From positions 21,054 through 85,053 of the forward strand of contig NZ_JAEANY010000004.1 in the NCBI RefSeq assembly GCF_016019885.1: a stretch of 64,000 nucleotides of DNA, written 5' to 3'. Below, piece by piece: positions 1 through 64,000 of this stretch (its first letter is position 1; every line of letters starts with the position of its first letter). The notes below the pieces were generated by a model, which was given only the letters and a program-made list of their open reading frames with translations, made no database searches and had not been told where the DNA came from. Source of the stretch: Aurantiacibacter sediminis. Its GTDB lineage: Bacteria > Pseudomonadota > Alphaproteobacteria > Sphingomonadales > Sphingomonadaceae. Position numbers and translations under genes: made by a program.

Positions 1-628
1 TCAATTCTGCTGCCATCCGCCGCCCGAAGTAATCGCCGAGCATTCCGATATCGCCCTCACGCACGCGGAGCGGCGGAAGAGTGATCACTTCAAAACTCAG
101 CCGGTCGAGCAGGTCGGCGCGGAAGGTACCCTCCTCTGCGCGGCGCGGAAGGTCTTCATTGGTGGCAGCGACGATGCGCACGTCGACCTGTGTCGGGCGA
201 CTGGCCCCGATGCGCGTCACCTCGCCATATTCGACGGCCCTCAGCAGCCGTTCTTGCGCGCCCATCGAGAGCGTGCCCAGTTCGTCTAGAAATAACGTGC
301 CCTGGTCGGCTTCCTCAAACCTTCCGGCGCGCGCTTTGGTAGCACCTGTAAACGCACCTTGTTCGTGGCCGAACAATTCGGCCTCGATCAGCGTTTCGGG
401 CAGCGCCGCGCAGTTCATCACGACGAGCGGGCTGTCCCAGCGATCGGATAGGCGGTGGAGACGTTCGGCAATCAATTCCTTGCCCGTCCCGCGCTCCCCG
501 ATCACGAGGACAGGGCGCGCCATGGGCGCTGCGCGGCTGGCCCGCTCCACCGCGTCGAGAAAGGCTCCGGACTGGCCGATAAACTGGTTTTTCTGCTCCA
601 CGCGCCAAGATATAGTGAAATTTCCCAT
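1..628 (-). CDS. pspF: Sigma-54 activator PspF (psp operon transcription activator), partial
   Basis: This is an AAA+ activator that lets sigma-54 RNA polymerase open the psp promoter during membrane stress. The frame read from 628 downward gives about 209 residues and runs off the window edge, so the HTH end is missing. Visible are a Walker A variant GERGTGKE (about residues 44-51), the sigma-54 contact loop GAFTGA (about 85-90), a Walker B-like TLFLDELG and the arginine-rich segment near FRADLLDRLSFEVITLPPLR. There is no N-terminal regulatory domain before the AAA+ module, as is known for PspF, which is instead controlled by PspA. It is divergent from the psp operon. Its start codon lies in an inverted repeat that may be its own binding site. 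Confidence 0.93.
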   Translation of the reverse strand, partial: MGNFTISWRVEQKNQFIGQSGAFLDAVERASRAAPMARPVLVIGERGTGKELIAERLHRLSDRWDSPLVVMNCAALPETLIEAELFGHEQGAFTGATKARAGRFEEADQGTLFLDELGTLSMGAQERLLRAVEYGEVTRIGASRPTQVDVRIVAATNEDLPRRAEEGTFRADLLDRLSFEVITLPPLRVREGDIGMLGDYFGRRMAAEL

Positions 629-636
629 ATCTTGGC
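604..636. promoter_or_regulatory. Perfect inverted repeat, candidate PspF enhancer (UAS)
   Basis: GCCAAGATAT and its exact complement ATATCTTGGC are separated by 13 bases. The repeat covers the pspF start codon (626-628). It lies roughly 93-125 bases upstream of the transcription start expected from the sigma-54 promoter at 703-718, about where PspF enhancers sit in enterobacteria. Binding here could both activate psp and repress pspF. The role is inferred; the repeat itself is seen directly. Confidence 0.6.
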
Positions 637-702
637 AACAGAAACCATGTCGCAAAACGGCAATTCACATTTTTTCGCTTTTTTTCAGTGTTTTATTAGA
701 AT

Positions 703-718
703 TGGCACACCCTTTGCT
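703..718 (+). promoter_or_regulatory. Sigma-54 (-24/-12) promoter of the psp operon
   Basis: The sequence TGGCACACCCTTTGCT matches the consensus TGGCAC-N5-TTGC. GG is at 704-705 and GC at 716-717, with exactly ten bases between them. The expected start of transcription is near 729, about 43 bases before the first small gene. It lies between divergent pspF and the psp operon, as expected for a PspF target. Confidence 0.88.
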
Positions 719-771
719 ATTCATGGACCAGAAAGGGTTCCAGTCAGGAATTCCCAACAAGGGATGTAACG

Positions 772-927
772 ATGTTCGATCACAGCTTCTTTTCCAGCAA
801 ACTCGGCCACGCCGCGCTGGTAAGCATTGCCGCGATGATCACATTTGCCGTGTTCACGCAGATGCAGCAGGATCTGGCCACCAGCAATATGCTGATTGCC
901 TCAACTCCAGCGGTTGAACTGGCGTGA
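772..927 (+). CDS. 51-aa single-pass membrane peptide, first gene of the psp operon
   Basis: A 51-residue frame begins 43 bases after the predicted sigma-54 transcription start. It has a short polar N-terminus (MFDHSFFSSKLGH), one hydrophobic segment (about residues 13-30, rich in Ala, Ile and Val) and a small polar tail. Its stop overlaps the GTG that opens the longest pspA frame. I do not recognise a named family. In size and layout it resembles the two peptides at 15968-16252, which also precede a PspC-type gene behind a sigma-54 promoter. The ribosome-binding site is weak (GGGATG about 8-12 bases upstream), so the existence of the protein is likely but not certain. Confidence 0.6.
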   Translation: MFDHSFFSSKLGHAALVSIAAMITFAVFTQMQQDLATSNMLIASTPAVELA

Positions 928-1064
928 GCGACGAGAATAAAAACCCCCTGACGCCCCTGGGCAACGGACTGAAGCGCGCAGGTACGCGGCTCGATCAAGA
1001 GATCGACCGCCTGCGCACCAGCCCCACCCCCACTGGACGCGCTTTGAACACCGGAGGAAACTGG

Positions 1065-1760
1065 ATGGGCATTTTTTCCCGTACACGCGACATTATCGCC
1101 GCCAACTTCAACGAGCTGCTCGATCAGGCAGATGACCCTGCGAAGATGATCCGCATGATCATCCTCGAAATGGAAGAGACCCTTGTTGAAGTGCGAGCGA
1201 GCGCCGCGCGTACGATTGCCGACATGAAGGAAATGCAGCGCCATTCGGCCAAACTTGACCGGCTGCAGGCCGATTGGGCGGACAAGGCGCAGCTGGCGCT
1301 GAGCAAGGATCGCGAAGATCTTGCCCGTGCCGCGCTCATGGAACGCCGCAAGGCGACCGACATGATCGATCAGCTGAAGCAGGAAATGGCCGTGCTCGAC
1401 GATGCGCTGCGCGCCTATGAGCAGGACATTGCCAAGCTGCAGAACCGCCTGCGCGAAGCCCGCAGCCGGCAGAGCCAGATCGCGGCTCGCCTCGAAAGCG
1501 CGGAAAACCGCGTCAAGCTGCGCAGCCTGATGACCAATGAGCGCGTCGATGATGCGCTGACCCGCTTCGACCAGCTCGAACGCCGGGTGGATTACGCCGA
1601 GGGCAGAGCAGACTCGCTGCAAATTGCGGACGGTTCGGGAAACAGCCTCGCCGATGAATTCGCCGCCCTCGAAGGCAGCGACAAGATCGACGAGGAATTG
1701 GAGGAAATGAAGCGCGCGCTCGGCAAGGGCAGCAGCGCTGACAAGGGCAAAGGGGAATAA
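1065..1760 (+). CDS. pspA: Phage shock protein A, PspA/IM30 membrane-stress effector
   Basis: PspA binds PspF to keep it inactive and forms oligomers that stabilise a damaged inner membrane. From this ATG the product is 231 residues, close to the usual 220-230. It starts MGIFSRTRDIIAANFNELLDQ, as PspA proteins do, and is almost entirely helical coiled coil (LVEVRASAARTIADMK, DREDLARAALMERRK). GGAGGAAA at 1053-1060 is an excellent ribosome-binding site for this start. The frame stays open upstream to a GTG at 924, which would add 47 residues not usual in the family. It is followed two bases later by pspB. Confidence 0.94.
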   Translation: MGIFSRTRDIIAANFNELLDQADDPAKMIRMIILEMEETLVEVRASAARTIADMKEMQRHSAKLDRLQADWADKAQLALSKDREDLARAALMERRKATDMIDQLKQEMAVLDDALRAYEQDIAKLQNRLREARSRQSQIAARLESAENRVKLRSLMTNERVDDALTRFDQLERRVDYAEGRADSLQIADGSGNSLADEFAALEGSDKIDEELEEMKRALGKGSSADKGKGE

Positions 1761-1762
1761 TC

Positions 1763-2059
1763 ATGGAAGAGTTCATCGCCATTCCGATCGTTGTGATCGG
1801 CCTGCCGTGGCTGATCCTGCACTACGTAACCAAGTGGAAGACCGCCGCAACGATCACCACCGATGACGAAGCGCTGCTGGAAGATCTCTACAGCCTCGCC
1901 AAACGCCTCGATGAGCGCATGGATACCGTCGAACGCCTGGTCGCCGCCGACCATGTCGAATTCGACGCCCCGCGCCTCCAGCACGACAAGGAAGCCGACA
2001 ACCAGCCGCTACGCGAGCTTGAGGAACTGCTCGCCGAAAAGAAGGAAGCCCGCAAATGA
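1763..2059 (+). CDS. pspB: Phage shock protein B, PspB
   Basis: PspB is an inner-membrane protein that works with PspC to sense envelope stress and draw PspA off PspF. The 98 residues have an N-terminal membrane helix (about 5-22, IAIPIVVIGLPWLILHYV). A helical region follows with LYSLAKRLDERMDTVERLV (about 41-59), matching the PspB pattern of a coiled coil ending in an LE-x-IL-like signature. A charged tail follows. It is longer than the 74-residue E. coli protein. It starts two bases after pspA stops and overlaps pspC by four bases (ATGA). The C-terminal signature is the one repeated in the six genes downstream of pspC. Confidence 0.87.
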   Translation: MEEFIAIPIVVIGLPWLILHYVTKWKTAATITTDDEALLEDLYSLAKRLDERMDTVERLVAADHVEFDAPRLQHDKEADNQPLRELEELLAEKKEARK

Positions 2060-2439
2060 ATACCCCGCGCACCACGCTTTATCGCGACAAACAGAATGGC
2101 AAAGTCATGGGCGTCTGCGCCGGGATCGCGGACTATACCGGGGTCAACGTCCTCTGGATCCGATTGGGTGCCGTCCTCGCAACCTTTTTTGCTCTCGGTC
2201 CGCTCATGCCGGTCATCTACATCGTGATGGGCATCCTGCTGAACAAGAAACCGAAGCATCTCTATTCGGTCGATCCGCAGGAAACCAAATACTGGCAACG
2301 CGTGCGCCAGAACCCGAAGCGCACCGCCCGCGAGATCCGATCGCAGATGAAGGATGTAGATCGCCGCTTGGCCGCTGTTGAAAGTTTCTACGTCAACAGC
2401 AACCCCAGCCTGAACCGCGAAATTGAAAAGCTTCGCTGA
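2056..2439 (+). CDS. pspC: Phage shock protein C, PspC
   Basis: PspC is the membrane sensor partner of PspB. The 127 residues contain the PspC domain near the N-terminus: LYRDKQNGKVMGVCAGIADYTGV followed by a membrane hairpin (about 32-58, IRLGAVLATFFALGPLMPVIYIVMGILL). A cytoplasmic helical tail contains VDRRLAAVESFYVNSN, a usual C-terminal signature of long PspC proteins. The ATG overlaps the stop of pspB. A gap of 33 bases follows before the small paralogue array. Confidence 0.93.
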   Translation: MNTPRTTLYRDKQNGKVMGVCAGIADYTGVNVLWIRLGAVLATFFALGPLMPVIYIVMGILLNKKPKHLYSVDPQETKYWQRVRQNPKRTAREIRSQMKDVDRRLAAVESFYVNSNPSLNREIEKLR

Positions 2440-2472
2440 TCGCAAATAACAAAAGAATGAGGGGACAGAAGA

Positions 2473-2784
2473 GTGGGTGAGCTTGGCGTACTGATACCGA
2501 TCATCGGCGTGTGCATTCCGATTGTCGCCATCTGGGCGAAGCACCGCAAGGATGTGCTGCAGATGCAAATTGAAGCGACTGCCAGCCAGAGTGCTGAAAA
2601 AGCCGCGCAATATGCGAGCAAGGTGCAGGCTCTGGAAGACCGGGTGCAGGTACTCGAGCGCATTGTGACCGACAAGGGTTACGACGTCGCCACTCAGATC
2701 GAGGCGCTGCGCGACACCAAATCAATCGAAGACACCGATCGCGGCGTGCAGCTCGATCTTGGTACACGGGAGAAAGTTAAGTGA
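2473..2784 (+). CDS. PspB-like small membrane coiled-coil protein, paralogue 1 of 6
   Basis: This 103-residue protein with a GTG start has an N-terminal membrane helix (about 3-21), a charged helical linker and the signature RVQVLERIVTDKGYD...IEALRD at residues 58-81. The same signature recurs in the next five genes and resembles the end of PspB. GAGGGG 12-17 bases upstream may be its ribosome-binding site. Its stop overlaps the next GTG start by four bases. No enzyme motif is present. Membership of the psp response is inferred from the operon and the PspB likeness; the exact function is unknown. Confidence 0.82.
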   Translation: MGELGVLIPIIGVCIPIVAIWAKHRKDVLQMQIEATASQSAEKAAQYASKVQALEDRVQVLERIVTDKGYDVATQIEALRDTKSIEDTDRGVQLDLGTREKVK

Positions 2785-3128
2785 CTTGGGAGATTGCTCT
2801 CTTCATCATTGGCATCACGCTTGCCTGCAACGTGGGCTGGCTCATCAACAACTGGATCCGCGCGAAGCATGGCTATCCGCTGGAAGATGAATGGGGCGGC
2901 ACGACTGAGAAGCCGGACACCGCCAAGGAAGCTCGCCTTGCTGGCCAGAACGCCAAGCTCATGGAAACGATGGAAAAAATGCAGGATCGCATGGTCGTGC
3001 TCGAACGCATCGTGACTGACAAGGGCTATCGTGTAGCCGAAGAAATCGAAGCGCTTCGCGATGCTCCGGTGCGCGAGAGCAGCGACAATGGTGTCCCCCT
3101 CAATCTCGGAAACAAGGAGAACGCGTGA
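2781..3128 (+). CDS. PspB-like small membrane coiled-coil protein, paralogue 2 of 6
   Basis: 115 residues from a GTG that overlaps the preceding stop (GTGA). A membrane helix (about 4-24) is followed by NNWIRAKHGYPLEDEWGG, a membrane-proximal motif shared almost word for word with paralogue 3. A coiled coil follows, and the signature RMVVLERIVTDKGYR...EIEALRD is at 70-94. The strong similarity to the next gene over the whole length points to a recent tandem duplication. Function unknown; probably a membrane partner in the Psp response. Confidence 0.82.
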   Translation: MTWEIALFIIGITLACNVGWLINNWIRAKHGYPLEDEWGGTTEKPDTAKEARLAGQNAKLMETMEKMQDRMVVLERIVTDKGYRVAEEIEALRDAPVRESSDNGVPLNLGNKENA

Positions 3129-3439
3129 TGGAATGGTTTGGTGGCTTGGGTATCGGGATCGGCGTTTCGGCCATTACCATCGGCTGGGTCGTGACCACCT
3201 GGATGCGGATCAAGAATGGCTACCCGCTGGAAAACAGCTGGGGCAAGGCAGTCTATCCCAAAAGCGCCGAGAACGAGGAGCGCGTGAAGCTGCTCACGCA
3301 AGAAAATGCCCAGCTGCGCGCCGAACTCGGCTCGATGAAAGATCGCCTCGCCAATGTGGAGCGGATCGTGACCGATAGCGGGTACCAGCTGACGCATGAG
3401 ATCGAGAGCCTGCGCGCCGGCAAGACGGAGGCCAATTGA
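3128..3439 (+). CDS. PspB-like small membrane coiled-coil protein, paralogue 3 of 6
   Basis: 103 residues from an ATG that shares one base with the preceding stop (TGATG); a GTG at 3125 is an alternative. A glycine-rich membrane helix (about 5-23) leads into TTWMRIKNGYPLENSWG, close kin of paralogue 2. A coiled coil follows, then the signature RLANVERIVTDSGYQ...EIESLR at 73-96. No catalytic residues are evident. Confidence 0.82.
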   Translation: MEWFGGLGIGIGVSAITIGWVVTTWMRIKNGYPLENSWGKAVYPKSAENEERVKLLTQENAQLRAELGSMKDRLANVERIVTDSGYQLTHEIESLRAGKTEAN

Positions 3440-3735
3440 TGGACTGGGATCTCGTCCTGATTTTCAGCTTCGTCATCGCGATTGTGCTGATTGTGATGCC
3501 CTTCGCCTATCTGGTGAACAAGCGTGTGCAGGAACACGAAGAGCGCAAGCTTGAACTGGAAGCAAGGATTGAAGAGGCCAAGGCAGCGCAGGCAGGGAAG
3601 CCCAGCGAAACGCATGCGCATCTGGAAGATCGACTGCGCGTGCTCGAGCGGATCGTCACCGATCCCTCAGCAGACCTCTCGCGCCAGATCGAAGATTTGC
3701 GTGAATTGAAAATGGATGCGGAGAAAGTGCGTTGA
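3439..3735 (+). CDS. PspB-like small membrane coiled-coil protein, paralogue 4 of 6
   Basis: 98 residues from an ATG joined to the upstream stop by TGATG. The hydrophobic helix (about 4-25) ends in PFAYLVNKRVQ. A strongly charged coiled coil (EHEERKLELEARIEEAKAA) and the signature RLRVLERIVTDPSADL...IEDLRE (65-89) follow. It differs from paralogues 2 and 3 in its membrane segment and lacks their GYPLE motif, so the array holds at least two subtypes. Confidence 0.82.
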   Translation: MDWDLVLIFSFVIAIVLIVMPFAYLVNKRVQEHEERKLELEARIEEAKAAQAGKPSETHAHLEDRLRVLERIVTDPSADLSRQIEDLRELKMDAEKVR

Positions 3736-3986
3736 ATTTTGGAACTGCCCTGGTCGCCATCGTCATCGTCATCGCGATCAGCGTGCTGATGATGCAACGC
3801 GCTGAAAACCGGAACGACCGAATCAAACACAGCGAAAGCGGGAAGAACAAGCAGCTTGAACAGGAGCGCGATGAAGCGCGAGCCGAGTTGGAAGACCTGC
3901 GCGAACGGGTAAAAGTGCTGGAAAAGATCGCCACCGATCCCGCCCGCCGCACCGCCGAAGAAATCGACAAATTGCGCGACGAATAG
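3732..3986 (+). CDS. PspB-like small membrane coiled-coil protein, paralogue 5 of 6
   Basis: 84 residues from a TTG start that overlaps the preceding stop. GGAGAAA just upstream supports translation from it. A single membrane helix (about 5-21) is followed by a highly charged coiled coil (ESGKNKQLEQERDEARAELEDL) and the signature RVKVLEKIATDPARR...EEIDKLRD at 59-83. TTG starts are rare, but no ATG or GTG is available here before the membrane helix. Confidence 0.78.
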   Translation: MNFGTALVAIVIVIAISVLMMQRAENRNDRIKHSESGKNKQLEQERDEARAELEDLRERVKVLEKIATDPARRTAEEIDKLRDE

Positions 3987-4025
3987 TCGCCTTTGGAAGG
4001 GAAGCCTCGAGAGGGGAGAATGATG

Positions 4026-4262
4026 ATGGAAGTTGATCTGATCATTGCCGGAACCGCGCTTGTCGCCCTGCTGATCATGGCGGCCAGCGCCCTTACCGGG
4101 TGGCAGAGTTGGCTGGCGCTCAAGAACCGCGAGCTGGAAATGCGGCAAGTGCCCGCCGAGCTGGAGAACGGCTCACCCGAAGGCATGGCACGGATTGAAA
4201 TTGCAGACCTCAAAGAACGCATCCGCAAGCTGGAAGCGATAGCCAGCGGGGTGGACCTGTAA
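4026..4262 (+). CDS. PspB-like small membrane coiled-coil protein, paralogue 6 of 6 (divergent)
   Basis: About 78 residues. Three ATGs in a row (4020, 4023, 4026) are possible starts; GAGGGGAG at 4011-4018 is best spaced for the last. The membrane helix (about 4-24) and a short coiled coil end in LKERIRKLEAIASGVDL. This is a shortened, degenerate form of the signature seen in the five preceding genes, without the EIE-LR tail. It is the last gene of the operon; a palindromic repeat follows seven bases after the stop. Confidence 0.75.
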   Translation: MEVDLIIAGTALVALLIMAASALTGWQSWLALKNRELEMRQVPAELENGSPEGMARIEIADLKERIRKLEAIASGVDL

Positions 4263-4268
4263 GTTCCC

Positions 4269-4334
4269 CGTCATCCCAGCGAAAGCTGGGATCTGGCAAA
4301 ATTTCACCAGATCCCAGCTTTCGCTGGGATGACG
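4269..4334. repeat. Intergenic palindromic repeat (28-base arms), possible terminator
   Basis: Two exactly complementary 28-base arms (4269-4296 and 4307-4334) flank a 10-base AT-rich loop. Each arm starts CGTCATCCCAGCGAAAGC and itself contains a short inner palindrome. The arms belong to the same family as the element translated inside the sulfite reductase gene at 42286-42370. Lying just after the psp operon, the hairpin could end its transcript, although no T-run follows. Confidence 0.85.
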
Positions 4335-4353
4335 AGATTGCTAAGCGCCCCGC

Positions 4354-4761
4354 ATGCGCACACTCGAAGACATTCACGAAGAATATGATTTTCTCGACGG
4401 CGACGAACGCTATCGCCTGCTGATCGAGCTGGGCCGCGAGTTGGAGGCCATGCCCGCCGCGCTCAAGACCGATGCCACGCTGGTTCGCGGATGCTCAGCG
4501 CAAGTTTGGGTCTACCCCACGGCAGATGGCAAGACATTGCATTTTCTCGCAGACAGCAATGCCGCGATTACCAAGGGCATCGTCGCGCTGGTGATCGCCG
4601 CCGTGCAGGACAAACCCGCAAGCGAAGTCGCAAAGATGGACGTTGCCGGCGCACTCGCCCCATTCGACCTCAAGAACCAGCTCAGTTCCAACCGGACACA
4701 GGGCGTCCCCAACATGATTTCGCTCGTTAAAGAGCATGCAGGGCGGATCGCTGCTGCCTGA
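4354..4761 (+). CDS. sufE: SufE-family cysteine desulfuration protein
   Basis: SufE accepts sulfur from the cysteine desulfurase SufS and passes it to the Fe-S scaffold. The 135 residues match the family length. The persulfide cysteine is Cys47 in the segment LVRGCSAQVWVY, and the C-terminal part ending LSSNRTQGVPNMI is the usual SufE pattern. No suf genes lie next to it, so it acts from a separate locus. It follows the psp operon on the same strand but is separated from it by the palindromic repeat. Confidence 0.93.
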   Translation: MRTLEDIHEEYDFLDGDERYRLLIELGRELEAMPAALKTDATLVRGCSAQVWVYPTADGKTLHFLADSNAAITKGIVALVIAAVQDKPASEVAKMDVAGALAPFDLKNQLSSNRTQGVPNMISLVKEHAGRIAAA

Positions 4762-4846
4762 TAAATCCGCACAGGTCTCTCGTCAAAGGGGAACCTATCG
4801 GGCATGATCCCCCTTTCAAAGGGGTATTGACCTGAGGGGAGTAGGC

Positions 4847-6076
4847 ATGCGCGAACACGAATTACGCCGCCAGGTTGTATCCGAAATGCATCTGCGGCGC
4901 TGGCCGCAATTGCACGTTCCCGGCAAAGTCATCCAATGGGTTTTGATGACCGATCGCGAGGATCGCGAAGCCGAGCTTGCGCATCTCGATCCCATTCTGC
5001 CCGCCCCCGCAGACAAGCCCAACGCACCTCATCGCTCGGGCGATTTTTCGCCCGGCATCGCTGTCGCGTGGGAGAGGCATAGCGAAGGCAGTAGCCTTGC
5101 CCTGTTCGCCAAAGGCACCGATCCCGACCTTGCCGATGCATTGGAGTGGGCGCGCGGCCTACCCGGCCAGATCGTGCGCGCCACCAATATGACGCTGGTC
5201 AAGGATGACCGCGCGGCAAAACGCCTGCTGCCTAAAATGAATTTCGATCCTCACGAGATCGTGTCCTGCTATATCGGCGGCAAGGCGCGGATCTGGGCCG
5301 ATTTCCGGCTACAGGGGGACGGCTTCGGGCACATTCTCGTCGCTGCAAATGGCCTTGATGACCGCGACTTTTCACGCACCGTCCAGCGGCTGCAGGACCT
5401 CGGCAATTATCGCAACAAGGCGCTTCTCGGCTTGCCCGAAGCGCAGGAGCACTGGCCGCGGCTCGACGCGATCGAGACCGAACTTGCCAAGCTGGCGGAC
5501 AGGCTTTGCGCCAATAATGGCCGCGACGATGATCTGATGGCGGAGCTTTCATCGCTGTCGCTCGAACTGACGACTGTCGCGACAATGACGGGCTATAGAA
5601 TGAGCGCCACGCGCGCCTATGCGCAGCTGGTGCAGGAACGGCTGGAGGAATTGCAGGTGAAGCCGATTGATGGCTTCGCCTCACTCAACACTTTCACCAA
5701 GCGGCGCTTCCTGCCAGCCGCGCGCTTTTGCGAGGCGCTGGTGGTGCGTGAAGAGCAATTGTCCCAGCGCGCTGAAAGGCTCGCCAGCCTGCTGCGCGCG
5801 CGGATCGATACGCGGATCGAAAACCAGAATGCAGAACTGATGCGCAGCATGGATCGATCGAGCAAATTGCAATTGCGCTTGCAGCAACTCGTCGAAGGCC
5901 TCTCGGTAGTCGCGCTCAGCTATTACCTGCTCGGACTCGTCACATGGGGTCTCGAAGGGTGGGACGGTGTCGATGCGACGGACACGGTCGCGCTCCTGGT
6001 CGTCCCGACTGTGCTGACAATGTTCATCGGTGTCCGCATCGCCAAACGGCGACTGCTTGGCTCCGGCGAAGATTAG
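4847..6076 (+). CDS. DUF3422 membrane-anchored protein
   Basis: 409 residues matching the DUF3422 family, known in alpha- and betaproteobacteria without a defined function. The family N-terminus is visible (REHELRRQVVSEMHLRRWPQ and the motif DREDREAELAHL). A soluble helical body follows, with two membrane helices near the C-terminus (about residues 348-368 and 379-398). The start follows GAGGGGAG about eight bases upstream. Overall it resembles a cytoplasmic domain tethered at the membrane. Confidence 0.85.
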   Translation: MREHELRRQVVSEMHLRRWPQLHVPGKVIQWVLMTDREDREAELAHLDPILPAPADKPNAPHRSGDFSPGIAVAWERHSEGSSLALFAKGTDPDLADALEWARGLPGQIVRATNMTLVKDDRAAKRLLPKMNFDPHEIVSCYIGGKARIWADFRLQGDGFGHILVAANGLDDRDFSRTVQRLQDLGNYRNKALLGLPEAQEHWPRLDAIETELAKLADRLCANNGRDDDLMAELSSLSLELTTVATMTGYRMSATRAYAQLVQERLEELQVKPIDGFASLNTFTKRRFLPAARFCEALVVREEQLSQRAERLASLLRARIDTRIENQNAELMRSMDRSSKLQLRLQQLVEGLSVVALSYYLLGLVTWGLEGWDGVDATDTVALLVVPTVLTMFIGVRIAKRRLLGSGED

Positions 6077-6150
6077 TCGGAACCACTTGGCTGAAAAGCC
6101 GTTAATTTTCCATACGATGGGAGATATTCTCCAATTTGAGGAATGAAACA

Positions 6151-6309
6151 ATGGCAATTCTGGTTCTGATCGCGACAATCCTTCTTCCGCCGCTTGGTGT
6201 GGCAATGAAGCATGGCATAGGCAGCACAACGCTGATCAACCTCGTGTTGACGTTGCTCGGCTTTATTCCGGGTTTGATCCATGGTCTTTATGTGAATTAC
6301 GCGCGCTAG
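6151..6309 (+). CDS. Pmp3/YqaE family small membrane protein
   Basis: 52 residues forming two membrane helices (about 2-17 and 27-48) joined by a short loop. The family signature LPPLGVAMKHG and the end FIPGLIHGLYVNY are clear. Relatives in plants, yeast and bacteria are linked to membrane potential and salt stress. GAGGAATG provides the ribosome-binding site. A hairpin followed by T residues closes the gene. It stands alone between DUF3422 and convergent genes. Confidence 0.88.
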   Translation: MAILVLIATILLPPLGVAMKHGIGSTTLINLVLTLLGFIPGLIHGLYVNYAR

Positions 6310-6334
6310 GGTAAATCTGCCACACGCGTATTGA

Positions 6335-6367
6335 GGGCTCGCCGGTTCTATCGGCGGGCCCTTTTTA
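6335..6367 (+). terminator. Rho-independent terminator after the Pmp3-like gene
   Basis: GGG-TCGCCG pairs with CGGCG-GCCC around a short loop and is followed by CTTTTTATT. It overlaps the end of the convergent gene at 6365. Confidence 0.8.
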
Positions 6368-6763
6368 TTGCTCGATTTCGACGGTTTCTTTGCGCTCGAC
6401 GCTTTCCTCGATGTCGATTTGCCGGGTCATCTCGAAGGTGCCGTTCATTTCGTAAATGCTCCACATGCCGGTGATGCGATTTCCATCTCCACTCAATTGC
6501 CCGACATAATCGACAGGATTTTCATAGCCGCGGCTGGCGCGGGTGTAGGTCTTGGTAAAGTCGATATTTTGGCCTGCTGCCACGCCAACGATCCGCGCTT
6601 CTGCAGGAGCCGCGCCGCTGTAGAGATCGGGCTCGATGATTGTTCCGGTTATGCGGCCGCCTTTGTGTTGGATGTTTGCGAGAAATGCGGTGCTGGGACC
6701 AGCGCCAGCAGGATAATCGAAATGCCCATCCCACTGGCCTGAAAGATCATCTTTGCCCGGCAA
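6365..6763 (-). CDS. Hypothetical small beta-rich protein, tandem paralogue A
   Basis: 132 residues without signal peptide or membrane helix. The layout is an alternating beta pattern: LSGQWDGHFDYPAG, a middle RITGTIIEPDLYSG, then FTKTYTRAS, VDYVGQLSGDGNRITGMW and a closing GTFEMTRQ. The neighbouring gene encodes the same series of motifs. The fold is probably a small lipocalin-like barrel. I do not recognise a characterised family. The C-terminus ends in a charged tail (VERKETVEIEQ) absent from its paralogue. Its start lies three bases after the upstream gene's stop. Confidence 0.72.
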   Translation of the reverse strand: MPGKDDLSGQWDGHFDYPAGAGPSTAFLANIQHKGGRITGTIIEPDLYSGAAPAEARIVGVAAGQNIDFTKTYTRASRGYENPVDYVGQLSGDGNRITGMWSIYEMNGTFEMTRQIDIEESVERKETVEIEQ

Positions 6764-6766
6764 TGC

Positions 6767-7114
6767 CTAGTCCGAGCGGATCATGCTGAAAGTTCCGCCA
6801 TCATGCGGCAGCCGCCATGTACCCGAGATCGCAGTGCCATCGGCGCTGATCTGGCCTTCATATTGAACGGCGTGCGCGTAGTGATCTTTTTCGGTGAGGT
6901 ACGTTTTCGTGAAGGAAATCGCGCGGCCATCCAGCCGCCCCTTGATTTCGGCTTTCACCGTCCCGCCGGAAAGCGAATCTTCGATGATCAGGCCGGACAC
7001 GTCGCCGTCCTTCTCGACGATCTTGGCTTTGAACGGAAAGTCACCGACATCGGCAGATGAGGAATATTGGAAGCTGCCATTCCAAAGTCCGCGTATCTCC
7101 GCTCTTTCCGACAT
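6767..7114 (-). CDS. Hypothetical small beta-rich protein, tandem paralogue B
   Basis: 115 residues with the same ordered motifs as the downstream gene: IRGLWNGSFQYSS, VSGLIIEDSLSGG, ISFTKTYL, VQYEGQISADGTAISGTW and GTFSMIRS. The pair is clearly a tandem duplication. No secretion signal is seen, so a cytoplasmic role is likely. GGGGGGAAAA lies just upstream of the ATG. Function unknown. Confidence 0.72.
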   Translation of the reverse strand: MSERAEIRGLWNGSFQYSSSADVGDFPFKAKIVEKDGDVSGLIIEDSLSGGTVKAEIKGRLDGRAISFTKTYLTEKDHYAHAVQYEGQISADGTAISGTWRLPHDGGTFSMIRSD

Positions 7115-7134
7115 TTTTCCCCCCAGAAACTAGA

Positions 7135-7662
7135 TTAAATGCCAGCACTTTCGCGCAATTCGGCGGTCCCAGTTTCGCGCTGGCGGCGCAATTCGGCTTT
7201 CAGCTTGGCCGGGTCCTGCGCGAAGAGGAAGCCGAAACTGACCCCGCCTTCCTTGCCAACAGTCGCATGATGCAGCTTGTGCGCCTGCACCAGCCGCTTG
7301 GCATAGCCTTTCTTGGGCACGAATTTGAAATAGCGCTGATGCACCAGCCCATCGTGGATGAGCGTGTAAATGATGCCGTAGCCAAGGATGCCGACACCAA
7401 TCCAGCTCGCCATCGGCCAGGTATATTCGCCGGCCACCACGGGCCATCCCCACATGAACATGGAAATGCTCATCACCGCACCGACAATGCCGTAAAGATC
7501 GTTCTTTTCGAGGAGGTTATTATGCGGTTCATGGTGATCGCGGTGCCAGCCCCAACCCCAGCCATGCATGATGTATTTGTGGCTCGACCACGCGACCACT
7601 TCCATCGCAAGAATGGTAGCGATCACAACAAGGATGGGAACGATGATGTCCATGATCGGCAT
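7135..7662 (-). CDS. crtZ: Beta-carotene hydroxylase CrtZ
   Basis: CrtZ is a membrane di-iron enzyme that adds 3-hydroxyl groups to beta-carotene to give zeaxanthin. The product from this ATG is about 175 residues; a TTG nine codons earlier is possible. The histidine clusters of the fatty-acid hydroxylase superfamily are present: HKYIMH, HRDHHEPHN, HDGLVHQRY and HKLHH. Hydrophobic segments lie between them. It lies among unrelated small genes, not in a carotenoid cluster. Its presence fits the yellow or orange pigmentation of Erythrobacteraceae. Confidence 0.93.
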   Translation of the reverse strand: MPIMDIIVPILVVIATILAMEVVAWSSHKYIMHGWGWGWHRDHHEPHNNLLEKNDLYGIVGAVMSISMFMWGWPVVAGEYTWPMASWIGVGILGYGIIYTLIHDGLVHQRYFKFVPKKGYAKRLVQAHKLHHATVGKEGGVSFGFLFAQDPAKLKAELRRQRETGTAELRESAGI

Positions 7663-7698
7663 TATAGGCGCTGCCAGGGCCAAGCGCAAAGGCAGACG

Positions 7699-8124
7699 TT
7701 AGTCGCCAGTGTGCGGCGTTTGCTTGCGCGCAATGCCGAAGTGCTTTTCCGCCACATCGCGGTCGATCCGTGCGGGCCGCAGTGTTTCGCTATCGATGCA
7801 GCACCACATGCTCTGCACTTCTGCCAGCACGTCTTCGCCGCGCTTGATGACAGTATTGTAAAAACTGCGCGCACCGGCGATTTTCTCCAGCACGGTTTCG
7901 GCAATAACATCATCGTCTAGGAAAGCGGGCTTGCGGTATGTGATCTCATGCTTGAGCGCGACCCATGCCTTGCTCGCCACTTCCTCAGCCGGAGCCAGTT
8001 TCTGCCAATGCTGCAGCACCACATCCTGCACCCAATTGAGGTATCGCGAATTGTTCACATGCCCCATGAAATCGATATCTTCGGGCAAGATGCGGATCGG
8101 GATGGAGAAGCTTTTGGCTGACAT
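7699..8124 (-). CDS. Acyl-CoA thioesterase, 4HBT hotdog family
   Basis: 141 residues with the 4-hydroxybenzoyl-CoA thioesterase fold. ILPEDIDFMGHVNNSRYLNW contains the catalytic Asp and the HVNN helix motif of the YbgC/FadM group; a central VALKHEITYRKPAFLDD strand follows. It probably hydrolyses acyl-CoA thioesters; the substrate cannot be read from the sequence. It is divergent from leuC across 98 bases and upstream of crtZ on the same strand. Confidence 0.85.
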   Translation of the reverse strand: MSAKSFSIPIRILPEDIDFMGHVNNSRYLNWVQDVVLQHWQKLAPAEEVASKAWVALKHEITYRKPAFLDDDVIAETVLEKIAGARSFYNTVIKRGEDVLAEVQSMWCCIDSETLRPARIDRDVAEKHFGIARKQTPHTGD

Positions 8125-8222
8125 ACCTGAAAGTTAGGCGGGAAAGGTTAAGTTTCCAAGTCAGCAAAAACGCTTTTTTGCATAAACTTGGCTCCATTCA
8201 TCGCAAAGGCTAATGGCAAGCC

Positions 8223-9647
8223 ATGACAGCGCGCACTTTGTACGAAAAAATCTGGGACGATCATGTCATCGAAAGGCGTGATGATGGCACCTGCCTTGTC
8301 TTCATCGATCGCCATCTGGTGCATGAGGTGACGAGCCCGCAGGCATTCGAAGCACTGCGACTTGCAGGCCGCAAAGTGCGCCGTCCCGAGCTCACCCTGG
8401 CCGTGCCCGACCACAACGTGCCCACCACCCCGCGCTTATCGGAAGATGGCACGCGCATCCCGATCGAAGACCCGCAGAGCGCGCAGCAGCTCGCCGCGCT
8501 GGAAAAGAATGTCGAGGAATTCGGCATCCGCTACTTCGGCGCGACCGCGCGGGAGCAAGGCATTGTCCACGTCGTCGGCCCGGAGCAAGGCTTCTCGCTT
8601 CCCGGCACCACGATCGTTTGCGGAGACAGCCACACGGCCTGCCACGGCGGGATAGGCGCCCTCGCCTTCGGTATCGGCACCAGCGAGGTCGAACACGTAC
8701 TCGCCACGCAGACCCTGCTGCTGAAGCCGAGCAAGACGATGGAAGTGCGTCTTGAAGGCGCAATGTCTGCGGGCGTTACGCCCAAGGACCTGATCCTTCA
8801 CATCATCGGCGTAATCGGCACGGCAGGCGGCACCGGCCACGTGATCGAATACCGCGGACAGGTGTTCGAGGAAATGAGCGTCGAGGGCCGCCTCACCGTC
8901 TCGAACATGAGCATCGAAGGCGGTGCGCGCGCTGGCCTGATTGCGTCCGACGAAAAGACCTTCGCTTATCTCAAAGGCCGCCAGTTTGCTCCGCAAGGTG
9001 CGGACTGGGATGCCGCAGTCGAATACTGGCGAACTCTTCGCACCGATGAAGGCGCGCAGTTCGACAAAAGTGTTGCCATCAACGCCGCCGATATCGCGCC
9101 GACCGTCACCTGGGGCACCAGCCCGGAAGATACGGTCGCGATCACCGGCAGCATTCCCGATCCCTCAAGCTTTGCCGATCCGTCGAAGCAGGCCGCGGCG
9201 CGGGCCAGCCTCGACTATATGGGCCTGACCCCCGGCACGCCGATGCGAGAGGTGGAGGTGCAGAACATCTTCATCGGGAGTTGCACCAACAGCCGCATCG
9301 AAGACTTGCGCGCTGCCGCCGACGTGCTGCGTGGCCGCAAGAAGGCAGACAATGTGAAATGGGCGATCGTCGTGCCCGGCTCAGGGCTTGTGAAAGAGCA
9401 GGCCGAGGCTGAGGGGCTGGACACGGTCTTCACCGAAGCCGGCCTCGAATGGCGCGAGCCGGGTTGCTCCGCCTGCCTCGGCATGAACCCGGACAAAGTG
9501 CCCGCAGGCGAACGCTGCGCTTCCACGAGCAACCGCAATTTCGTCGGCCGCCAAGGTCCCGGCAGCCGCACTCACCTCGTCAGCCCCGCGATGGCGGCCG
9601 CCGCAGCCGTGACCGGCAGGCTGACCGATGTGAGAGAGCTAACCTGA
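8223..9647 (+). CDS. leuC: 3-isopropylmalate dehydratase large subunit
   Basis: LeuC and LeuD together isomerise 2-isopropylmalate to 3-isopropylmalate in leucine synthesis. The 474 residues match the usual 465-475. Substrate and cluster motifs are visible: [14 protein letters not shown] at the start, [32 protein letters not shown], and the 4Fe-4S cysteines in GSCTNSR and [11 protein letters not shown]. leuD follows after one tiny gene, so the subunits are co-transcribed. Confidence 0.97.
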
Positions 9648-9687
9648 TTTTCTTGAAACATCGCGCGTCGAGGCGCATTAAAAGAGC

Positions 9688-9846
9688 ATGACAAAGAACA
9701 TCAAAGGTAAGGCCGCTATTGCAGCAGGCGCCATCGGATCCGCCGCTGTGGCGGCAGCGCTTCTCTATGTGAACAAGAAGCGCAAGATTAATGAGCCGAC
9801 CCAGCCCGGCCCCATTCCCAGTGGTGAGAAGCCGGAGACCGATTGA
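9688..9846 (+). CDS. 52-aa membrane peptide between leuC and leuD
   Basis: A 52-residue frame with a basic start ([10 protein letters not shown]), an alanine-rich hydrophobic stretch (about 9-27) and a KKRK stop-transfer patch, then a proline-rich polar tail. Its TGA shares a base with the leuD ATG (TGATG), which suggests translational coupling and supports it as a real gene. AAAAGAG lies upstream. No recognised family; a single-pass or tail-anchored membrane peptide is the best description. Confidence 0.62.
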
Positions 9847-10451
9847 TGGACAAGCTGCGCGAAGTGGAAGGGCGTGCCATCCCCTTCGGCCGCAAGAATA
9901 TCGATACCGACGTCATCATCCCCGCTCGCTGGCTGAAAACGATCAGCCGTGAGGGGCTTGGCGAAGGCGCCTTCGAAACTGTCCGCGCGAATGAACCGGA
10001 CAATCCCTTTGACAGCGAAGAATTTGCTGGCGCGCCAATTTTGATCGCAGGCGATAATTTTGGCTGCGGGTCCAGCCGCGAACATGCCGCTTGGGCGCTA
10101 CTCGATCTCGGCATCCGCGCCGTCATCGCTCCCAGCTTTTCAGACATTTTTGCAGGCAATGCTTTCAAGAACGGTATTCTGACCGTGGAGCTTCCGCAAA
10201 CCGCGATCGATCGCCTGCTCGAAGTCGCTCAAGCCGATCAAATCTCCATCGATCTCGATGCGCAGAGCGTTACAACGCCGTTCCAGGATCGCTTCGCTTT
10301 TGAAATCGACGCTTTCCGCAAAGACTGCCTGATGGAAGGCTTGGACGAAGTTGGCCTGACGCTCAGTCGCGATGGCGCGATTTCCGACTTTGAAACCGGC
10401 ATTCGCAACCAAAAACCTTGGCTGGCGCGCGGAACAGGCATTGCCGCCTGA
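9846..10451 (+). CDS. leuD: 3-isopropylmalate dehydratase small subunit
   Basis: The swivelling partner of LeuC. 201 residues from the ATG overlapping the upstream stop. The family motifs [33 protein letters not shown] and [10 protein letters not shown] are present. Length and motifs are ordinary. The downstream genes (zeta inhibitor, bolA, grxD) start after gaps of 45, 12 and 33 bases, so they may be partly co-transcribed. Confidence 0.96.
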
Positions 10452-10496
10452 CCCCTCATCGCGCTAGACAAATTACCACATTCCGGAGGAACCCAC

Positions 10497-10820
10497 ATGA
10501 CCGATTTTAATGACCGCAAGCGCGGCGAAGAAGCCAAGTTTGCGATGGACGAAGAAACCGCTTTCAAGGTCGCCGCACGCCGCAATCGCCTGCTCGGCGA
10601 ATGGGCAGCTGGCCTGATGGATCTGACGCCTGAAGAAACCGCAGCCTACAAGAAGGCTGTCGTGCAGGCCGATTTCGAGGAAGCGGGTGACGAGGATGTC
10701 GTGCGCAAGCTGCTCGGCGATCTCACGCAGGCCGGCTGCGATGTCAGCGAATCCGATGTGCGCGCGCGCCTGCTTGAGTGCGGGATCGAGGCCAAGCGCC
10801 AATATATGAGCGAGAGCTGA
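10497..10820 (+). CDS. F1-ATPase zeta inhibitor subunit (DUF1476)
   Basis: 107 residues of the DUF1476 family, shown in alphaproteobacteria to be the zeta subunit that inhibits ATP hydrolysis by F1. The N-terminal inhibitory region reads TDFNDRKRGEEAKFAMDEE, followed by a four-helix body (FKVAARRNRLLGEWAAGLM to ECGIEAKRQYM). GGAGGAACCC precedes the ATG. The ATP synthase genes are not in the window, which is usual. Confidence 0.88.
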   Translation: MTDFNDRKRGEEAKFAMDEETAFKVAARRNRLLGEWAAGLMDLTPEETAAYKKAVVQADFEEAGDEDVVRKLLGDLTQAGCDVSESDVRARLLECGIEAKRQYMSES

Positions 10821-10832
10821 GGAGCGGCCCCC

Positions 10833-11066
10833 ATGCCCATGCCCGCTGAAGACATCGCCAGGCTGATCAAGGAAGCCCTGCCCGACGCAGAGGTGGAGAT
10901 GCAGGCGCTTGCCGATGACAATGATCACTGGCTCGCCCGCGTCACCTCCTCCGAATTTGCAGGCAAAAGCCGGGTGCAGCAGCACAAGATGGTCTTTGCC
11001 GCGCTCGGCGGGCGCATGGGCGGGGAACTGCACGCCTTGCAACTGCATACCTCCGTCCCCAACTGA
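10833..11066 (+). CDS. bolA: BolA family protein
   Basis: 77 residues with the BolA fold: an N-terminal helix (EDIARLIKEALPDAEVEM), the middle SSEFAGKSRVQQHKMVFAAL with the conserved histidine of the cluster-binding loop, and LHALQLHT at the end. BolA proteins pair with monothiol glutaredoxins to handle [2Fe-2S] clusters. The next gene is exactly such a glutaredoxin, a conserved arrangement. Start codons two residues apart (MPMP) cannot be separated. Confidence 0.92.
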   Translation: MPMPAEDIARLIKEALPDAEVEMQALADDNDHWLARVTSSEFAGKSRVQQHKMVFAALGGRMGGELHALQLHTSVPN

Positions 11067-11099
11067 CGGGTCAGATAAATTCATTACCTGGTGGGACAG

Positions 11100-11444
11100 A
11101 TGACCGATACCAACACCGAAACATCCGAGCGCATTGGCAAGATCGTGGGCGACAATGACGTTGTCCTTTTCATGAAGGGCACACCGCTGTTCCCGCAGTG
11201 CGGCTTTTCTAACCGCGCCGTGGCCATCCTCGATCACTGCAATGTCGCATTTGAAAGCGTGGACGTGCTGCAGGACATGGAAATTCGACAGGGTATCAAG
11301 GCCTATTCGGATTGGCCAACGATCCCGCAGCTTTATGTGAAGGGCGAATTCGTCGGCGGTAGCGACATTATGATGGAAATGTTCGAAGCGGGCGAATTGC
11401 AGACACTGATGGACGAAAAGCAGGTCGCCAAGACCGAGAGCTGA
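11100..11444 (+). CDS. grxD: Monothiol glutaredoxin, Grx4 type
   Basis: 114 residues with the CGFS active site (PQCGFSNRAV) and the glutathione-binding segments DWPTIPQLYVKGEFVGGSDIM typical of Grx4. These proteins bind and transfer [2Fe-2S] clusters rather than reduce disulfides, often with BolA, which is encoded just upstream. The ATG at 11100 has GGTGGGA close upstream; a GTG at 11091 would add three residues. Confidence 0.94.
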   Translation: MTDTNTETSERIGKIVGDNDVVLFMKGTPLFPQCGFSNRAVAILDHCNVAFESVDVLQDMEIRQGIKAYSDWPTIPQLYVKGEFVGGSDIMMEMFEAGELQTLMDEKQVAKTES

Positions 11445-11481
11445 TGCACCTCGCTGCACTGACAATCTGTTTTATGATGAC

Positions 11482-11505
11482 GGGCCGCTTTTGCGGTCCG
11501 TTTTC
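11482..11505 (+). terminator. Rho-independent terminator after grxD
   Basis: GGGCCGC and GCGGTCC form a seven-pair stem (one G-T pair) with a TTTT loop and are followed by GTTTTC. It closes the leuCD-zeta-bolA-grxD run. Confidence 0.75.
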
Positions 11506-11555
11506 GTTCAGCTTCGAATTGCGATAGGCATTCGCCTTATCCGACTGGAGTTTCC

Positions 11556-12431
11556 ATGATCCGCACTCTTCTCGCCGTCGCCCTTATCTGCTCCTTGACT
11601 ACTTCCGTGTTTGCGCAAGACATGCCAAGCCAGCAGGAGCGCGTCGCATTGGCTCGCAATGCCGAGCAGACCGCGCAGCTGATGGCCGAGGTGCAACAGG
11701 CCGTAGCGCTCGCGCAGATGCAGTATGCCGGGATGACGACCAGCCAGCCGGATGCAAGTTATCAGGGCGCCGTCGCCATGCCCGCCGCGCAGGCTGGCGT
11801 GTGGGATACCGTTGTAATCGGCAGCAGGGGCGAAGGCGATAATGCTGCATTGATCGCGCTCGCGGAGTATCAGGTCTCCGATGGTCGCATTATTGCAGAA
11901 ACCATTCATTTGCCGGGAAATGCCCCACAGATCGATGGCGCTTTCGCCGCGATGGCAGAGGCACGCGGTTTCGCTCCGCGCGCGGTGCTGGCAGCAGGCA
12001 ACAACACATTCTGCACCGATCAGGCCGAAGGCTCTGCTAGCGGCGTCACCTTCGCCACCATCGTGCTGCCTCCACGCGAGGACGGAAGCTTCGATGCCTA
12101 TGTCCTCAATGGCCCGATTGAAGAAGGCGCAATCCCGCTCGGCAAACATTTCCGCGTGGGATTCGATGCATTCGGCCTTTCGGGAGAGCCCGAACTCGTC
12201 ACCGATACCTGCGAGACCGTTACTTGGGATGCTTCCAACCCCGAATTGGCGATGAGTGTCTATGTCACCGAATTCGACGGGCCCGCCCCCACGCCCGTGC
12301 ATATCTTCCTCTCAAGCCTGCTGCCGATCAGCATGGGCGTGGTGACCGGAGACATCATCTGGCCGATGGCCGGCGGCGCGATCGCAGAGCCTGTCCCTGC
12401 AGCCGAAGCGGGCTATCTTCTCGGCGAATAG
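11556..12431 (+). CDS. Hypothetical exported protein
   Basis: 291 residues starting with a clear signal peptide (MIRTLLAVALICSLTTSVFAQ, cleavage expected after about residue 20-21). A short helical region (QERVALARNAEQTAQLMAEVQ) is followed by a large domain of mixed strands with two cysteines (FCTD and DTCETV) that could form a disulfide. No repeat or catalytic motif is recognised. It is monocistronic, between the grxD terminator and the SRAP gene. Periplasmic location is inferred; function unknown. Confidence 0.75.
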   Translation: MIRTLLAVALICSLTTSVFAQDMPSQQERVALARNAEQTAQLMAEVQQAVALAQMQYAGMTTSQPDASYQGAVAMPAAQAGVWDTVVIGSRGEGDNAALIALAEYQVSDGRIIAETIHLPGNAPQIDGAFAAMAEARGFAPRAVLAAGNNTFCTDQAEGSASGVTFATIVLPPREDGSFDAYVLNGPIEEGAIPLGKHFRVGFDAFGLSGEPELVTDTCETVTWDASNPELAMSVYVTEFDGPAPTPVHIFLSSLLPISMGVVTGDIIWPMAGGAIAEPVPAAEAGYLLGE

Positions 12432-12443
12432 GCGAGCGGCGTC

Positions 12444-13061
12444 ATGTGCAACCTCTACAAAATGTCGAAGTCGCAGGATGAGGTCGCGCACTTCTTCGAT
12501 GCCATCGCGCAGGATATGAGCGTCGCGCCCGGCGGCAATGCGCCTGAAGAAATCTATCCCGGCTATCCGGGAATGGTGCTGGCTGAGGGTAAATTGCAGC
12601 AGATGGTCTGGGGCTTCCCGCTGCAACGCAAAGGCGCAAAGGGCCAGCCGCTCAAGCCCAAGCCCGTCAACAATGCGCGCAAGGACAAGCTGAAGAGCCC
12701 GTTCTGGCGATTAAGCTTTGAAAACCGCCGCTGCCTGATCCCCGTATCCGCTTTCGCCGAAGCCGAGGGCGCGAAGGGCGCGAAGACCCGCACATGGTTC
12801 AGCCCAGAGGGCGCGCCGCTATTCGCCATCGCCGGTTTCTGGCGCGATACCAGCGAGTGGGACCGCGCCTACACAATGGTGATGACCGATGCGAACGACA
12901 CGGTGCGACCAGTGCATGACCGGATGCCGGTGATCATCGCGCAAAATGATTGGCAGGCCTGGCTCAAGGCCGAGCCATCCGACGCGTGGGATCTGTGCCA
13001 GCCATTCGCCGGACCAATGGTGGTCGAACGCAGCAATACGCCCTGGGCCGGTCGCCGGTAG
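12444..13061 (+). CDS. SRAP (HMCES/YedK) abasic-site cross-linking protein
   Basis: 205 residues of the SOS-response-associated peptidase family, which binds abasic sites in single-stranded DNA by a covalent bond through Cys2. The essential cysteine is the second residue (MCNLY), which also fixes the start. The active-site Asn (PVNNARKDKL), Glu-containing LIPVSAFAEAEG and the histidine in RPVHDRMPVII are present. No SOS box was recognised upstream. It lies 12 bases after the exported protein gene. Confidence 0.93.
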   Translation: MCNLYKMSKSQDEVAHFFDAIAQDMSVAPGGNAPEEIYPGYPGMVLAEGKLQQMVWGFPLQRKGAKGQPLKPKPVNNARKDKLKSPFWRLSFENRRCLIPVSAFAEAEGAKGAKTRTWFSPEGAPLFAIAGFWRDTSEWDRAYTMVMTDANDTVRPVHDRMPVIIAQNDWQAWLKAEPSDAWDLCQPFAGPMVVERSNTPWAGRR

Positions 13062-13401
13062 GTCTCATCGATTTCTCGGAAGAGGTCTTCGGGGAGGCGG
13101 AGCCGGGAGACTGGTTGGGGACCATTTGGAAATCGGCCCCGCCTCGTTCGAAGAACTTGGGTACGCCTGTAACATTGCATGGGCCGTGCCAGTTTTGCGC
13201 AATGGCGGTTTCCCGCGCAAGACGATGGTTTGCGAAAATTTAATGCGGGTGCGGTGTGTAAATTTTCCCGACTCTATCGCCATCAGCTTTGCAGATTTCT
13301 TTTCATCGCTGCGTCTGCCCTTCCTGCCCTAGCTAAGGACCCGCATGCCGCTTGAAGCGTTTCTGTATCAAACCCGATACTTATTCAAAAAGGACACGGC
13401 C
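13062..13401. other. 340-base non-coding stretch with an inverted repeat
   Basis: No convincing gene is seen on either strand. It contains GAAAATTTA (13234-13242) and its exact complement TAAATTTTC (13259-13267), 16 bases apart, a possible operator for the dehydrogenase gene. A minus-strand TGGCACGGCCCATGCA match to the sigma-54 consensus is at 13176-13191 with no gene behind it. An in-frame ATG at 13345 could extend the next gene by 19 residues but lacks family support. Confidence 0.5.
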
Positions 13402-14784
13402 ATGGGCACGATAACGACGATCAATCCGGCAAACGGGTCGGAGCTCGAAACTTACGAAGAGCACGACAAAGAAACCGCCCTTGGCAAAGTGGACGCTTGT
13501 CATGAGGCGTTTCTCGCCTGGAAGCTGAAGTCACTGCAGGAACGTGCCGACATCATCAGCGCCATCGGGAAAGCTCTGCGCGACAACAAAGAAGAGCTGG
13601 CACAGCTGATGACGGACGAGGTTGGCAAGCTGATCGGCGACAGCCGCGATGAAGTGGAACTCTGCGCATCGATTTGCGATTACACCGCAAAGACCGGGCC
13701 TGACGAGCTGGCCGACGAAAAACGCAATCCCGACAATGCCGATCACGGCATCGTCACATACTCCCCGATCGGCGTAGTTTATGGCATCCAACCTTGGAAT
13801 TTCCCGGCATATCAGGTCGTTCGCTATGCCATCGCCAATCTCATGGCGGGCAATGGCGTACTGCTCAAGCATGCCTCAAACTGCACCGGCAGCGGCCTGA
13901 AGCTGGAAGAAATCTTTCGCGAAGGCGGCCTGCCGGAAAATCTCTTCACCGTCCTGCTTCTCGACCATGATCTCTCGGATGACATCATCGCGCATGAAAA
14001 GGTGCGCGGTGTCACGCTGACAGGGTCGGACAAGGCCGGAAAGCATGTCGCCGAAAAAGCCGGGAAGCTGCTCAAGCCGACCGTGCTCGAACTTGGATCG
14101 AACGACGCGTATCTGGTGCTCGAAGATGCTGACCTCGATATGGCGGCAGAAGTCTGCGCGCAGGCGCGGCTCTACAACAACGGTCAGACCTGCATCAACG
14201 GCAAGCGCTTCATCGTTACCGAGAAGATCTATGACGACTTCCTCGAACGATTTGTCTCGCGCTTCGAAGCCATCAAGACGGGTGACCCGAACGCAGATGA
14301 CAGCGACATGGGGCCAATGGCGCGCAGCGATCTTCGCGACACGCTGCAGGAGCAGGTCGACGAATCCGTCGAGAAAGGCGCAAAGATCGAATGCGGCGGC
14401 GCGATCCCGGATGGCGATGGCGCATACTATCCTGCCACCGTCCTCTCCAACGTCAACAAGGGCCAGCCGGCATATGACGACGAGCTTTTCGGTCCGGTGG
14501 CCTCGGTCATCAAGGCGAAGGATGATGAGGACGCGATGCGCCTTGCCAATGACAGCCGCTATGGCCTTGGTGGTGGCATCCTCTCGAGCGACACCGAGCG
14601 AGCAGTCGAGCTTGCGAAAAAGCACTTCGACACCGGCATGGTGTTCGTAAATGTGTACGGCGTCGCCGATCCGAGCATGCCGTTCGGCGGAGTGAAAGAC
14701 TCCGGCTACGGCCGTGAACATGGCGGTCTTGGGGTGAAGGAGTTTACCAACGCGAAAAGCATTTTCGTCGGCTCTCCTTCATAG
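13402..14784 (+). CDS. NAD(P)-dependent aldehyde dehydrogenase, succinate-semialdehyde dehydrogenase type
   Basis: 460 residues from the ATG after AAAAAGGACACGGCC. The aldehyde dehydrogenase fold is complete: cofactor segment IQPWNFPAYQVVRYAIANLMAGNGVLLKHA in two pieces, the general base Glu in LELGSND, and the nucleophile Cys in NNGQTCINGKR. The sequence is closest to the SSADH-like group that converts succinate semialdehyde to succinate, but the substrate is not proven. It is a single gene ending at a strong terminator. Confidence 0.85.
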   Translation: MGTITTINPANGSELETYEEHDKETALGKVDACHEAFLAWKLKSLQERADIISAIGKALRDNKEELAQLMTDEVGKLIGDSRDEVELCASICDYTAKTGPDELADEKRNPDNADHGIVTYSPIGVVYGIQPWNFPAYQVVRYAIANLMAGNGVLLKHASNCTGSGLKLEEIFREGGLPENLFTVLLLDHDLSDDIIAHEKVRGVTLTGSDKAGKHVAEKAGKLLKPTVLELGSNDAYLVLEDADLDMAAEVCAQARLYNNGQTCINGKRFIVTEKIYDDFLERFVSRFEAIKTGDPNADDSDMGPMARSDLRDTLQEQVDESVEKGAKIECGGAIPDGDGAYYPATVLSNVNKGQPAYDDELFGPVASVIKAKDDEDAMRLANDSRYGLGGGILSSDTERAVELAKKHFDTGMVFVNVYGVADPSMPFGGVKDSGYGREHGGLGVKEFTNAKSIFVGSPS

Positions 14785-14807
14785 AGGCACCTCCGCACCG
14801 ACCCACG

Positions 14808-14848
14808 AAAAAGGGGAAAGCACGCCTTTGGCATGCTTTCCCCTTTTT
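14808..14848. terminator. Strong bidirectional terminator between the dehydrogenase and tRNA-Arg
   Basis: Fifteen-base arms AAAAAGGGGAAAGCA and TGCTTTCCCCTTTTT are exact complements with an 11-base loop. T-runs occur on both strands, so it can end the dehydrogenase transcript and the convergent tRNA-Arg. The last base coincides with the CCA end of the tRNA. Confidence 0.92.
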
Positions 14849-14924
14849 GGCGCGCCCAGCAGGATTCGAACCTGCGGCCTCAGGTTTAGAAGACCCGTGC
14901 TCTATCCAGCTGAGCTATGGGCGC
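14848..14924 (-). tRNA. tRNA-Arg (anticodon UCU)
   Basis: Read on the minus strand the 77 bases fold as a standard cloverleaf. The acceptor GCGCCCA pairs with TGGGCGC, the D arm is AGCTCAGCTGGATAGAGC, the anticodon loop CTTCTAA gives UCU, the T arm is GCAGGTTCGAATCCTGC, and the CCA is encoded. It reads the rare arginine codons AGA and, by wobble, AGG. Confidence 0.97.
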
Positions 14925-14981
14925 GTCGATAGGGCCAATAGCGATGTTTGCGTGCGGCGCAAATGTGGTTAGACGCGGCGC

Positions 14982-15728
14982 ATGAGTGCTGACCCCGAAA
15001 AAGTAGACAGTAGCGCCATCGCGCACACGAATTTCCGCTATTTTCCCTATGTGATGGCGGCCTTTGTCGCGATCCTGCTGCTCAGCAATGTGATCGGCGC
15101 GTCAAAATTGAGCGCGGTTACTTTGCCCAATGGCGCGACCTGGGCTTTTGGCGCCGGGGTGATGTTCTTTCCGGTGAGCTACATCATCGGTGACATCCTT
15201 ACCGAAGTGTATGGCTATGCCAATGCGCGGCGCGTGATCTGGACGGGCTTTGCCGCGCTTATCTTCATGGCGTTTATGGCGTGGGTGGTGGTATCCCTGC
15301 CGCCTGCAGAAGGCTGGCCGGGACAAGAGGCTTATGAATTCGTATTCGGAAATACCTGGCGCATCGTGCTCGCCAGCATCGTCGCTTTCTGGGCGGGCGA
15401 ATTCGCCAATGCTGTCGTCATGGCGCGCATGAAAGTCTGGACGAAAGGGAAGATGCTCTGGAGCCGGACGATCGGTTCGACAGTGGTCGGGCAAGGCATC
15501 GACAGCCTGATCTTTTATCCCATCGCCTTTTACGGGCTGGCCGGATGGCCAATGGAACTGGTGCTGCAGGCAATCGTCTCGCAGTGGCTTATCAAGACGG
15601 CGTGGGAAGCTCTCCTCACGCCGGTCACTTATGCGGTCATCAATTTTCTCAAGCGGCGTGAAGGGGTGGAGGTGTTCGACACCGATACCGACTTCTCACC
15701 CTTTGGCTCTCGCGATCAAGGAGCCTGA
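14982..15728 (+). CDS. yhhQ: Queuosine precursor transporter, YhhQ/VUT family
   Basis: 248 residues with about six membrane helices. Family signatures are NVIGASKL near residue 40, FFPVSYIIGDILTEVYGYANARRVIW (about 67-92) and GQGIDSLIFYPIAFYG near 170. YhhQ proteins import preQ0/preQ1 for queuosine synthesis. The enzyme QueF, which reduces preQ0, is encoded at 35808-36284, consistent with use of this precursor. It stands alone between the tRNA and a convergent operon. Confidence 0.9.
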   Translation: MSADPEKVDSSAIAHTNFRYFPYVMAAFVAILLLSNVIGASKLSAVTLPNGATWAFGAGVMFFPVSYIIGDILTEVYGYANARRVIWTGFAALIFMAFMAWVVVSLPPAEGWPGQEAYEFVFGNTWRIVLASIVAFWAGEFANAVVMARMKVWTKGKMLWSRTIGSTVVGQGIDSLIFYPIAFYGLAGWPMELVLQAIVSQWLIKTAWEALLTPVTYAVINFLKRREGVEVFDTDTDFSPFGSRDQGA

Positions 15729-15761
15729 GGGGTTTGGCTGCCGGCCTGTAATCATGCTCGA

Positions 15762-15971
15762 TTACTTGGCCAGCAACCAGATCGCGAGGTAGAGTAGGAT
15801 GAAACTGCCGAAGCCGGCAATTGCACCCACCGCGAAGATCAGCCGAACGATCAGCGGATCAACATTCATGTAATTGGCGATACCGCCGCATACGCCGCCG
15901 ATCTTGCCATCCACCCGGTCGAGGCGGAATTTGTTCGGCGAATTGGTGTTTTTGTTCTGAATGTTGCTCAC
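15762..15971 (-). CDS. Small PspC-domain protein
   Basis: 69 residues, essentially a bare PspC domain: FRLDRVDGKIGGVCGGIANYMNVDPLIVRLIF then a membrane hairpin ending LLYLAIWLLAK. The GTG start overlaps the stop of the preceding peptide gene (GTGA), so the two are translated together. The operon has a sigma-54 promoter at 16308-16324. Together with the PspC homology this suggests a second stress-induced unit under PspF. It lacks the cytoplasmic tail of the PspC at 2056-2439. Confidence 0.88.
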   Translation of the reverse strand: MSNIQNKNTNSPNKFRLDRVDGKIGGVCGGIANYMNVDPLIVRLIFAVGAIAGFGSFILLYLAIWLLAK

Positions 15972-16093
15972 ACCAGCATTCCCGAAACGGTGGTGGCAGG
16001 CGGAGCGAAGCTGCTCACGAGCAGCGTCATGGTCATGGCGACGGCGCCGAAAGCGGCGAAGACGCGGCCGAGAAGATCAGTGTTGTTGGTCAT
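15968..16093 (-). CDS. 41-aa single-pass membrane peptide, paralogue of the next upstream gene
   Basis: The frame reads MTNNTDLLGRVFAAFGAVAM followed by TMTLLVSSFA and a short PPATTVSGMLV tail. GGAAGGA eight bases before the ATG is a good ribosome-binding site. The peptide is clearly homologous to the 42-aa product immediately upstream (shared FAAFGA, TMTLLVSSFA and ATTV). One hydrophobic helix spans about residues 9-28. Its stop overlaps the PspC-domain gene. No named family is known to me; a small membrane-stress peptide is inferred. Confidence 0.72.
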   Translation of the reverse strand: MTNNTDLLGRVFAAFGAVAMTMTLLVSSFAPPATTVSGMLV

Positions 16094-16123
16094 TGTAATA
16101 TCCTTCCTTTGAGTTGTGGTCAG

Positions 16124-16252
16124 TTAGGCAAGCAGAGTTGCTACAGTGGTCGCGTTGGGGTTGGCGAAGCTGGAAACCAGCAGCGTCATGGTGATGGCAA
16201 ATGCGCCGAAAGCAGCGAAGATCTTGCCGGTGAATTCGTTGGTCATGGTCAT
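16124..16252 (-). CDS. 42-aa single-pass membrane peptide, first gene of the second sigma-54 operon
   Basis: 42 residues reading MTMTNEFTGKIFAAFGAFAI, then TMTLLVSSFANPNATTVATLLA in two parts (helix, then small-residue tail). AGGAGA six bases before the ATG supports the longer start. It is paralogous to the gene that follows 30 bases downstream. The predicted sigma-54 transcription start lies about 46 bases upstream. Size and single helix also recall the 51-aa peptide opening the psp operon. Confidence 0.74.
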   Translation of the reverse strand: MTMTNEFTGKIFAAFGAFAITMTLLVSSFANPNATTVATLLA

Positions 16253-16307
16253 TTCATTTCTCCTCATGTTGGTTTGGAGCGAGTTGTTTTGCTCCATGCC
16301 CCCAACA

Positions 16308-16324
16308 TTGCAGGGGGCGTGCCA
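16308..16324 (-). promoter_or_regulatory. Sigma-54 (-24/-12) promoter of the small-peptide/PspC operon
   Basis: On the minus strand the sequence is TGGCACGCCCCCTGCAA. GG (16323-16322) and GC (16311-16310) are exactly ten bases apart, and it matches TGGCACG-N4-NTGCA. It is oriented toward the peptide genes, with a transcription start expected near 16298. No second activator gene is seen nearby, so PspF from 12-16 kb away is the natural candidate. Confidence 0.8.
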
Positions 16325-16397
16325 AACTGAAAAAACCGCAGAATTCCGCCGTTCTCGTTCATTCGCCGTACATGTTGCGAATTGGAGAGATCCACAT

Positions 16398-16416
16398 GTT
16401 GGGAAGATTTCCCAAC
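16398..16416. promoter_or_regulatory. Inverted repeat upstream of the second sigma-54 promoter, candidate enhancer
   Basis: GTTGGGAAGATTTCCCAAC is a perfect palindrome of eight-base arms around GAT. It lies about 100-118 bases upstream of the predicted start, the same distance as the repeat near pspF. A direct repeat ACATGTTG (16370-16377 and 16394-16401) overlaps it. The arms differ from the psp repeat, so common binding by PspF is only a suggestion. Confidence 0.4.
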
Positions 16417-16479
16417 TATTGGTGGCGCGATTTCCTATGGTTTCGCATCGCCGCCTCGCTTAGGGCTGAAACGCATCCC

Positions 16480-17565
16480 ATGGCGCTCGATCGCATCACC
16501 CTGTCCACCTTTCGCAACCACGCTGAAACGCGGCTCGACGGCGCGCGTCAGGTCAATTTGTTGTTGGGAGAAAATGGCGCGGGCAAGACGAATGTGCTCG
16601 AGGCGATATCGCTGCTCGCGCCCGGCAGGGGACTGCGGCGTGCGGCTCTTGCAGACATGGCATCGCAATCAGGGCGCGGCGGTTTCGCCGTTAGCGCGCT
16701 GCTCGATACGCTGGATGGGGCAGAGCCGGTCAAACTGGGCACGGGAGTTCTCGCAGAGCGCCCCGGAAGGCGAGTGGTGCAGGTGAATGGCGCCGATGCA
16801 ACCGCGATCTCGCTGGGGGAATGGCTGGCCATCGGGTGGCTCACTCCGGCGATGGACCGCCTGTTCATGGACAGCGCCGGCGCGCGGCGGCGTTATATGG
16901 ACAGGCTGGCCGTCGCGATTGAGCCGTCCCATGCGCGCCACGCGAGCCGCTATGAGAACGCCCTGCGCGAACGCAACCGGCTTTTGTCAGACGAGCAGGC
17001 GCCCGATCCGACCTGGCTCGATAGTATCGAAAGCCAGATGGCCGAGGCGGGAAGCTCTCTAGCGCAGGGACGCGCTCGATTGGTAGAGGCCCTTTCCGCC
17101 GAGCTTGCCGCTTACCCGACCGAGCCCTTCGCGCGCCCCGCCCTCACCCATGTTCCCGGCGGCTCCATCAAAGAGGTCGAATTCGCCGATCAGCTCGCCG
17201 CCAACCGCCCACGCGATCGCGCCGCTCAGCGCACTTTGGTTGGGCCGCATCGTGACGAATTAAAGGTGGTGATGGAAGGCAAGGCCATGCCTGCCGCCGA
17301 ATGTTCGACCGGTGAGCAAAAGGCGATGCTGATCGCGATAACGCTCGCTCACGCTGCACTATCGGCGAAGGGTCGGCCAAGCGTGCTGTTGCTGGATGAA
17401 GTTGCCGCTCATCTTGATCCGGTGCGACGTGCAGCCTTGTTTGAGCGCCTGAAAGATAGCGGGACGCAGGCGTGGATCACAGGGACCGAGGCCGCGCCTT
17501 TCGATGAGATCGCGGGCGAAGCGAAAGTCTGGCAGATCGACAGCGGCTGCGCGGTGGCCGTCTGA
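16480..17565 (+). CDS. recF: DNA replication and repair protein RecF
   Basis: RecF is an SMC-like ATPase that helps load RecA at gaps with RecO and RecR. The 361 residues from this ATG (MALDRITLSTFRNHAETRL) match the family. Walker A is GENGAGKTN (about residues 28-36), the signature is STGEQKAMLIAITLAHA and Walker B is VLLLDEVAAHLD. The frame is open 36 codons further upstream, but that part overlaps the regulatory region of the divergent peptide operon and is not RecF-like. Confidence 0.95.
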   Translation: MALDRITLSTFRNHAETRLDGARQVNLLLGENGAGKTNVLEAISLLAPGRGLRRAALADMASQSGRGGFAVSALLDTLDGAEPVKLGTGVLAERPGRRVVQVNGADATAISLGEWLAIGWLTPAMDRLFMDSAGARRRYMDRLAVAIEPSHARHASRYENALRERNRLLSDEQAPDPTWLDSIESQMAEAGSSLAQGRARLVEALSAELAAYPTEPFARPALTHVPGGSIKEVEFADQLAANRPRDRAAQRTLVGPHRDELKVVMEGKAMPAAECSTGEQKAMLIAITLAHAALSAKGRPSVLLLDEVAAHLDPVRRAALFERLKDSGTQAWITGTEAAPFDEIAGEAKVWQIDSGCAVAV

Positions 17566-17574
17566 AGCAGGCCT

Positions 17575-18300
17575 TTATCTATCCTCTTCGGGCAGAGCCG
17601 CAATCACATCATCCACCGTGGCGGCGACCATTTCTTCCACCCCTTCTGCAGTCGGATGGATGCGGTCTCCCATCAGCAGGTTCGGGTTTTCCACCAGCGG
17701 AGCCATGAAGAAGGGCACTAGCGCCGCATCATATTGCTCTGCCAGTTCCGGATAAAGGCCATCGAAGCTGGCCTGATATTCAGCCCCGTAATTAGGCGGC
17801 GCGCGCATGCCCATCAGGATCACCGGAATATCGCGCGCGGCCAGCGCGTCGAGAATGCCTGACAGGTTTTCGCGCGTTTGGTCGGGCGTGAAGCCGCGCA
17901 GCAGATCATTCCCGCCGAGCTCGACAATGGCGAGATCGGGCGTTTCTTCTAGATTATCGAGCACAAAGCCGATCCGCTGGAGACCCGCCGCAGTAGTGTC
18001 GCCTGACACGCCCGCATCGATCACGCGTGCGTTAATGCCGCGAGCGCGCATCACATCTTCCAGCCGCTCGGGATAGCCTTGATCTTCCGGCAGCTGGTAG
18101 CCCGCCATCAAGCTATCACCAAAGCCGAGAATGACGCGCTCCGGCCCCATAACTGGCAGCACATCTTCAACAGGCTCGTCCGCGACCGCCTCAGGCTCCG
18201 CAACCGGCGCCTCGCTCTCACAGGCGGAGAGGGTCAGCGCAAAGGCAATCGACGAAGCGGCGATAGACTTCCGCCACGGGCTTTGTGATGGCTTGTTCAT
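17575..18300 (-). CDS. tesA: Arylesterase/thioesterase I-like SGNH hydrolase, probable lipoprotein
   Basis: 241 residues of the GDSL/SGNH hydrolase family. The blocks are ILGFGDSLMAGYQL (catalytic Ser), GVSGDTTAAG, VELGGNDLLRG and DRIHPTAEG (catalytic Asp and His). The N-terminus is a lipoprotein signal ending LTLSAC, followed by an acidic linker, so the enzyme is probably anchored in the envelope rather than free in the periplasm. It is divergent from an ABC transporter pair (ybbA-ybbP), the same arrangement as tesA in E. coli. Confidence 0.92.
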   Translation of the reverse strand: MNKPSQSPWRKSIAASSIAFALTLSACESEAPVAEPEAVADEPVEDVLPVMGPERVILGFGDSLMAGYQLPEDQGYPERLEDVMRARGINARVIDAGVSGDTTAAGLQRIGFVLDNLEETPDLAIVELGGNDLLRGFTPDQTRENLSGILDALAARDIPVILMGMRAPPNYGAEYQASFDGLYPELAEQYDAALVPFFMAPLVENPNLLMGDRIHPTAEGVEEMVAATVDDVIAALPEEDR

Positions 18301-18327
18301 GTCCCCTAGCTATGCCATCGCGCGCTG

Positions 18328-19041
18328 GTGACAAGTACTTCCGATCAATCCGCTTCCACGCATCCGGTCATTTCCGCACGCGATCTCCGTTTGACCCTTG
18401 GTGAGGGCGATGCCGCAGTTGAAATCCTGCGCGGCATCGATTTCGACGTGATGCCGGGAGAAACGCTTGCGCTGCTCGGCCCGTCTGGCAGCGGCAAGAG
18501 CTCGTTGATGGCGGTTCTGACAGGGTTGGAACGCGCCACCTCTGGTAAGCTGACCGTTGCTGGCGAGGATTTCACCGCACTCGATGAAGACGCGCTGGCT
18601 TTCGCGCGGCGTGGGCGTATCGGCATCGTGCTGCAGGCTTTTCACCTGCTACCGACCATGACGGCAGTTGAAAACGTCGCCACGCCGCTCGAATTAGCGG
18701 GTGACGATGGCGCGTCGGAAAAAGCCGCTGCCGAATTGGAAGCGGTGGGCCTCGGCCATCGCCTGACCCACTATCCGGCCCAGCTTTCCGGCGGGGAGCA
18801 GCAACGCGTCGCCATCGCCCGCGCCATTGCGTCGCGCCCGCCGCTGATCTTCGCCGACGAGCCCACCGGCAATCTCGACACATCAACCGGCACCAGCGTG
18901 GAGGATGTGCTCTTCCGGCGCCGCGAGGAGACCGGCGCGACGCTGGTAATTATCACCCATGATCGCAAACTGGCCGAGCGCTGCGACCGCATTGTCACCC
19001 TTGGTGACGGCGTGATCGCCAGCGATACGGCTAGAGGTTGA
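18328..19041 (+). CDS. ybbA: ABC transporter ATP-binding protein, YbbA/LolD type
   Basis: 237 residues from a GTG start. Walker [10 protein letters not shown], signature [16 protein letters not shown] and Walker [13 protein letters not shown] identify an ABC ATPase of the MacB/LolD class that works with FtsX-like permeases. The permease gene starts four bases after the stop. In E. coli the ybbA-ybbP pair also sits beside tesA. The exported or extracted substrate is unknown; envelope lipids or lipoproteins are likely for this class. Confidence 0.92.
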
Positions 19042-19045
19042 GCCG

Positions 19046-21571
19046 GTGGCACAAAGCAGCATGAGCTGGGGCCGCGCTTGGACGATCGCGCGGCGTGATC
19101 TTTCCAGCGGATTTCGCGGCCTGCGCCTGTTGCTCATCTGCCTGTTTCTTGGCGTTGGTGCGCTAGCGGCAATCGGCAGCCTGACCTCCGCCATTCAGAC
19201 CGAACTTGATTCCCAAGGTCAGGCCATTCTCGGCGGCGACCTGGAAATCGAACTCTGGCAGCGCATGCTGAGCGAGGAGGAAGCGCAATTCCTCGAACAA
19301 TATGGCGAGCTTTCGGCGGGCTATCGCATGCAGGCCATGGCGACGACCGAGGATGTTGCTGTCCCGATCGAGCTGAAAGCAGTTGCGCCAAACTATCCGA
19401 TGTATGGCGAGCTGCTGATCGAAGACGCTGGCGCGTCTGCCGCTCCTGAAGGCAATGAAGCCTTCCTCGCACCCGGCGCAGCGGAGCGTTTGGGTGTCGC
19501 ACAAGGGGAAAGCTTTACAGTCGGCTCAAAGCAATTGGTGGTCGCCGGCATCATCGAGGAAGAGCCCGATCGCCTGAGCGAAGGTTTTGCCTTGGGTCAG
19601 ACGATCATTGTGGCGCAAGACTTCCCTGCGGCAGCCGGTCTGACGCTCCCAGGCGCGCTTTACGAGACGAAAACTCGCCTCGCTTTCGATGGCAATTACG
19701 ACGCCGAGGAAGTCGAGGAAGCGCTGTTCGAAGCTTTCCCGGGCGTCCCATTCGATACACGCACGGCTGACCGTGCATCGCCGGGCGCAGAGCGCTTCGT
19801 CAGCCGCATGGGCGAATTCCTGACGCTGGTGGGTCTTGCCGCGCTCGTCATCGCGGGAATCGGCATTGGCGGCGGTGTGAATTCCTATTTGGAGGCGCGG
19901 CGTAACTCGATCGCGACCCTCAAGATCCTCGGCGCCACATCGCGAGACATCTCGCGCATCTACGCGCTAGAAGTGGGAGCAGCCGCTCTCGTTGGTTCGC
20001 TTGCCGGGCTTGTTGCAGGTGTGCTGGTCACTCCGTTACTTGCCAATGCACTGGGTGCGCTATTGCCGGTCAATACATCGCTGACGCTAGACTGGTGGGC
20101 GCTGGTCCGCGCCATGCTATTCGGTCTGCTTGTGGCAATGGTGTTTGCCGCGCCTCCGCTGGCGCGCGCCAAGACTTTCCCAGCAATGGCCCTGATGAGG
20201 GCGCGCGTTTCGCCGCTGGCCCGGCAGTGGAAAGCCGCTGCTCTTCCCGTCGGAATTGGACTTGCAGGGATCGCTATTCTCGCCATTGCCTTCTCTGCGC
20301 AGCCGCTTCTTTCGGCAGGCTTCCTTGTCGGTGCTGCACTGATCCTTGGGCTACTCGCATTGCTGGGCATCGCGATCCGCAAGGCTGCGGCCAAGGCACC
20401 GCGTGCGAGCAATCCGATTGTGCGCGCAGCTATTGCCAATCTCCACCGTCCCGGCGCGGCGACCGGTTCGCTCGTGACCGCACTCGGCTTTGGTCTCTCC
20501 GCCTTCGTCCTGCTCGCAGGCGTCCAGTCGAGCCTCGACGGCAATATCCAGCGCTCCGTGCCCGATCGCGCGCCAGACTATTTCGTCCTCGATATCCCCA
20601 AGGATGGCCTCGAAGAATTCGGAGCGATTATCGGTGGTGTGTCCGAAGATGCGGTGATCGAAGCGGTCCCGACGCTGCGCGGCTTCATCGTATCCTACGG
20701 GCCTGCGGACAATCCCACCGTGGTCGCAGAGCTTGAAGAGCTACCCGAAGGCGCATGGGGCCTTAGCGGGGAACGCGGCCTCACCTATTCCAGCACGCTG
20801 CCGGAGGGCAATGCGGTGGTCGAAGGCGAGTGGTGGAACGCTGATCATAGCGGCGACAACCTTGTATCGATCGATGCCGATCTGGCGCAGGCTGCGGGGA
20901 TCGAAGTTGGGCACATAATCACCGTCTCCGTTCTGGGCGTTGAGCGGACTGCGCGGGTGGCAAGCATCCGCCGCATCGACTGGGAAAGCCTCGGCTTCAA
21001 CAATGTCTATATCTTCTCGCCCAACACGCTGGAGGACACCCCGCACAATCTGGCTGCAACGGTCGATCTGCCTGAGGGCACTGAGGCTGGCGGATTGCTG
21101 CGACAGCTGGTGCAGGCCTTCCCTGCGGCCAGCGTGATTGAAGTCGGCCCGATCCTAACCGAAGCACGCGCCATCCTCGATCAAGTCTCGATTGCCATTC
21201 TGGCCGCGGCATCGGTGGCGGTGCTAGCCGGGATCGCGGTGCTTCTGGGAGCAATCGCTGCGGCGCGGGCTGCGCGGATTTACGACACGGTAATCCTGCG
21301 CGTGCTGGGCGCCAGCCGTAAACAGTTGCTCGCACTGCAATTCGCCGAGTTCGGCCTGCTCGCAGCCGTACTTGCGGGGGTGGCGCTTGCTCTTGGCACT
21401 GGGATTGCGTGGCTGATCGTGGTGCAATTGTTCGAGTTCGATTGGCTGCCCGATTGGACGGAAATTCTCGCCGTTCTGGGCGGGGGGCTGCTGCTTGTTT
21501 TCGCCTTCGCTCTCGGCGCATCGCTGCCTCTGCTCAGAGCTCGCCCCGCGCAAACGCTGCGGTCGCTATGA
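19046..21571 (+). CDS. ybbP: FtsX-like ABC transporter permease, YbbP family
   Basis: 841 residues from a GTG start, the usual size for YbbP. An N-terminal membrane helix (about 24-46) is followed by a large periplasmic domain. A first FtsX core of three or four helices (about 255-410), two further helices, a second periplasmic domain and a second FtsX core at the C-terminus (about 710-830) follow. Both FtsX cores carry the typical LRVLGASRKQLLALQFAEFG-like region. It forms a complex with the upstream ATPase. Confidence 0.9.
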   Translation: MAQSSMSWGRAWTIARRDLSSGFRGLRLLLICLFLGVGALAAIGSLTSAIQTELDSQGQAILGGDLEIELWQRMLSEEEAQFLEQYGELSAGYRMQAMATTEDVAVPIELKAVAPNYPMYGELLIEDAGASAAPEGNEAFLAPGAAERLGVAQGESFTVGSKQLVVAGIIEEEPDRLSEGFALGQTIIVAQDFPAAAGLTLPGALYETKTRLAFDGNYDAEEVEEALFEAFPGVPFDTRTADRASPGAERFVSRMGEFLTLVGLAALVIAGIGIGGGVNSYLEARRNSIATLKILGATSRDISRIYALEVGAAALVGSLAGLVAGVLVTPLLANALGALLPVNTSLTLDWWALVRAMLFGLLVAMVFAAPPLARAKTFPAMALMRARVSPLARQWKAAALPVGIGLAGIAILAIAFSAQPLLSAGFLVGAALILGLLALLGIAIRKAAAKAPRASNPIVRAAIANLHRPGAATGSLVTALGFGLSAFVLLAGVQSSLDGNIQRSVPDRAPDYFVLDIPKDGLEEFGAIIGGVSEDAVIEAVPTLRGFIVSYGPADNPTVVAELEELPEGAWGLSGERGLTYSSTLPEGNAVVEGEWWNADHSGDNLVSIDADLAQAAGIEVGHIITVSVLGVERTARVASIRRIDWESLGFNNVYIFSPNTLEDTPHNLAATVDLPEGTEAGGLLRQLVQAFPAASVIEVGPILTEARAILDQVSIAILAAASVAVLAGIAVLLGAIAAARAARIYDTVILRVLGASRKQLLALQFAEFGLLAAVLAGVALALGTGIAWLIVVQLFEFDWLPDWTEILAVLGGGLLLVFAFALGASLPLLRARPAQTLRSL

Positions 21572-21579
21572 CAAAAGAA

Positions 21580-21607
21580 AACGGGCGGCCCTGCAGAACC
21601 GCCCGTT
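21580..21607. terminator. Bidirectional terminator between ybbP and the RDD gene
   Basis: AACGGGCGG pairs with CCGCCCGTT around a ten-base loop. On the minus strand it is followed by TTTCTTTTG, so it best serves the RDD gene; the T content on the plus side is weaker. Confidence 0.78.
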
Positions 21608-21633
21608 ATCTTCTCGTCGAATAGAACTACGGC

Positions 21634-22107
21634 TTAGTCGAACACGCCAGCGGCGCCGTGATCGCCAGGCTGGCCTTTCACGACCAGTGTGCTTGCTAGC
21701 ATGTCATGCAGGCCCTGCTTTTTCTCCGTGAAGGCGACCATAATATAGCCAATCAGAAGAATGATCGCCGACAAGATCTTTGCGAAGTAACGCCCGATCG
21801 CATTCAGGAAGCTGATGCGATTGCCATTCGTGTCGGTCACAATGATGCCCACGGCTTTCTTTCCCAGTGTTGCCTGCCATGACGAGCTTTCGAGCCCCGC
21901 GTAATAGGCGATGCCGATCACCAATCCGATGAACCCGCCTGTCAGGTTGAGGCTGCTTTCCATCGCACCGATGTCACCACCCGTGGTGGCGACGCCCGCA
22001 CCGATCACACCCCCAACAATGCCGCCGATCAGGCCCGCTCCGATGCTGACAACAATTGAGTCAATAATATAAGCCCCGACGCGGATCCAGAAACCTGCAT
22101 ATTCCAT
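21634..22107 (-). CDS. RDD family membrane protein
   Basis: 157 residues from an ATG with GAGGGGATT upstream. The RDD motif region reads AGFWIRVGAYIIDSIVVSIGAG, where the family Arg and Asp residues are present. Two membrane helices separated by a glycine-rich segment follow, then SSWQATLGKKAVGIIVTDTNG and a third helix, ending near the charged TEKKQGLHDMLASTLVVK. RDD proteins are small membrane proteins, some linked to ion transport; the role here is unknown. Confidence 0.87.
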   Translation of the reverse strand: MEYAGFWIRVGAYIIDSIVVSIGAGLIGGIVGGVIGAGVATTGGDIGAMESSLNLTGGFIGLVIGIAYYAGLESSSWQATLGKKAVGIIVTDTNGNRISFLNAIGRYFAKILSAIILLIGYIMVAFTEKKQGLHDMLASTLVVKGQPGDHGAAGVFD

Positions 22108-22192
22108 TAAAAAATCCCCTCTTTGAAACCAGACACAACATCGCATCACAGAACGCATGCTGTTGCAAGTGCCACACTCTTGGTGACCAAAG

Positions 22193-22215
22193 AAAAAGGG
22201 GACCCGCAGGCCCCC
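22193..22215 (-). terminator. Rho-independent terminator after the TonB-dependent receptor
   Basis: On the minus strand GGGGGCC and GGGTCCCC form a seven-pair stem with a four-base loop, followed directly by TTTTTC. It lies about 40 bases after the receptor's stop codon. Confidence 0.82.
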
Positions 22216-22253
22216 TTCCCCTCCCTCCGTAGAGGATATCTGTGCCGCTGCGC

Positions 22254-24971
22254 TCAGAAGCGGAAGCGACCGGTGACGCCATAAGTCGTCGGATCGTTCG
22301 GATAGCCCGAAACGCTGCCAGGCTGGGCCGGGCTATCGAAGACGGTGCCGAAGTAACGATCATCGAGGATGTTGCGGCCCCACACCTGCAGTTCAAACCC
22401 ACTGTCATGCGCAAAAGTAAGCGATGCTGTGAGGTTGTTCTGGCGAGCGGTGAACGGCAGGCCAGCAGCAATCGCCGGACCACCGTCGGCAATCGTGCCA
22501 TCCGGATTGCGAACTGCGAAGTTCGGTAGACCTTCAACCAGCTGGTATTCCGAAGACCAGAGGTAGTTCACGCGCGGGGTCAGCGTCGCGTTACCCAGAT
22601 CGGCTTCATACGAAGCGCCGACGATCACAGTGAATTCAGGAATGCCCGACGGGGTGGTTCCGGAAATGTCACCCTGTGCCGACTGCACGAAGCTGTCGAA
22701 TTCCGGGTTGAGGTACGTAACAGCCGTGTTGATGCTCAGGCCATCGACCGGGAAGAACGTACCTTCATACTCGACGCCCCAGGTCGACTGGCTACCTGCG
22801 TTTGCAAGCACGAAACCGGAACCGGTAAAGATGTTGGACTGGAAGCCCTCGATCTCCTGGTCGAACACCGTCACGTTGACCGCGCCCCAATCGAAATTGG
22901 TCTTTACGCCGAGTTCCATCACGGTGGATTCTTCCGGGCCGGCAAAGCGTGAACCGAAAGTCAGGTTCGGCAAATCGAGCCCGGCATTGATGATGGCCTG
23001 CCGATCCGACAGAGCCGGACGTGCGTCACGCGTCAGGTTGACAGAGCTGGCTTTGAAGCCTGTGGCATAGCTTGCATAGATGTTCACATCCGGCGTGACA
23101 TCATAGGCCAGCCGAACGGTGTAGCTGAAATTGTCGTCGCTCACCTCACCGTCCTCAACTGCGTTGGGGACGTTAAGGAACGGCGGCAGGAACTGCAGCG
23201 AGCGCAGCGGACCGAGCGGGTTCGCATTCGGATTGTTCACATTCGCACCGGCAAAAGCCTGCGCACCGGCCTGGATCTGACCGAAAACTGCGGGATTCGC
23301 ACCCGCGAATGTCATGATCTCAGCCTGTGTTGCCGGGCGACCCAACATAAGTACGTCGCCCACACCCTGTGCCAAAGCACCGCCGAAGAGGACCTGCTGG
23401 CGGAACGGAGCAAGCTGCGGCGCGTCAAAATCGATCGACGAGAACACGTCGGTCGAAACGGCGTTTTGCGTAAAGGTCTTACTGTCGTTCGTGTAATTGC
23501 CACCCAGCGTCAGGACGAGACCATCGATGATTTCGAAGTCGACCTGACCAAAGAAGGAATAGGCTTCCGAATCCAGCGTGTAAGCTTCGGTAAAGCCCTG
23601 CCCCTGAAGGAAGAACTGGTTTACGAAGTTTTGGCCGAACGCCTGGCTGAAGGCCAGGTCGAGCGGAACAGCACCGGGATTGTTTGGATCCTGGAACAGA
23701 CTGAATGCACCGCCCGAACCGCCAAGAGTAAGCACATTGGCGTAATTGCGGAAGTCCGCGCCGTAGAGCAGCTGGTTTTCCTGATCGACATCTTCATTGA
23801 TGTAGAAAAGGCCCAGCAGCAGGTCGATGCGATCGCCGATCGTTCCGGCGATCCGGAATTCCTGCGTGAAGGTATCGATCCGCAGATCCTGCGAGTTCGG
23901 GAAGATCAGGTCAGCCGTCGTAAAGTCGGAATCCTGAGCCGTAATCGCCTCGGTCGTCCGGCTTGCGGTGATCGACGTCAGCGTGAAGTCGCCGATATCG
24001 TAATCGATCTGCGCCGAAATACCGTGATTGGTAATGTCGTTGACCGAGTTGAAATTGTTGAAGATCACATCGGCGAACGGGTTGTTCGGATCGGTGACCT
24101 GGCCGCCGACTGCAAGAACTGCCGCCGTTGCAGGGCCGCTCTGCGCGTTGACGACGCCGCAGCAGATTTCATCGATGCTGTCATAGTCACCGATGACGCG
24201 GATGCGAAGGTTTTCACCATTGTCGACCAACAATTGGCCGCGCGCATACCAGCGATCGCGATTGTTGGCCGCATCGCCGGTACCGAGGTCTTCGAAGAAA
24301 CCGTCGCGGCTGTTGAGGCCAGCACCGACACTGAATGCGACCGAGTCAGCCAGCGGGCCGGTGACATAGCCGCGGGCCACGACCTGATCGAAATTGCCGT
24401 AGGTCAGTTCGGCATTGCCACCGAAATCGAATTGCGGCTCTTCCGTGACGACAGAGATGACACCGGCCGAAGCGTTCTTGCCGAACAGGGTCGACTGCGG
24501 GCCGCGAAGGACCTCGACACGCTGCACATTCGGCAGATCGGAAATGGATGATGCGGTACGGCTGCGATAGACGCCGTCGATGAATACACCCACAGAAGGC
24601 TCGATACCCGCATTGTTCGCGCCATTACCGAAGCCGCGAATGAAGAAGCCGGTATTGGCCGAGGACTGGCGCTGGCCGACCGTGAGTGACGGGACCACGG
24701 TTTGCAGATCGCGAATGTCGCGGATGACGTCCCGTTCAAGGGTTTCCGCACCGGTCACCGACACGGCGACGGGGATTTCCTGCAGCGTGGTTTCACGCTT
24801 GGTGGCGGTCACCAGAATGGTGTTGCCAAGTGCTTCATCAGCCTCTTCGGCCGCTTCAGGATCTTCTGCGTCCTGAGCCAAAGCAACGCCCGGAGCAACC
24901 AGCGCAACGGCAGCTGCGCCGCAGAGCAGGTTACGCGAAAAGCCGGCAATGCCAGCAAACGTAGTTTTCAT
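22254..24971 (-). CDS. TonB-dependent outer-membrane receptor
   Basis: About 905 residues. A signal peptide (LLCGAAAVALVAPGVALAQ) precedes a TonB-box-like NTILVTATKRE, the plug domain (IPVAVSVTGAETLERD, VEVLRGPQSTLFGKNASAGVISVVT) and a long 22-strand type barrel ending in Phe (GVTGRFRF). The plug wording PSVGVFIDGVYRSR is typical of the many sphingomonad receptors for organic nutrients or siderophores. The ligand cannot be read from the sequence. The ATG at 24971 has GGAG six bases upstream; an ATG at 24983 is possible. No transporter genes adjoin it. Confidence 0.93.
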   Translation of the reverse strand: MKTTFAGIAGFSRNLLCGAAAVALVAPGVALAQDAEDPEAAEEADEALGNTILVTATKRETTLQEIPVAVSVTGAETLERDVIRDIRDLQTVVPSLTVGQRQSSANTGFFIRGFGNGANNAGIEPSVGVFIDGVYRSRTASSISDLPNVQRVEVLRGPQSTLFGKNASAGVISVVTEEPQFDFGGNAELTYGNFDQVVARGYVTGPLADSVAFSVGAGLNSRDGFFEDLGTGDAANNRDRWYARGQLLVDNGENLRIRVIGDYDSIDEICCGVVNAQSGPATAAVLAVGGQVTDPNNPFADVIFNNFNSVNDITNHGISAQIDYDIGDFTLTSITASRTTEAITAQDSDFTTADLIFPNSQDLRIDTFTQEFRIAGTIGDRIDLLLGLFYINEDVDQENQLLYGADFRNYANVLTLGGSGGAFSLFQDPNNPGAVPLDLAFSQAFGQNFVNQFFLQGQGFTEAYTLDSEAYSFFGQVDFEIIDGLVLTLGGNYTNDSKTFTQNAVSTDVFSSIDFDAPQLAPFRQQVLFGGALAQGVGDVLMLGRPATQAEIMTFAGANPAVFGQIQAGAQAFAGANVNNPNANPLGPLRSLQFLPPFLNVPNAVEDGEVSDDNFSYTVRLAYDVTPDVNIYASYATGFKASSVNLTRDARPALSDRQAIINAGLDLPNLTFGSRFAGPEESTVMELGVKTNFDWGAVNVTVFDQEIEGFQSNIFTGSGFVLANAGSQSTWGVEYEGTFFPVDGLSINTAVTYLNPEFDSFVQSAQGDISGTTPSGIPEFTVIVGASYEADLGNATLTPRVNYLWSSEYQLVEGLPNFAVRNPDGTIADGGPAIAAGLPFTARQNNLTASLTFAHDSGFELQVWGRNILDDRYFGTVFDSPAQPGSVSGYPNDPTTYGVTGRFRF

Positions 24972-25326
24972 TGAATTCTCCATCTCTCCCTCAGGATGGG
25001 GGTCTCCGCCTTTTTTGAGCGATAGAACCCTGTCCTTCAGCGACCTGAATTAGTCGATTGTTGATACTCGGCGCAATTGTTTCCGACAATTCCACTTCGC
25101 GCATCATCCCCGATATGTCATCACACCTGTAACATTGGCGCAACAGGGAAATATCTGACCTATTGGTAAGGCAAGCGCGTGCTACACCCGCTCTCCCTTG
25201 CATACGCATGCGTAAATACGGATAGAACCCATGCAACTTGCCCCCTGCGCCAGCATAGGCTAGAGGCGCGCCAATTCGCAGGTGCAGCATTGTTCGCCGC
25301 CTGCCCGTACACAGGAAAATTGCACA
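24972..25326. other. Divergent intergenic region (about 355 bases) between the receptor and typA
   Basis: No gene is seen. It must hold the promoters for both neighbours. Two symmetric elements stand out: AATTGT-TTCCG-ACAATT (25075-25091) and the 12-base palindrome TACGCATGCGTA (25203-25214). The word GATAGAACC occurs at 25021-25029 and 25221-25229. No riboswitch structure was recognised. Confidence 0.55.
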
Positions 25327-27165
<1,839 letters not shown>

Positions 27166-27184
27166 TTGAACCTAGCGAAGCTAG

Positions 27185-27219
27185 CTGACGCGAAGGGGGC
27201 TTCAGCCTCTTCGCGTCAG
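27185..27219. terminator. Bidirectional hairpin between typA and the ccdA-like gene
   Basis: CTGACGCGAAG (27185-27195) and CTTCGCGTCAG (27209-27219) are exact complements with a 13-base loop. The right arm includes the stop codon of the minus-strand gene. Confidence 0.72.
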
Positions 27220-27935
27220 AACCGCGTGGTGAACTCCACCAGCGATTGTGGCATGTGGTTGAGCGCCCAGATTTCGATCATTTTGTCGACGCCTGTCAGC
27301 ACCATGACGCCGACAGCCAGGACTGCGCCGCCGAATATGGGCTTTGAATATTTGGCGAGCGATTGCAGTGATTTGCTGCGCTGTCCGAGCGCTTTGCGCG
27401 ATCCGTAGGCGAAGGCGAGAATTGAGGTCGCCACGCCAAGGCCGAAGACGAGGAAAATGCCGAATGCGTTGAGTAGGTTTTCGCCCTGCGCCGCAGCGGC
27501 AATGGCGATCCCCAATGTGGGCCCGACGCACGGGGCCCAGACGAGGCCGAGCAGACCGCCGACCACGAATTGGCCGACAGCGCCTTCGCCGCTGGTTCGG
27601 CCGAGCATATGCTGGCCTGCATTCGTGACGGGTGCTGCCGCAGCAGCGAGCGCCATTTGCGCGCGTGGCATGAGCATCACCCCGCCCGCCACGATCAGCA
27701 GCCAGCCAGCAACCGTGCGAATGATCCGCTCATCAATACCGACCGAAAAGCCGAAAGCGAGGACAAGCAGGCCGAATACAGAAAAGCTCAGCACCAAGCC
27801 AGCGGCCAGTGCCAACGGCCCCATTTTGCTTTTGCCCAAAGCCGTGGCGATGATGATCGGCACGAGCGGGAGGACGCACGGATTGAGGATCGTCATCAGA
27901 CCCGCGAGGAATGCGAGGGCGATGCTGCTGATCAT
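27216..27935 (-). CDS. Cytochrome c biogenesis CcdA/DsbD-type membrane protein
   Basis: 239 residues with six membrane helices. The paired cysteines of CcdA-type electron carriers are present in ILNPCVLPLVP (residue 19) and VWAPCVGPTLGI (about 150). Such proteins carry electrons from cytoplasmic thioredoxin across the inner membrane to periplasmic thiol proteins. The gene upstream encodes an exported thioredoxin-like protein, the expected partner. Confidence 0.88.
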   Translation of the reverse strand: MISSIALAFLAGLMTILNPCVLPLVPIIIATALGKSKMGPLALAAGLVLSFSVFGLLVLAFGFSVGIDERIIRTVAGWLLIVAGGVMLMPRAQMALAAAAAPVTNAGQHMLGRTSGEGAVGQFVVGGLLGLVWAPCVGPTLGIAIAAAAQGENLLNAFGIFLVFGLGVATSILAFAYGSRKALGQRSKSLQSLAKYSKPIFGGAVLAVGVMVLTGVDKMIEIWALNHMPQSLVEFTTRF

Positions 27936-27971
27936 GGTGCTGAGCTCCGTTTGAACGCTTGCGTGAGCGCG

Positions 27972-28367
27972 TCAGATATTGCCGAGCACGAAGGAGCGCA
28001 GGCGATTGCGATTGGTTTCGGCAATCGAACGCGCAGCTTCTTCGCGGCCGTTGAAAATCAGAATGGTGGACTGGCGCGGAATGCGGTGCGCGCGAAGAAA
28101 TGCGCGATCGCTATCGTAATCGACGCGGACGAATAGAGCATCGGCAAGTCGCGGATCATTGCGCAGCTCATTCAGGATAGGTTGCTGGGCTCGGCATGTC
28201 GGGCACCATTCGGCATGAACGTCGACGATGATGATACGGCCCTCTTCTTGCGCAGCGCGGAAGCTGCTGGCTGAGTATTCGACCAGGCTGGCCTGCGCAG
28301 AAGCGGCGACCGGGATCGCGGCGAACAGCGCGGCGATGGCAAGAAACAGGGTTTTGAATTTGGACAC
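27972..28367 (-). CDS. Exported thioredoxin-fold protein
   Basis: 131 residues from a GTG start (SKFKTLFLAIAALFAAIPVA), chosen because it begins a clean signal peptide ending near ASAQA. The thioredoxin active site CPTC is in VHAEWCPTCRAQQP, and the cis-Pro region is in HRIPRQSTILIF. It probably works as a periplasmic reductase fed by the CcdA-like protein encoded 36 bases downstream. The frame is open 56 codons further upstream without similarity and would overlap the divergent gene's start. Confidence 0.87.
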   Translation of the reverse strand: MSKFKTLFLAIAALFAAIPVAASAQASLVEYSASSFRAAQEEGRIIIVDVHAEWCPTCRAQQPILNELRNDPRLADALFVRVDYDSDRAFLRAHRIPRQSTILIFNGREEAARSIAETNRNRLRSFVLGNI

Positions 28368-28525
28368 GATGAAAAACCTTTCAAAGGGAAGTGCAGTGCC
28401 ATGCCCTTCGCCGCGCCGAGACAGACGGTTACGTGTTGCGCAAAAAATTCTGTCGCCCGGCTTTTTTGCGAGCGCGGTGTTCGCCCCCTCGTATTCTGCC
28501 CGGCACTCGCCTAAAGCCAGCTGCA

Positions 28526-29695
28526 ATGGACACAACCGATCTTCGCGTTGCGCTGTTCAGCGGCAATTACAATTATGTCCGCGATGGGGCGAACCAGGCG
28601 CTCAATCGTCTGACCGATTACCTCCTGCGCCAGGGGGCATCGGTGCGCATCTATTCACCCAAGGTCGATGAGCCCGCATTCGAGCCCGCAGGCGATCTGG
28701 TGGGCGTTCCCAATGTCCCCATTCCCGGGCGCGGTGAGTATCGCATACCTTTGGGCTTCAACGCCGATGTGAAGCGGGATCTCGCCGAGTTCCGCCCAAA
28801 TATCGTGCACGTCTCCTCGCCAGACTTCACCGGGCATGCCGCCGTGCGCTGGGCGAAGTCTCGCGGGCTGCCCATCCTCGCCAGCGTCCACACCCGGTTC
28901 GAGACTTATCCGCGCTATTACGGTCTCGCTTTCCTCGAGCCTTTAGCGGTTTCTATTCTGAAGCGTTTTTATAATCGCTGCGATGCGCTGGTCGCGCCAT
29001 CGCAAAGCATGGCGGATGTGCTCGAAGAACAGGGCATGGGCGATGACATCTCGATCTGGGCGCGCGGGGTGGACCGCGACATTTTCGATCCGTCGCGCCG
29101 CGATATGGAATGGCGCCGCGCTGAGGGCATTGGTGATGAGGATGTTGCGATCGGCTTCCTTGGACGGCTGGTGCTGGAAAAAGGCCTCGACGTTTTCACC
29201 GAAACGACGGACCTGCTGAAGGCGCGCGGCGTACCGCACAAAGTGCTGGTGGTGGGTGAAGGCCCGGCAAAGGGATTCTTTGCGGAACACTGCCCCGATG
29301 CAGCTTTCGTCGGTTTTCAGAAGGGAGCGGACCTTGGCCGCGCCGTCGCCAGCATGGATATGCTGCTCAATCCGTCGATCACGGAGACATTCGGCAATGT
29401 GACGCTGGAAGCCATGGCGAGCGGCATCCCTGTAGTTGCCGCGCGCGCGACGGGCAGCACCAGCCTCGTCAAGGATGGCGTGACCGGGCGGCTTGTTGAG
29501 CCAGGAAAGGCCGAGCTGTTTGCCGATGCTGTCGAGGCTTACATTCGCGATGCTGCCCTGCGCGAAGCTCACGGGCGCGCGGGCGAAATGCGCAGCCGCG
29601 AGTATTCATGGGATGCGATCAATTCGGCGGTTGCCGACGCCTATCTCCGCCTTGTTTCAGAGCATGGCGGAGCGAAACAGGCGGTGTCAGCTTAA
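28526..29695 (+). CDS. GT4-family glycosyltransferase
   Basis: 389 residues with the GT-B fold. The N-terminal domain starts VALFSGNYNYVRDGANQALN and contains VHTRFETYPRYYG. The C-terminal nucleotide-sugar domain has GFLGRLVLEKGLDVF and the EX7E region (SITETFGNVTLEAMASGIPV). It is closest in style to mannosyl- or glucosyltransferases acting on lipid acceptors (MgtA/PimB/SqdX-like). Donor and acceptor are not proven. It is a single gene; the ATG is the family-like start, although the frame extends 45 codons upstream. Confidence 0.88.
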   Translation: MDTTDLRVALFSGNYNYVRDGANQALNRLTDYLLRQGASVRIYSPKVDEPAFEPAGDLVGVPNVPIPGRGEYRIPLGFNADVKRDLAEFRPNIVHVSSPDFTGHAAVRWAKSRGLPILASVHTRFETYPRYYGLAFLEPLAVSILKRFYNRCDALVAPSQSMADVLEEQGMGDDISIWARGVDRDIFDPSRRDMEWRRAEGIGDEDVAIGFLGRLVLEKGLDVFTETTDLLKARGVPHKVLVVGEGPAKGFFAEHCPDAAFVGFQKGADLGRAVASMDMLLNPSITETFGNVTLEAMASGIPVVAARATGSTSLVKDGVTGRLVEPGKAELFADAVEAYIRDAALREAHGRAGEMRSREYSWDAINSAVADAYLRLVSEHGGAKQAVSA

Positions 29696-30142
29696 CACGC
29701 CTTTCGCCGCCATCGCGCGCGAATAGATAATCAGTAAAATGAGCACCGCGCAGATGATAGCGGTAAAGATCCACGTGAACGCGGTGTTGAGCTCTGCCGG
29801 CATGTCCGCCGTACTTTGGTAGATGGTCGACACTGCGAGCCCCGCCAAGGAAATGGCGAAGGCATGCAACGCAAACCGGCTGCGAAACAGAAGCAGCAAA
29901 GACCCGAAAAATCCGCCCCAGACACCAAATGCCCAGGCGGCATCAGCCCAAGCCGGAAACGTCGTGAAATAATCGAGAATGACCTGTAGCGAGACACCTG
30001 CCTGATCGGCTGCAGCCTGCAGATATTCTTCATGGCGCAGCTGCGTCATCGTGTAATCCACCGCCCCGCCTGAATGCCAAAGCAGCGTGACGATTCCCAC
30101 GACCCAAAGGTGCCAAGGCGTGGCTGCACGTTCAATCGACAT
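29687..30142 (-). CDS. Hypothetical four-helix membrane protein
   Basis: 151 residues with four hydrophobic segments (about 10-28, 63-83, 88-105 and 121-141). The first contains WVVGIVTLLWHSGGAVDYTMTQ, a pattern common to an uncharacterised sphingomonad and caulobacter membrane family. The start ATG lies right after a T-run of a hairpin whose 3-prime arm contains the likely Shine-Dalgarno GGGGGAGGG. It overlaps the end of the convergent glycosyltransferase by nine bases. Confidence 0.72.
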   Translation of the reverse strand: MSIERAATPWHLWVVGIVTLLWHSGGAVDYTMTQLRHEEYLQAAADQAGVSLQVILDYFTTFPAWADAAWAFGVWGGFFGSLLLLFRSRFALHAFAISLAGLAVSTIYQSTADMPAELNTAFTWIFTAIICAVLILLIIYSRAMAAKGVLS

Positions 30143-30179
30143 GAAAAAACCCTCCCCCGAGAAATCCCGGAGGAGGGTT
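30143..30179 (-). terminator. Terminator hairpin of padR overlapping the next gene's ribosome-binding site
   Basis: On the minus strand AACCCTCC and GGAGGGTT form the stem, followed by TTTTTTC and then the ATG of the next gene at 30142. The 3-prime arm is also the best Shine-Dalgarno for that gene, so read-through transcripts would have the site hidden in the hairpin. Confidence 0.75.
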
Positions 30180-30215
30180 ATCAGCAATTAGTCGTTTGGC
30201 AAAATCGCCGGGGCG

Positions 30216-31181
30216 CTAGAGCCGTTCAATCTTGCGCGCCAAAGCATCAATCAGATCGATGACCTGCTCTTTCTGCACATCCTTCAAATCGCCCCGCGCT
30301 GCCTTGTTGGTCAGCACAGTGGCGAGATTGCCGAGCGAACGGAACACGTCTGATGATCCCGCTGCGGGCTTCGCACGCTCTGCCTTGCGACCGAGGCGTT
30401 CCCACAGTTCATCGACTTCATCACCGCGATCTTGCAACTCATCGATGCCGGATGCAGTCGCTTGATAGAGCTTGCGCGAATCTTCGCTTTCCTGCTCTTC
30501 GATCATGCCTTCATCGCTGAGCATCTGCAGCGTCGGATAGATCGTGCCGGGGCTTGGCGAATAGGCACCGCCGGTCATTTCTTCCAGCGACTTGATCAAC
30601 TCATATCCGTGACGCGGCTCTTCGGCGAGCATGGCCAGCAACACCAGCCGCAATTCTCCGGGGCCGAACATGCGCTCACGCTTGCGCGGCGATCCACCAC
30701 GGCGCGGCCCCCGGCCACGGTTGCGATTGTTGTTCATGGCAAACAGGCCACCGGGTCCGAAAATCCCGCTCGCGCTGAAGGGGCCATTATCGCCGAACGG
30801 GCCATTGCGGCCAAAGACACCGTCCGGGCCGAAGATGTCTTCCGTGTTGAACTCGCGTTTGAATTCCCGTTTGAACTGGCGCTTGAACTCGGCGCGGTTC
30901 CTGTTGCGTCGTCCGGCGCGGGTCGTGTATTCCTCATCTTCGATATCGACATCAACGTCGACATCGAAGTCCTCACCTTCCGGATGATCTTCGATTTCGA
31001 CTTCGACATGCACGTCAAAATCCGCACCTTCGGGCGGGGTTTCGCCTTCTACCGGCTCGAGATCTTCTTCCTCGATAACTTCCTCTTTAGGCTTTGTGGT
31101 GCGGCGTGTGGTCGCCTTGCGATTTACCGTCGCCTTGCGTGGTTTACGCGGCCTGCCAGCCGCCTCTTTCTTCTTGGCCAT
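30216..31181 (-). CDS. PadR-family transcriptional regulator with long low-complexity N-terminus
   Basis: 321 residues where ordinary PadR proteins have 100-190. Residues 1-40 are basic (KKK, RKPRK), about 40-85 strongly acidic with repeated DFDVDVDVDIED, about 95-112 repeat FKR-EF, and 115-150 repeat FG-x-x-GPFG (Gly/Pro/Phe rich). The PadR winged helix follows: LRLVLLAMLAEEPRHGYELI and SPSPGTIYPTLQMLSDEGMI. A helical dimerisation tail ends the protein. The ATG at 31181 fits the open frame after a palindromic operator; the longer frame has no support. Confidence 0.85.
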   Translation of the reverse strand: MAKKKEAAGRPRKPRKATVNRKATTRRTTKPKEEVIEEEDLEPVEGETPPEGADFDVHVEVEIEDHPEGEDFDVDVDVDIEDEEYTTRAGRRNRNRAEFKRQFKREFKREFNTEDIFGPDGVFGRNGPFGDNGPFSASGIFGPGGLFAMNNNRNRGRGPRRGGSPRKRERMFGPGELRLVLLAMLAEEPRHGYELIKSLEEMTGGAYSPSPGTIYPTLQMLSDEGMIEEQESEDSRKLYQATASGIDELQDRGDEVDELWERLGRKAERAKPAAGSSDVFRSLGNLATVLTNKAARGDLKDVQKEQVIDLIDALARKIERL

Positions 31182-31210
31182 GGCCAGAACTCCATTTCTC
31201 GTCCCAGCCT

Positions 31211-31224
31211 TAAGATATATCTTA
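31211..31224. promoter_or_regulatory. 14-base palindrome upstream of padR and rarA, candidate PadR operator
   Basis: TAAGATATATCTTA is a perfect palindrome, 30 bases before the padR start codon and about 90 before rarA. PadR proteins bind AT-rich palindromes and usually repress their own gene, so autoregulation is the simplest reading. Confidence 0.55.
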
Positions 31225-31314
31225 GAGCTATCGTAACAAGAGGCTTTCGCATCAATTGGGCAAAATTTTTTCAAGCTGCTGTCCATCCGCCGCGGCCTGA
31301 GGCAGAGAGAAGCC

Positions 31315-32634
31315 ATGGCTGACCTGTTTGGCGATGACGCTCCCCCAGGTGATACACCAGACGAAGCGGCAGAAGATGCGCCGCTCGCCGATCGGCTGCG
31401 TCCACGCTCGCTGGCAGAAGTCATCGGGCAAGATCATGTTACCGGCCCCGAAGGTGCAATCGGCCGGATGATTGCCGCAGGCCGCCTGTCCAGCCTGATC
31501 CTGTGGGGGCCGCCGGGGACAGGCAAGACCAGCATAGCCCGGCTTCTCGCTGCGGAGGTTGGCATGCGATACGAGGCGGTGAGCGCGGTTTTCTCCGGCG
31601 TTGCCGATCTCAAGAAAGCCTTTGCAGCAGCCGAGAAAGCCAAGAAAGCAGGCCAGCGCACGCTGCTGTTCGTGGACGAAATCCACCGGTTCAATCGCGC
31701 GCAGCAAGATGGCTTTTTGCCCTTCGTCGAGCGGGGCGTCGTAACACTGGTCGGCGCGACGACTGAGAACCCCAGTTTCGAACTCAACGCCGCTCTGCTC
31801 AGCCGCGCGCAGGTCCTGATCCTGCATCGCCTCGATGCGGAGGCTTTGGGCAAATTGCTGGATCGGGCGGAGGAGTTGGAAGGCCCCCTCCCACTGACGG
31901 ATGAGGCGCGCGACGCATTGGTTGCGAGCGCCGATGGGGACGGCCGCTTCCTGCTCAACCAGGCCGAAACACTTTACAATGCAGCGATCGACCAGCCGCT
32001 CAATCCCGCTGCACTCGGCCAGTTCCTGCAGCGCCGTGTCGCTGTTTACGACAAGGATCGGGAAGGGCACTACAACCTGATCTCTGCCCTGCACAAAGCG
32101 GTGCGCGGGTCTGATCCGCAGGCATCGCTCTATTACATGGCGCGGATGCTGGTGGCGGGGGAGGAGCCACTGTTCCTCGCGCGGCGGCTGATCCGCATGG
32201 CGGTGGAAGATATCGGCATGGCCGATCCTGCCGCCCTCCCCCAGTGTGTCGCTGCGCGCGATGCCTATCAGTTTCTCGGCTCGCCGGAAGGTGAGCTGGC
32301 ACTCGTTCAGGCCTGCCTCTACCTCGCCACCGCGCCCAAATCGAATGCAGTCTACAAGGCTCAGAAAGCGGCGTGGCGGAGCGCGAAGGAAACCGGCAGC
32401 CTGATGCCCCCGATGAATATCGTCAACGCGCCGACCAAACTGATGAAGGATGCCGGATACGGCAAGGGCTATTCCTACGATCACGATGCGGATGAAGGCT
32501 TTTCCGGGGACAATTACTGGCCGGATGAGATGGAGCCGCAGGAGTTCTACCAACCCGTCCAGCGCGGGTTCGAGCGTAAGGTGCAGGAGCGGCTCGACTA
32601 TTGGGCGAAGCTGAGAGGCGAGCGTGGCGGTTAG
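31315..32634 (+). CDS. rarA: Replication-associated recombination protein A (RarA/MgsA)
   Basis: 439 residues of the RarA/WRNIP1 AAA+ family, acting at stalled forks and gaps. Walker A GPPGTGKTS, Walker B LLFVDEIHRFNRAQQDGFLP and sensor GATTENPSFELNAALLSRAQV are present. The family's C-terminal tetramerisation region is also seen (HYNLISALHKAVRGSDPQAS; the closing YSYDHDADEGFSGDNYWPDE). It is divergent from padR. The next gene starts within its last 11 bases. Confidence 0.96.
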   Translation: MADLFGDDAPPGDTPDEAAEDAPLADRLRPRSLAEVIGQDHVTGPEGAIGRMIAAGRLSSLILWGPPGTGKTSIARLLAAEVGMRYEAVSAVFSGVADLKKAFAAAEKAKKAGQRTLLFVDEIHRFNRAQQDGFLPFVERGVVTLVGATTENPSFELNAALLSRAQVLILHRLDAEALGKLLDRAEELEGPLPLTDEARDALVASADGDGRFLLNQAETLYNAAIDQPLNPAALGQFLQRRVAVYDKDREGHYNLISALHKAVRGSDPQASLYYMARMLVAGEEPLFLARRLIRMAVEDIGMADPAALPQCVAARDAYQFLGSPEGELALVQACLYLATAPKSNAVYKAQKAAWRSAKETGSLMPPMNIVNAPTKLMKDAGYGKGYSYDHDADEGFSGDNYWPDEMEPQEFYQPVQRGFERKVQERLDYWAKLRGERGG

Positions 32635-33511
32635 GCAGTTCGAGCATTTCATCGCCGTGGATTGGTCCGGCGCGAAAGGCGCGCGGCACAAGGCGATCAC
32701 GATGGCTGTAGCGCATGCCGGCGGCGGGCCGCCAGTGCTGGTGGAGCGCGATGCCGGCTGGACCAGAGGCGAGGTGCGCGATGTGCTGGCGGAAAGCTTG
32801 CCGGACAACTCGCTTGTCGGCCTCGACCTCGGCATTGCCCTCCCCTTCGCGGATGAAGGCGCTTATTTCCCCGGCTGGGACCGGTCACCACCCGATGCGA
32901 AAACGCTTTGGGCGCTAATCGAAGCCATCTGCGTGGGCGACGAGCATCTTTCCGTCGGAAGCTTTGTCGATCACGCGGAAGCCTCGCACTATTTCCGCCG
33001 CCACGGAGGACGCGAAGGATCGCGCTTCGGTGCTGGCGGGGCAACGGGCGGCCGGGGTCGTTTGCGCATCACTGAGCGCGCGCAGGAAGAGATGGGATGC
33101 AAACCCTACTCCAACTTCAACCTTGTGGGCGCGGCACAGGTTGGAAAATCGAGCCTCACCGGCATGCGCGTGCTTCACGCCTTGCGCGGCAAATTGCGGG
33201 TCTGGCCCATCGATCCGCTTCCCCACAACGGATCGGTTGCCGTCGAGATCTACACCGCACTCGCATCCATGGCCGCCGGACGCTCGGCCTCACGCAGCAA
33301 GATACGCACTTACGAGGAATTGGACGAGGCGCTGGGCAATCTTGGCAGCGAGACTTTGCGTAAAACCGGGCCAGTCGACGATCATTCAAGCGATGCGATT
33401 GTCACCGCCGCGTGGCTCCGCAATGCGGCCCGGGATGACGCGCTTTGGTCACCACAAGCGCTGACACCGCAAATTGCTAAAACTGAGGGGTGGACCTTCG
33501 GCGTCGCTTGA
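32624..33511 (+). CDS. Uncharacterised RNase H-fold-like protein coupled to rarA
   Basis: 295 residues from a GTG inside the end of rarA. The first strands read FIAVDWSGAKGARHKAITM and LVGLDLGIALPF, which look like the acidic strand motifs of the RNase H/DUF429 fold (Asp in VDWSGA and GLDLG). A late conserved DDHSSDAIVTAAWLRN could supply further acidic residues. No signal peptide. The 11-base overlap suggests translational coupling to rarA and perhaps a role in DNA metabolism, which is inference only. Confidence 0.65.
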   Translation: MAVRQFEHFIAVDWSGAKGARHKAITMAVAHAGGGPPVLVERDAGWTRGEVRDVLAESLPDNSLVGLDLGIALPFADEGAYFPGWDRSPPDAKTLWALIEAICVGDEHLSVGSFVDHAEASHYFRRHGGREGSRFGAGGATGGRGRLRITERAQEEMGCKPYSNFNLVGAAQVGKSSLTGMRVLHALRGKLRVWPIDPLPHNGSVAVEIYTALASMAAGRSASRSKIRTYEELDEALGNLGSETLRKTGPVDDHSSDAIVTAAWLRNAARDDALWSPQALTPQIAKTEGWTFGVA

Positions 33512-33533
33512 GGCAAAGGCGCGCATTCTTGAT

Positions 33534-33636
33534 TGCCCTACCGCTTCGCTGCTTGAGGACATGAGATTTTCTCGCCCTTAAGTAGCGAAGCAGTAGGGCA
33601 GACAGAAAAGCCCTAAAGCAGCGGAGCGGTAGGGCA
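33534..33636. repeat. Three copies of a 21-base repeat (one inverted) before tRNA-Thr
   Basis: TGCCCTACCGCTTCGCTGCTT (33534-33554, shown here as the inverted copy) pairs with AAGTAGCGAAGCAGTAGGGCA (33580-33600, two mismatches). AAGCAGCGGAGCGGTAGGGCA (33616-33636) is a third copy differing at one position from the complement of the first. The first two can form a long hairpin with a 25-base loop. They fill the gap between the rarA operon and the tRNA. Confidence 0.8.
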
Positions 33637-33646
33637 GACAAAGTGT

Positions 33647-33722
<76 letters not shown>

Positions 33723-33738
33723 CCCTCCATCGAACTGA

Positions 33739-34275
33739 TTAGCGGCTGTTGACCGCTTCGAAATAGCTGAGCGGAACCTCTACCGTGAAAGGCCCGCCAC
33801 GACTGCCGACAATGCGGATCGGAAACATACCATCGCGCGCGGCTTCGCTCACCTGTTCCGGCGTCGGCAGGACCCGGAAGACTTCCATGAAAATGCAATC
33901 GGCAGACCCGGCGCGCTGGCAGCCCGAATCATCCTGTAGGATGACAATGGTCTGCAACTCTTCGCCACCAGCCGTCGTCGCGCGGTCAAAGCCGATGTAA
34001 TTGCCACTATAAGCCACGATGAAGCTTACAAAAGCATCGCCAGGATCGCTGCGCAGACCCCAGCGGGTGACGATTGCGCTACTCTCAATAGTGGACCCGT
34101 CGATGGCAAAGCTGACTTCGGGCGCGGCATATTCGACCATGCCCTGCGCCTTGTCATTGTGGACATTCAGCATGACGCCGTTGGAGGCAGTGACCGAGCC
34201 TTCAGTCGTTTGCGCCAAAGCTGGCTGGGCCATGCTCAAAAGCGCTATACCTATGAGTGCCAATAGCTTTTTCAT
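33739..34275 (-). CDS. Hypothetical exported protein
   Basis: 178 residues with a signal peptide (MKKLLALIGIALLSMAQPALAQ). The mature part looks beta-rich, with two cysteines (SGCQRAGSADCIF) likely to form a disulfide in the periplasm, and ends FTVEVPLSYFEAVNSR. No recognised domain. The stop lies 16 bases from the end of the convergent tRNA-Thr. It is a single gene downstream of ugd on the same strand. Confidence 0.75.
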   Translation of the reverse strand: MKKLLALIGIALLSMAQPALAQTTEGSVTASNGVMLNVHNDKAQGMVEYAAPEVSFAIDGSTIESSAIVTRWGLRSDPGDAFVSFIVAYSGNYIGFDRATTAGGEELQTIVILQDDSGCQRAGSADCIFMEVFRVLPTPEQVSEAARDGMFPIRIVGSRGGPFTVEVPLSYFEAVNSR

Positions 34276-34376
34276 CGAAAACCCCGCTTAATCCCTAGGC
34301 GCGACTATGCCGCCGCACGCTATGAAGGCAAGCGAATAGCCGAGCTTTTGGAAGAAGACGTGGGTGGACCGGTCGC

Positions 34377-35690
34377 TTATCGACCAACCGCCACATAGGT
34401 GAAGCCATTCGCCTCGACATCCTTGCGGCTGTAGAGATTGCGCAAATCGACCATCACAGGCGCTGCCATCAGATCCTTCACCTTGGCAAGATCGAGCGCG
34501 CGGAATGGCTTCCACTCGGTAATGATCACCAGCCCATCGGCGCCTTCCATGGCGGAATAGGCGTCCTCGCAATAGGTGATGGCATCAGCGCCGAGCCCGT
34601 CAATCTTCTGCGCCTGCTCCATGCCTTCCGGATCGTATGCGCGCACGGTTGCGCCCGCGGCAGTGAGCGCGCGGACGATGTCGATTGAAGGCGAATCGCG
34701 CATGTCGTCAGTGTCCGCCTTGAACGTCAGGCCGAGCACGGCGACGGTCTTGCCAGCCGCATCGCCTGAAAGCGCATCGATCACTTTGCCGCCCATCGCG
34801 GCCTTGCGATCATCGTTGGATTTGACGACCGCTTCGACGATCGCCTGCTGAGCGTCGAATTGTTCGGCCGTCTTCAGCAGCGCGAGCGTATCCTTGGGGA
34901 AGCACGATCCGCCATAGCCGGGACCCGGCATCAGGAAGCGACTGCCAATGCGGCTGTCGGTGCCGATTCCGTGCGCAACATCGCGCACATCCGCGCCCAC
35001 TTTCTCGCACAGATCGGCCATTTCGTTGATGAAGCTGATCTTGGTAGCGAGAAAAGCATTGGCGGCATATTTGGTGAGCTCAGCCGCGCGGCGGTTCATG
35101 ACAATCAGCAAAGCGCCATTGCTGGTGAGCGGGCGGTAGATCGCTTCCATCACCTCTTTCGCATGGTCATCGTTCACGCCGACAACGATGCGATCGGGCT
35201 TGGCGAAATCGTCAATCGCTGCACCTTCGCGCAGGAATTCAGGGTTCGATGCGACCGAGAACTTAAGGTCCGGCGCGGTCTTGGCGATGATCTTTTCGAC
35301 TTCATCGCCTGTTCCCACCGGCACGGTCGATTTATCGACCACCACCGCGCCATCGCGCAGCAGCGGAGCCATTTCTTCAGCAGCGGCGTAGACATAAGAC
35401 AGGTCCGCATGGCCATCGCCGCGGCGCGTTGGTGTGCCCACTGCGATGAAGACCGCATCCGCTTCCGGCAGTACTTCGGCTATGTCGAGAGTGAAGGACA
35501 GCCGGCCTGCGGCGACATTATTGGCGACCAACTCATCAAGCCCCGGCTCGAAAATTGGGATTTCGCCATTAAGCAATGCGTCGATCTTGGACTGATCTTT
35601 ATCGACACAGGTCACCGTGTGGCCGAAATCGGCAAAACACGCGCCAGAAACCAGGCCGACATAGCCAGTGCCAATCATCACGATACGCAT
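34377..35690 (-). CDS. ugd: UDP-glucose 6-dehydrogenase
   Basis: 437 residues that oxidise UDP-glucose to UDP-glucuronate for polysaccharide or glycolipid synthesis. The NAD site is MRIVMIGTGYVGLVSGACFAD, the catalytic Cys is in GPGYGGSCFPKDTLAL, and Lys/Asn residues are present in LTKYAANAFLATKISFINE. The C-terminal domain has LGLTFKADTDDMRDSPS. Erythrobacters make glucuronosyl sphingolipids, one plausible use of the product. No polysaccharide genes adjoin it. Confidence 0.95.
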   Translation of the reverse strand: MRIVMIGTGYVGLVSGACFADFGHTVTCVDKDQSKIDALLNGEIPIFEPGLDELVANNVAAGRLSFTLDIAEVLPEADAVFIAVGTPTRRGDGHADLSYVYAAAEEMAPLLRDGAVVVDKSTVPVGTGDEVEKIIAKTAPDLKFSVASNPEFLREGAAIDDFAKPDRIVVGVNDDHAKEVMEAIYRPLTSNGALLIVMNRRAAELTKYAANAFLATKISFINEMADLCEKVGADVRDVAHGIGTDSRIGSRFLMPGPGYGGSCFPKDTLALLKTAEQFDAQQAIVEAVVKSNDDRKAAMGGKVIDALSGDAAGKTVAVLGLTFKADTDDMRDSPSIDIVRALTAAGATVRAYDPEGMEQAQKIDGLGADAITYCEDAYSAMEGADGLVIITEWKPFRALDLAKVKDLMAAPVMVDLRNLYSRKDVEANGFTYVAVGR

Positions 35691-35807
35691 GCGAAATCCT
35701 TGTCTTTTCGAAAATTACCGGCCCGGATTGATGGGCCTGCCATTTGCGCGCCTCCCTATCCACGCAAGCGGATTAAGGCAAGGCAGCGCTCTGCGACGGC
35801 CTGAAAC

Positions 35808-36284
35808 TCAGCCGCGGCCACGATAGGGTGCAACGCCTTGATCCGGCAGCCAAAGCCCTTCCGGCGGCGCGCCAGATTGCCAGAACACGTCGATCGGAAT
35901 GCCGCCGCGCGGATACCAATAACCGCCTATGCGCAGCCATTTGGGTTGCATCTCGGTGAAAAGCCGCTTGCCGATGCCAACCGTTACATCTTCGTGAAAG
36001 CCATTGTGATTGCGGAATGATCCGAGGAAGAGCTTCAGGCTTTTGGATTCCACGATCGTTTCGCCCGGTGCATAATCGATCACCAAGTGAGCGAAATCGG
36101 GCGCGCTGGTGACCGGGCATAGGGAGGTAAATTCAGGCGCGGCGAAGCGAACCAGAAAAAGCTCTCCAGCACGCGGATTGGGCACGTAATCGAGCTTCGC
36201 TTCATCGGGGCTTGCCGGAAGCGCGCTCTGCTGGCCAAGAAATTTGGGCTGACCTGACGGGTTTGCATCTGATGTATCAGTCAT
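35808..36284 (-). CDS. queF: NADPH-dependent 7-cyano-7-deazaguanine reductase
   Basis: QueF reduces preQ0 to preQ1 in queuosine synthesis. The 158 residues are the single-domain type. The nucleophile Cys is in [20 protein letters not shown], the family motif [22 protein letters not shown] is seen in two parts, and [14 protein letters not shown] closes the domain. The ATG at 36284 follows the family. A queuosine-precursor transporter is encoded at 14982-15728. Confidence 0.95.
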
Positions 36285-36363
36285 GCCCGCCCCAATGACG
36301 CGAAGCGGCGCTTGGCACAAGCATGCTTTGCAAGCAGAGATGCCGGGCCTACTATCCTTTGCC

Positions 36364-36933
36364 ATGAGTGATGGGGCCATCAGCAATGGGAGCAGTGAAC
36401 AGCCGGCGGACGATGATGTCGATAATGAGGCTGAGGGCCATGCCCCGGCATCTTTGTCGCTGCGCCTCGTCCCGCAGCGGCTGACGCTTAGCGCTACAAA
36501 GCTTGTTCTCAATTGGCGGCTTCACCTGCGCAATGATGGCGATGTCCATATCGTGGGTCTGCGCATCTGGAGCGATATGACCACCGCCCGGCGTAGCAAG
36601 CTTTCGGCAGAGGAAGCCGGTAGGCCCGATATGCGCCGAGCTCACTTGCGCAGGTCGGCGATGATTGCACCGGGCGGCGAAGATGAGTGCCTCGGCGAAT
36701 GGCAGATGCCGCGGGACGACGCGCATTTGGTGAAATACGGATCCGTGCGCGATGTCAGCAAACCGCGCGTTTTGCCGTTGGGCCGGTTCCGCCTGGTCGG
36801 TGCGGGGATCGAACCGCTCTATGTCGCATTTGCGATCGGCACCGCAGAAGCTGACGCTACCATGCCAGAGCCATTGCTATTCGATGACCGGATGCAGATT
36901 TTCGCCAATCTGGTCGCCAGCCAGCTCGCATAG
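36364..36933 (+). CDS. Hypothetical protein, probable beta-sandwich
   Basis: 189 residues without signal peptide or membrane helix. After a low-complexity acidic start ([15 protein letters not shown]) the sequence has strand-like stretches ([21 protein letters not shown], then [18 protein letters not shown]) typical of an immunoglobulin-like sandwich, and ends [19 protein letters not shown]. No known family recognised. It is divergent from queF and 14 bases upstream of the sulfurtransferase gene, so it may share that operon. Confidence 0.68.
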
Positions 36934-36947
36934 CGTTTACGTCCGGC

Positions 36948-37814
36948 ATGCGAGCCTCTACGCCCAAGCAGATGCAATCGCTCGTTTCCACCGAATGGCT
37001 CGCCGATGAGCTTGGCGCGTCAGGCCTGCTGGTGCTTGATGCGTCGGCGCATTTGCCTTCGGCGGGGCGCGATGCCGCAGCAGAATTCGCCAAGGCGCAT
37101 ATACCGGGCGCGCGTTTTCTCGCGCTGAAGGCCCTGACTAATCCCGATGACCCGGTGCCGTCCGCCCCGCCCACCCGTCCGCAATTCGATGCGCACATGT
37201 CGGATTTGGGTGTGACGGCGGACAAGCGGATCGTGCTTTGCGACGATAGCGACCTGCGCAGCGCCGCGCGGGCTTGGTTTCTGCTTCGTCTATTCGGTCT
37301 CACCGACATCGCTATTCTGGATGGCGGCTTGGCGAAATGGATCGCTGAGGGACGACCCATCGAGAGCGGCACCAGCGAGCCTGGTGCGACGACTTTCGAA
37401 AGCATCGACGGCGAAGGGACCATCCGCATGAAATCAGACATGCTCGCCAATATCGACAGTAAGGCAGAGCAGGTGGTGGATGCTCGCGGAGCCTCGCGTT
37501 TTACCGGCGAGGAAGGCGATTTCAGGTCTGGCGTTGCCAGCGGCCATATTCCGGGTTCGCGCAATTTGCCTTTCGGCGCGGTGCTTAATGCGGATGGCAC
37601 TTTCAAGGACGCGGCAGGTATTCGGGCGGCATTTGCAGAGGCGGGTGTCGATCTCGATAAACCCATCACAACCACATGCGGCAGCGGCATCACCGCGTCC
37701 GTCCTGCTTTTCGCGCTGCATTTGATCGGCGTGGACGCGGCGCTCTACGACGGTAGCTGGAGCGATTGGGGCAGCGATCCGAAGATGCCAGTCGAAACAG
37801 GACCTGCGCGATGA
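36948..37814 (+). CDS. sseA: 3-mercaptopyruvate/thiosulfate sulfurtransferase
   Basis: 288 residues with two rhodanese domains. The N-terminal domain (to about 140) is inactive; the C-terminal one holds the active-site loop TTCGSGITASVL, matching the CG(S/T)G(V/I)TA pattern of mercaptopyruvate sulfurtransferases. It transfers sulfur from 3-mercaptopyruvate to thiol acceptors or cyanide. Its stop overlaps the ATG of the cystathionine beta-lyase gene (ATGA), placing it in a sulfur amino-acid operon. Confidence 0.92.
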   Translation: MRASTPKQMQSLVSTEWLADELGASGLLVLDASAHLPSAGRDAAAEFAKAHIPGARFLALKALTNPDDPVPSAPPTRPQFDAHMSDLGVTADKRIVLCDDSDLRSAARAWFLLRLFGLTDIAILDGGLAKWIAEGRPIESGTSEPGATTFESIDGEGTIRMKSDMLANIDSKAEQVVDARGASRFTGEEGDFRSGVASGHIPGSRNLPFGAVLNADGTFKDAAGIRAAFAEAGVDLDKPITTTCGSGITASVLLFALHLIGVDAALYDGSWSDWGSDPKMPVETGPAR

Positions 37815-39025
37815 GCGAAAAAGAGCACAAGCCCGCCACCCGCCTTGTCGAGGCCGGTCGGCGCAAGGAATGGACTACTGCTCCCGGGAAACCCGGCGGC
37901 GTGGTCAATCCGCCTGTCTGGCGCAGCAGCACGCATCTTTATGAGAATGTCGCAGACCTTGCGAAAGGGCGCCCCAATGCGGACGGGCACTTTTATTACG
38001 GGCGGCGCGGCGGACCTACGCAATGGGCGCTTTGCGATGCGCTGACCGGCCTTGAAGAGGGCGCAGACGGCACTGAACTCTTCCCAAGCGGAGTCGCAGC
38101 GATTGCAGCCACGCTGCTCGCTCTGCTCAAACCCGGCGACGAATTGCTGCTGACCGATAACGCTTACGAACCCACTCGCACCATCGCGTTCGGGATGCTG
38201 AAGCGTATGGGGATCACCACCAGGACATTCGATCCGATGCAGCCGGAGACACTGGCCGAAGAGATCACTGACAAATGCAAAGTCGTAATGCTGGAAAGCC
38301 CTGGCAGCCTGACGATGGAAGTGTGCGATGTCCCCTCCCTTACCGCTATCGCGCGTGAGCACGGCGTGCTGAGCGTGATCGACAATACCTGGGCATCGCC
38401 CTTGGGTTTCAGCCCGCTTGCGCATGGCTGCGATGTGTCGATCATGAGCCTGACCAAGCATGTCGGCGGCCATTCGGACCTGATGATGGGCAGCGCCTCT
38501 GCCGCCGCGCCGGTGATCGAGCGCATCCGCTTGCAGGCGCAATATATGGGGCAAGTCGTCTCGCCCGATGATGCAGCATTGGCTTTGCGCGGCTTGCGCA
38601 CCATGGGCGTGCGTCTCAAAAGGACGACCTCAAGCGCGCTTGAGATTGCAAAGTGGCTGGAATCGCGCAGTGAAGTCGCCGCCGTGCTTTGTCCCATGCT
38701 CCCCGGTGCGCCTGGCCACGACCTCTGGCGGCGCGATTTTACCGGGGGATGCGGCCTGTTCAGCTTTATCTTTGCCGAGGCCGACAAAGCCGCGCGCGGT
38801 CGGTTCATCGACTCGCTCGACCTGTTCGGGATCGGCTTTAGCTGGGGCGGCTATGAAAGCCTGATCATCCCCGCGGATCCGGAGCGCATTCGCGACCACC
38901 ATACATGGCCGCAGAGTATTGATCATGGCAGCGGGCTTGGCGTTCGCCTCGCCATCGGTCTAGAAGATCCTTCCGATCTGATCCGCGACCTTGAAGACGG
39001 GTTCGCCGCCATGGAGACCAAATGA
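37811..39025 (+). CDS. metC: Cystathionine beta-lyase (PLP-dependent)
   Basis: 404 residues of the Cys/Met metabolism PLP enzymes. It cleaves cystathionine to homocysteine, ammonia and pyruvate. The PLP lysine is in MSLTKHVGGHSDLMMG, the Asp of the cofactor pocket in VIDNTWASPL, and FYYGRRGGPTQWAL is the phosphate-binding region. The motif spacing is that of MetC rather than gamma-synthase. It is coupled by ATGA overlaps to the sulfurtransferase gene before it and to mscS after it. Confidence 0.92.
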   Translation: MSEKEHKPATRLVEAGRRKEWTTAPGKPGGVVNPPVWRSSTHLYENVADLAKGRPNADGHFYYGRRGGPTQWALCDALTGLEEGADGTELFPSGVAAIAATLLALLKPGDELLLTDNAYEPTRTIAFGMLKRMGITTRTFDPMQPETLAEEITDKCKVVMLESPGSLTMEVCDVPSLTAIAREHGVLSVIDNTWASPLGFSPLAHGCDVSIMSLTKHVGGHSDLMMGSASAAAPVIERIRLQAQYMGQVVSPDDAALALRGLRTMGVRLKRTTSSALEIAKWLESRSEVAAVLCPMLPGAPGHDLWRRDFTGGCGLFSFIFAEADKAARGRFIDSLDLFGIGFSWGGYESLIIPADPERIRDHHTWPQSIDHGSGLGVRLAIGLEDPSDLIRDLEDGFAAMETK

Positions 39026-40242
39026 GCGCGATTACCACGCCTGCACCCACCGCGACTGCCACGGCGAATGATGTGGCCCCAGAAGCCGTGCCTCTGCTGG
39101 ACCCGGAGACCGGTGAGCCTTTGCTTGATCCCGAAACAGGTGAGCAATTGATGGGCGTGCCATCGCAGGAGCCGATCCCGATGCTCGATCCGGAAACTGG
39201 CGAACCGATGATCGATCCGGAAACCGGCGAGCCGCTTATGGCCCTGCCCGATCAATCGGTCGATGCGCCGGAGCCCGAGCCCACCGAAGCGATATCGACT
39301 GCCACCGATCTGGGCGAAGCGGTGAGCGAGCAAAGCGAAACATTCGGCGGTATGGTCGATTCCATGCAGGGCATGGCCCTCGAAGTGGGCTCTATGCGCG
39401 TCTCGCTTTGGGATGTCTTCGTCGTGATCCTCGTCATCGCGGTTGTCCTGACAATCGCGTGGATGATCACAAAGGGCATGCGCGGCGTGTTGAAACGCGT
39501 CACCAAGCTGGACGAATCGCAGCGTGTCCTGGCTGAGAAAATCGCCACCATCATCATCTGGGTGGCAGCCTTCCTGATCGGTATCGACCTGCTGGGCATC
39601 GATTTAACAGCGCTGGCGGTTTTCTCCGGCGCATTCGGTCTCGCCATCGGTTTCGGCCTGCAGAAGACATTCGGTAACCTCATCTCCGGCATCATCCTGC
39701 TGATGGATAAGTCCATCAAGCCGGGGGACGTGATTTCCGTCACCGACAATGCCGGGACGGAAAGCTTCGGCCAGATCCGCAAAATCGGCATTCGTGCCAT
39801 TTCCGTGGTGACGCGCGACCAGACCGAATATCTCATCCCGAACGAAAACCTGATGATCAATCAGGTGGTGAACTGGTCCTACAGTTCTCGCGATGTGCGG
39901 GTGAAGGCGCCGGTCGGTGTGTCTTATGGCAGCGACATCGACCTGGTGACGGAATTGCTTTACAAGGCCGTCGACGATGTGCCGCGCGTGCTCAAATCGC
40001 CCAAGCCGCGGGTCAACCTGATGGGGTTTGGCGATAGTTCGGTCGATTTCGATGTGCGCTTCTGGATTCAGGATCCGGAGGAAGGCATGACCAATATCCG
40101 ATCCGATGTTTACCGGCGGATCTGGCAGCTGTTCAAAGAAAACGACATCGAAATCCCGTTCCCGCAGCGCGATCTGAACCTGCGCACGAACGACCAGTTC
40201 CAGCAATTGGTCGAGGCGATTGCGCAGCGTATGGAGAAGTAA
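39022..40242 (+). CDS. Mechanosensitive ion channel MscS family, with DPETGE-repeat N-terminus
   Basis: 406 residues. The first 75 hold five copies of a DPETGE hexapeptide (pairs LLDPETGEPLLDPETGEQLM and MLDPETGEPMIDPETGEPLM), an unusual acidic repeat. One membrane helix (about 130-150) and the two MscS helices follow, the pore one with GAFGLAIGFGLQKTFGNLISG. The beta domain reads IKPGDVISV and the C-terminal domain contains KSPKPRVNLMGFGDSSVDFDVRFW in two parts. It probably releases pressure during osmotic downshock. It overlaps metC by four bases. Confidence 0.92.
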   Translation: MSAITTPAPTATATANDVAPEAVPLLDPETGEPLLDPETGEQLMGVPSQEPIPMLDPETGEPMIDPETGEPLMALPDQSVDAPEPEPTEAISTATDLGEAVSEQSETFGGMVDSMQGMALEVGSMRVSLWDVFVVILVIAVVLTIAWMITKGMRGVLKRVTKLDESQRVLAEKIATIIIWVAAFLIGIDLLGIDLTALAVFSGAFGLAIGFGLQKTFGNLISGIILLMDKSIKPGDVISVTDNAGTESFGQIRKIGIRAISVVTRDQTEYLIPNENLMINQVVNWSYSSRDVRVKAPVGVSYGSDIDLVTELLYKAVDDVPRVLKSPKPRVNLMGFGDSSVDFDVRFWIQDPEEGMTNIRSDVYRRIWQLFKENDIEIPFPQRDLNLRTNDQFQQLVEAIAQRMEK

Positions 40243-40338
40243 GCGGAAAGTGTCTGAGCAGGCCCGCTAAAGCTCACCTACATCCCTCCCAATCCATTCT
40301 CGCTGGTGCAGCATGGGTGATGCGCGCATCTGGGATGC

Positions 40339-41094
40339 ATGCAAAACGGCACAATATTTCTTGTCGGCGCTGGGCCCGGCGATCCTGATCTTCTGACCTT
40401 GCGCGCGGCGCGGCTGATCAAAAACGCTCCGCTGATCGTCCATGACGGGCTCGTCGATCCGGCGATACTCGCCATGGCGAGGAGCGATGCGCAGCTTATC
40501 TCGGTCGCCAAAAAGCGATCGAAGCACACTCTGCCGCAGGATGAGATCAACGCCCTGCTGATCAGCGAAGCGAAGGCCGGACGTGACGTGGTGCGCCTAA
40601 AAGGCGGCGATCCTTTCGTCTTCGGGCGCGGTGGCGAAGAAATGGAAGATGCCCATGCCGCCGGTGTGCGCGTGGAAACGGTCCCCGGCATATCCGCTGC
40701 CAACGGCGCGGCAGCCGCATCGGGCATCCCGCTTACGCACCGTGACAGCGCGAGTATTGTCAGTTTCGTGGCGGGCCAGTGCAAAGGGCTCTCCGATCAG
40801 GACTGGTCGGGCCTTGCGGGTGTCGGCCGCACACTCGTGATCTATATGGGCGTCAAAACCGCACCGCTGATCGCCGAGAAATTGATGGCCGATGGCCTTG
40901 CGCCCGACATGCCGCTGGCCGTGGTCGAGAATGCCTGCCGCCCGGAAATGCGTGTGCTGCGCGGCCCGCTCGCCGCTCTTCCCGATCTGGTCGAGGCTGA
41001 AGCCGTCCAGAGCCCTGCACTTATCATCATTGGTGAGGTCACCGCGCGGCCCAATGCCGCCATCGCGGCCGCCCTGCAGGAGTGTGCCGCATGA
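40339..41094 (+). CDS. cobA: Uroporphyrinogen-III C-methyltransferase
   Basis: 251 residues that methylate uroporphyrinogen III twice to precorrin-2, the precursor of siroheme. SAM-binding motifs GAGPGDPDLLTLRA and RLKGGDPFVFGRGGEE are clear; VPGISAANGAAAASGIPLTHR follows. It supplies siroheme for the sulfite reductase of the same operon. Its stop overlaps the next ATG. No fused CysG oxidase/ferrochelatase part is present, so siroheme completion must be encoded elsewhere. Confidence 0.95.
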   Translation: MQNGTIFLVGAGPGDPDLLTLRAARLIKNAPLIVHDGLVDPAILAMARSDAQLISVAKKRSKHTLPQDEINALLISEAKAGRDVVRLKGGDPFVFGRGGEEMEDAHAAGVRVETVPGISAANGAAAASGIPLTHRDSASIVSFVAGQCKGLSDQDWSGLAGVGRTLVIYMGVKTAPLIAEKLMADGLAPDMPLAVVENACRPEMRVLRGPLAALPDLVEAEAVQSPALIIIGEVTARPNAAIAAALQECAA

Positions 41095-41387
41095 AAATTC
41101 TCACCGGAAACGATCTCAAATCAGGTGCCGTCGTATGGTGGGACGGCCAGAATTGGTCGCTGCATATCGCCGACGCCGCCGATGCTGGGGACGAGGGAGA
41201 GGCCATCATGGCGCGTGAGGAATCCGCCCGCCGCGTGAATGCGCCCTATGCCATAGCCGCCGAGCAAACCGAAGACGGCCCCCGCCCCGCACACATCAAG
41301 GACCGCGTCCGCGCGCTCGGCCCGACCGTGCGGCAAGACCTTGGATACAAAGCCGCCGAGCAGCGCGGCTGGGACTGGGTTATCTGA
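41091..41387 (+). CDS. DUF2849 protein of the sulfite reduction operon
   Basis: 98 residues from an ATG overlapping cobA (ATGA). Family DUF2849, found in alphaproteobacteria almost always between cobA/cysG and cysI. It begins MKILTGNDLKSGAVVWWDGQ, has an acidic centre and ends KAAEQRGWDWVI. No catalytic motif is known. Context argues for a helper of sulfite reductase; one base separates it from cysI. Confidence 0.87.
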   Translation: MKILTGNDLKSGAVVWWDGQNWSLHIADAADAGDEGEAIMAREESARRVNAPYAIAAEQTEDGPRPAHIKDRVRALGPTVRQDLGYKAAEQRGWDWVI

Positions 41388-41388
41388 C

Positions 41389-43071
41389 ATGTATCAATAC
41401 GACAAATACGATCAGGCGATGGTGGACACCCGCGTTGAGGAATTCCGCGACCAATGCAGACGCCGCCTTGAGGGCTCGCTCAGCGAAGACCAGTTCAAGC
41501 CGCTCCGGCTGATGAACGGGCTTTATCTGCAGCTTCACGCCTATATGCTGCGCGTCGCCATTCCCTATGGCACGCTCAACAGCCGCCAGATGCATGCGCT
41601 GGCCGACATCGCGGACAAGTATGACAAGGGCTACGGCCACTTCACTACGCGGCAGAACATCCAGTACAATTGGATCAAGCTGGAAGATGCGGGCGACATT
41701 CTGGCGGACCTCGCCAAGGTCGAAATGCACGCCATCCAGACGAGCGGGAATTGCATTCGCAATATCTCGTCAGACCATTTCGCTGGCGCTGCGGCGGATG
41801 AAGTCGTGGATCCAAGGCCTTATGCCGAATTGCTGAGACAGTGGTCGAGCTTCCATCCGGAATTTTCGTACCTGCCGCGCAAGTTCAAGATCGCCGTAAT
41901 CGCGTCGGAAAAGGATCGCGCGGCGATGCGGCTGCACGATATCGGGATCAACATCGTGCGCAATGATACGGGTGAGCTCGGTGCGGCTTTCTATGTCGGC
42001 GGCGGCATGGGCCGGACCCCGATGATCGCCCCACTGATCCGCGAATTCGTGCCGCTGGACCAGATGGTCACCTATGCTGAGGCCTGCCTGCGCGTCTACA
42101 ATCGCCACGGTCGCCGCGACAACAAGTACAAGGCGCGCATCAAGATCCTTGTCCATGAAATGGGCGCAGAGGAATATGCGCGACAGGTGGAGGAGGAATT
42201 CGCCCACCTGCTGGACCAGGGCGTAGAACCGCCATTGGCAGAATTGGAGCGGATCAAGGGCTATTTCGAGCTTCCAGAACCATTACGTCATCCCCGCGAA
42301 GGCGGGGATCAAGCTACATTTGCAGCGCGGATCGAAGAAAAGCTGGATTCCCGCCTTCGCGGGAATGACGAGTTTGCAAAATGGGTACGGCGCAACCTCA
42401 ATCCCCACCATCAATCTGATTACGTCTCAGCCGTTATCAGTCTAAAACCCGTCGGCGGCATTCCCGGCGATGCAACGGCCGAGCAGATGCATCTGATGGC
42501 TGAGCTCGCGAAGGAGTTTTCGTTCGACGAATGCCGCGTCATGCACACGCAGAATATCGTGCTACCGCATGTCGAAATCGCGCGATTGCATAAGTTGTGG
42601 GAGAAGCTGAAAGTTGCTGGCCTCGGCACGCCCAATCTTGACCAGATCGACGATATAATCGCCTGCCCCGGCCTCGATTATTGCTCGCTCGCCAATGCCC
42701 GTTCGATCCCGATCGCGCAGAAGATTTCGCAGCGGTTTGCCACATCCGGCAAAGGCGATGCGCTGGGCGAATTGAAGCTCAAGATCTCAGGCTGCATCAA
42801 TGCCTGCGGGCATCACCATGCGGGCCACATCGGCATCCTTGGCGTCGACCGGAAAGGCGTCGAGAATTACCAGTTACTGCTCGGCGGCAGTGAGGCGGAA
42901 GATGTCTCGCTCGCGAAAATCACCGGCCCCGGCTTTGACGAGGCAGGCATCGTGGATGCAGTCGAGAAAGTGGCCGATACTTACCTGGCGAACAAAGTGG
43001 ATGGCGAACGCTTCCTCGATACCTATCGCCGCGTCGGCATGGATACGTTCAAGGAGGCGCTGTATGCCTGA
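41389..43071 (+). CDS. cysI: Nitrite/sulfite reductase hemoprotein (assimilatory sulfite reductase), with translated palindromic element
   Basis: 560 residues. It reduces sulfite to sulfide with six electrons using siroheme and a 4Fe-4S cluster. The siroheme-binding part GHFTTRQNIQYNWI and the cluster cysteines in CPGLDYCSLANARS and SGCINACGHHHAGHIG are intact. Residues about 300-328 (HPREGGD ... SRLRGND) are the in-frame translation of an 85-base palindromic repeat, lying in the linker before the second half. Everything else is ordinary. It is followed by the DUF934 gene with an eight-base overlap. Confidence 0.93.
   Translation: MYQYDKYDQAMVDTRVEEFRDQCRRRLEGSLSEDQFKPLRLMNGLYLQLHAYMLRVAIPYGTLNSRQMHALADIADKYDKGYGHFTTRQNIQYNWIKLEDAGDILADLAKVEMHAIQTSGNCIRNISSDHFAGAAADEVVDPRPYAELLRQWSSFHPEFSYLPRKFKIAVIASEKDRAAMRLHDIGINIVRNDTGELGAAFYVGGGMGRTPMIAPLIREFVPLDQMVTYAEACLRVYNRHGRRDNKYKARIKILVHEMGAEEYARQVEEEFAHLLDQGVEPPLAELERIKGYFELPEPLRHPREGGDQATFAARIEEKLDSRLRGNDEFAKWVRRNLNPHHQSDYVSAVISLKPVGGIPGDATAEQMHLMAELAKEFSFDECRVMHTQNIVLPHVEIARLHKLWEKLKVAGLGTPNLDQIDDIIACPGLDYCSLANARSIPIAQKISQRFATSGKGDALGELKLKISGCINACGHHHAGHIGILGVDRKGVENYQLLLGGSEAEDVSLAKITGPGFDEAGIVDAVEKVADTYLANKVDGERFLDTYRRVGMDTFKEALYA
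42286..42370. repeat. Palindromic repeat element inside the cysI reading frame
   Basis: CGTCATCCCCGCGAAGGCGG begins the left arm, and the complement of CCGCCTTCGCGGGAATGACG ends the right arm. The arms differ at two positions. The consensus equals that of the intergenic element at 4269-4334. Translated in the cysI frame it gives the recognisable pair HPREGGD and SRLRGND. Confidence 0.88.
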
Positions 43072-43519
43072 TACTGACCTCGGGACAGGCCTTGATGCCG
43101 TCCAATTCCGCTTTCGCGATGACGATGCAACCGAGCGCGCGCAGGTTACTGTGGACGCTTTCCTCGAGCAAGCCGATGCCAGCGCCGTGCGCATCGAGCC
43201 GGGCGACGACGCACGCGAATTGCTGCCGCATCTCGCGCGTATCTCGCTCGTCGAAGTGAACTTCCCGACTTTCGGCGATGGCCGTGGGTATTCGGTAGCC
43301 CGGCTGCTGCGCGAGCACGGCTACACCGGAGAACTCCGCGCAGTAGGCGATGTGCTGGTGGACCAGCTCGCTTATATGCGCCGCTGCGGTTTCGATGCAT
43401 TTGCTCCCGATAAAGCGCTGGACGAAGAGGACGCGCAGGCGGCATTCTCCCGCTGGGAGCACGTCTACCAGCCGACCGTCGATAATGCCGTCCCGATCTG
43501 GAAGCTGCGGCATGGCTGA
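43064..43519 (+). CDS. DUF934 protein of the sulfite reduction operon
   Basis: 151 residues of the DUF934 family, nearly always found between cysI and cysH in proteobacteria. FPTFGDGRGYSVARLLREHGYTGELRAVGDVLVDQLAYMRRCGFDAF (seen here in one run from about residue 66) is the family core. It overlaps cysI by eight bases and cysH by eight bases, so translation is coupled. Biochemical role not known to me. Confidence 0.88.
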   Translation: MPDTDLGTGLDAVQFRFRDDDATERAQVTVDAFLEQADASAVRIEPGDDARELLPHLARISLVEVNFPTFGDGRGYSVARLLREHGYTGELRAVGDVLVDQLAYMRRCGFDAFAPDKALDEEDAQAAFSRWEHVYQPTVDNAVPIWKLRHG

Positions 43520-44297
43520 GCTTGCCCGCAAACTGGATGTAATCGACACGGCGCCCGCGTTCACGCTGGCCGATGCCGACGCGCTGAATGCGCGTTTCGA
43601 CGGCGTGGACACGCTGGAGATGCTGCAAACGTTGTTCGCAGAAAACATTCTGGGCGAAGTCGCTGTCGTGTCCAGTTTCGGCACCGAAAGCGCCGTCCTG
43701 CTCGACTTGGTCGCGCGCGCCGATCCCAGCATTCCGGTAATTTTCGTGGATACGCTCAAGATGTTTCCCGAAACGCTGGCCTATCGCGAAGAGCTGATTG
43801 CGCGTTTCGGTTTTACCGACAGCCAAGTCGTCACTCCAAAGCCCGAAGTGCTTGCAGAGAAGGACGAAAGTGAGCTTCGCTGGTCTTACGATCCCGATGG
43901 CTGCTGCGCGATCCGCAAGGTGGAGCCCATGGCCCGCGCCAAGGCAGGGCTTGATAGCTGGATTTCTGGCCGGAAAGCCTTCCAGTCCCATACCCGCCAG
44001 AACATCGCCCGCTTCGAAGTGGAAGATGGGAGGCTCAAACTCAACCCGCTCGGCGATTGGGTAAAAGAAGATCTCGAAGCCTATTTCGAAGCGCGCAACC
44101 TGCCCCGTCACCCGCTCGAAGCCAAAGGCTTCCTCTCGGTCGGCTGCGCGCCCTGCACATCGCCGGTCAAGCCCGGTGAGGATGCCCGCGCCGGTCGCTG
44201 GCGCGGCTGGGACAAGACCGAATGCGGCATCCATTCGTCCGGCGACGGAGAGAGCGACAACAGCGCCCTGCCCCCGGGCTATGAGCCCTTCCTGTAG
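43512..44297 (+). CDS. cysH: Adenylyl-sulfate reductase, thioredoxin-dependent, 4Fe-4S type
   Basis: 261 residues reducing activated sulfate to sulfite. SSFGTESAVLLDLVA is the nucleotide-binding loop and VDTLKMFPETLAYRE the PP motif. The CC pair in DGCCAIRKVEP and the CXXC in GCAPCTSP ligate a 4Fe-4S cluster, marking the APS-using type; the catalytic Cys is in KTECGIH. It ends the cobA-DUF2849-cysI-DUF934-cysH operon, three bases from a convergent gene. Confidence 0.95.
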   Translation: MAELARKLDVIDTAPAFTLADADALNARFDGVDTLEMLQTLFAENILGEVAVVSSFGTESAVLLDLVARADPSIPVIFVDTLKMFPETLAYREELIARFGFTDSQVVTPKPEVLAEKDESELRWSYDPDGCCAIRKVEPMARAKAGLDSWISGRKAFQSHTRQNIARFEVEDGRLKLNPLGDWVKEDLEAYFEARNLPRHPLEAKGFLSVGCAPCTSPVKPGEDARAGRWRGWDKTECGIHSSGDGESDNSALPPGYEPFL

Positions 44298-44300
44298 GAA

Positions 44301-45512
44301 CTACTCCGGAAGCAGCAGGCCGTAAGCCACCAGCGTTCCGATCACGTCATCCAGCTCTTCAGCATCGGACACATTGAATTCGGATTTCGCAAAACTGCCG
44401 GCTGCGATTTTTTTGCGCAGTTGCGGAGCCAGTTCGGCCGAAAGCGGGATGGATGATCCGGAGAGTATGATCTGTGTTTCTGCCGCTCCTCCGCTTTCTG
44501 CAGGAGCGCTTTCGAAGCTGTAGAGAATATGCTCGCGAACCCGCAGGCGGTCATCCGCGTCGATGCCCTTGCTGAGCGCGGTTAACGCCCCGCGAAGGCG
44601 CGGCCCCTGAGCCTTTACGAAATTGCCGGAGAATGCCGCAAGCGTCGCATCGAAGCTCGCCTTTTCAGCAATTTCGCTCATCAAGCGGGAAAACTTCGCC
44701 GCGTGATCGGCCCGCTCGGTCCCATCATCGAAGAACAGTTTGCGCGGCAGCGAATGGCGCATTTCCGGGATCCGAAGGGTCGCTTCGCCCACTGCTTCAA
44801 GCATGAATTCGGCCCATGTTTGGTGCAGGATGCCGACGGTGATGTGCAGGCTCGGCTCATCGCCGTGATTGGGGGCACGGTGCGCCGTGCCGCGCGGGAC
44901 ATAAAGGCATTCACCCGGCTGAAGGATGAAGGTCTCTTTCAGTTCACCCGGATCATCGTGATCCTTGCGGAAGCTTTCGCCGCGGAATGGCAGGCCGTCG
45001 CGGTCACCATAGATTTCCCACTGCTTGGCCCCGGCAATCTGGATCACGAAAACATCGTGATTGTCGTAATGGATGCCAAAGCCGTGCGCTTCGGGCGGGG
45101 TGAGATACACATTGGTTTGCGTGCGCGCGCCAAATTCTCGCTCCAGCGCGAGGCAGAAGCTGTAGAGCTTGCCATCGGCCAGATGGAGCTGCGGCAGGAT
45201 GATGGTCGCGCCGTCGCGGTAGCTATCGAGCACCGCGCCGCGATCGATTACGCCGCTTTCAAACGTGTATTCGGCCGGATCGAGCCCTTCGCCCGACTTC
45301 GCCATGCTGAGCGAGCTGGGCGGCAATTCGCTGTCCGAAATCACCTCATCGATGCGATCCATGCTGAGCAGGTCGGCTGCCTCAGGATGGATCACCGGAT
45401 TGTGGTAATATTTCCGCTCGTAATATTCAGCGAAGAATTCGTCCGCAGAGAGCGGCGCGATCAGCATTTCGAGTGCTTGCTTCGTGGCGGAACGGGTGGA
45501 CTGGCCCTGCAT
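44301..45512 (-). CDS. JmjC/cupin oxygenase, ribosomal-oxygenase (RoxA) like
   Basis: 403 residues of the Fe(II)/2-oxoglutarate cupin-4 group that hydroxylates ribosomal proteins (RoxA acts on L16). The metal triad is seen as His and Asp in FGIHYDNHDVFVIQ and His in YVPRGTAHRAPNHG. The N-terminal LSADEFFAEYYERKYYHNPVI resembles the usual W-P entry of the family, and a helical plus winged C-terminal part completes the length. The ribosomal substrate is inference. It stands alone, convergent with cysH. Confidence 0.8.
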   Translation of the reverse strand: MQGQSTRSATKQALEMLIAPLSADEFFAEYYERKYYHNPVIHPEAADLLSMDRIDEVISDSELPPSSLSMAKSGEGLDPAEYTFESGVIDRGAVLDSYRDGATIILPQLHLADGKLYSFCLALEREFGARTQTNVYLTPPEAHGFGIHYDNHDVFVIQIAGAKQWEIYGDRDGLPFRGESFRKDHDDPGELKETFILQPGECLYVPRGTAHRAPNHGDEPSLHITVGILHQTWAEFMLEAVGEATLRIPEMRHSLPRKLFFDDGTERADHAAKFSRLMSEIAEKASFDATLAAFSGNFVKAQGPRLRGALTALSKGIDADDRLRVREHILYSFESAPAESGGAAETQIILSGSSIPLSAELAPQLRKKIAAGSFAKSEFNVSDAEELDDVIGTLVAYGLLLPE

Positions 45513-45538
45513 GTGTCGTCTTTGCCTTTTCAGTTACG

Positions 45539-45573
45539 AAAAGGGCGGGAGAAGGCCAAGCCCGCTCCCGCCC
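45539..45573 (-). terminator. Rho-independent terminator after the Tat-exported repeat protein
   Basis: GGGCGGGAG (45543-45551) and CTCCCGCCC (45565-45573) are exact complements. On the minus strand the stem is followed by TTTTCG. It ends the gene at 45603-46061. Confidence 0.82.
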
Positions 45574-45602
45574 CTTGCATTACTCGGTACGCGTGCCTGC
45601 GT

Positions 45603-46061
45603 TTATGCGCAGGAGCCGCGACCACGACCGCGGCCTGCGCGATCGCTATCATCCGAGTCGGTGATACCGCTGCGGCCCTGGCCGGCGCGATCGTTGGGAT
45701 CGCTGTCCGAATTGCCATTGCTGGTGCCACGACCACGGCCGCCACAGTCGGAATTCGAACCGGAGTCAGAATCGGTAGTACCGCTGCTGCTCCCTCCGCC
45801 GCTCCGACCGCCCCCGCGGCCATAGTTTGCGCGATCGTTCGGATCGCTGTCCGTACGACCGGTACGGCCATGGCCGGCACGGTCACTCGGGTCGCTGTCT
45901 GAATAACCGGTGCGGCCTTGGCCTGCACGGTCATTCGGGTCGCTGTCGGTACGGCCCGTCTGCTGTGCGACGGCCGGACCGGCTACGATTGTCGCTGCTG
46001 CAGCACCTGAAATCAGGCCTACGAACGAACGACGTGATACGGGCTTCGCCCTTTTTGCCAT
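45603..46061 (-). CDS. Tat-exported low-complexity repeat protein
   Basis: 152 residues with GAGGGGG upstream of the ATG. The N-terminus is a twin-arginine signal (SRRSFVGLISGAAAATIVAG, cleavage near AVAQ). The rest is repeats of about 15 residues with the pattern TDSDPNDRAGxGRTG, plus a Gly/Ser tract and a second group (NSDSDPNDRAGQGRSG, TDSDDSDRAGRGRGRG). The Asp-Ser-Asp units could bind cations and the Arg/Gly units could bind polyanions. No enzyme domain. Two late cysteines (SDCGG and GSCA) are present. Confidence 0.8.
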   Translation of the reverse strand: MAKRAKPVSRRSFVGLISGAAAATIVAGPAVAQQTGRTDSDPNDRAGQGRTGYSDSDPSDRAGHGRTGRTDSDPNDRANYGRGGGRSGGGSSSGTTDSDSGSNSDCGGRGRGTSNGNSDSDPNDRAGQGRSGITDSDDSDRAGRGRGRGSCA

Positions 46062-46172
46062 AATAACCCCCTCGGCTTTCACCTTCGGTATCCCCACCGA
46101 AAGCTGATGCGCGCTAAACTACGCGCCAGCGTAAATAAGACAAGACCCCATATGGTGTATTGATCTTTGCCC

Positions 46173-47081
46173 TCAGAGCCAGCCAGCTTTGCGATACCAG
46201 TCTGCGGTCTGCGCCAAACCCTCGCCGGAAGCAATTTCCGCACGCCAGACCGCGACTGGGACCGCTTGTTCAGGCTTGGACACCCAATCGGGGTGCGCCA
46301 TGTAACTTGCCCTGTCCGGAGTGAGCTTGGCCTTGCTGCCGCGAACCATCCGATCCGCTTTGGCAGCGCCGAAAAGCAGGCTGCGCGGCACATGCGGAGC
46401 CCATACAGACTTGCCCATTGCAGCACCGATGGCTTGCGCAAGCTCCTTGTGGCTCCACCCGCCCTCTTTTCCATCGTCAGGCTCAAAAATACGGCCGAGA
46501 TGGTCTGTCGCGCTTTCTGCAACCGACAATAAAAGTCGCGCCAGATCAGTCACATGGATAATCGAAGTGCGCCCCTTCGGCGGCATGGGGACGACACGCA
46601 TTTTTGCCGCCTTGAACAGCTCGAAAATCTCCGTATCGCGCGGGCCGTAAACGGCGGGCGGGCGGATGATCGTCCAGTCGAGACCGCTGACCTGCACCAC
46701 TTCCTCCGCCATCCGCTTCGAATGGCCGTACATGGACAGGCCCGGCTCCCTCGCCGCGAGCGACGACACATGGACAATGCGCTTCACACCAGCCTCTCGC
46801 GCTGCGTCGCAGACATTGCGCGTTCCATCCACATTGCCGCTTTTGAAGCCTGCCTCATCCGGCGCGTTCACCACACCGGCAATATGGAGAACGGCATCGG
46901 CGTCTTGCATAAGCTTAGCCAAAGCGAGCCTGTTCGACAGATCGCCGCGAATCCAGGTGATGTTTTGATCGTCGTCTTGCGGCCTGCGGGTCAATGCGCG
47001 AATCGCGATGCCGCGCTGTTTGGCTTCATCGAGAACCGCCTGGCCGACGAAGCCCGTGCCGCCGGTGACGGCAAGGATCAC
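46173..47081 (-). CDS. NAD(P)-dependent epimerase/dehydratase-like SDR protein
   Basis: 302 residues of the extended/atypical SDR fold. The cofactor loop is MILAVTGGTGFVGQAVLDEA, and NVDGTRNVCDAAREAGVKRIVHVSSLAA is the NAD-associated strand. The active-site Tyr/Lys pair is SMYGHSKRMAEEV. The group includes the NDUFA9-like complex I assembly proteins, but substrate and role are not established. The GTG start overlaps the proB stop, so they form one operon. Confidence 0.85.
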   Translation of the reverse strand: MILAVTGGTGFVGQAVLDEAKQRGIAIRALTRRPQDDDQNITWIRGDLSNRLALAKLMQDADAVLHIAGVVNAPDEAGFKSGNVDGTRNVCDAAREAGVKRIVHVSSLAAREPGLSMYGHSKRMAEEVVQVSGLDWTIIRPPAVYGPRDTEIFELFKAAKMRVVPMPPKGRTSIIHVTDLARLLLSVAESATDHLGRIFEPDDGKEGGWSHKELAQAIGAAMGKSVWAPHVPRSLLFGAAKADRMVRGSKAKLTPDRASYMAHPDWVSKPEQAVPVAVWRAEIASGEGLAQTADWYRKAGWL

Positions 47082-48211
47082 ATCAGCACCAGATGATCGC
47101 GGTGCATGACAGCAGATCGCGGGGCGTGGCCAAGGATCGCTTCCTGATCATCTTTCTGCATGCCCATGATCGCTTCCACATCATTGGCATCATATTCCAC
47201 GAGCCCCTTGGCGATCATGTTTCCGGTGACGTCGAACACCGGGATGATATCGCCGCGTTCGAAATCGCCGTCCGCCCCAATGACGCCGGCAGCCAGTACA
47301 CTTTTGCCATTGCGAACGGCGCGGACGCAGCCATCGTCAACCTTGATAGAGCCTGCAAAGCGCATGCGCCCGCCGATCCATGCGCGGCGTCCGCTTTCAT
47401 CGCGCTGCGGCAGGAACAGCGTGGCGGCTTGCGAAGCCATGGCCCGGGCAAGCGGGTTTTCCGCCTTGCCATTGACGATGGCGAGCGCGATGCCAGCTTT
47501 CTCGGCGATTTCGGCGGCAAGCAGCTTGGCCGTCATCCCGCCCGATCCGAGGCCTGAGCCAGATTCAGTGTCGGCCATTGCATGAATTTCATCGGTGACG
47601 CCGTGGACTTCGTCGAGCCGCTCGGCATCGGGCTCGTCGGGATGCTTGTCATAGAGGCCGTCGACATCGGTGAGCAGGATCACACCATCGGCCTGACAAG
47701 CCTGCGCCACACGCGCAGCCAGCCGGTCATTGTCGCCGAAGCGGATTTCGCCGGTCGCGATGGTGTCATTCTCATTCACCACCGGCACGACACCGCTTTT
47801 CAGCAGGCGGCGCAGCGTGGCGGAAATGTTGAGATAACGCCGGCGGCTTTCGAAATCGTCGAGCGTCAGCAGCATTTGCGCGGCCGTCAGATCGCGTTCG
47901 GCGAGAAGCTGCCGCCACACGCTCGCAAGCTCGATCTGGCCGACCGATGCCGAGGCCTGCGCCTCTGCCAGAGTGCGCCGTCCACCCTCTTCGAAATCCA
48001 ATTGCTTGGCGCCAATCGCGATCGAGCCGGAGCTGACCACGACCACATCGATGCCCATTTCGCGCGCCGTCCATATCTCGTTGACGATGGTGCGGAGCCA
48101 TTCGACTTCGACACGCCCGCTATTATCGACCAGCAACGCACTTCCGATTTTGATGACCATGCGTTTGCACGCTTCGGGGTCACGAAAGTCGAGGAGAGTT
48201 TTGATGGGCAT
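47078..48211 (-). CDS. proB: Glutamate 5-kinase
   Basis: 377 residues catalysing the first step of proline synthesis. The amino-acid kinase domain begins KRMVIKIGSALLVDNSG and contains VVVSSGSIAIGAKQL and PVVNENDTIATGEIRFGDND. A C-terminal PUA domain (about 285-377) follows after the linker. proC, the last proline enzyme, is encoded at 51457-52260. It lies 60 bases downstream of obgE on the same strand, an arrangement frequent in bacteria. Confidence 0.96.
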   Translation of the reverse strand: MPIKTLLDFRDPEACKRMVIKIGSALLVDNSGRVEVEWLRTIVNEIWTAREMGIDVVVVSSGSIAIGAKQLDFEEGGRRTLAEAQASASVGQIELASVWRQLLAERDLTAAQMLLTLDDFESRRRYLNISATLRRLLKSGVVPVVNENDTIATGEIRFGDNDRLAARVAQACQADGVILLTDVDGLYDKHPDEPDAERLDEVHGVTDEIHAMADTESGSGLGSGGMTAKLLAAEIAEKAGIALAIVNGKAENPLARAMASQAATLFLPQRDESGRRAWIGGRMRFAGSIKVDDGCVRAVRNGKSVLAAGVIGADGDFERGDIIPVFDVTGNMIAKGLVEYDANDVEAIMGMQKDDQEAILGHAPRSAVMHRDHLVLM

Positions 48212-48271
48212 GGGTATTGGCCGTCTATGTGTCTGCTAAAAGATAAATCGTTACGGCGAAGATAGGAACGA

Positions 48272-49363
<1,092 letters not shown>

Positions 49364-49405
49364 TTAGAGGAGTTTTGCCGCCCATGCACCTTTCAAGATT
49401 GTCTT

Positions 49406-50356
49406 TCAGCTCGCCTCGTCGTCCTCGTCCGCCTCAGGCATGACGATGTTTTCATCGGGAAGCGGCTGCACCACGGGCGTGCTGGCCCCATCCTCATTGA
49501 CCGGGATCACGGGGATTGCAGCGCCAGTCTCCGTGTCGGGCACTACCACCGGATCAGCAGGAGTGGTGTTGAAATTCTGCACGCCGGCCGCGGCCTGCTG
49601 CGAGGCAGTGCCATACAGGGCGACCCATCCAGGCTGCGACGCGCCATAGCGCGAGCCATAGCGGGCATCCCATTCGGCTGACGCGAGCTCATATTGCTCA
49701 TACGCGGTGTAGAAACGTTCGAACGCAACTTCATATTGAGTGAGGCCATTGACAGCGAAAAGCGCAAAATCCTCTGGCTGTGTCGTCAGATAATCGGTCG
49801 CCAAGGACTGCGCGACGTTGCAAAATTCGCGCCGTGCAGCGGGAAGCGTGAAGTAATTGTAGACTTCGGTCGATTCCGTTTCGCGAAGGCGGATGGCCGC
49901 CCGCCGATTGCCGCCAGCTTGTTGACGATACTGCGCCTCCAGCCGATTGTTCACCCCTGACAGCAGCTGGGACTCGTTCTGCAACATCGCGCTATATCCA
50001 TCCAGGATCGCCGGGTGACGCTCTGTTGCGCAATTGAGCGCAGCCACATTCCAGCCGGAGCGGAAATGCCAGATCGCCCTATCCTGTCCGAGATTGGAAT
50101 TGACCGTCGTGCGCATTCCCATCGCATCCTTGCGCGGAATATTCATCCGATAGGCCGCAAGCGCGGGTGGGACCGGGCGATAGGGAATGGCCTCCACGAC
50201 AGGCGCAGGCGGCGGCGGTGGAGGCGGCGGAGGCGGAGGCGGAGGCGGCGGTGTCGCACAAGCGGCGAGCAAAGCCGCAGCTGCGCAAACGATCGCAGCG
50301 CGCGCTGTCATTCCTTTGCGCTCAATTTTTTTGATGCTGAGCGGTGGTGTATTCAT
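49406..50356 (-). CDS. Lipoprotein with a run of 15 prolines
   Basis: 316 residues. The signal ends at a lipobox (ALLAAC, about residues 28-33), with a start codon alternative at Met16. Directly after the lipid-anchored cysteine comes ATP followed by 15 consecutive prolines, a stiff spacer. The globular part (about 60-240) is helical and contains two cysteines (LNCATERHP, REFCNVAQ). The tail is rich in Pro, Val and acidic residues. No family recognised. It precedes obgE on the same strand with a 51-base gap. Confidence 0.75.
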   Translation of the reverse strand: MNTPPLSIKKIERKGMTARAAIVCAAAALLAACATPPPPPPPPPPPPPPPAPVVEAIPYRPVPPALAAYRMNIPRKDAMGMRTTVNSNLGQDRAIWHFRSGWNVAALNCATERHPAILDGYSAMLQNESQLLSGVNNRLEAQYRQQAGGNRRAAIRLRETESTEVYNYFTLPAARREFCNVAQSLATDYLTTQPEDFALFAVNGLTQYEVAFERFYTAYEQYELASAEWDARYGSRYGASQPGWVALYGTASQQAAAGVQNFNTTPADPVVVPDTETGAAIPVIPVNEDGASTPVVQPLPDENIVMPEADEDDEAS

Positions 50357-50444
50357 GATCTGCCCAAATTCCTCTGTTCGGAAATGACCATCCCCTATGG
50401 TCGATTACCCTCAGCTGACTATCCCGCTGCTCGGACAAAAGAAA

Positions 50445-50474
50445 TGCCCGGAATGCAGATTTGCACTCCGGGCA
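50445..50474 (-). terminator. Rho-independent terminator after the Bax-inhibitor-like gene
   Basis: TGCCCGGA and TCCGGGCA, plus inner TGCA/TGCA pairing, form a strong hairpin. On the minus strand it is followed by TTTCTTTTG. Confidence 0.82.
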
Positions 50475-50533
50475 CGTTCAAGCGAATCAGATGTGCGACA
50501 AAGTGTTTCGTCGCCGACGATCCGAAATGTCTC

Positions 50534-51325
50534 CTATTCGCGAGCTGCACCCATAAAGCGCAGCAGGAACAGGAACATGTTGATGAAGTCGAGATACAGG
50601 TTCAGCGCACCCATGATAACCAGCTTGCCCAGCGGGTAAGCGGCAGCGACCGACGGATTGGTCATCTTGGCCTGCTGGATCATCAGATATTCCTGCTTCA
50701 AGCGCTGCGTGTCATACGCAGTCAGGCCGGCGAAGATCAGCACGCCGAGCGCCGAGATCGCCAGTTCCAGACCGGGCGAACCGATCAGGAAAGCGTTCAG
50801 CAGCGAGGCAACGATCAGGCCGATCACACCCATGATCAGGAAGCTGCCCCAGCCCGAAATGTCCTTCTTTGTAGTATAGCCGAACAGGCTGAGTCCGGCG
50901 AAAGCACCGGCCGTCGCGAAGAATGTCGTTGCGATCGAGGCGCCTGTATATTGCAGGAATACCGAGGACAGCGAGAGGCCCATCAGCACTGCAAAGCCCC
51001 AGAACATGGCCTGAAGCGTGCCGATCGAGAATCGATCACGCCCGAAGCTCATCGCGAAGACGATGGCGAGCGGTGACAGGATCAGGACCCAGGCGAGGAT
51101 CCCGCCATTGTAAAATACCTGTGCGGCCATGGACTGATCACCACCACGGGCGAACAGCATCGCGACCACACCGGTCAACAAAACGCCCGATGCCATGTAA
51201 TTGTAAATCGAGAGCATATGCTTGCGCAGGCCAGCATCAAACGTGGTGCCGGCGGCAACATCGCCCGTCTGGCCCGGAGCGGTTCCGAAACCCTTACGGG
51301 TCTGGTTGTCGTTCCAATTTGCCAT
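50534..51325 (-). CDS. Bax inhibitor-1/YccA family membrane protein
   Basis: 263 residues with seven membrane helices after a polar start. The family signature is AGLTAYDTQRLKQEYLMI near the sixth helix, and the last helix ends LYLDFINMFLFLLRFMG. Bacterial members act as pH-sensitive calcium leak channels or as regulators of the FtsH protease (YccA). The ATG at 51325 is preferred over a TTG three codons earlier. It is a single gene with its own terminator. Confidence 0.92.
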   Translation of the reverse strand: MANWNDNQTRKGFGTAPGQTGDVAAGTTFDAGLRKHMLSIYNYMASGVLLTGVVAMLFARGGDQSMAAQVFYNGGILAWVLILSPLAIVFAMSFGRDRFSIGTLQAMFWGFAVLMGLSLSSVFLQYTGASIATTFFATAGAFAGLSLFGYTTKKDISGWGSFLIMGVIGLIVASLLNAFLIGSPGLELAISALGVLIFAGLTAYDTQRLKQEYLMIQQAKMTNPSVAAAYPLGKLVIMGALNLYLDFINMFLFLLRFMGAARE

Positions 51326-51456
51326 GTTTTCCAAAACTCCTTTTGCCCGGCCACACCATAGCGAACCGGATCAGCCACAATATTGGCATTTTGCGAGTGA
51401 TTTTCAAGGAAAACCGGAGCCTGTCACCAGCTCTGCGTATTAACCTTGAAAAACGC

Positions 51457-52260
51457 CTATTCGCGCGCTTCCCGCGCCATTTCCACGCTGCGATCACGCG
51501 CGGCGCGTAAGCATTTCGTCATCAGTTGGGTGAGTGCTTCGTCTTCGTCGAGCACATCCATACCTTTGCGAGTCACCCCGCCGGGGCTCGCGACCATGTC
51601 CGCCAGCTTGCCCGGTGGATGCTCGGATTGCTGGGCCAAGGCCGCTGCGCCCTCGGTCATCGCGACCGCCAATTCGCGCGCCTGATCTTCTTTCAGGCCG
51701 AGCCGGACCGCCGCTGTGCTAAGCGCATCGATAAAGCGATAGACAAACGCCGGACCGCTGCCTGCCAGCGCGGTGACAAGATCAAATCGATCCTCGCCAA
51801 CCCATGCAGGCGTGCCGAGCGGCTCGTGGAAAGCAAAGATTGCCTCCCGCCCTTCTTCTTCCAGCCCCTCTTCGGCGAGAGCGACGGGTGATTTGCCCAT
51901 GGCGCAGGCAAGGTTTGGCATGACGCGGACGACAGCCTGCGCATCGGGGAAATTGGACCGCAGCGTATCGAGCTGGACGCCAGCGAGTACCGAAAGAACG
52001 ATTGTGCCGGGGCCAGTCACGCCCTGCAGGGTCGGCGCGATGTGTGCCAGCATATACGGCTTGAAGCCGAGCAGCAAAGCATCGAATTGACGGTCTTCCG
52101 GCACCTCTCGCAGCAGTTCAACATCGCCTGGCACGCTTTCGCGCGTGGGGGTGACGACCGTAAAGCTTTCCTTGGGCAGGCCGGCAGCCAGCCAGCCTTC
52201 CAGCATGGCTCCGGTCATATTGCCGCAGCCGATCAGAAGGATGTTTGCCGTTTTGCTCAT
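51457..52260 (-). CDS. proC: Pyrroline-5-carboxylate reductase
   Basis: 267 residues for the last step of proline synthesis. The Rossmann start is NILLIGCGNMTGAMLEGWL. The family signature AGSGPAFVYRFIDALSTAAVRLGL and the C-terminal LADMVASPGGVTRKGMDVLDE are intact. Its start is 60 bases downstream of the ybjN stop, so the two are probably co-transcribed. Confidence 0.95.
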   Translation of the reverse strand: MSKTANILLIGCGNMTGAMLEGWLAAGLPKESFTVVTPTRESVPGDVELLREVPEDRQFDALLLGFKPYMLAHIAPTLQGVTGPGTIVLSVLAGVQLDTLRSNFPDAQAVVRVMPNLACAMGKSPVALAEEGLEEEGREAIFAFHEPLGTPAWVGEDRFDLVTALAGSGPAFVYRFIDALSTAAVRLGLKEDQARELAVAMTEGAAALAQQSEHPPGKLADMVASPGGVTRKGMDVLDEDEALTQLMTKCLRAARDRSVEMAREARE

Positions 52261-52320
52261 GTTTGTCTCCGCATTTGCAGCGGATGTAGGCCGTCGGCGA
52301 AAAGTCTCAAGCCTTGCAGC

Positions 52321-52827
52321 TCAGGCTTCACCCGCCGCATCGACCAGTGCGGCATCGAGCGCCGCGCGCGGTGCCTTGTCGCCCCACAGCACGAATTGGA
52401 ACGCGGGATAGAAACGGTCACATTCGGCAACGGCAGATTCGATTGCCATCTGCGCCATATCCACGCTCAGCATGCCCTCGTCACCCAGCATCAGGCCATG
52501 GCGATAAAGCAGCATCCCGCCTTGCGACCACACATCGAAATGGCCGAGCCAAAGCTGTTCGTTGATGAGCGCCAACAGCTCGAATGCGACCTGGCGTTTG
52601 TCATCGCCGACGCGGATTTCCGGCAGGCAGAGCAATTGCAGCACATGGTCTTCCCGCCGCCAGATCGCGCGCAGCTGGTATGTCGTCCAACTACCTGGAA
52701 TCTCTACGGTAACTTCATCCTCGCTGACCTGTTCAAAAGCCCAGCCATGGGCTTCGAACAGCGCGGCGAGCATTTCGACCGGTGCCGCATCCTCGGCGGG
52801 TTCCATTGTTGCGCGATCGGTATTCAT
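52321..52827 (-). CDS. YbjN-domain protein
   Basis: 168 residues of the YbjN family, a type III secretion chaperone-like fold. MLAALFEAHGWAFEQVSEDEVTVEIPGSW opens the domain, HVLQLLCLPEI and ALINEQLWLGHFDVWSQGGMLLYRHGLML are typical, and AVAECDRFYPAFQFVLWGD closes it. E. coli YbjN influences motility and stress, but a molecular role is not established. The start could also be Met at 52806. In alphaproteobacteria it is often next to proC, as here. Confidence 0.87.
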   Translation of the reverse strand: MNTDRATMEPAEDAAPVEMLAALFEAHGWAFEQVSEDEVTVEIPGSWTTYQLRAIWRREDHVLQLLCLPEIRVGDDKRQVAFELLALINEQLWLGHFDVWSQGGMLLYRHGLMLGDEGMLSVDMAQMAIESAVAECDRFYPAFQFVLWGDKAPRAALDAALVDAAGEA

Positions 52828-52985
52828 GCGTGATTTCTGCGTCCAAAGATCATGCATAGCTTAATGCGTCGTAAGCCATATTTGGCGCAATCGAAGCGGC
52901 CAAAACGGTCGGGCAAAACTCGTTTGGCTTGTTCACAAGATGTGCACAAATCGGCCCCGCCCGAGGGAGCGGCCCGATCGGTCGA

Positions 52986-54542
52986 TCAATCGAGCGGACG
53001 CACTTCTTCGCCATCAGCACTGGTGAACCGGAACGCGTCGACGCCCGCTTCGCCCAGTTCGGTCACGAATTCCTGCGCATCGCGCACCGAATCGAAAGGC
53101 CCCGTTACCAGCCGATTTGTGGCGTTCCACGGCGCGGTGAAGGCCTCTCGATCATCCAGCAAGCCATCGGCATTGCGCACGATGCGCCGCCAGTCGAAAC
53201 GGAAGGCGGAGGTGTCTTGGCCGGTGGCGACTTGCACCCAATGGCGGCTGGGATTGGCAGGCGGAGGAGGCGGCGCCTCTTCCACTTCCTCGCGCGCTGG
53301 CTCTATCGCGGTGATATCGACCGCGCCGCTGCGGGGCGCAACTGCATTTGTCTCCGGCAGGACAAAGTCGGCAAACGCCTCTTCCAGGCCCAATTGCTCT
53401 GCACTGCGCTCTTCTGTGTCGGCGATCACCTGCTCAACCGCAGCGTTGCCGGTGGAGGCTGGAGCCGCCGCGGGTGCGGGGCTTTCAGAGATCGTGAAGG
53501 AAGGGCGCGCATCGGTGGTCGATACCATTTCGGCAGGAAGCTGTTCCGGCTCATCCGATACAGCGACGACGGGCGGCGCGGCGCCAGCCACGGAGCTCGG
53601 CGGCATCTCGGCTTCCGCAAGCGCGGGGAGTTCGCCATTCGCATCGAGTTCAGGCGCAGCAGATGGCCCTAGTGGCTCACCGGCAGGCGTCAGGCGATCA
53701 TTACTCGAAGGGGGAGGCGGAGCCACTTCGGCGCGCTGCGCCAACGCAGCGACTTGCGGAGCGTCACGCCCAATATCCGCAACATTGGGGAAGCGCCCGA
53801 GATTGGCTGCAGCCGCTTGCTGAGCGCGAGTGAGCGTTGGCATGTAGCGAAGATACGGCGCGAGGCGACCTGACAGGCGCGGCGGCAACATCGTTTCGGC
53901 AATCGAAACCGCTTCTTCATGCCGACCCAAAATAGCAAGGGCAAAGGCGCGGGTGCGAAAGGCCGCCCTGTCCTGGCGCTGGAGAAGCGGCAGCAGGGTC
54001 GTCTCGGACGCCTCCGCATCGCCTGCAATCGCATAGCTGAGCGCTAGGCGGCGGAGAACGTCATTGCTTTCATCGCGCGAAAGGGCCTGACGATAGAAAC
54101 GCTGCGCGCGGCCATTATTGCCGACCAGATCATAGGCAAGCCCGCGTGCAGCCGCGTGACGGCGCATATTCTCACCGGCCGCCTCGGCATTCGAAAACAA
54201 TTGCACCGCAATTGCGCCTTCGCCTCTGCTTACAGCGACTTGCCCCAGCCCCGCCAGCATTTCTCCGTCATCGGGATCGACCCGCTGCGCGCGATTGTAA
54301 AAACGCAGCGCCGAGGAGAAATCGCCAAGTTGCAGAGACGCGTTCCCTGCATCGAGCAGGGCGCGCATGTTTTCCGGATTTCGACCGAGCCTTTGCATCG
54401 CATCCGAAAGCTCTGCCTGTGCTTGAGCGGGCAAGCTTTGCACGACTTCCTGCGCATGAACCTGAGTCGCTGCAAGCAACGGAAAACCCGCGATAAAAGC
54501 GGAAACGGAAAGCTGGCAAAGGAAAAGGCACGATCGGATCAT
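52986..54542 (-). CDS. Exported TPR and SPOR-domain protein next to ftsZ
   Basis: 518 residues from an ATG with AGGG eight bases upstream; this start begins a signal peptide ending VHAQE. Residues about 50-240 hold several TPR units (ALLDAGNASLQLGDFSSALRFYNRAQRVDPDD, written here as one helix pair). A long Pro/Ala/Glu-rich linker follows. The last 80 residues form a SPOR domain (SRHWVQVATGQDTSAF ... FVTELGEAGVDAFRF). SPOR domains bind denuded septal peptidoglycan. Its place just after ftsZ fits a septal role, which is inferred. Confidence 0.85.
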   Translation of the reverse strand: MIRSCLFLCQLSVSAFIAGFPLLAATQVHAQEVVQSLPAQAQAELSDAMQRLGRNPENMRALLDAGNASLQLGDFSSALRFYNRAQRVDPDDGEMLAGLGQVAVSRGEGAIAVQLFSNAEAAGENMRRHAAARGLAYDLVGNNGRAQRFYRQALSRDESNDVLRRLALSYAIAGDAEASETTLLPLLQRQDRAAFRTRAFALAILGRHEEAVSIAETMLPPRLSGRLAPYLRYMPTLTRAQQAAAANLGRFPNVADIGRDAPQVAALAQRAEVAPPPPSSNDRLTPAGEPLGPSAAPELDANGELPALAEAEMPPSSVAGAAPPVVAVSDEPEQLPAEMVSTTDARPSFTISESPAPAAAPASTGNAAVEQVIADTEERSAEQLGLEEAFADFVLPETNAVAPRSGAVDITAIEPAREEVEEAPPPPPANPSRHWVQVATGQDTSAFRFDWRRIVRNADGLLDDREAFTAPWNATNRLVTGPFDSVRDAQEFVTELGEAGVDAFRFTSADGEEVRPLD

Positions 54543-54649
54543 CGACCGCGCCCTAACCATATTTGACACTTCGCGAAAAGCCCGAAGTGCGTGTGTCGAG
54601 CCGTCGGTACGATCATCCGTGCCGATATCGGGCCGATCCAAGGGCGAGT

Positions 54650-56353
54650 TTACTGATTGTTCTGCCGGCCGAGGAAGCGCGGGATGCGCATGGCGCTGCC
54701 GCTATCGTCATCCTCGTCGTCATCTTCCTCATCTTCGCTCGATGAGCCCTGACGCGACAAGTTGGCCATGCGTTCGAACAGCGTACTGCCTCCGCCAGAA
54801 GGCGGCGGATTGTCTGCTGCCGGAGCGGGAGCGCCGTCGGTAGAAGCATCGCCAGCATCGTCAGATCTTACGCCGCCTTCGCCTTCGCCCTGCGCAGCAC
54901 CACCGCCCAGCATGCGCGCGCGGCGGCCGCCCGTCGGCGCAGGGTCGATGTCTTCATCCGCCTCGGCGAGGCGCGTCGCATCGAGGAGAAGTTCGTCGCC
55001 TTCGCCATCGTCGCTGTTTTCGCCCGTTTCACCGGCATCATCACCATCTCCGGCCGCGTCGCCCTCACCCATCCCGGTCGGCATATCCGGCTCGGCGGGT
55101 TCTTCGGAGTCAGCCGTCAGGTCGAGCATATCGTCGCCTTTATCCTCGTCGGCTCCGAACCCTTCCGGCTCCGAGGCTCCGAAATTGGTGTCATCCGCGG
55201 GAGTGGGGATAGAAGCAGGTTCAGGCGCGGCAGGCTCCTCTTCCGGCTCATCCATCGCACCGAGATCGAGCGTATCGTCCTCTTCCTCGTCCATTGACGT
55301 GTCGGAGGGAATGGGGATCGCCGGGCGCCCAGGGCCGCGCGAAGCAGAAAGATCGACGGACCGTGAAGGCTCCATAGCACCATCGGCGCTCTGCTCAATT
55401 CCCGTTGCCACCACCGAGACGCGGATCTTGCCGTCCAGCTCCGGATTGAAGGCGCTGCCCCAGATGATGTTGGCTTCGGGATCGACAAGCTCGCGAATGT
55501 GGTTTGCAGCCTCATCCACTTCGAGCAGCTTCATGTCCTCGCCGCCGATGATGGAAATGATGACGCCCTTCGCGCCCTGCATCGACACACCGTCGAGCAG
55601 CGGATTGGCAATGGCGCGTTCGGCAGCTTCGAGAGCGCGATTGTCGCCCTCGCCTTCGCCCGTGCCCATCATCGCCTTGCCCATTTCGCCCATGACGGAG
55701 CGGACATCGGCAAAGTCGAGATTGATGAGACCCGGCATCACCATCAGATCAGTGATGGAGCGCACGCCCTGCTGCAGCACTTCGTCGGCCAGCAGGAAAG
55801 CTTCCTTGAAGGTCGTTTCCGCCTTGGCAACGAGGAACAGGTTCTGGTTCGGAATGACGATCAGCGTGTCGACATTCTTCTGCAGTTCCTCGATCCCGCT
55901 TTCGGCACTGCGCATGCGGCGCGTGCCTTCGAAGAGGAAAGGCTTGGTCACCACGCCGACGGTAAGGATGCCCTTGTCACGCGCCACCTGGGCGATGACG
56001 GGCGCTGCACCCGTACCGGTGCCGCCGCCCATGCCGGCTGCGATGAAGACCATGTTGACGCCATCGAGTGCACGCTCGATTTCTTCGGTCGTTTCCTCAG
56101 CCGCGGCACGGCCGACTTCCGGGCGTGAACCAGCGCCAAGGCCCTGCGTGATGTCCGGGCCAAGCTGGATCCGATGTTCTGCCGTCGCTGTATTGAGCGC
56201 CTGCGCATCGGTGTTCGCAACGATGAAATCGACGCCTTCGATTTCAGACTCGATCATGTTGGCGATGGCGTTGCCGCCCGCACCGCCCACACCGATTACG
56301 GTAATGCGCGGGCGCAGTTCTTCTACAGAAGGCGGGCCGATATTAATGCTCAT
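54650..56353 (-). CDS. ftsZ: Cell-division protein FtsZ with a long acidic linker
   Basis: 567 residues, against about 380 in E. coli. The tubulin-like GTPase domain (about 10-320) has [14 protein letters not shown], the signature [16 protein letters not shown] and [11 protein letters not shown]. About 230 residues of acidic, low-complexity linker ([20 protein letters not shown] and similar) follow. The C-terminal FtsA-binding peptide [11 protein letters not shown] is intact. GGGGGAA precedes the ATG. It ends the division cluster, with a gap of 108 bases after ftsA that may hold its own promoter. Confidence 0.97.
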
Positions 56354-56461
56354 CTTAAAATTCCCCCAGGGAGAGGTTTGATTTCCTTTGGATGCGACCT
56401 TGCCACAAAGCGATTCTCAGGCAGAGAAGGCACTGAATTGTTTCCACAGCTGTGCATAGTA

Positions 56462-57757
56462 TCAAAAATACTCTTTCATCGCGCCCCATACACGCATCAG
56501 CGTTGCCACGGGGCCGAAAGAGCTGGTTTGGGTGAAGCGTGAACCGATGGAGCGAATGTCTACCGGATCCTCCGCCGCATAGAGCACAAGGCCTGCAAGC
56601 GTTGCAAAACCGGGCGCGGAATGCGCCTCTGGCAAACCGCGCAGGGCAACGGGCTTTCCGATCCGGGCGGGCACGCCGAGCACGCTTTGTGCATAGTCGG
56701 CGAGGCCAGCAAGTTCGGCGCCGCCGCCGGTCAGGACCACCTGCCGCGCGCTCGATCCGCTCTTGCCGCCAGTAAAGCCCATGGAATCGAGCGCATTGCC
56801 GACTTCACGCATCAACTGGTCAAGCTCGCCAGTGATGACGGCGATAAGTTCTGCCCGCGGTACCTGATTGCGATCATCTGCGCCGCGCGCGACAGGGCCG
56901 CGCCCTTCTTCGCCCGGAGCGGTGACCGAAATCATTTCGCGGTGATCATGCGGGCTGGCAATAGCCGATCCGTTCACGCATTTGAGGCGCTCGGCCTGGA
57001 AGCGGCGGATCGAGAAGGCACTTGCGATGGCATCGGTGATATCGTTCGAACCGCGCGGAATGGCGGCAAGGCCAACCAGCATGCCGCCTGCGTAGACAGA
57101 GACATTCGTCACTTCGCCGCCGAATTCGACCATGGCGACACCTAAGTCACGCTCCTCAGCGGTGAGACATGCATATCCCGTGGCGAGCGGAGACGCGACG
57201 ATCCCTTCCACATCGAGATGCGCGTTCTGGACCGCCTCCCTGACATTGCGAATGGGCGCGCCATCGGCGAGCATCACATGGACATCGACCCCCAGCCGCT
57301 CTGCATGCAAATCTTTCGGATTGGCGACGCCATGTGCGCCATCGAGGAAATAACAGGCAGGCTGCGCATGGAGGACGCTGCGGCCATCGGGCTGGATTGT
57401 GTCGCGCGCGGCCATCAGCAGCGCCTCGATATCTTCTTCCTCGATCCGGCGGCCGCCAATGCCGAGTTCTATCGGGCGGATTTCGCTTTGCAGGCCTGCA
57501 CCCGAGCAGCCGATCCACACTGCATCGACGCTCGTCCCGGCGAGTTTCTCTGCTCGCTCCAGCGCATCGCGCACGGCATAGGTTGCTGCCGCCATATCGA
57601 CAACATAGCCGCGGTTGATGCCCTGGCTGGCGCGGTGGCCGCTGCCCAACACCTGCATCTCTCCATTCTCGGTAATCGCCGCGATGATCGCGGAAATGCG
57701 GAAACTGCCGATGTTGATCGCACCGATTATCCGCGCGACGTGCTGCTGCCCTGCCAT
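56462..57757 (-). CDS. ftsA: Cell-division protein FtsA
   Basis: 431 residues of the actin-like FtsZ membrane anchor. IIGAINIGSFRISAIIAAI is the first phosphate loop, and the 1C subdomain follows. VGLAAIPRGSNDITDAIASAFSI and VLTGGGAELAGLADYA are the remaining nucleotide-binding elements. The C-terminal amphipathic helix is VATLMRVWGAMKEYF. Its ATG shares a base with the ftsQ stop (TGATG). Confidence 0.96.
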   Translation of the reverse strand: MAGQQHVARIIGAINIGSFRISAIIAAITENGEMQVLGSGHRASQGINRGYVVDMAAATYAVRDALERAEKLAGTSVDAVWIGCSGAGLQSEIRPIELGIGGRRIEEEDIEALLMAARDTIQPDGRSVLHAQPACYFLDGAHGVANPKDLHAERLGVDVHVMLADGAPIRNVREAVQNAHLDVEGIVASPLATGYACLTAEERDLGVAMVEFGGEVTNVSVYAGGMLVGLAAIPRGSNDITDAIASAFSIRRFQAERLKCVNGSAIASPHDHREMISVTAPGEEGRGPVARGADDRNQVPRAELIAVITGELDQLMREVGNALDSMGFTGGKSGSSARQVVLTGGGAELAGLADYAQSVLGVPARIGKPVALRGLPEAHSAPGFATLAGLVLYAAEDPVDIRSIGSRFTQTSSFGPVATLMRVWGAMKEYF

Positions 57758-58668
57758 CAGCTATCCCCCTCCATGGCCAATTCCTGCTGCTCCGAACGCC
57801 CCGGTATATTCATGTACATGCGCGGCGCATTGCGCATGTCGAAACTTGCTGCCTGCCCGCCGATCAGGCGGTGCACGCCGTCGGCCTGAGCAAAACTGAT
57901 CAAGGCCGCTGCCGCGCGGTCTTCACCTTCGGGTAGAGCCAGTTCCTGATCGGTGACGAAAGTCAGGTCCCAGCGGCGATTGCCGATCCATTCGGCGGCT
58001 TTGATCTGGCTTTGCAGCGCGGGCGCGGAATCGAGAAGTGCGGTCAGGTCTTCCACACGGTCCTGCGCGCCGGGTCCTGCGATAAGAAGATATTCCGAAG
58101 CGGCGGAGCGGCCGATCGGCTCCAGCTCGACACCCGTATCGTCAATCAGCATCAGCCGGTCGGGCCGCTGGAGGACGGCATGCGGCTCCCTCTCGATGAT
58201 GTCGATCACCAGAGTATCGGGCAATTGGCGCGAGACGCGGGCATCGCGCACCCAAGGCAGCTCGACCAGGTCCTCGCGAAGACCGGCGAGATCAACACGT
58301 GTCATGGCGAGGTTCTGCTGGCTGAGAGCGCGCTCATACACTGTCTGCACATTCATCCGCTCGATACCGTTGGGTTGGATATGCTGCACTTCATAGCCGG
58401 CGTTCGACGCAATATGCGCGATACGGTCCGACGCGACAGCAGTGGCCCCGGAAATATTCGCGATGAAAATCGCTGCGGCGAGCGCGCCGCCGAGGATCAT
58501 CACGGTGAAAGCCTTGTGGAGCTGCTCTTCGGTAAACGGCAGCATGGAAAGCGCGCGGCCGATAATCGACTGGCCCTTGCTGCGTGCCGAGCGGACCTTG
58601 CGGCTGGTGCCCTGCGCGCGCGCCTGCCGCCTGACGCCTTTCGCTTTCCGGGTGACCGTGCGTGCCAT
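57757..58668 (-). CDS. ftsQ: Cell-division protein FtsQ
   Basis: 303 residues. A basic cytoplasmic tail (ARTVTRKAKGVRRQARAQ), one membrane helix (about 55-75, VMILGGALAAAIFIANISGA), a POTRA domain (VQHIQPNGIERMNVQTVYERA) and the FtsQ beta domain (LPWVRDARVSRQLPDTLVIDIIEREPHAV) follow in order. It links early and late divisome proteins. The ATG overlaps the ddl stop. Confidence 0.94.
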   Translation of the reverse strand: MARTVTRKAKGVRRQARAQGTSRKVRSARSKGQSIIGRALSMLPFTEEQLHKAFTVMILGGALAAAIFIANISGATAVASDRIAHIASNAGYEVQHIQPNGIERMNVQTVYERALSQQNLAMTRVDLAGLREDLVELPWVRDARVSRQLPDTLVIDIIEREPHAVLQRPDRLMLIDDTGVELEPIGRSAASEYLLIAGPGAQDRVEDLTALLDSAPALQSQIKAAEWIGNRRWDLTFVTDQELALPEGEDRAAAALISFAQADGVHRLIGGQAASFDMRNAPRMYMNIPGRSEQQELAMEGDS

Positions 58669-59627
58669 CAGGAAAGCTTCCCGGCACGCCGCAGCGCGTC
58701 CTCGACGATCATCTCGCACAAGGTCGGATAGTCTATGTCACAATGCGAGGCCTGCTCCGGCACGAGGCTGAGCGGGGTCATGCCCGGCTGGGTGTTGGTT
58801 TCCAGCACGAACAAACCGTCCTCGCCTTGGCTATCATCCCAGCGGAAATCGGTGCGGCTGGTGCCGTGGCATCCAAGCACCTTATGCGCGCGTTCGGCAT
58901 AGCGGCGGCACAGGGCGGCGATGTTGTCCGGAATGTCGGCGGGGAAAACGTGAGTCGTCTTTCCGTCGGTATATTTATGCTCGAAATCATAAAAGCCAGT
59001 ATCGATGATCAGCTCGGTCACGCCGAGTGATTGCACACCGTCCGCCGTATCGATCACAGCCGTCGTCAGCTCGCGCCCGCGAATGTATGGCTCTGCCAGC
59101 AGGCTTTCGAAATCCTGCCACGGCCCCTTCGCATCGCGCGCAATCGGATTGCCGTAAGGACTATCCTCTGTGACGATAGCGACGCCGACTGACGAGCCCT
59201 CATTCACCGGCTTCAGGACATAGGGCCGCGCGATAGGATCGCTTTCATACAGGTCATCCGATTGGACGATCCGCCCGCCGGGCATCGGAATGCCGTGTGG
59301 AACAAGCGCCTGCTTCGTCAATTCCTTGTCGATTGCGACAACCGAGGTCGCGAGGCCTGAATGGGTATAAGGAATACCCATCAGATCGAGCATGCCCTGC
59401 ACCGTGCCGTCCTCTCCCGGGACGCCATGTAGCGCGTTGAAAACCGCATCGGGCGCAGCTTCGCGGATCTTCGCGGCAACATCGCGGTCCATGTCCAGCC
59501 GGGTGACGCGGTGCCCTGCGCTCTCCAGCGCATCGGCCACACCATTGCCGGACATGAGCGAAACCTCGCGCTCATTCGCCCAGCCGCCCATCAGGACGAG
59601 GATGTGGAGGGGGGAAAGCAAGCTCAC
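58668..59627 (-). CDS. ddl: D-alanine--D-alanine ligase
   Basis: 319 residues from a GTG overlapping the murB stop (GTGA). ATP-grasp enzyme making the D-Ala-D-Ala dipeptide. HILVLMGGWANEREVSLMSG is the N-terminal substrate loop, VFNALHGVPGEDGTVQGML the serine loop region, and FVLETNTQPGMTPLSLVPEQA the metal-binding and omega region. An ordinary member of the cluster. Confidence 0.95.
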   Translation of the reverse strand: MSLLSPLHILVLMGGWANEREVSLMSGNGVADALESAGHRVTRLDMDRDVAAKIREAAPDAVFNALHGVPGEDGTVQGMLDLMGIPYTHSGLATSVVAIDKELTKQALVPHGIPMPGGRIVQSDDLYESDPIARPYVLKPVNEGSSVGVAIVTEDSPYGNPIARDAKGPWQDFESLLAEPYIRGRELTTAVIDTADGVQSLGVTELIIDTGFYDFEHKYTDGKTTHVFPADIPDNIAALCRRYAERAHKVLGCHGTSRTDFRWDDSQGEDGLFVLETNTQPGMTPLSLVPEQASHCDIDYPTLCEMIVEDALRRAGKLS

Positions 59628-60589
59628 GGCCGCCCCACCCGCTTGATTTCCCATTCGAGCGCCACGCCCGTTTTCTCGCTCACACGGCGGCGGACTTCTT
59701 CGCCGAGCCCTTCAATTTCAGAGCTTGTCGCATCGCCGGTATTGATCAGGAAATTGGTGTGTTTCTCGCTCACCTGTGCTCCGCCCATTTTGAGACCGCG
59801 GCATCCGGCTTCGTCTACGAGCTTCCATGCACTGGTGCCCGGAGGGTTCTTAAAAGTCGATCCACCGGTCTTGGTGCGCAGCGGCTGCGAATTCTCGCGC
59901 TCTTCGGCGATGCGGTCCATTTCCGCGCCGATTACCTCAGGGTCGCCGGGTTCGCCTTTGAAGCGCGCAGCCACTACGATCGTGCCATCGGTCAGGCGCG
60001 AGTGGCGATAGCTGTATTCGAGATCGCCGACGGGCAAGGTCAGGAAAGCGCCATTGGGCATGACCACATCGCAATCGACAAGGATATCGGCCACTTCGCG
60101 CCCATATGCTCCGCCGTTCATGCGCACGAAACCACCGACAGTGCCGGGAATACCGCGCAGGAATTCCAGCCCTGCAATCCCTGCATCGCGCGCGGCAGAG
60201 GCAACCAGAATGCCCGGCGCACCGCCGCCGCATTCGATCACATTGTCGCGCTTTACCTCGACGGTCGAAAACGGCTTGCCCAACCGCACGACCACACCCG
60301 GCACTCCGCCATCGCGAATGATAAGATTGGACCCCAGGCCCAGCGCCATCACCGGCGTGCCGGGCTCCAGCGCGGAGAGAAAATTGGTGAGGTCTTCAAG
60401 ATTGGCAGGTTCGAACAGCCAGTCAGCCGTGCCGCCGCTCTTGAACCAGACGAGCTTGGCGAGCGGCGCATTTTTCTTCAGATCGCCCAGAACTTGGTTG
60501 GGCACGATGCCGCTACCGCCCGGCTCCTCCGCTCCACCCGGCGCGCCGCCGACCCAGCGGTTCTCACCCATCTGCAACCCATTGCTCAT
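59624..60589 (-). CDS. murB: UDP-N-acetylenolpyruvoylglucosamine reductase
   Basis: 321 residues from an ATG overlapping the murC stop (ATGA). The FAD-binding motifs are [14 protein letters not shown] and [20 protein letters not shown], with the catalytic Ser in [12 protein letters not shown]; the C-terminal [28 protein letters not shown] is of the short (type II) form. It reduces the enolpyruvyl group to complete UDP-MurNAc. Confidence 0.95.
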
Positions 60590-62022
60590 TCGCCGTCTCC
60601 TCCGGCCCGGAAATTGGCGACAGCGGTGGCAAGGCCTGCTGCCCATTTGGTGATGTCGCCTGCACCGAGGCACACCACCATGTCGCCGGGCGCAAGCACC
60701 GCATTCAGTTTTTCCGCAAGATCGGTAGGGCCATCCACAGCTTCCGCATGGCGATGGCCCCGCGCTTTGAGGCCGGAAACGAGCATGTGTTCGTCAACGC
60801 CGGGAATAGGCTCTTCGCCTGCCGGGTAGACGGGCGCTGCGTAAATCAGGTCTGCATCGGCGAAGGCGCCTTGGAAATCCTCCAGCAAATCGCGCAGGCG
60901 CGTGTAGCGATGCGGCTGGGCGACTGCGATCACGCGGCCCGTTGCAGCATCCTTGGCTGCGGAAAGCACTGCGCGGATTTCCACCGGGTGATGCGCATAA
61001 TCGTCAATCACGCGAGCGGTTCTGCCGCCCTCTAGCGCGATATCGCCGACATGGCTGAAGCGGCGCTTCACCCCGCCGAAGCGAGAAAAGCCATCACGGA
61101 TGGCATCGGGCGCGCAGCCCATTTCCAGCGCCACCGCGATTGCCGCACAGGCATTCTGTACGTTGTGGCGGCCGGGCATGGGAAGTTCAATATTCTCAAT
61201 GCGGGTTTCACCGCCATCTCGATCGGTCTGCACGACATCGAAGCGCGTTACGCCGCCATCGGGCTGGACATTTTCCGCCCGGACATCGGCATGGGCGGAG
61301 AAACCGTATGTAATCACCCGCCTGTCACGGACCTTGGCGATGACATTGCGCACTTCATCGTGATCGAGGCACAGCACTGCAGCCCCGTAGAACGGCACAT
61401 TCTCGATGAACTGGACGAAAGCATCCTTCACCGCATCGAAACTGCCGTAATGATCGAGATGCTCGGGATCGATATTGGTGACGACAGCGATTGTGCCATC
61501 GAGGCGCAGGAAGCTGCCATCGCTTTCGTCGGCTTCGACGACCATCCAGTCGCTATCACCCAGCCGCGCGTTGGAACCGTAGCTTTCGATGATGCCGCCG
61601 TTGATGACGGTCGGGTCGACGCCGCCTGCATCGAGCAAGGCCGCGACCATGCTTGTCGTGGTCGTCTTGCCATGCGTCCCGGCGACCGCGACCGTCTGTT
61701 TAAGGCGCATCAGCTCTGCAAGCATTTCTGCGCGGCGCACGACGGGGACGCGGTTTTCGAGCGCAGCGGCAACTTCGGGATTGGTACGCTTTACGGCGGT
61801 AGAGGTCACCACCACGGCAGCGTCACCTAAGTTCGACGCATCGTGCCCGATATGAACCATGATACCGGCCTCGCGGAGGGCCTCGACCCGCGGGCTTTCA
61901 TTGAGATCACTGCCCTGCACTGTGTAACCAAGATTGTGCATCACTTCGGCAATGCCGGACATGCCGATGCCGCCGATGCCGACGAAGTGGATAGTCCCGA
62001 TATCGGTGCTGACTGCTTTCAT
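60586..62022 (-). CDS. murC: UDP-N-acetylmuramate--L-alanine ligase
   Basis: 478 residues. The N-terminal UDP-binding motif is [18 protein letters not shown], the ATP loop [14 protein letters not shown], and the middle domain has [14 protein letters not shown]. The C-terminal domain begins with [15 protein letters not shown]. It adds the first amino acid of the peptide stem. The ATG overlaps the murG stop and the stop overlaps murB. Confidence 0.96.
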
Positions 62023-63215
62023 TCAGGGCGCTCCCGTGCCGCACCTTGACCAGCTTCGACACCCTGCGATGCGCCGCGCGCATTGTTTTCACCCACGCGG
62101 ATCACATCCATCATGTCTGCGCCGCCGAAGCCTTCGACGAGATCGGCCAAATCGCTGGCAGCCTTGGGCCTGCCGCAATTCCACGCGGCATGGGCTGCTG
62201 TTGCGAGCGTATCTGGCCGCTGCGCCATGGCTTGGATCTGCTTGGCGAGTTCTTTCGCTTCGAACTTAGTCTGACGAATTGAGCGTGCACCGCCCGCCCT
62301 CACGATTTCGCGCGTGTTGGCGGCCTGGTGATCGTCTGTCGCGATGGGCAACGGGACCAGTATTGCGGGCCGACCGACTGCGGTGAGTTCGGCAATGGTC
62401 GATGCCCCCGCGCGGCCGATGAAGAGATGCGCATCTGCCAGCGTCGCTGCCATGTCCTCGAAATAGGTCGCAAGCTCTGCCGGAATGCCGTGATTGGCAT
62501 AGCGCTCGCGCACGGCCTCCAGATCTTCAGGACGGCATTGTTGCGTCACCTGCAATCGGCTGCGAAGCGCGGTGGGGAGCATGGATAGGCCATCGGGCAC
62601 AACTTCGGAAAGCACCCGCGCACCCTGGCTGCCGCCGGTGACCAGCACGCGGAATAGGCCGTCTTCGGTAAAGGCGGGAAACGGCTCTTCGCGCAGAGAA
62701 AGCACGCCCGGACGTACCGGATTGCCGACAAGGTGGACCTTGTCTGCGTGCTTGTCTTTCAACCGGTCAACTTCTGGATAGGCGGTTGCAATGGCATCCA
62801 CCCGGCCCGCCATCAGGCGATTGACGCGGCCAAGCACGGCGTTCTGCTCGTGAATAACCGTGGGAATGTTCATCGCCTGCGCCCCGAACAGGGCAGGCAT
62901 GGCGGGATATCCGCCAAAGCCGATCACCGCGCTGGGGCCGAAGCTTTCGAACAGGCGACGGGACATCGCCTTGCCCTTTTGCACGGCCGCGATCGCCTTG
63001 GGCCAGCGCAGCGGATTTTTGCCGAAGCGGCCCGCGGGCAGAACATGGGCGGTCAGAAAATCGGGCTTGCCGGGAATTGCCGCGCCGCGCTCATCAGTGA
63101 TCAGCGCAACATGGTGACCACGCCGCTCCAGCTTATGCGCCAGCGCGAAAGCGGGCGTCAGATGCCCGCCAGTGCCGCCTGCTGCCAATACGAAATGACG
63201 CGATGATGCCGTCAT
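62019..63215 (-). CDS. murG: Lipid II synthase MurG (UDP-GlcNAc transferase)
   Basis: 398 residues of a GT28 enzyme making lipid II. The first G loop is [20 protein letters not shown], the second [19 protein letters not shown], and the sugar-nucleotide site [24 protein letters not shown] in parts. The tail (about 25 residues after [15 protein letters not shown]) is a little longer than usual. It overlaps ftsW and murC by four bases each. Confidence 0.96.
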
Positions 63216-64000
63216 GTGTCACCCTCTTTCTCAATCGAACCCTTCCAGTCGAAGGGTTCTCGCGCGAGATAGGGATTGCGGCGAGTCACCGCCAGCAGCA
63301 GTCCCACGGTGAAGCAGATTGCGAGCGTCGATGACCCGCCATAGCTGATCAGCGGCAGCGTCATGCCCTTGGAGGGAAAGAGCTGCAGATTGACGAGGAT
63401 ATTGATGAACGCCTGTCCGCCGAACATCGCCGTCAGGCCGCTCGCGGCAAGAATGATGAACAGCCGGTCTTCTTCGACCATGCGGATCAGCACGCGCAGC
63501 ACAATGGCGAGGTACAGCAGCACGACGATACCGCAGACGATCAGTCCGAACTCCTCGCCAATGACGGAAAAGATATAGTCCGTATGCGCTTCGGGCAGAC
63601 GCATTTTATTATCGCCCAGCCAGAAGCCACTGCCGGTCCACCCGCCAGAGTTGAGCGTGCGGCTGGCGAGGTCCACGTGGTCGAACGCCGTCGGCCCGCC
63701 AAGGAAGGCGTCGATGCGGTGGCGCGCATTGTCGTAGAACAGATAGGCCGCGATCATCCCGGCAACGCCTGCTGCGGTCAGCATGCCGATCCGCTGGAGC
63801 GGAAGGCCCGCCAGCATCACCATGACAAACCATGTGCCGACAAACAGTATCGCGCCGCCTAGGTTGGGCTGCGCCATCAGAAGGACGACGATCAATCCCA
63901 CCAGAGCGCCCGAGACGCCGATGACGGGAAGCTTGTCGTCGCGAAGCTTCCAGCTGAGGATCCACGCGAGCATGATGGCAAAGGCGGGCTTTAGGAATTC
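63212..64000 (-). CDS. ftsW: Septal peptidoglycan glycosyltransferase FtsW, partial
   Basis: 262 C-terminal residues of the SEDS protein; the beginning lies beyond the window. The frame is open to the last base (reading EFLKPAFAIMLAW). MAQPNLGGAILFVGTWFVMVMLAGLP, AHTDYIFSVIGEEFGL and FPSKGMTLPLISYGGSSTLA (each in parts) are family signatures. The length from this point and the murG overlap are as expected. Confidence 0.94.
   Translation of the reverse strand, partial: EFLKPAFAIMLAWILSWKLRDDKLPVIGVSGALVGLIVVLLMAQPNLGGAILFVGTWFVMVMLAGLPLQRIGMLTAAGVAGMIAAYLFYDNARHRIDAFLGGPTAFDHVDLASRTLNSGGWTGSGFWLGDNKMRLPEAHTDYIFSVIGEEFGLIVCGIVVLLYLAIVLRVLIRMVEEDRLFIILAASGLTAMFGGQAFINILVNLQLFPSKGMTLPLISYGGSSTLAICFTVGLLLAVTRRNPYLAREPFDWKGSIEKEGDT

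Follow-up and report, generated by a model that had tools for sequence, protein, structure and literature searches.

The psp operon of Aurantiacibacter sediminis continues downstream of pspA, pspB, and pspC into six small genes (here called minis, m1–m6), whose products are, by sequence comparison, best described as a membrane anchor followed by a helix of the PspC-tail/PspB type, without the PspC core. The array behind pspABC is found across Sphingomonadaceae, which supports the preliminary description insofar as the array was seen as an expanded set of membrane adaptors. We put at about even chances the reading that these tail-only relatives of PspC and PspB are controlled by PspF and sigma54 and give PspA extra places to dock at the membrane. 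This reading has computed support from homology, operon position, predicted topology, conservation, and joint absence with PspA, while PspA binding, membrane recruitment, an effect on PspF, and co-expression are inferred.

The psp locus and its six small genes

The following features were identified at one end of the window, i.e., the whole analysed stretch of 64,000 nucleotides.

2–655, minus strand: N-terminal part of pspF, a sigma54 activator (TIGR02974, E 4.7e-98, residues 26–218 of the in-window part)
703–717, plus strand: sigma54-type promoter TGGCACACCCTTTGC, an exact consensus match
772–927, plus strand: leader ORF of 51 aa with one hydrophobic stretch, between the sigma54 site and pspA
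1065–1760, plus strand: pspA (TIGR02977, E 1.9e-82, over the cut-off)
1763–2059, plus strand: pspB (TIGR02976, E 4.3e-25, over the cut-off)
2056–2439, plus strand: pspC (TIGR02978, E 8.7e-42, over the cut-off); the mini-related tail comprises its last 25 residues
2473–2784, plus strand: m1, 103 aa; membrane anchor, coiled coil, and tail motif (TIGR02976, E 1.9e-5; TIGR02978 C-terminus, E 0.0029; both below cut-off)
2781–3128, plus strand: m2, 115 aa; like m1, plus a GYPLED segment; 4-nt overlap with m1
3125–3439, plus strand: m3, 104 aa (103 aa with the ATG at 3128 as start); like m1, plus a GYPLEN segment (TIGR02978 C-terminus, E 5e-4)
3436–3735, plus strand: m4, 99 aa (98 aa with the ATG at 3439 as start); like m1 (TIGR02978 C-terminus, E 4.8e-4)
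3732–3986, plus strand: m5, 84 aa; like m1 (TIGR02978 C-terminus, E 8.9e-4)
4020–4262, plus strand: m6, 80 aa, alternative starts possible (mini profile, E 4.6e-5)
4269–4334, plus strand: perfect 28-bp hairpin at the 3' end of the operon (-59.2 kcal/mol, z -11.3)

The pspF gene, divergent to pspA, runs off the window, and its start codon is uncertain. A loose regular expression, applied without a chance control, located a similar sigma54-type site ahead of pspA in 139 of 150 loci. A second exact match to the sigma54-type consensus lies at 21394–21408, within the ORF 19046–21571. The 51-aa ORF, with relatives in 80/153 Sphingomonadaceae loci (tblastn, duplicates included), is a conserved leader micro-protein of the psp operon.

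At the other end of the operon, the hairpin is followed by a sufE-like gene, and a terminator scan found no T-run terminator downstream of m6. A copy of one hairpin arm with three mismatches is located at about 42292, inside the ORF 41341–43071, the translation of which contains an in-frame stretch HPREGGD...SRLRGND; this gives the appearance of a palindromic element having inserted into a coding gene. The strong hairpin downstream of m6 may be a mobile palindrome. The promoter-like site, divergent pspF, overlapping genes, and the hairpin after m6 are the features seen of a candidate transcription unit controlled by PspF and sigma54.

All six small ORFs first noticed downstream of pspABC are present (80–115 aa), and the genes are joined as had been described: within m1–m5, a translationally coupled set, each of the four stop codons overlaps the next start (-4 or -1), and m6 starts 33 nt after m5. 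Junctions of -4 or -1 were also seen at 70 of 73 mini-mini boundaries in 18 same-genus loci including the window, with the reservation that start-picking was biased toward starts close to the stop of the gene before. Besides the window, 17 loci of the genus were read, and pspC is followed by four to six minis in every one of them; an 18th same-genus relative (G004) yielded no PspA match and was left out of this reading. The final gene, m6, keeps the first half of the tail motif and has lost the second; its relatives were found in 147/153 loci (tblastn, duplicates included).

Rough Nei–Gojobori estimates of dN/dS between the window and four relatives range from 0.011 to 0.252 for m1–m6, similar to 0.051–0.202 for pspA–C in the matching comparison; the mini values rest on 32–113 codons each, with some dS saturated, and were derived from the end portions of stop-to-stop ORFs, limited to 360 nt and possibly including some upstream bases. 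The minis are apparently under purifying selection. Given the low dN/dS and the recurrence of four to six minis after pspC in the 17 same-genus loci, the array is not a chance arrangement of ORFs.

Relation of the minis to PspC and PspB

The minis had been called PspB-like, and a distant relation does hold (E 1.9e-5 for m1), whereas membership in the family does not. The PspB cut-offs (51.7 bits for TIGR02976 and 25.6 bits for PF06667) are reached by none of the scanned minis; the best in the window are m1 with 24.9 bits against TIGR02976 and m2 with 12.7 bits against PF06667, and the best E-values among the 93 minis of two alignments, 2.3e-7 (TIGR02976) and 1.4e-4 (PF06667), also fall short. 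On the PspC side, m1–m5 match TIGR02978 in its C-terminal tail as far as the final position (121/121; E 4.8e-4 to 0.06, under the whole-protein cut-off), m6 has no TIGR02978 match, and no match to the PspC core (PF04024) was listed for m1–m6 up to the limit of E 10, at which HMMER filters drop most very weak matches. At E ≤ 0.01, the family matched most often among the 18950 NCBIfam models was PspC (26/63 array minis, 17/30 minis of other families of the order), followed by PspB (21/63 and 13/30), while the Pfam family matched by most minis was PspB (10/63 and 7/30). Chance coiled-coil matches occur at similar E-values, e.g., FtsL, CreC, and bZIP at about 1e-3.

The search was also run in reverse, with a profile of 63 full-length minis that contains no PspB or PspC. 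In the six-frame translation of the genome to which the window belongs, only three things were found at E ≤ 1: m1–m5, the window segment 2194–2445 with an E-value of 1.1e-5, which is the C-terminal half of PspC, and m6 (E 4.6e-5). In 20 further genomes searched in six frames at E ≤ 0.1, 41 matches had E-values above 1e-6, and all were mapped: 15 fall on PspC, 15 on m6, six on PspB, and five outside the psp locus (E 0.018–0.095). The C-terminal part of PspC was thus found in 15 of 16 family genomes (the exception being G007), several matches covering the tail only, and m6 likewise in 15 of 16 (the exception being G053); PspB was found in six of the 20 genomes. Besides these 41, two strong off-locus matches were mapped; the other strong matches were called minis by position, including those away from the locus in G022, G024, and G029. 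Strong off-locus matches in these three genomes and in G018 and G306 are taken for solo minis, the remaining strong ones for array minis; the extra match in G018 (C1:576154–576291) has an E-value of 2.9e-13. Profile similarity to PspB, anticipated in the preliminary description, was hence detected weakly, but the mini profile finds the C-terminal part of PspC more often (15 vs. 6).

The same shift applies to the signature motif, previously noted in five of the genes and likened to the end of PspB. Proteins m1–m5 do carry it, in the form (L/V)E(R/K)I(V/A)TD...(Q/E)I(E/D)xLR, but it is common to the C-terminus of PspC more than to that of PspB. It aligns without gaps to the last 25 residues of PspC, which lie in the region reported to bind PspA, so that R57, E62, I76, L79, and R80 of m1 fall on R104, E109, I123, L126, and R127 of PspC. 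These five belong to the eight invariant or nearly invariant positions of the minis, and their PspC counterparts are invariant or nearly so; the PspC-like tail is the most conserved part of the minis.

Profile-profile comparison by hhalign gave 14.8, 42.4, 94.1, 63.2, and 77.9% for m1–m5 against the PspC tail, in a register that reaches the last tail residue, and 2.4, 45.4, 26.0, 22.1, and 1.6% against PspB, m2 scoring slightly higher with PspB. Against three coiled-coil segments of PspA, m1–m5 scored 0.1–6.9%; however, the minis of other families match one of these segments at 60%, which argues against specificity. The truncated m6 scored 0% with the PspC tail, 69–93% with m3, m4, and m5, 7.2% with m1, and 1.6% with m2. 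With the minis of other families, m5 scored 99.5% and m1–m4 97.5–99.3%; judged by these profiles, m5 is the type closest to them. On sequence similarity, then, the closest Psp relative of most mini types is the C-terminal part of PspC, although m1 and m2 each have one test in which PspB scores at least as high. The reverse search, the hhalign register, and the shared conserved residues lead us to regard the minis as tail-only relatives of PspC and PspB rather than members of the PspB family.

The similarity to PspB leaves room for a role that does not include PspA at all: the minis might be PspB-like regulators of PspC, their tails pairing with the PspC tail, in the way PspB does, and either holding the system off or providing PspC with different sensing partners. 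Its best arguments are that m1 matches TIGR02976 along most of the profile (residues 3–67), which is its best NCBIfam score, that PspB ranks second among the matched NCBIfam families and first in Pfam, and that two genomes (G361, locus L109; G069, locus L108) with no canonical PspB in the locus or elsewhere in the genome keep PspA, PspC, and minis, m1 among them. The preference of the mini profile for PspC (15 vs. 6 of 20 genomes) counts against it, as does G069, where the operon PspC has no tail to pair with, and we consider such a role rather unlikely. PspC ORFs ending before the tail were found in 5/146 cases in distinct loci, the other four adjoining a normal PspC. Few as they are, the tail-less PspC and the genomes without PspB point to a tail that may act in trans, consistent with the docking reading.

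Topology and predicted structure

Among the 339 minis 65 aa or more in length (from Sphingomonadaceae and other families), 319 have a hydrophobic helix near the N-terminus; this is a set in which a few starts were chosen too far downstream, e.g., that of m1 in the window. More lysine and arginine residues follow the helix than precede it in 317 of these 319, and the mini tail is therefore predicted to be cytoplasmic. Hydropathy and the positive-inside count thus bear out the N-terminal membrane helix of the initial reading, one per mini, with the remainder predicted to lie in the cytoplasm. AlphaFold predicts m1 as one helix (residues 3–89; mean pLDDT 74.8, pTM 0.35), modeled best at residues 61–70 (pLDDT 92), and places two C-terminal helices in PspC (91–115 and 117–126; pLDDT 69.8, pTM 0.40); both models are of moderate quality. 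In a sequence search of the PDB, neither the minis nor PspB or PspC had a convincing relative, the best PspC matches being designed proteins.

Distribution and copy number

With a profile of the 38-position motif (A2), minis were found in 232 of 249 Sphingomonadaceae genomes, representing 88 of 96 genera, with one to nine minis per matching genome. Outside the family the numbers drop. Genomes from other families of the order have zero to two matches each; the class search at E ≤ 1e-5 gave matches in four of 190 genomes, including three Sphingomonadaceae; and in the phylum, 28 of 299 match at E ≤ 0.001, comprising 13 Sphingomonadaceae, two other members of the class, and 13 genomes of other classes (1–3 matches each). 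No psp gene lies nearby for 27 of 30 other-family minis (about 3 kb of DNA each, i.e., within about 1.5 kb), and none was found within about 1.5 kb at any of seven loci from other members of the class or other classes. The order, class, and phylum searches therefore indicate that single minis are more widespread, and that expansion within the psp operon is seen only in Sphingomonadaceae.

The remaining three other-family minis are located in a psp operon and all come from one family, f8, as do three further loci of the same kind. These six (L110, L112, L114, L197, L225, and L226) have a second, short PspC with one mini after it, as though a PspC had been divided into two pieces.

Within Sphingomonadaceae, 73 loci contained 2, 3, 4, 5, 6, 7, and 8 motif-bearing minis in 5, 20, 18, 20, 7, 2, and 1 cases, respectively. 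As these loci were chosen for having minis, prevalence is to be taken from the 249-genome search. Two equal-scoring mini matches on opposite strands of G261 (C3:3579886–3580352 and 3622097–3622563), about 42 kb apart, suggest an array that appears to be duplicated in inverted orientation.

Smaller operons were seen in 15 further loci, taken from family genomes in which the motif profile matched once or not at all, namely, several with pspABC-m5-m6, two with pspABC-m6, one with pspABC and no mini, and that of Zymomonas with pspABC and one mini. Zymomonas expression papers were considered as a source of induction data for minis and ruled out: exact matches of the published ZM4 qPCR primers, by which the locus was assigned, place ZMO1062 (pspD in those papers; locus L247) in an ORF upstream of pspA that is no mini, so its induction is uninformative on the mini.

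Among the 17 family genomes without a mini match, 13 also lack a PspA match, compared with none of the 22 genomes with one mini (Fisher p 3e-7, ignoring relatedness). Of the four that have PspA, which weigh against the docking reading, one is devoid of any mini, two have m6 only, and in one the locus is cut.

This distribution bears on a second alternative, that the minis are homo- or hetero-oligomeric coiled-coil membrane scaffolds, serving membrane domains or some other machine and only co-regulated with Psp. The solitary minis of other taxa (27/30 and 7/7 loci) and the prediction of m1 as one continuous helix would fit such scaffolds. Yet in Sphingomonadaceae the minis sit in the psp operon, most family genomes without minis have no PspA, and the part conserved best is the PspC-like tail, all of which makes a bare scaffold improbable. 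For the docking reading, the same solitary loci imply that PspA binding may not be the ancestral role.

Array order and orthologous types

Types were assigned with one HMM per mini type in 143 distinct loci (153 minus 10 duplicates), fetched for carrying the mini family. The array follows pspA in 141 of them, the other two (L060 and L119) beginning at contig ends; synteny is thus family-wide. The main order is A-B-C-m1-(m2)-m3-(m4)-m5-m6, and another group has m2-m3-m1-m5-m6. A-B-C, including canonical PspB, is present in 139 loci, m6 is last in 137, m3 occurs in 131 (many loci were fetched with m3 itself), and m2 in 88.

As the motif has only about 38 residues, gene-order comparison was used in place of a paralogue tree, and this test is independent of the type HMMs. 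Reciprocal-best matches of the window minis gave at least three pairs in 126 of 137 loci. Of these 126, 107 are colinear with the window, vs. 9.0 expected for random order, and 19 are not.

The resemblance of m2 and m3 had been ascribed to recent duplication, a suggestion that we rule out. The two co-occur in 82/143 loci, and their identity within a genome (median 54%, n = 82) is lower than that of the window proteins to their orthologues (63% for m2, n = 87; 77% for m3, n = 130). By this measure m2 and m3 are old paralogues.

Proposed role

We propose that m1–m5, and m6 in shortened form, reproduce as separate proteins the C-terminal membrane helix and cytoplasmic tail of PspC, with a more distant relation to PspB. 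They would be made together with PspA, PspB, and PspC from one stress-induced message and reside in the inner membrane, the tail facing the cytoplasm. There they could offer additional docking sites that bind PspA, or the tails of PspC and PspB, bring PspA oligomers to the membrane, and modulate how PspF is released. The view that unrelated passenger genes only converged on the membrane-helix and coiled-coil composition of PspC and PspB, prompted by window E-values of 1.9e-5 to 0.06 that lie partly in the chance coiled-coil range, has very little to recommend it given the fixed register, the shared invariant residues, the purifying selection, and the assignment of 36 of the 41 weak six-frame matches to PspC, m6, or PspB.

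A bolder version of the docking model is offered tentatively, as we think it somewhat less probable than its converse. Sphingomonadaceae may have detached from PspC the tail that binds PspA and multiplied it into separate anchors that are orthologous and not interchangeable; the result would be a multi-part docking array for PspA, the composition of which sets the place and strength of the Psp (ESCRT-III-like) response, and in some lineages, such as that of G069, the tail would be available only in trans. As each mini resembles the tail of the stress sensor PspC, the data suggest that Sphingomonadaceae use a whole set of membrane anchors, compared with one or two in model bacteria.

PspA is a bacterial ESCRT-III relative, and its recruitment to damaged membrane is a subject of ongoing study. 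The minis are small natural reagents for asking whether PspA is recruited by the PspC tail on its own, and whether the response to different stresses runs through different anchors. Moreover, 344 minis were collected, none of those scanned reaching a Psp family cut-off, and the tail reading, if it holds, would give a name to many small genes.

Comparison with known systems

In E. coli, a PspC fragment (residues 40–119) consisting of the membrane helix and the C-terminal part is reported to bind PspA, while a leucine-zipper mutant does not, in a 2010 study that placed the PspC C-terminus in the periplasm (PMC3068692), an assignment that counts against the docking reading. Binding of the PspC tail to PspA has been reported also for Yersinia. 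The minis look like this E. coli fragment, and by analogy they might bind PspA.

The minis share with PspC (TIGR02978/PF04024) the succession of a membrane helix and a cytoplasmic helix, the gapless 25-residue tail motif with its conserved R, E, I, L, and R, and the operon; unlike PspC, they have no core, only one membrane helix, and several copies per operon. With PspB (TIGR02976/PF06667) they share the N-terminal membrane helix, the charged cytoplasmic helix, the LE-I motif, and the operon, but they stay below the curated cut-offs, carry an additional second half of the motif (..IExLR), and usually occur beside a canonical PspB.

The notion that known Psp systems have a single PspB needs correction. 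Duplicate PspB genes within the operon (AOL22920.1) are mentioned in passages of a 2024 survey of Psp systems, as are PspC proteins to which a divergent PspB is fused at the C-terminus (PMC11237479). Extra PspB-type genes in the operon and a PspC C-terminus related to PspB are thus common to that survey and to our results; the ordered array, the orthologous types, the copy numbers, and the link between the signature and the PspC tail do not figure in those passages (PMC11237479). As far as the titles of the literature on PspB or phage shock protein in Erythrobacter and sphingomonads show, the array, its order and types, and the PspC-tail link are undescribed.

A parallel in role exists in Bacillus subtilis, where LiaI is the membrane anchor of the PspA homologue LiaH (passages in PMC9239133). 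It belongs to another phylum and is under another regulator, and we liken it to the minis by role, not by homology; as a small, operon-encoded membrane protein that recruits a PspA homologue, it nevertheless exemplifies how the minis may work (PMC9239133).
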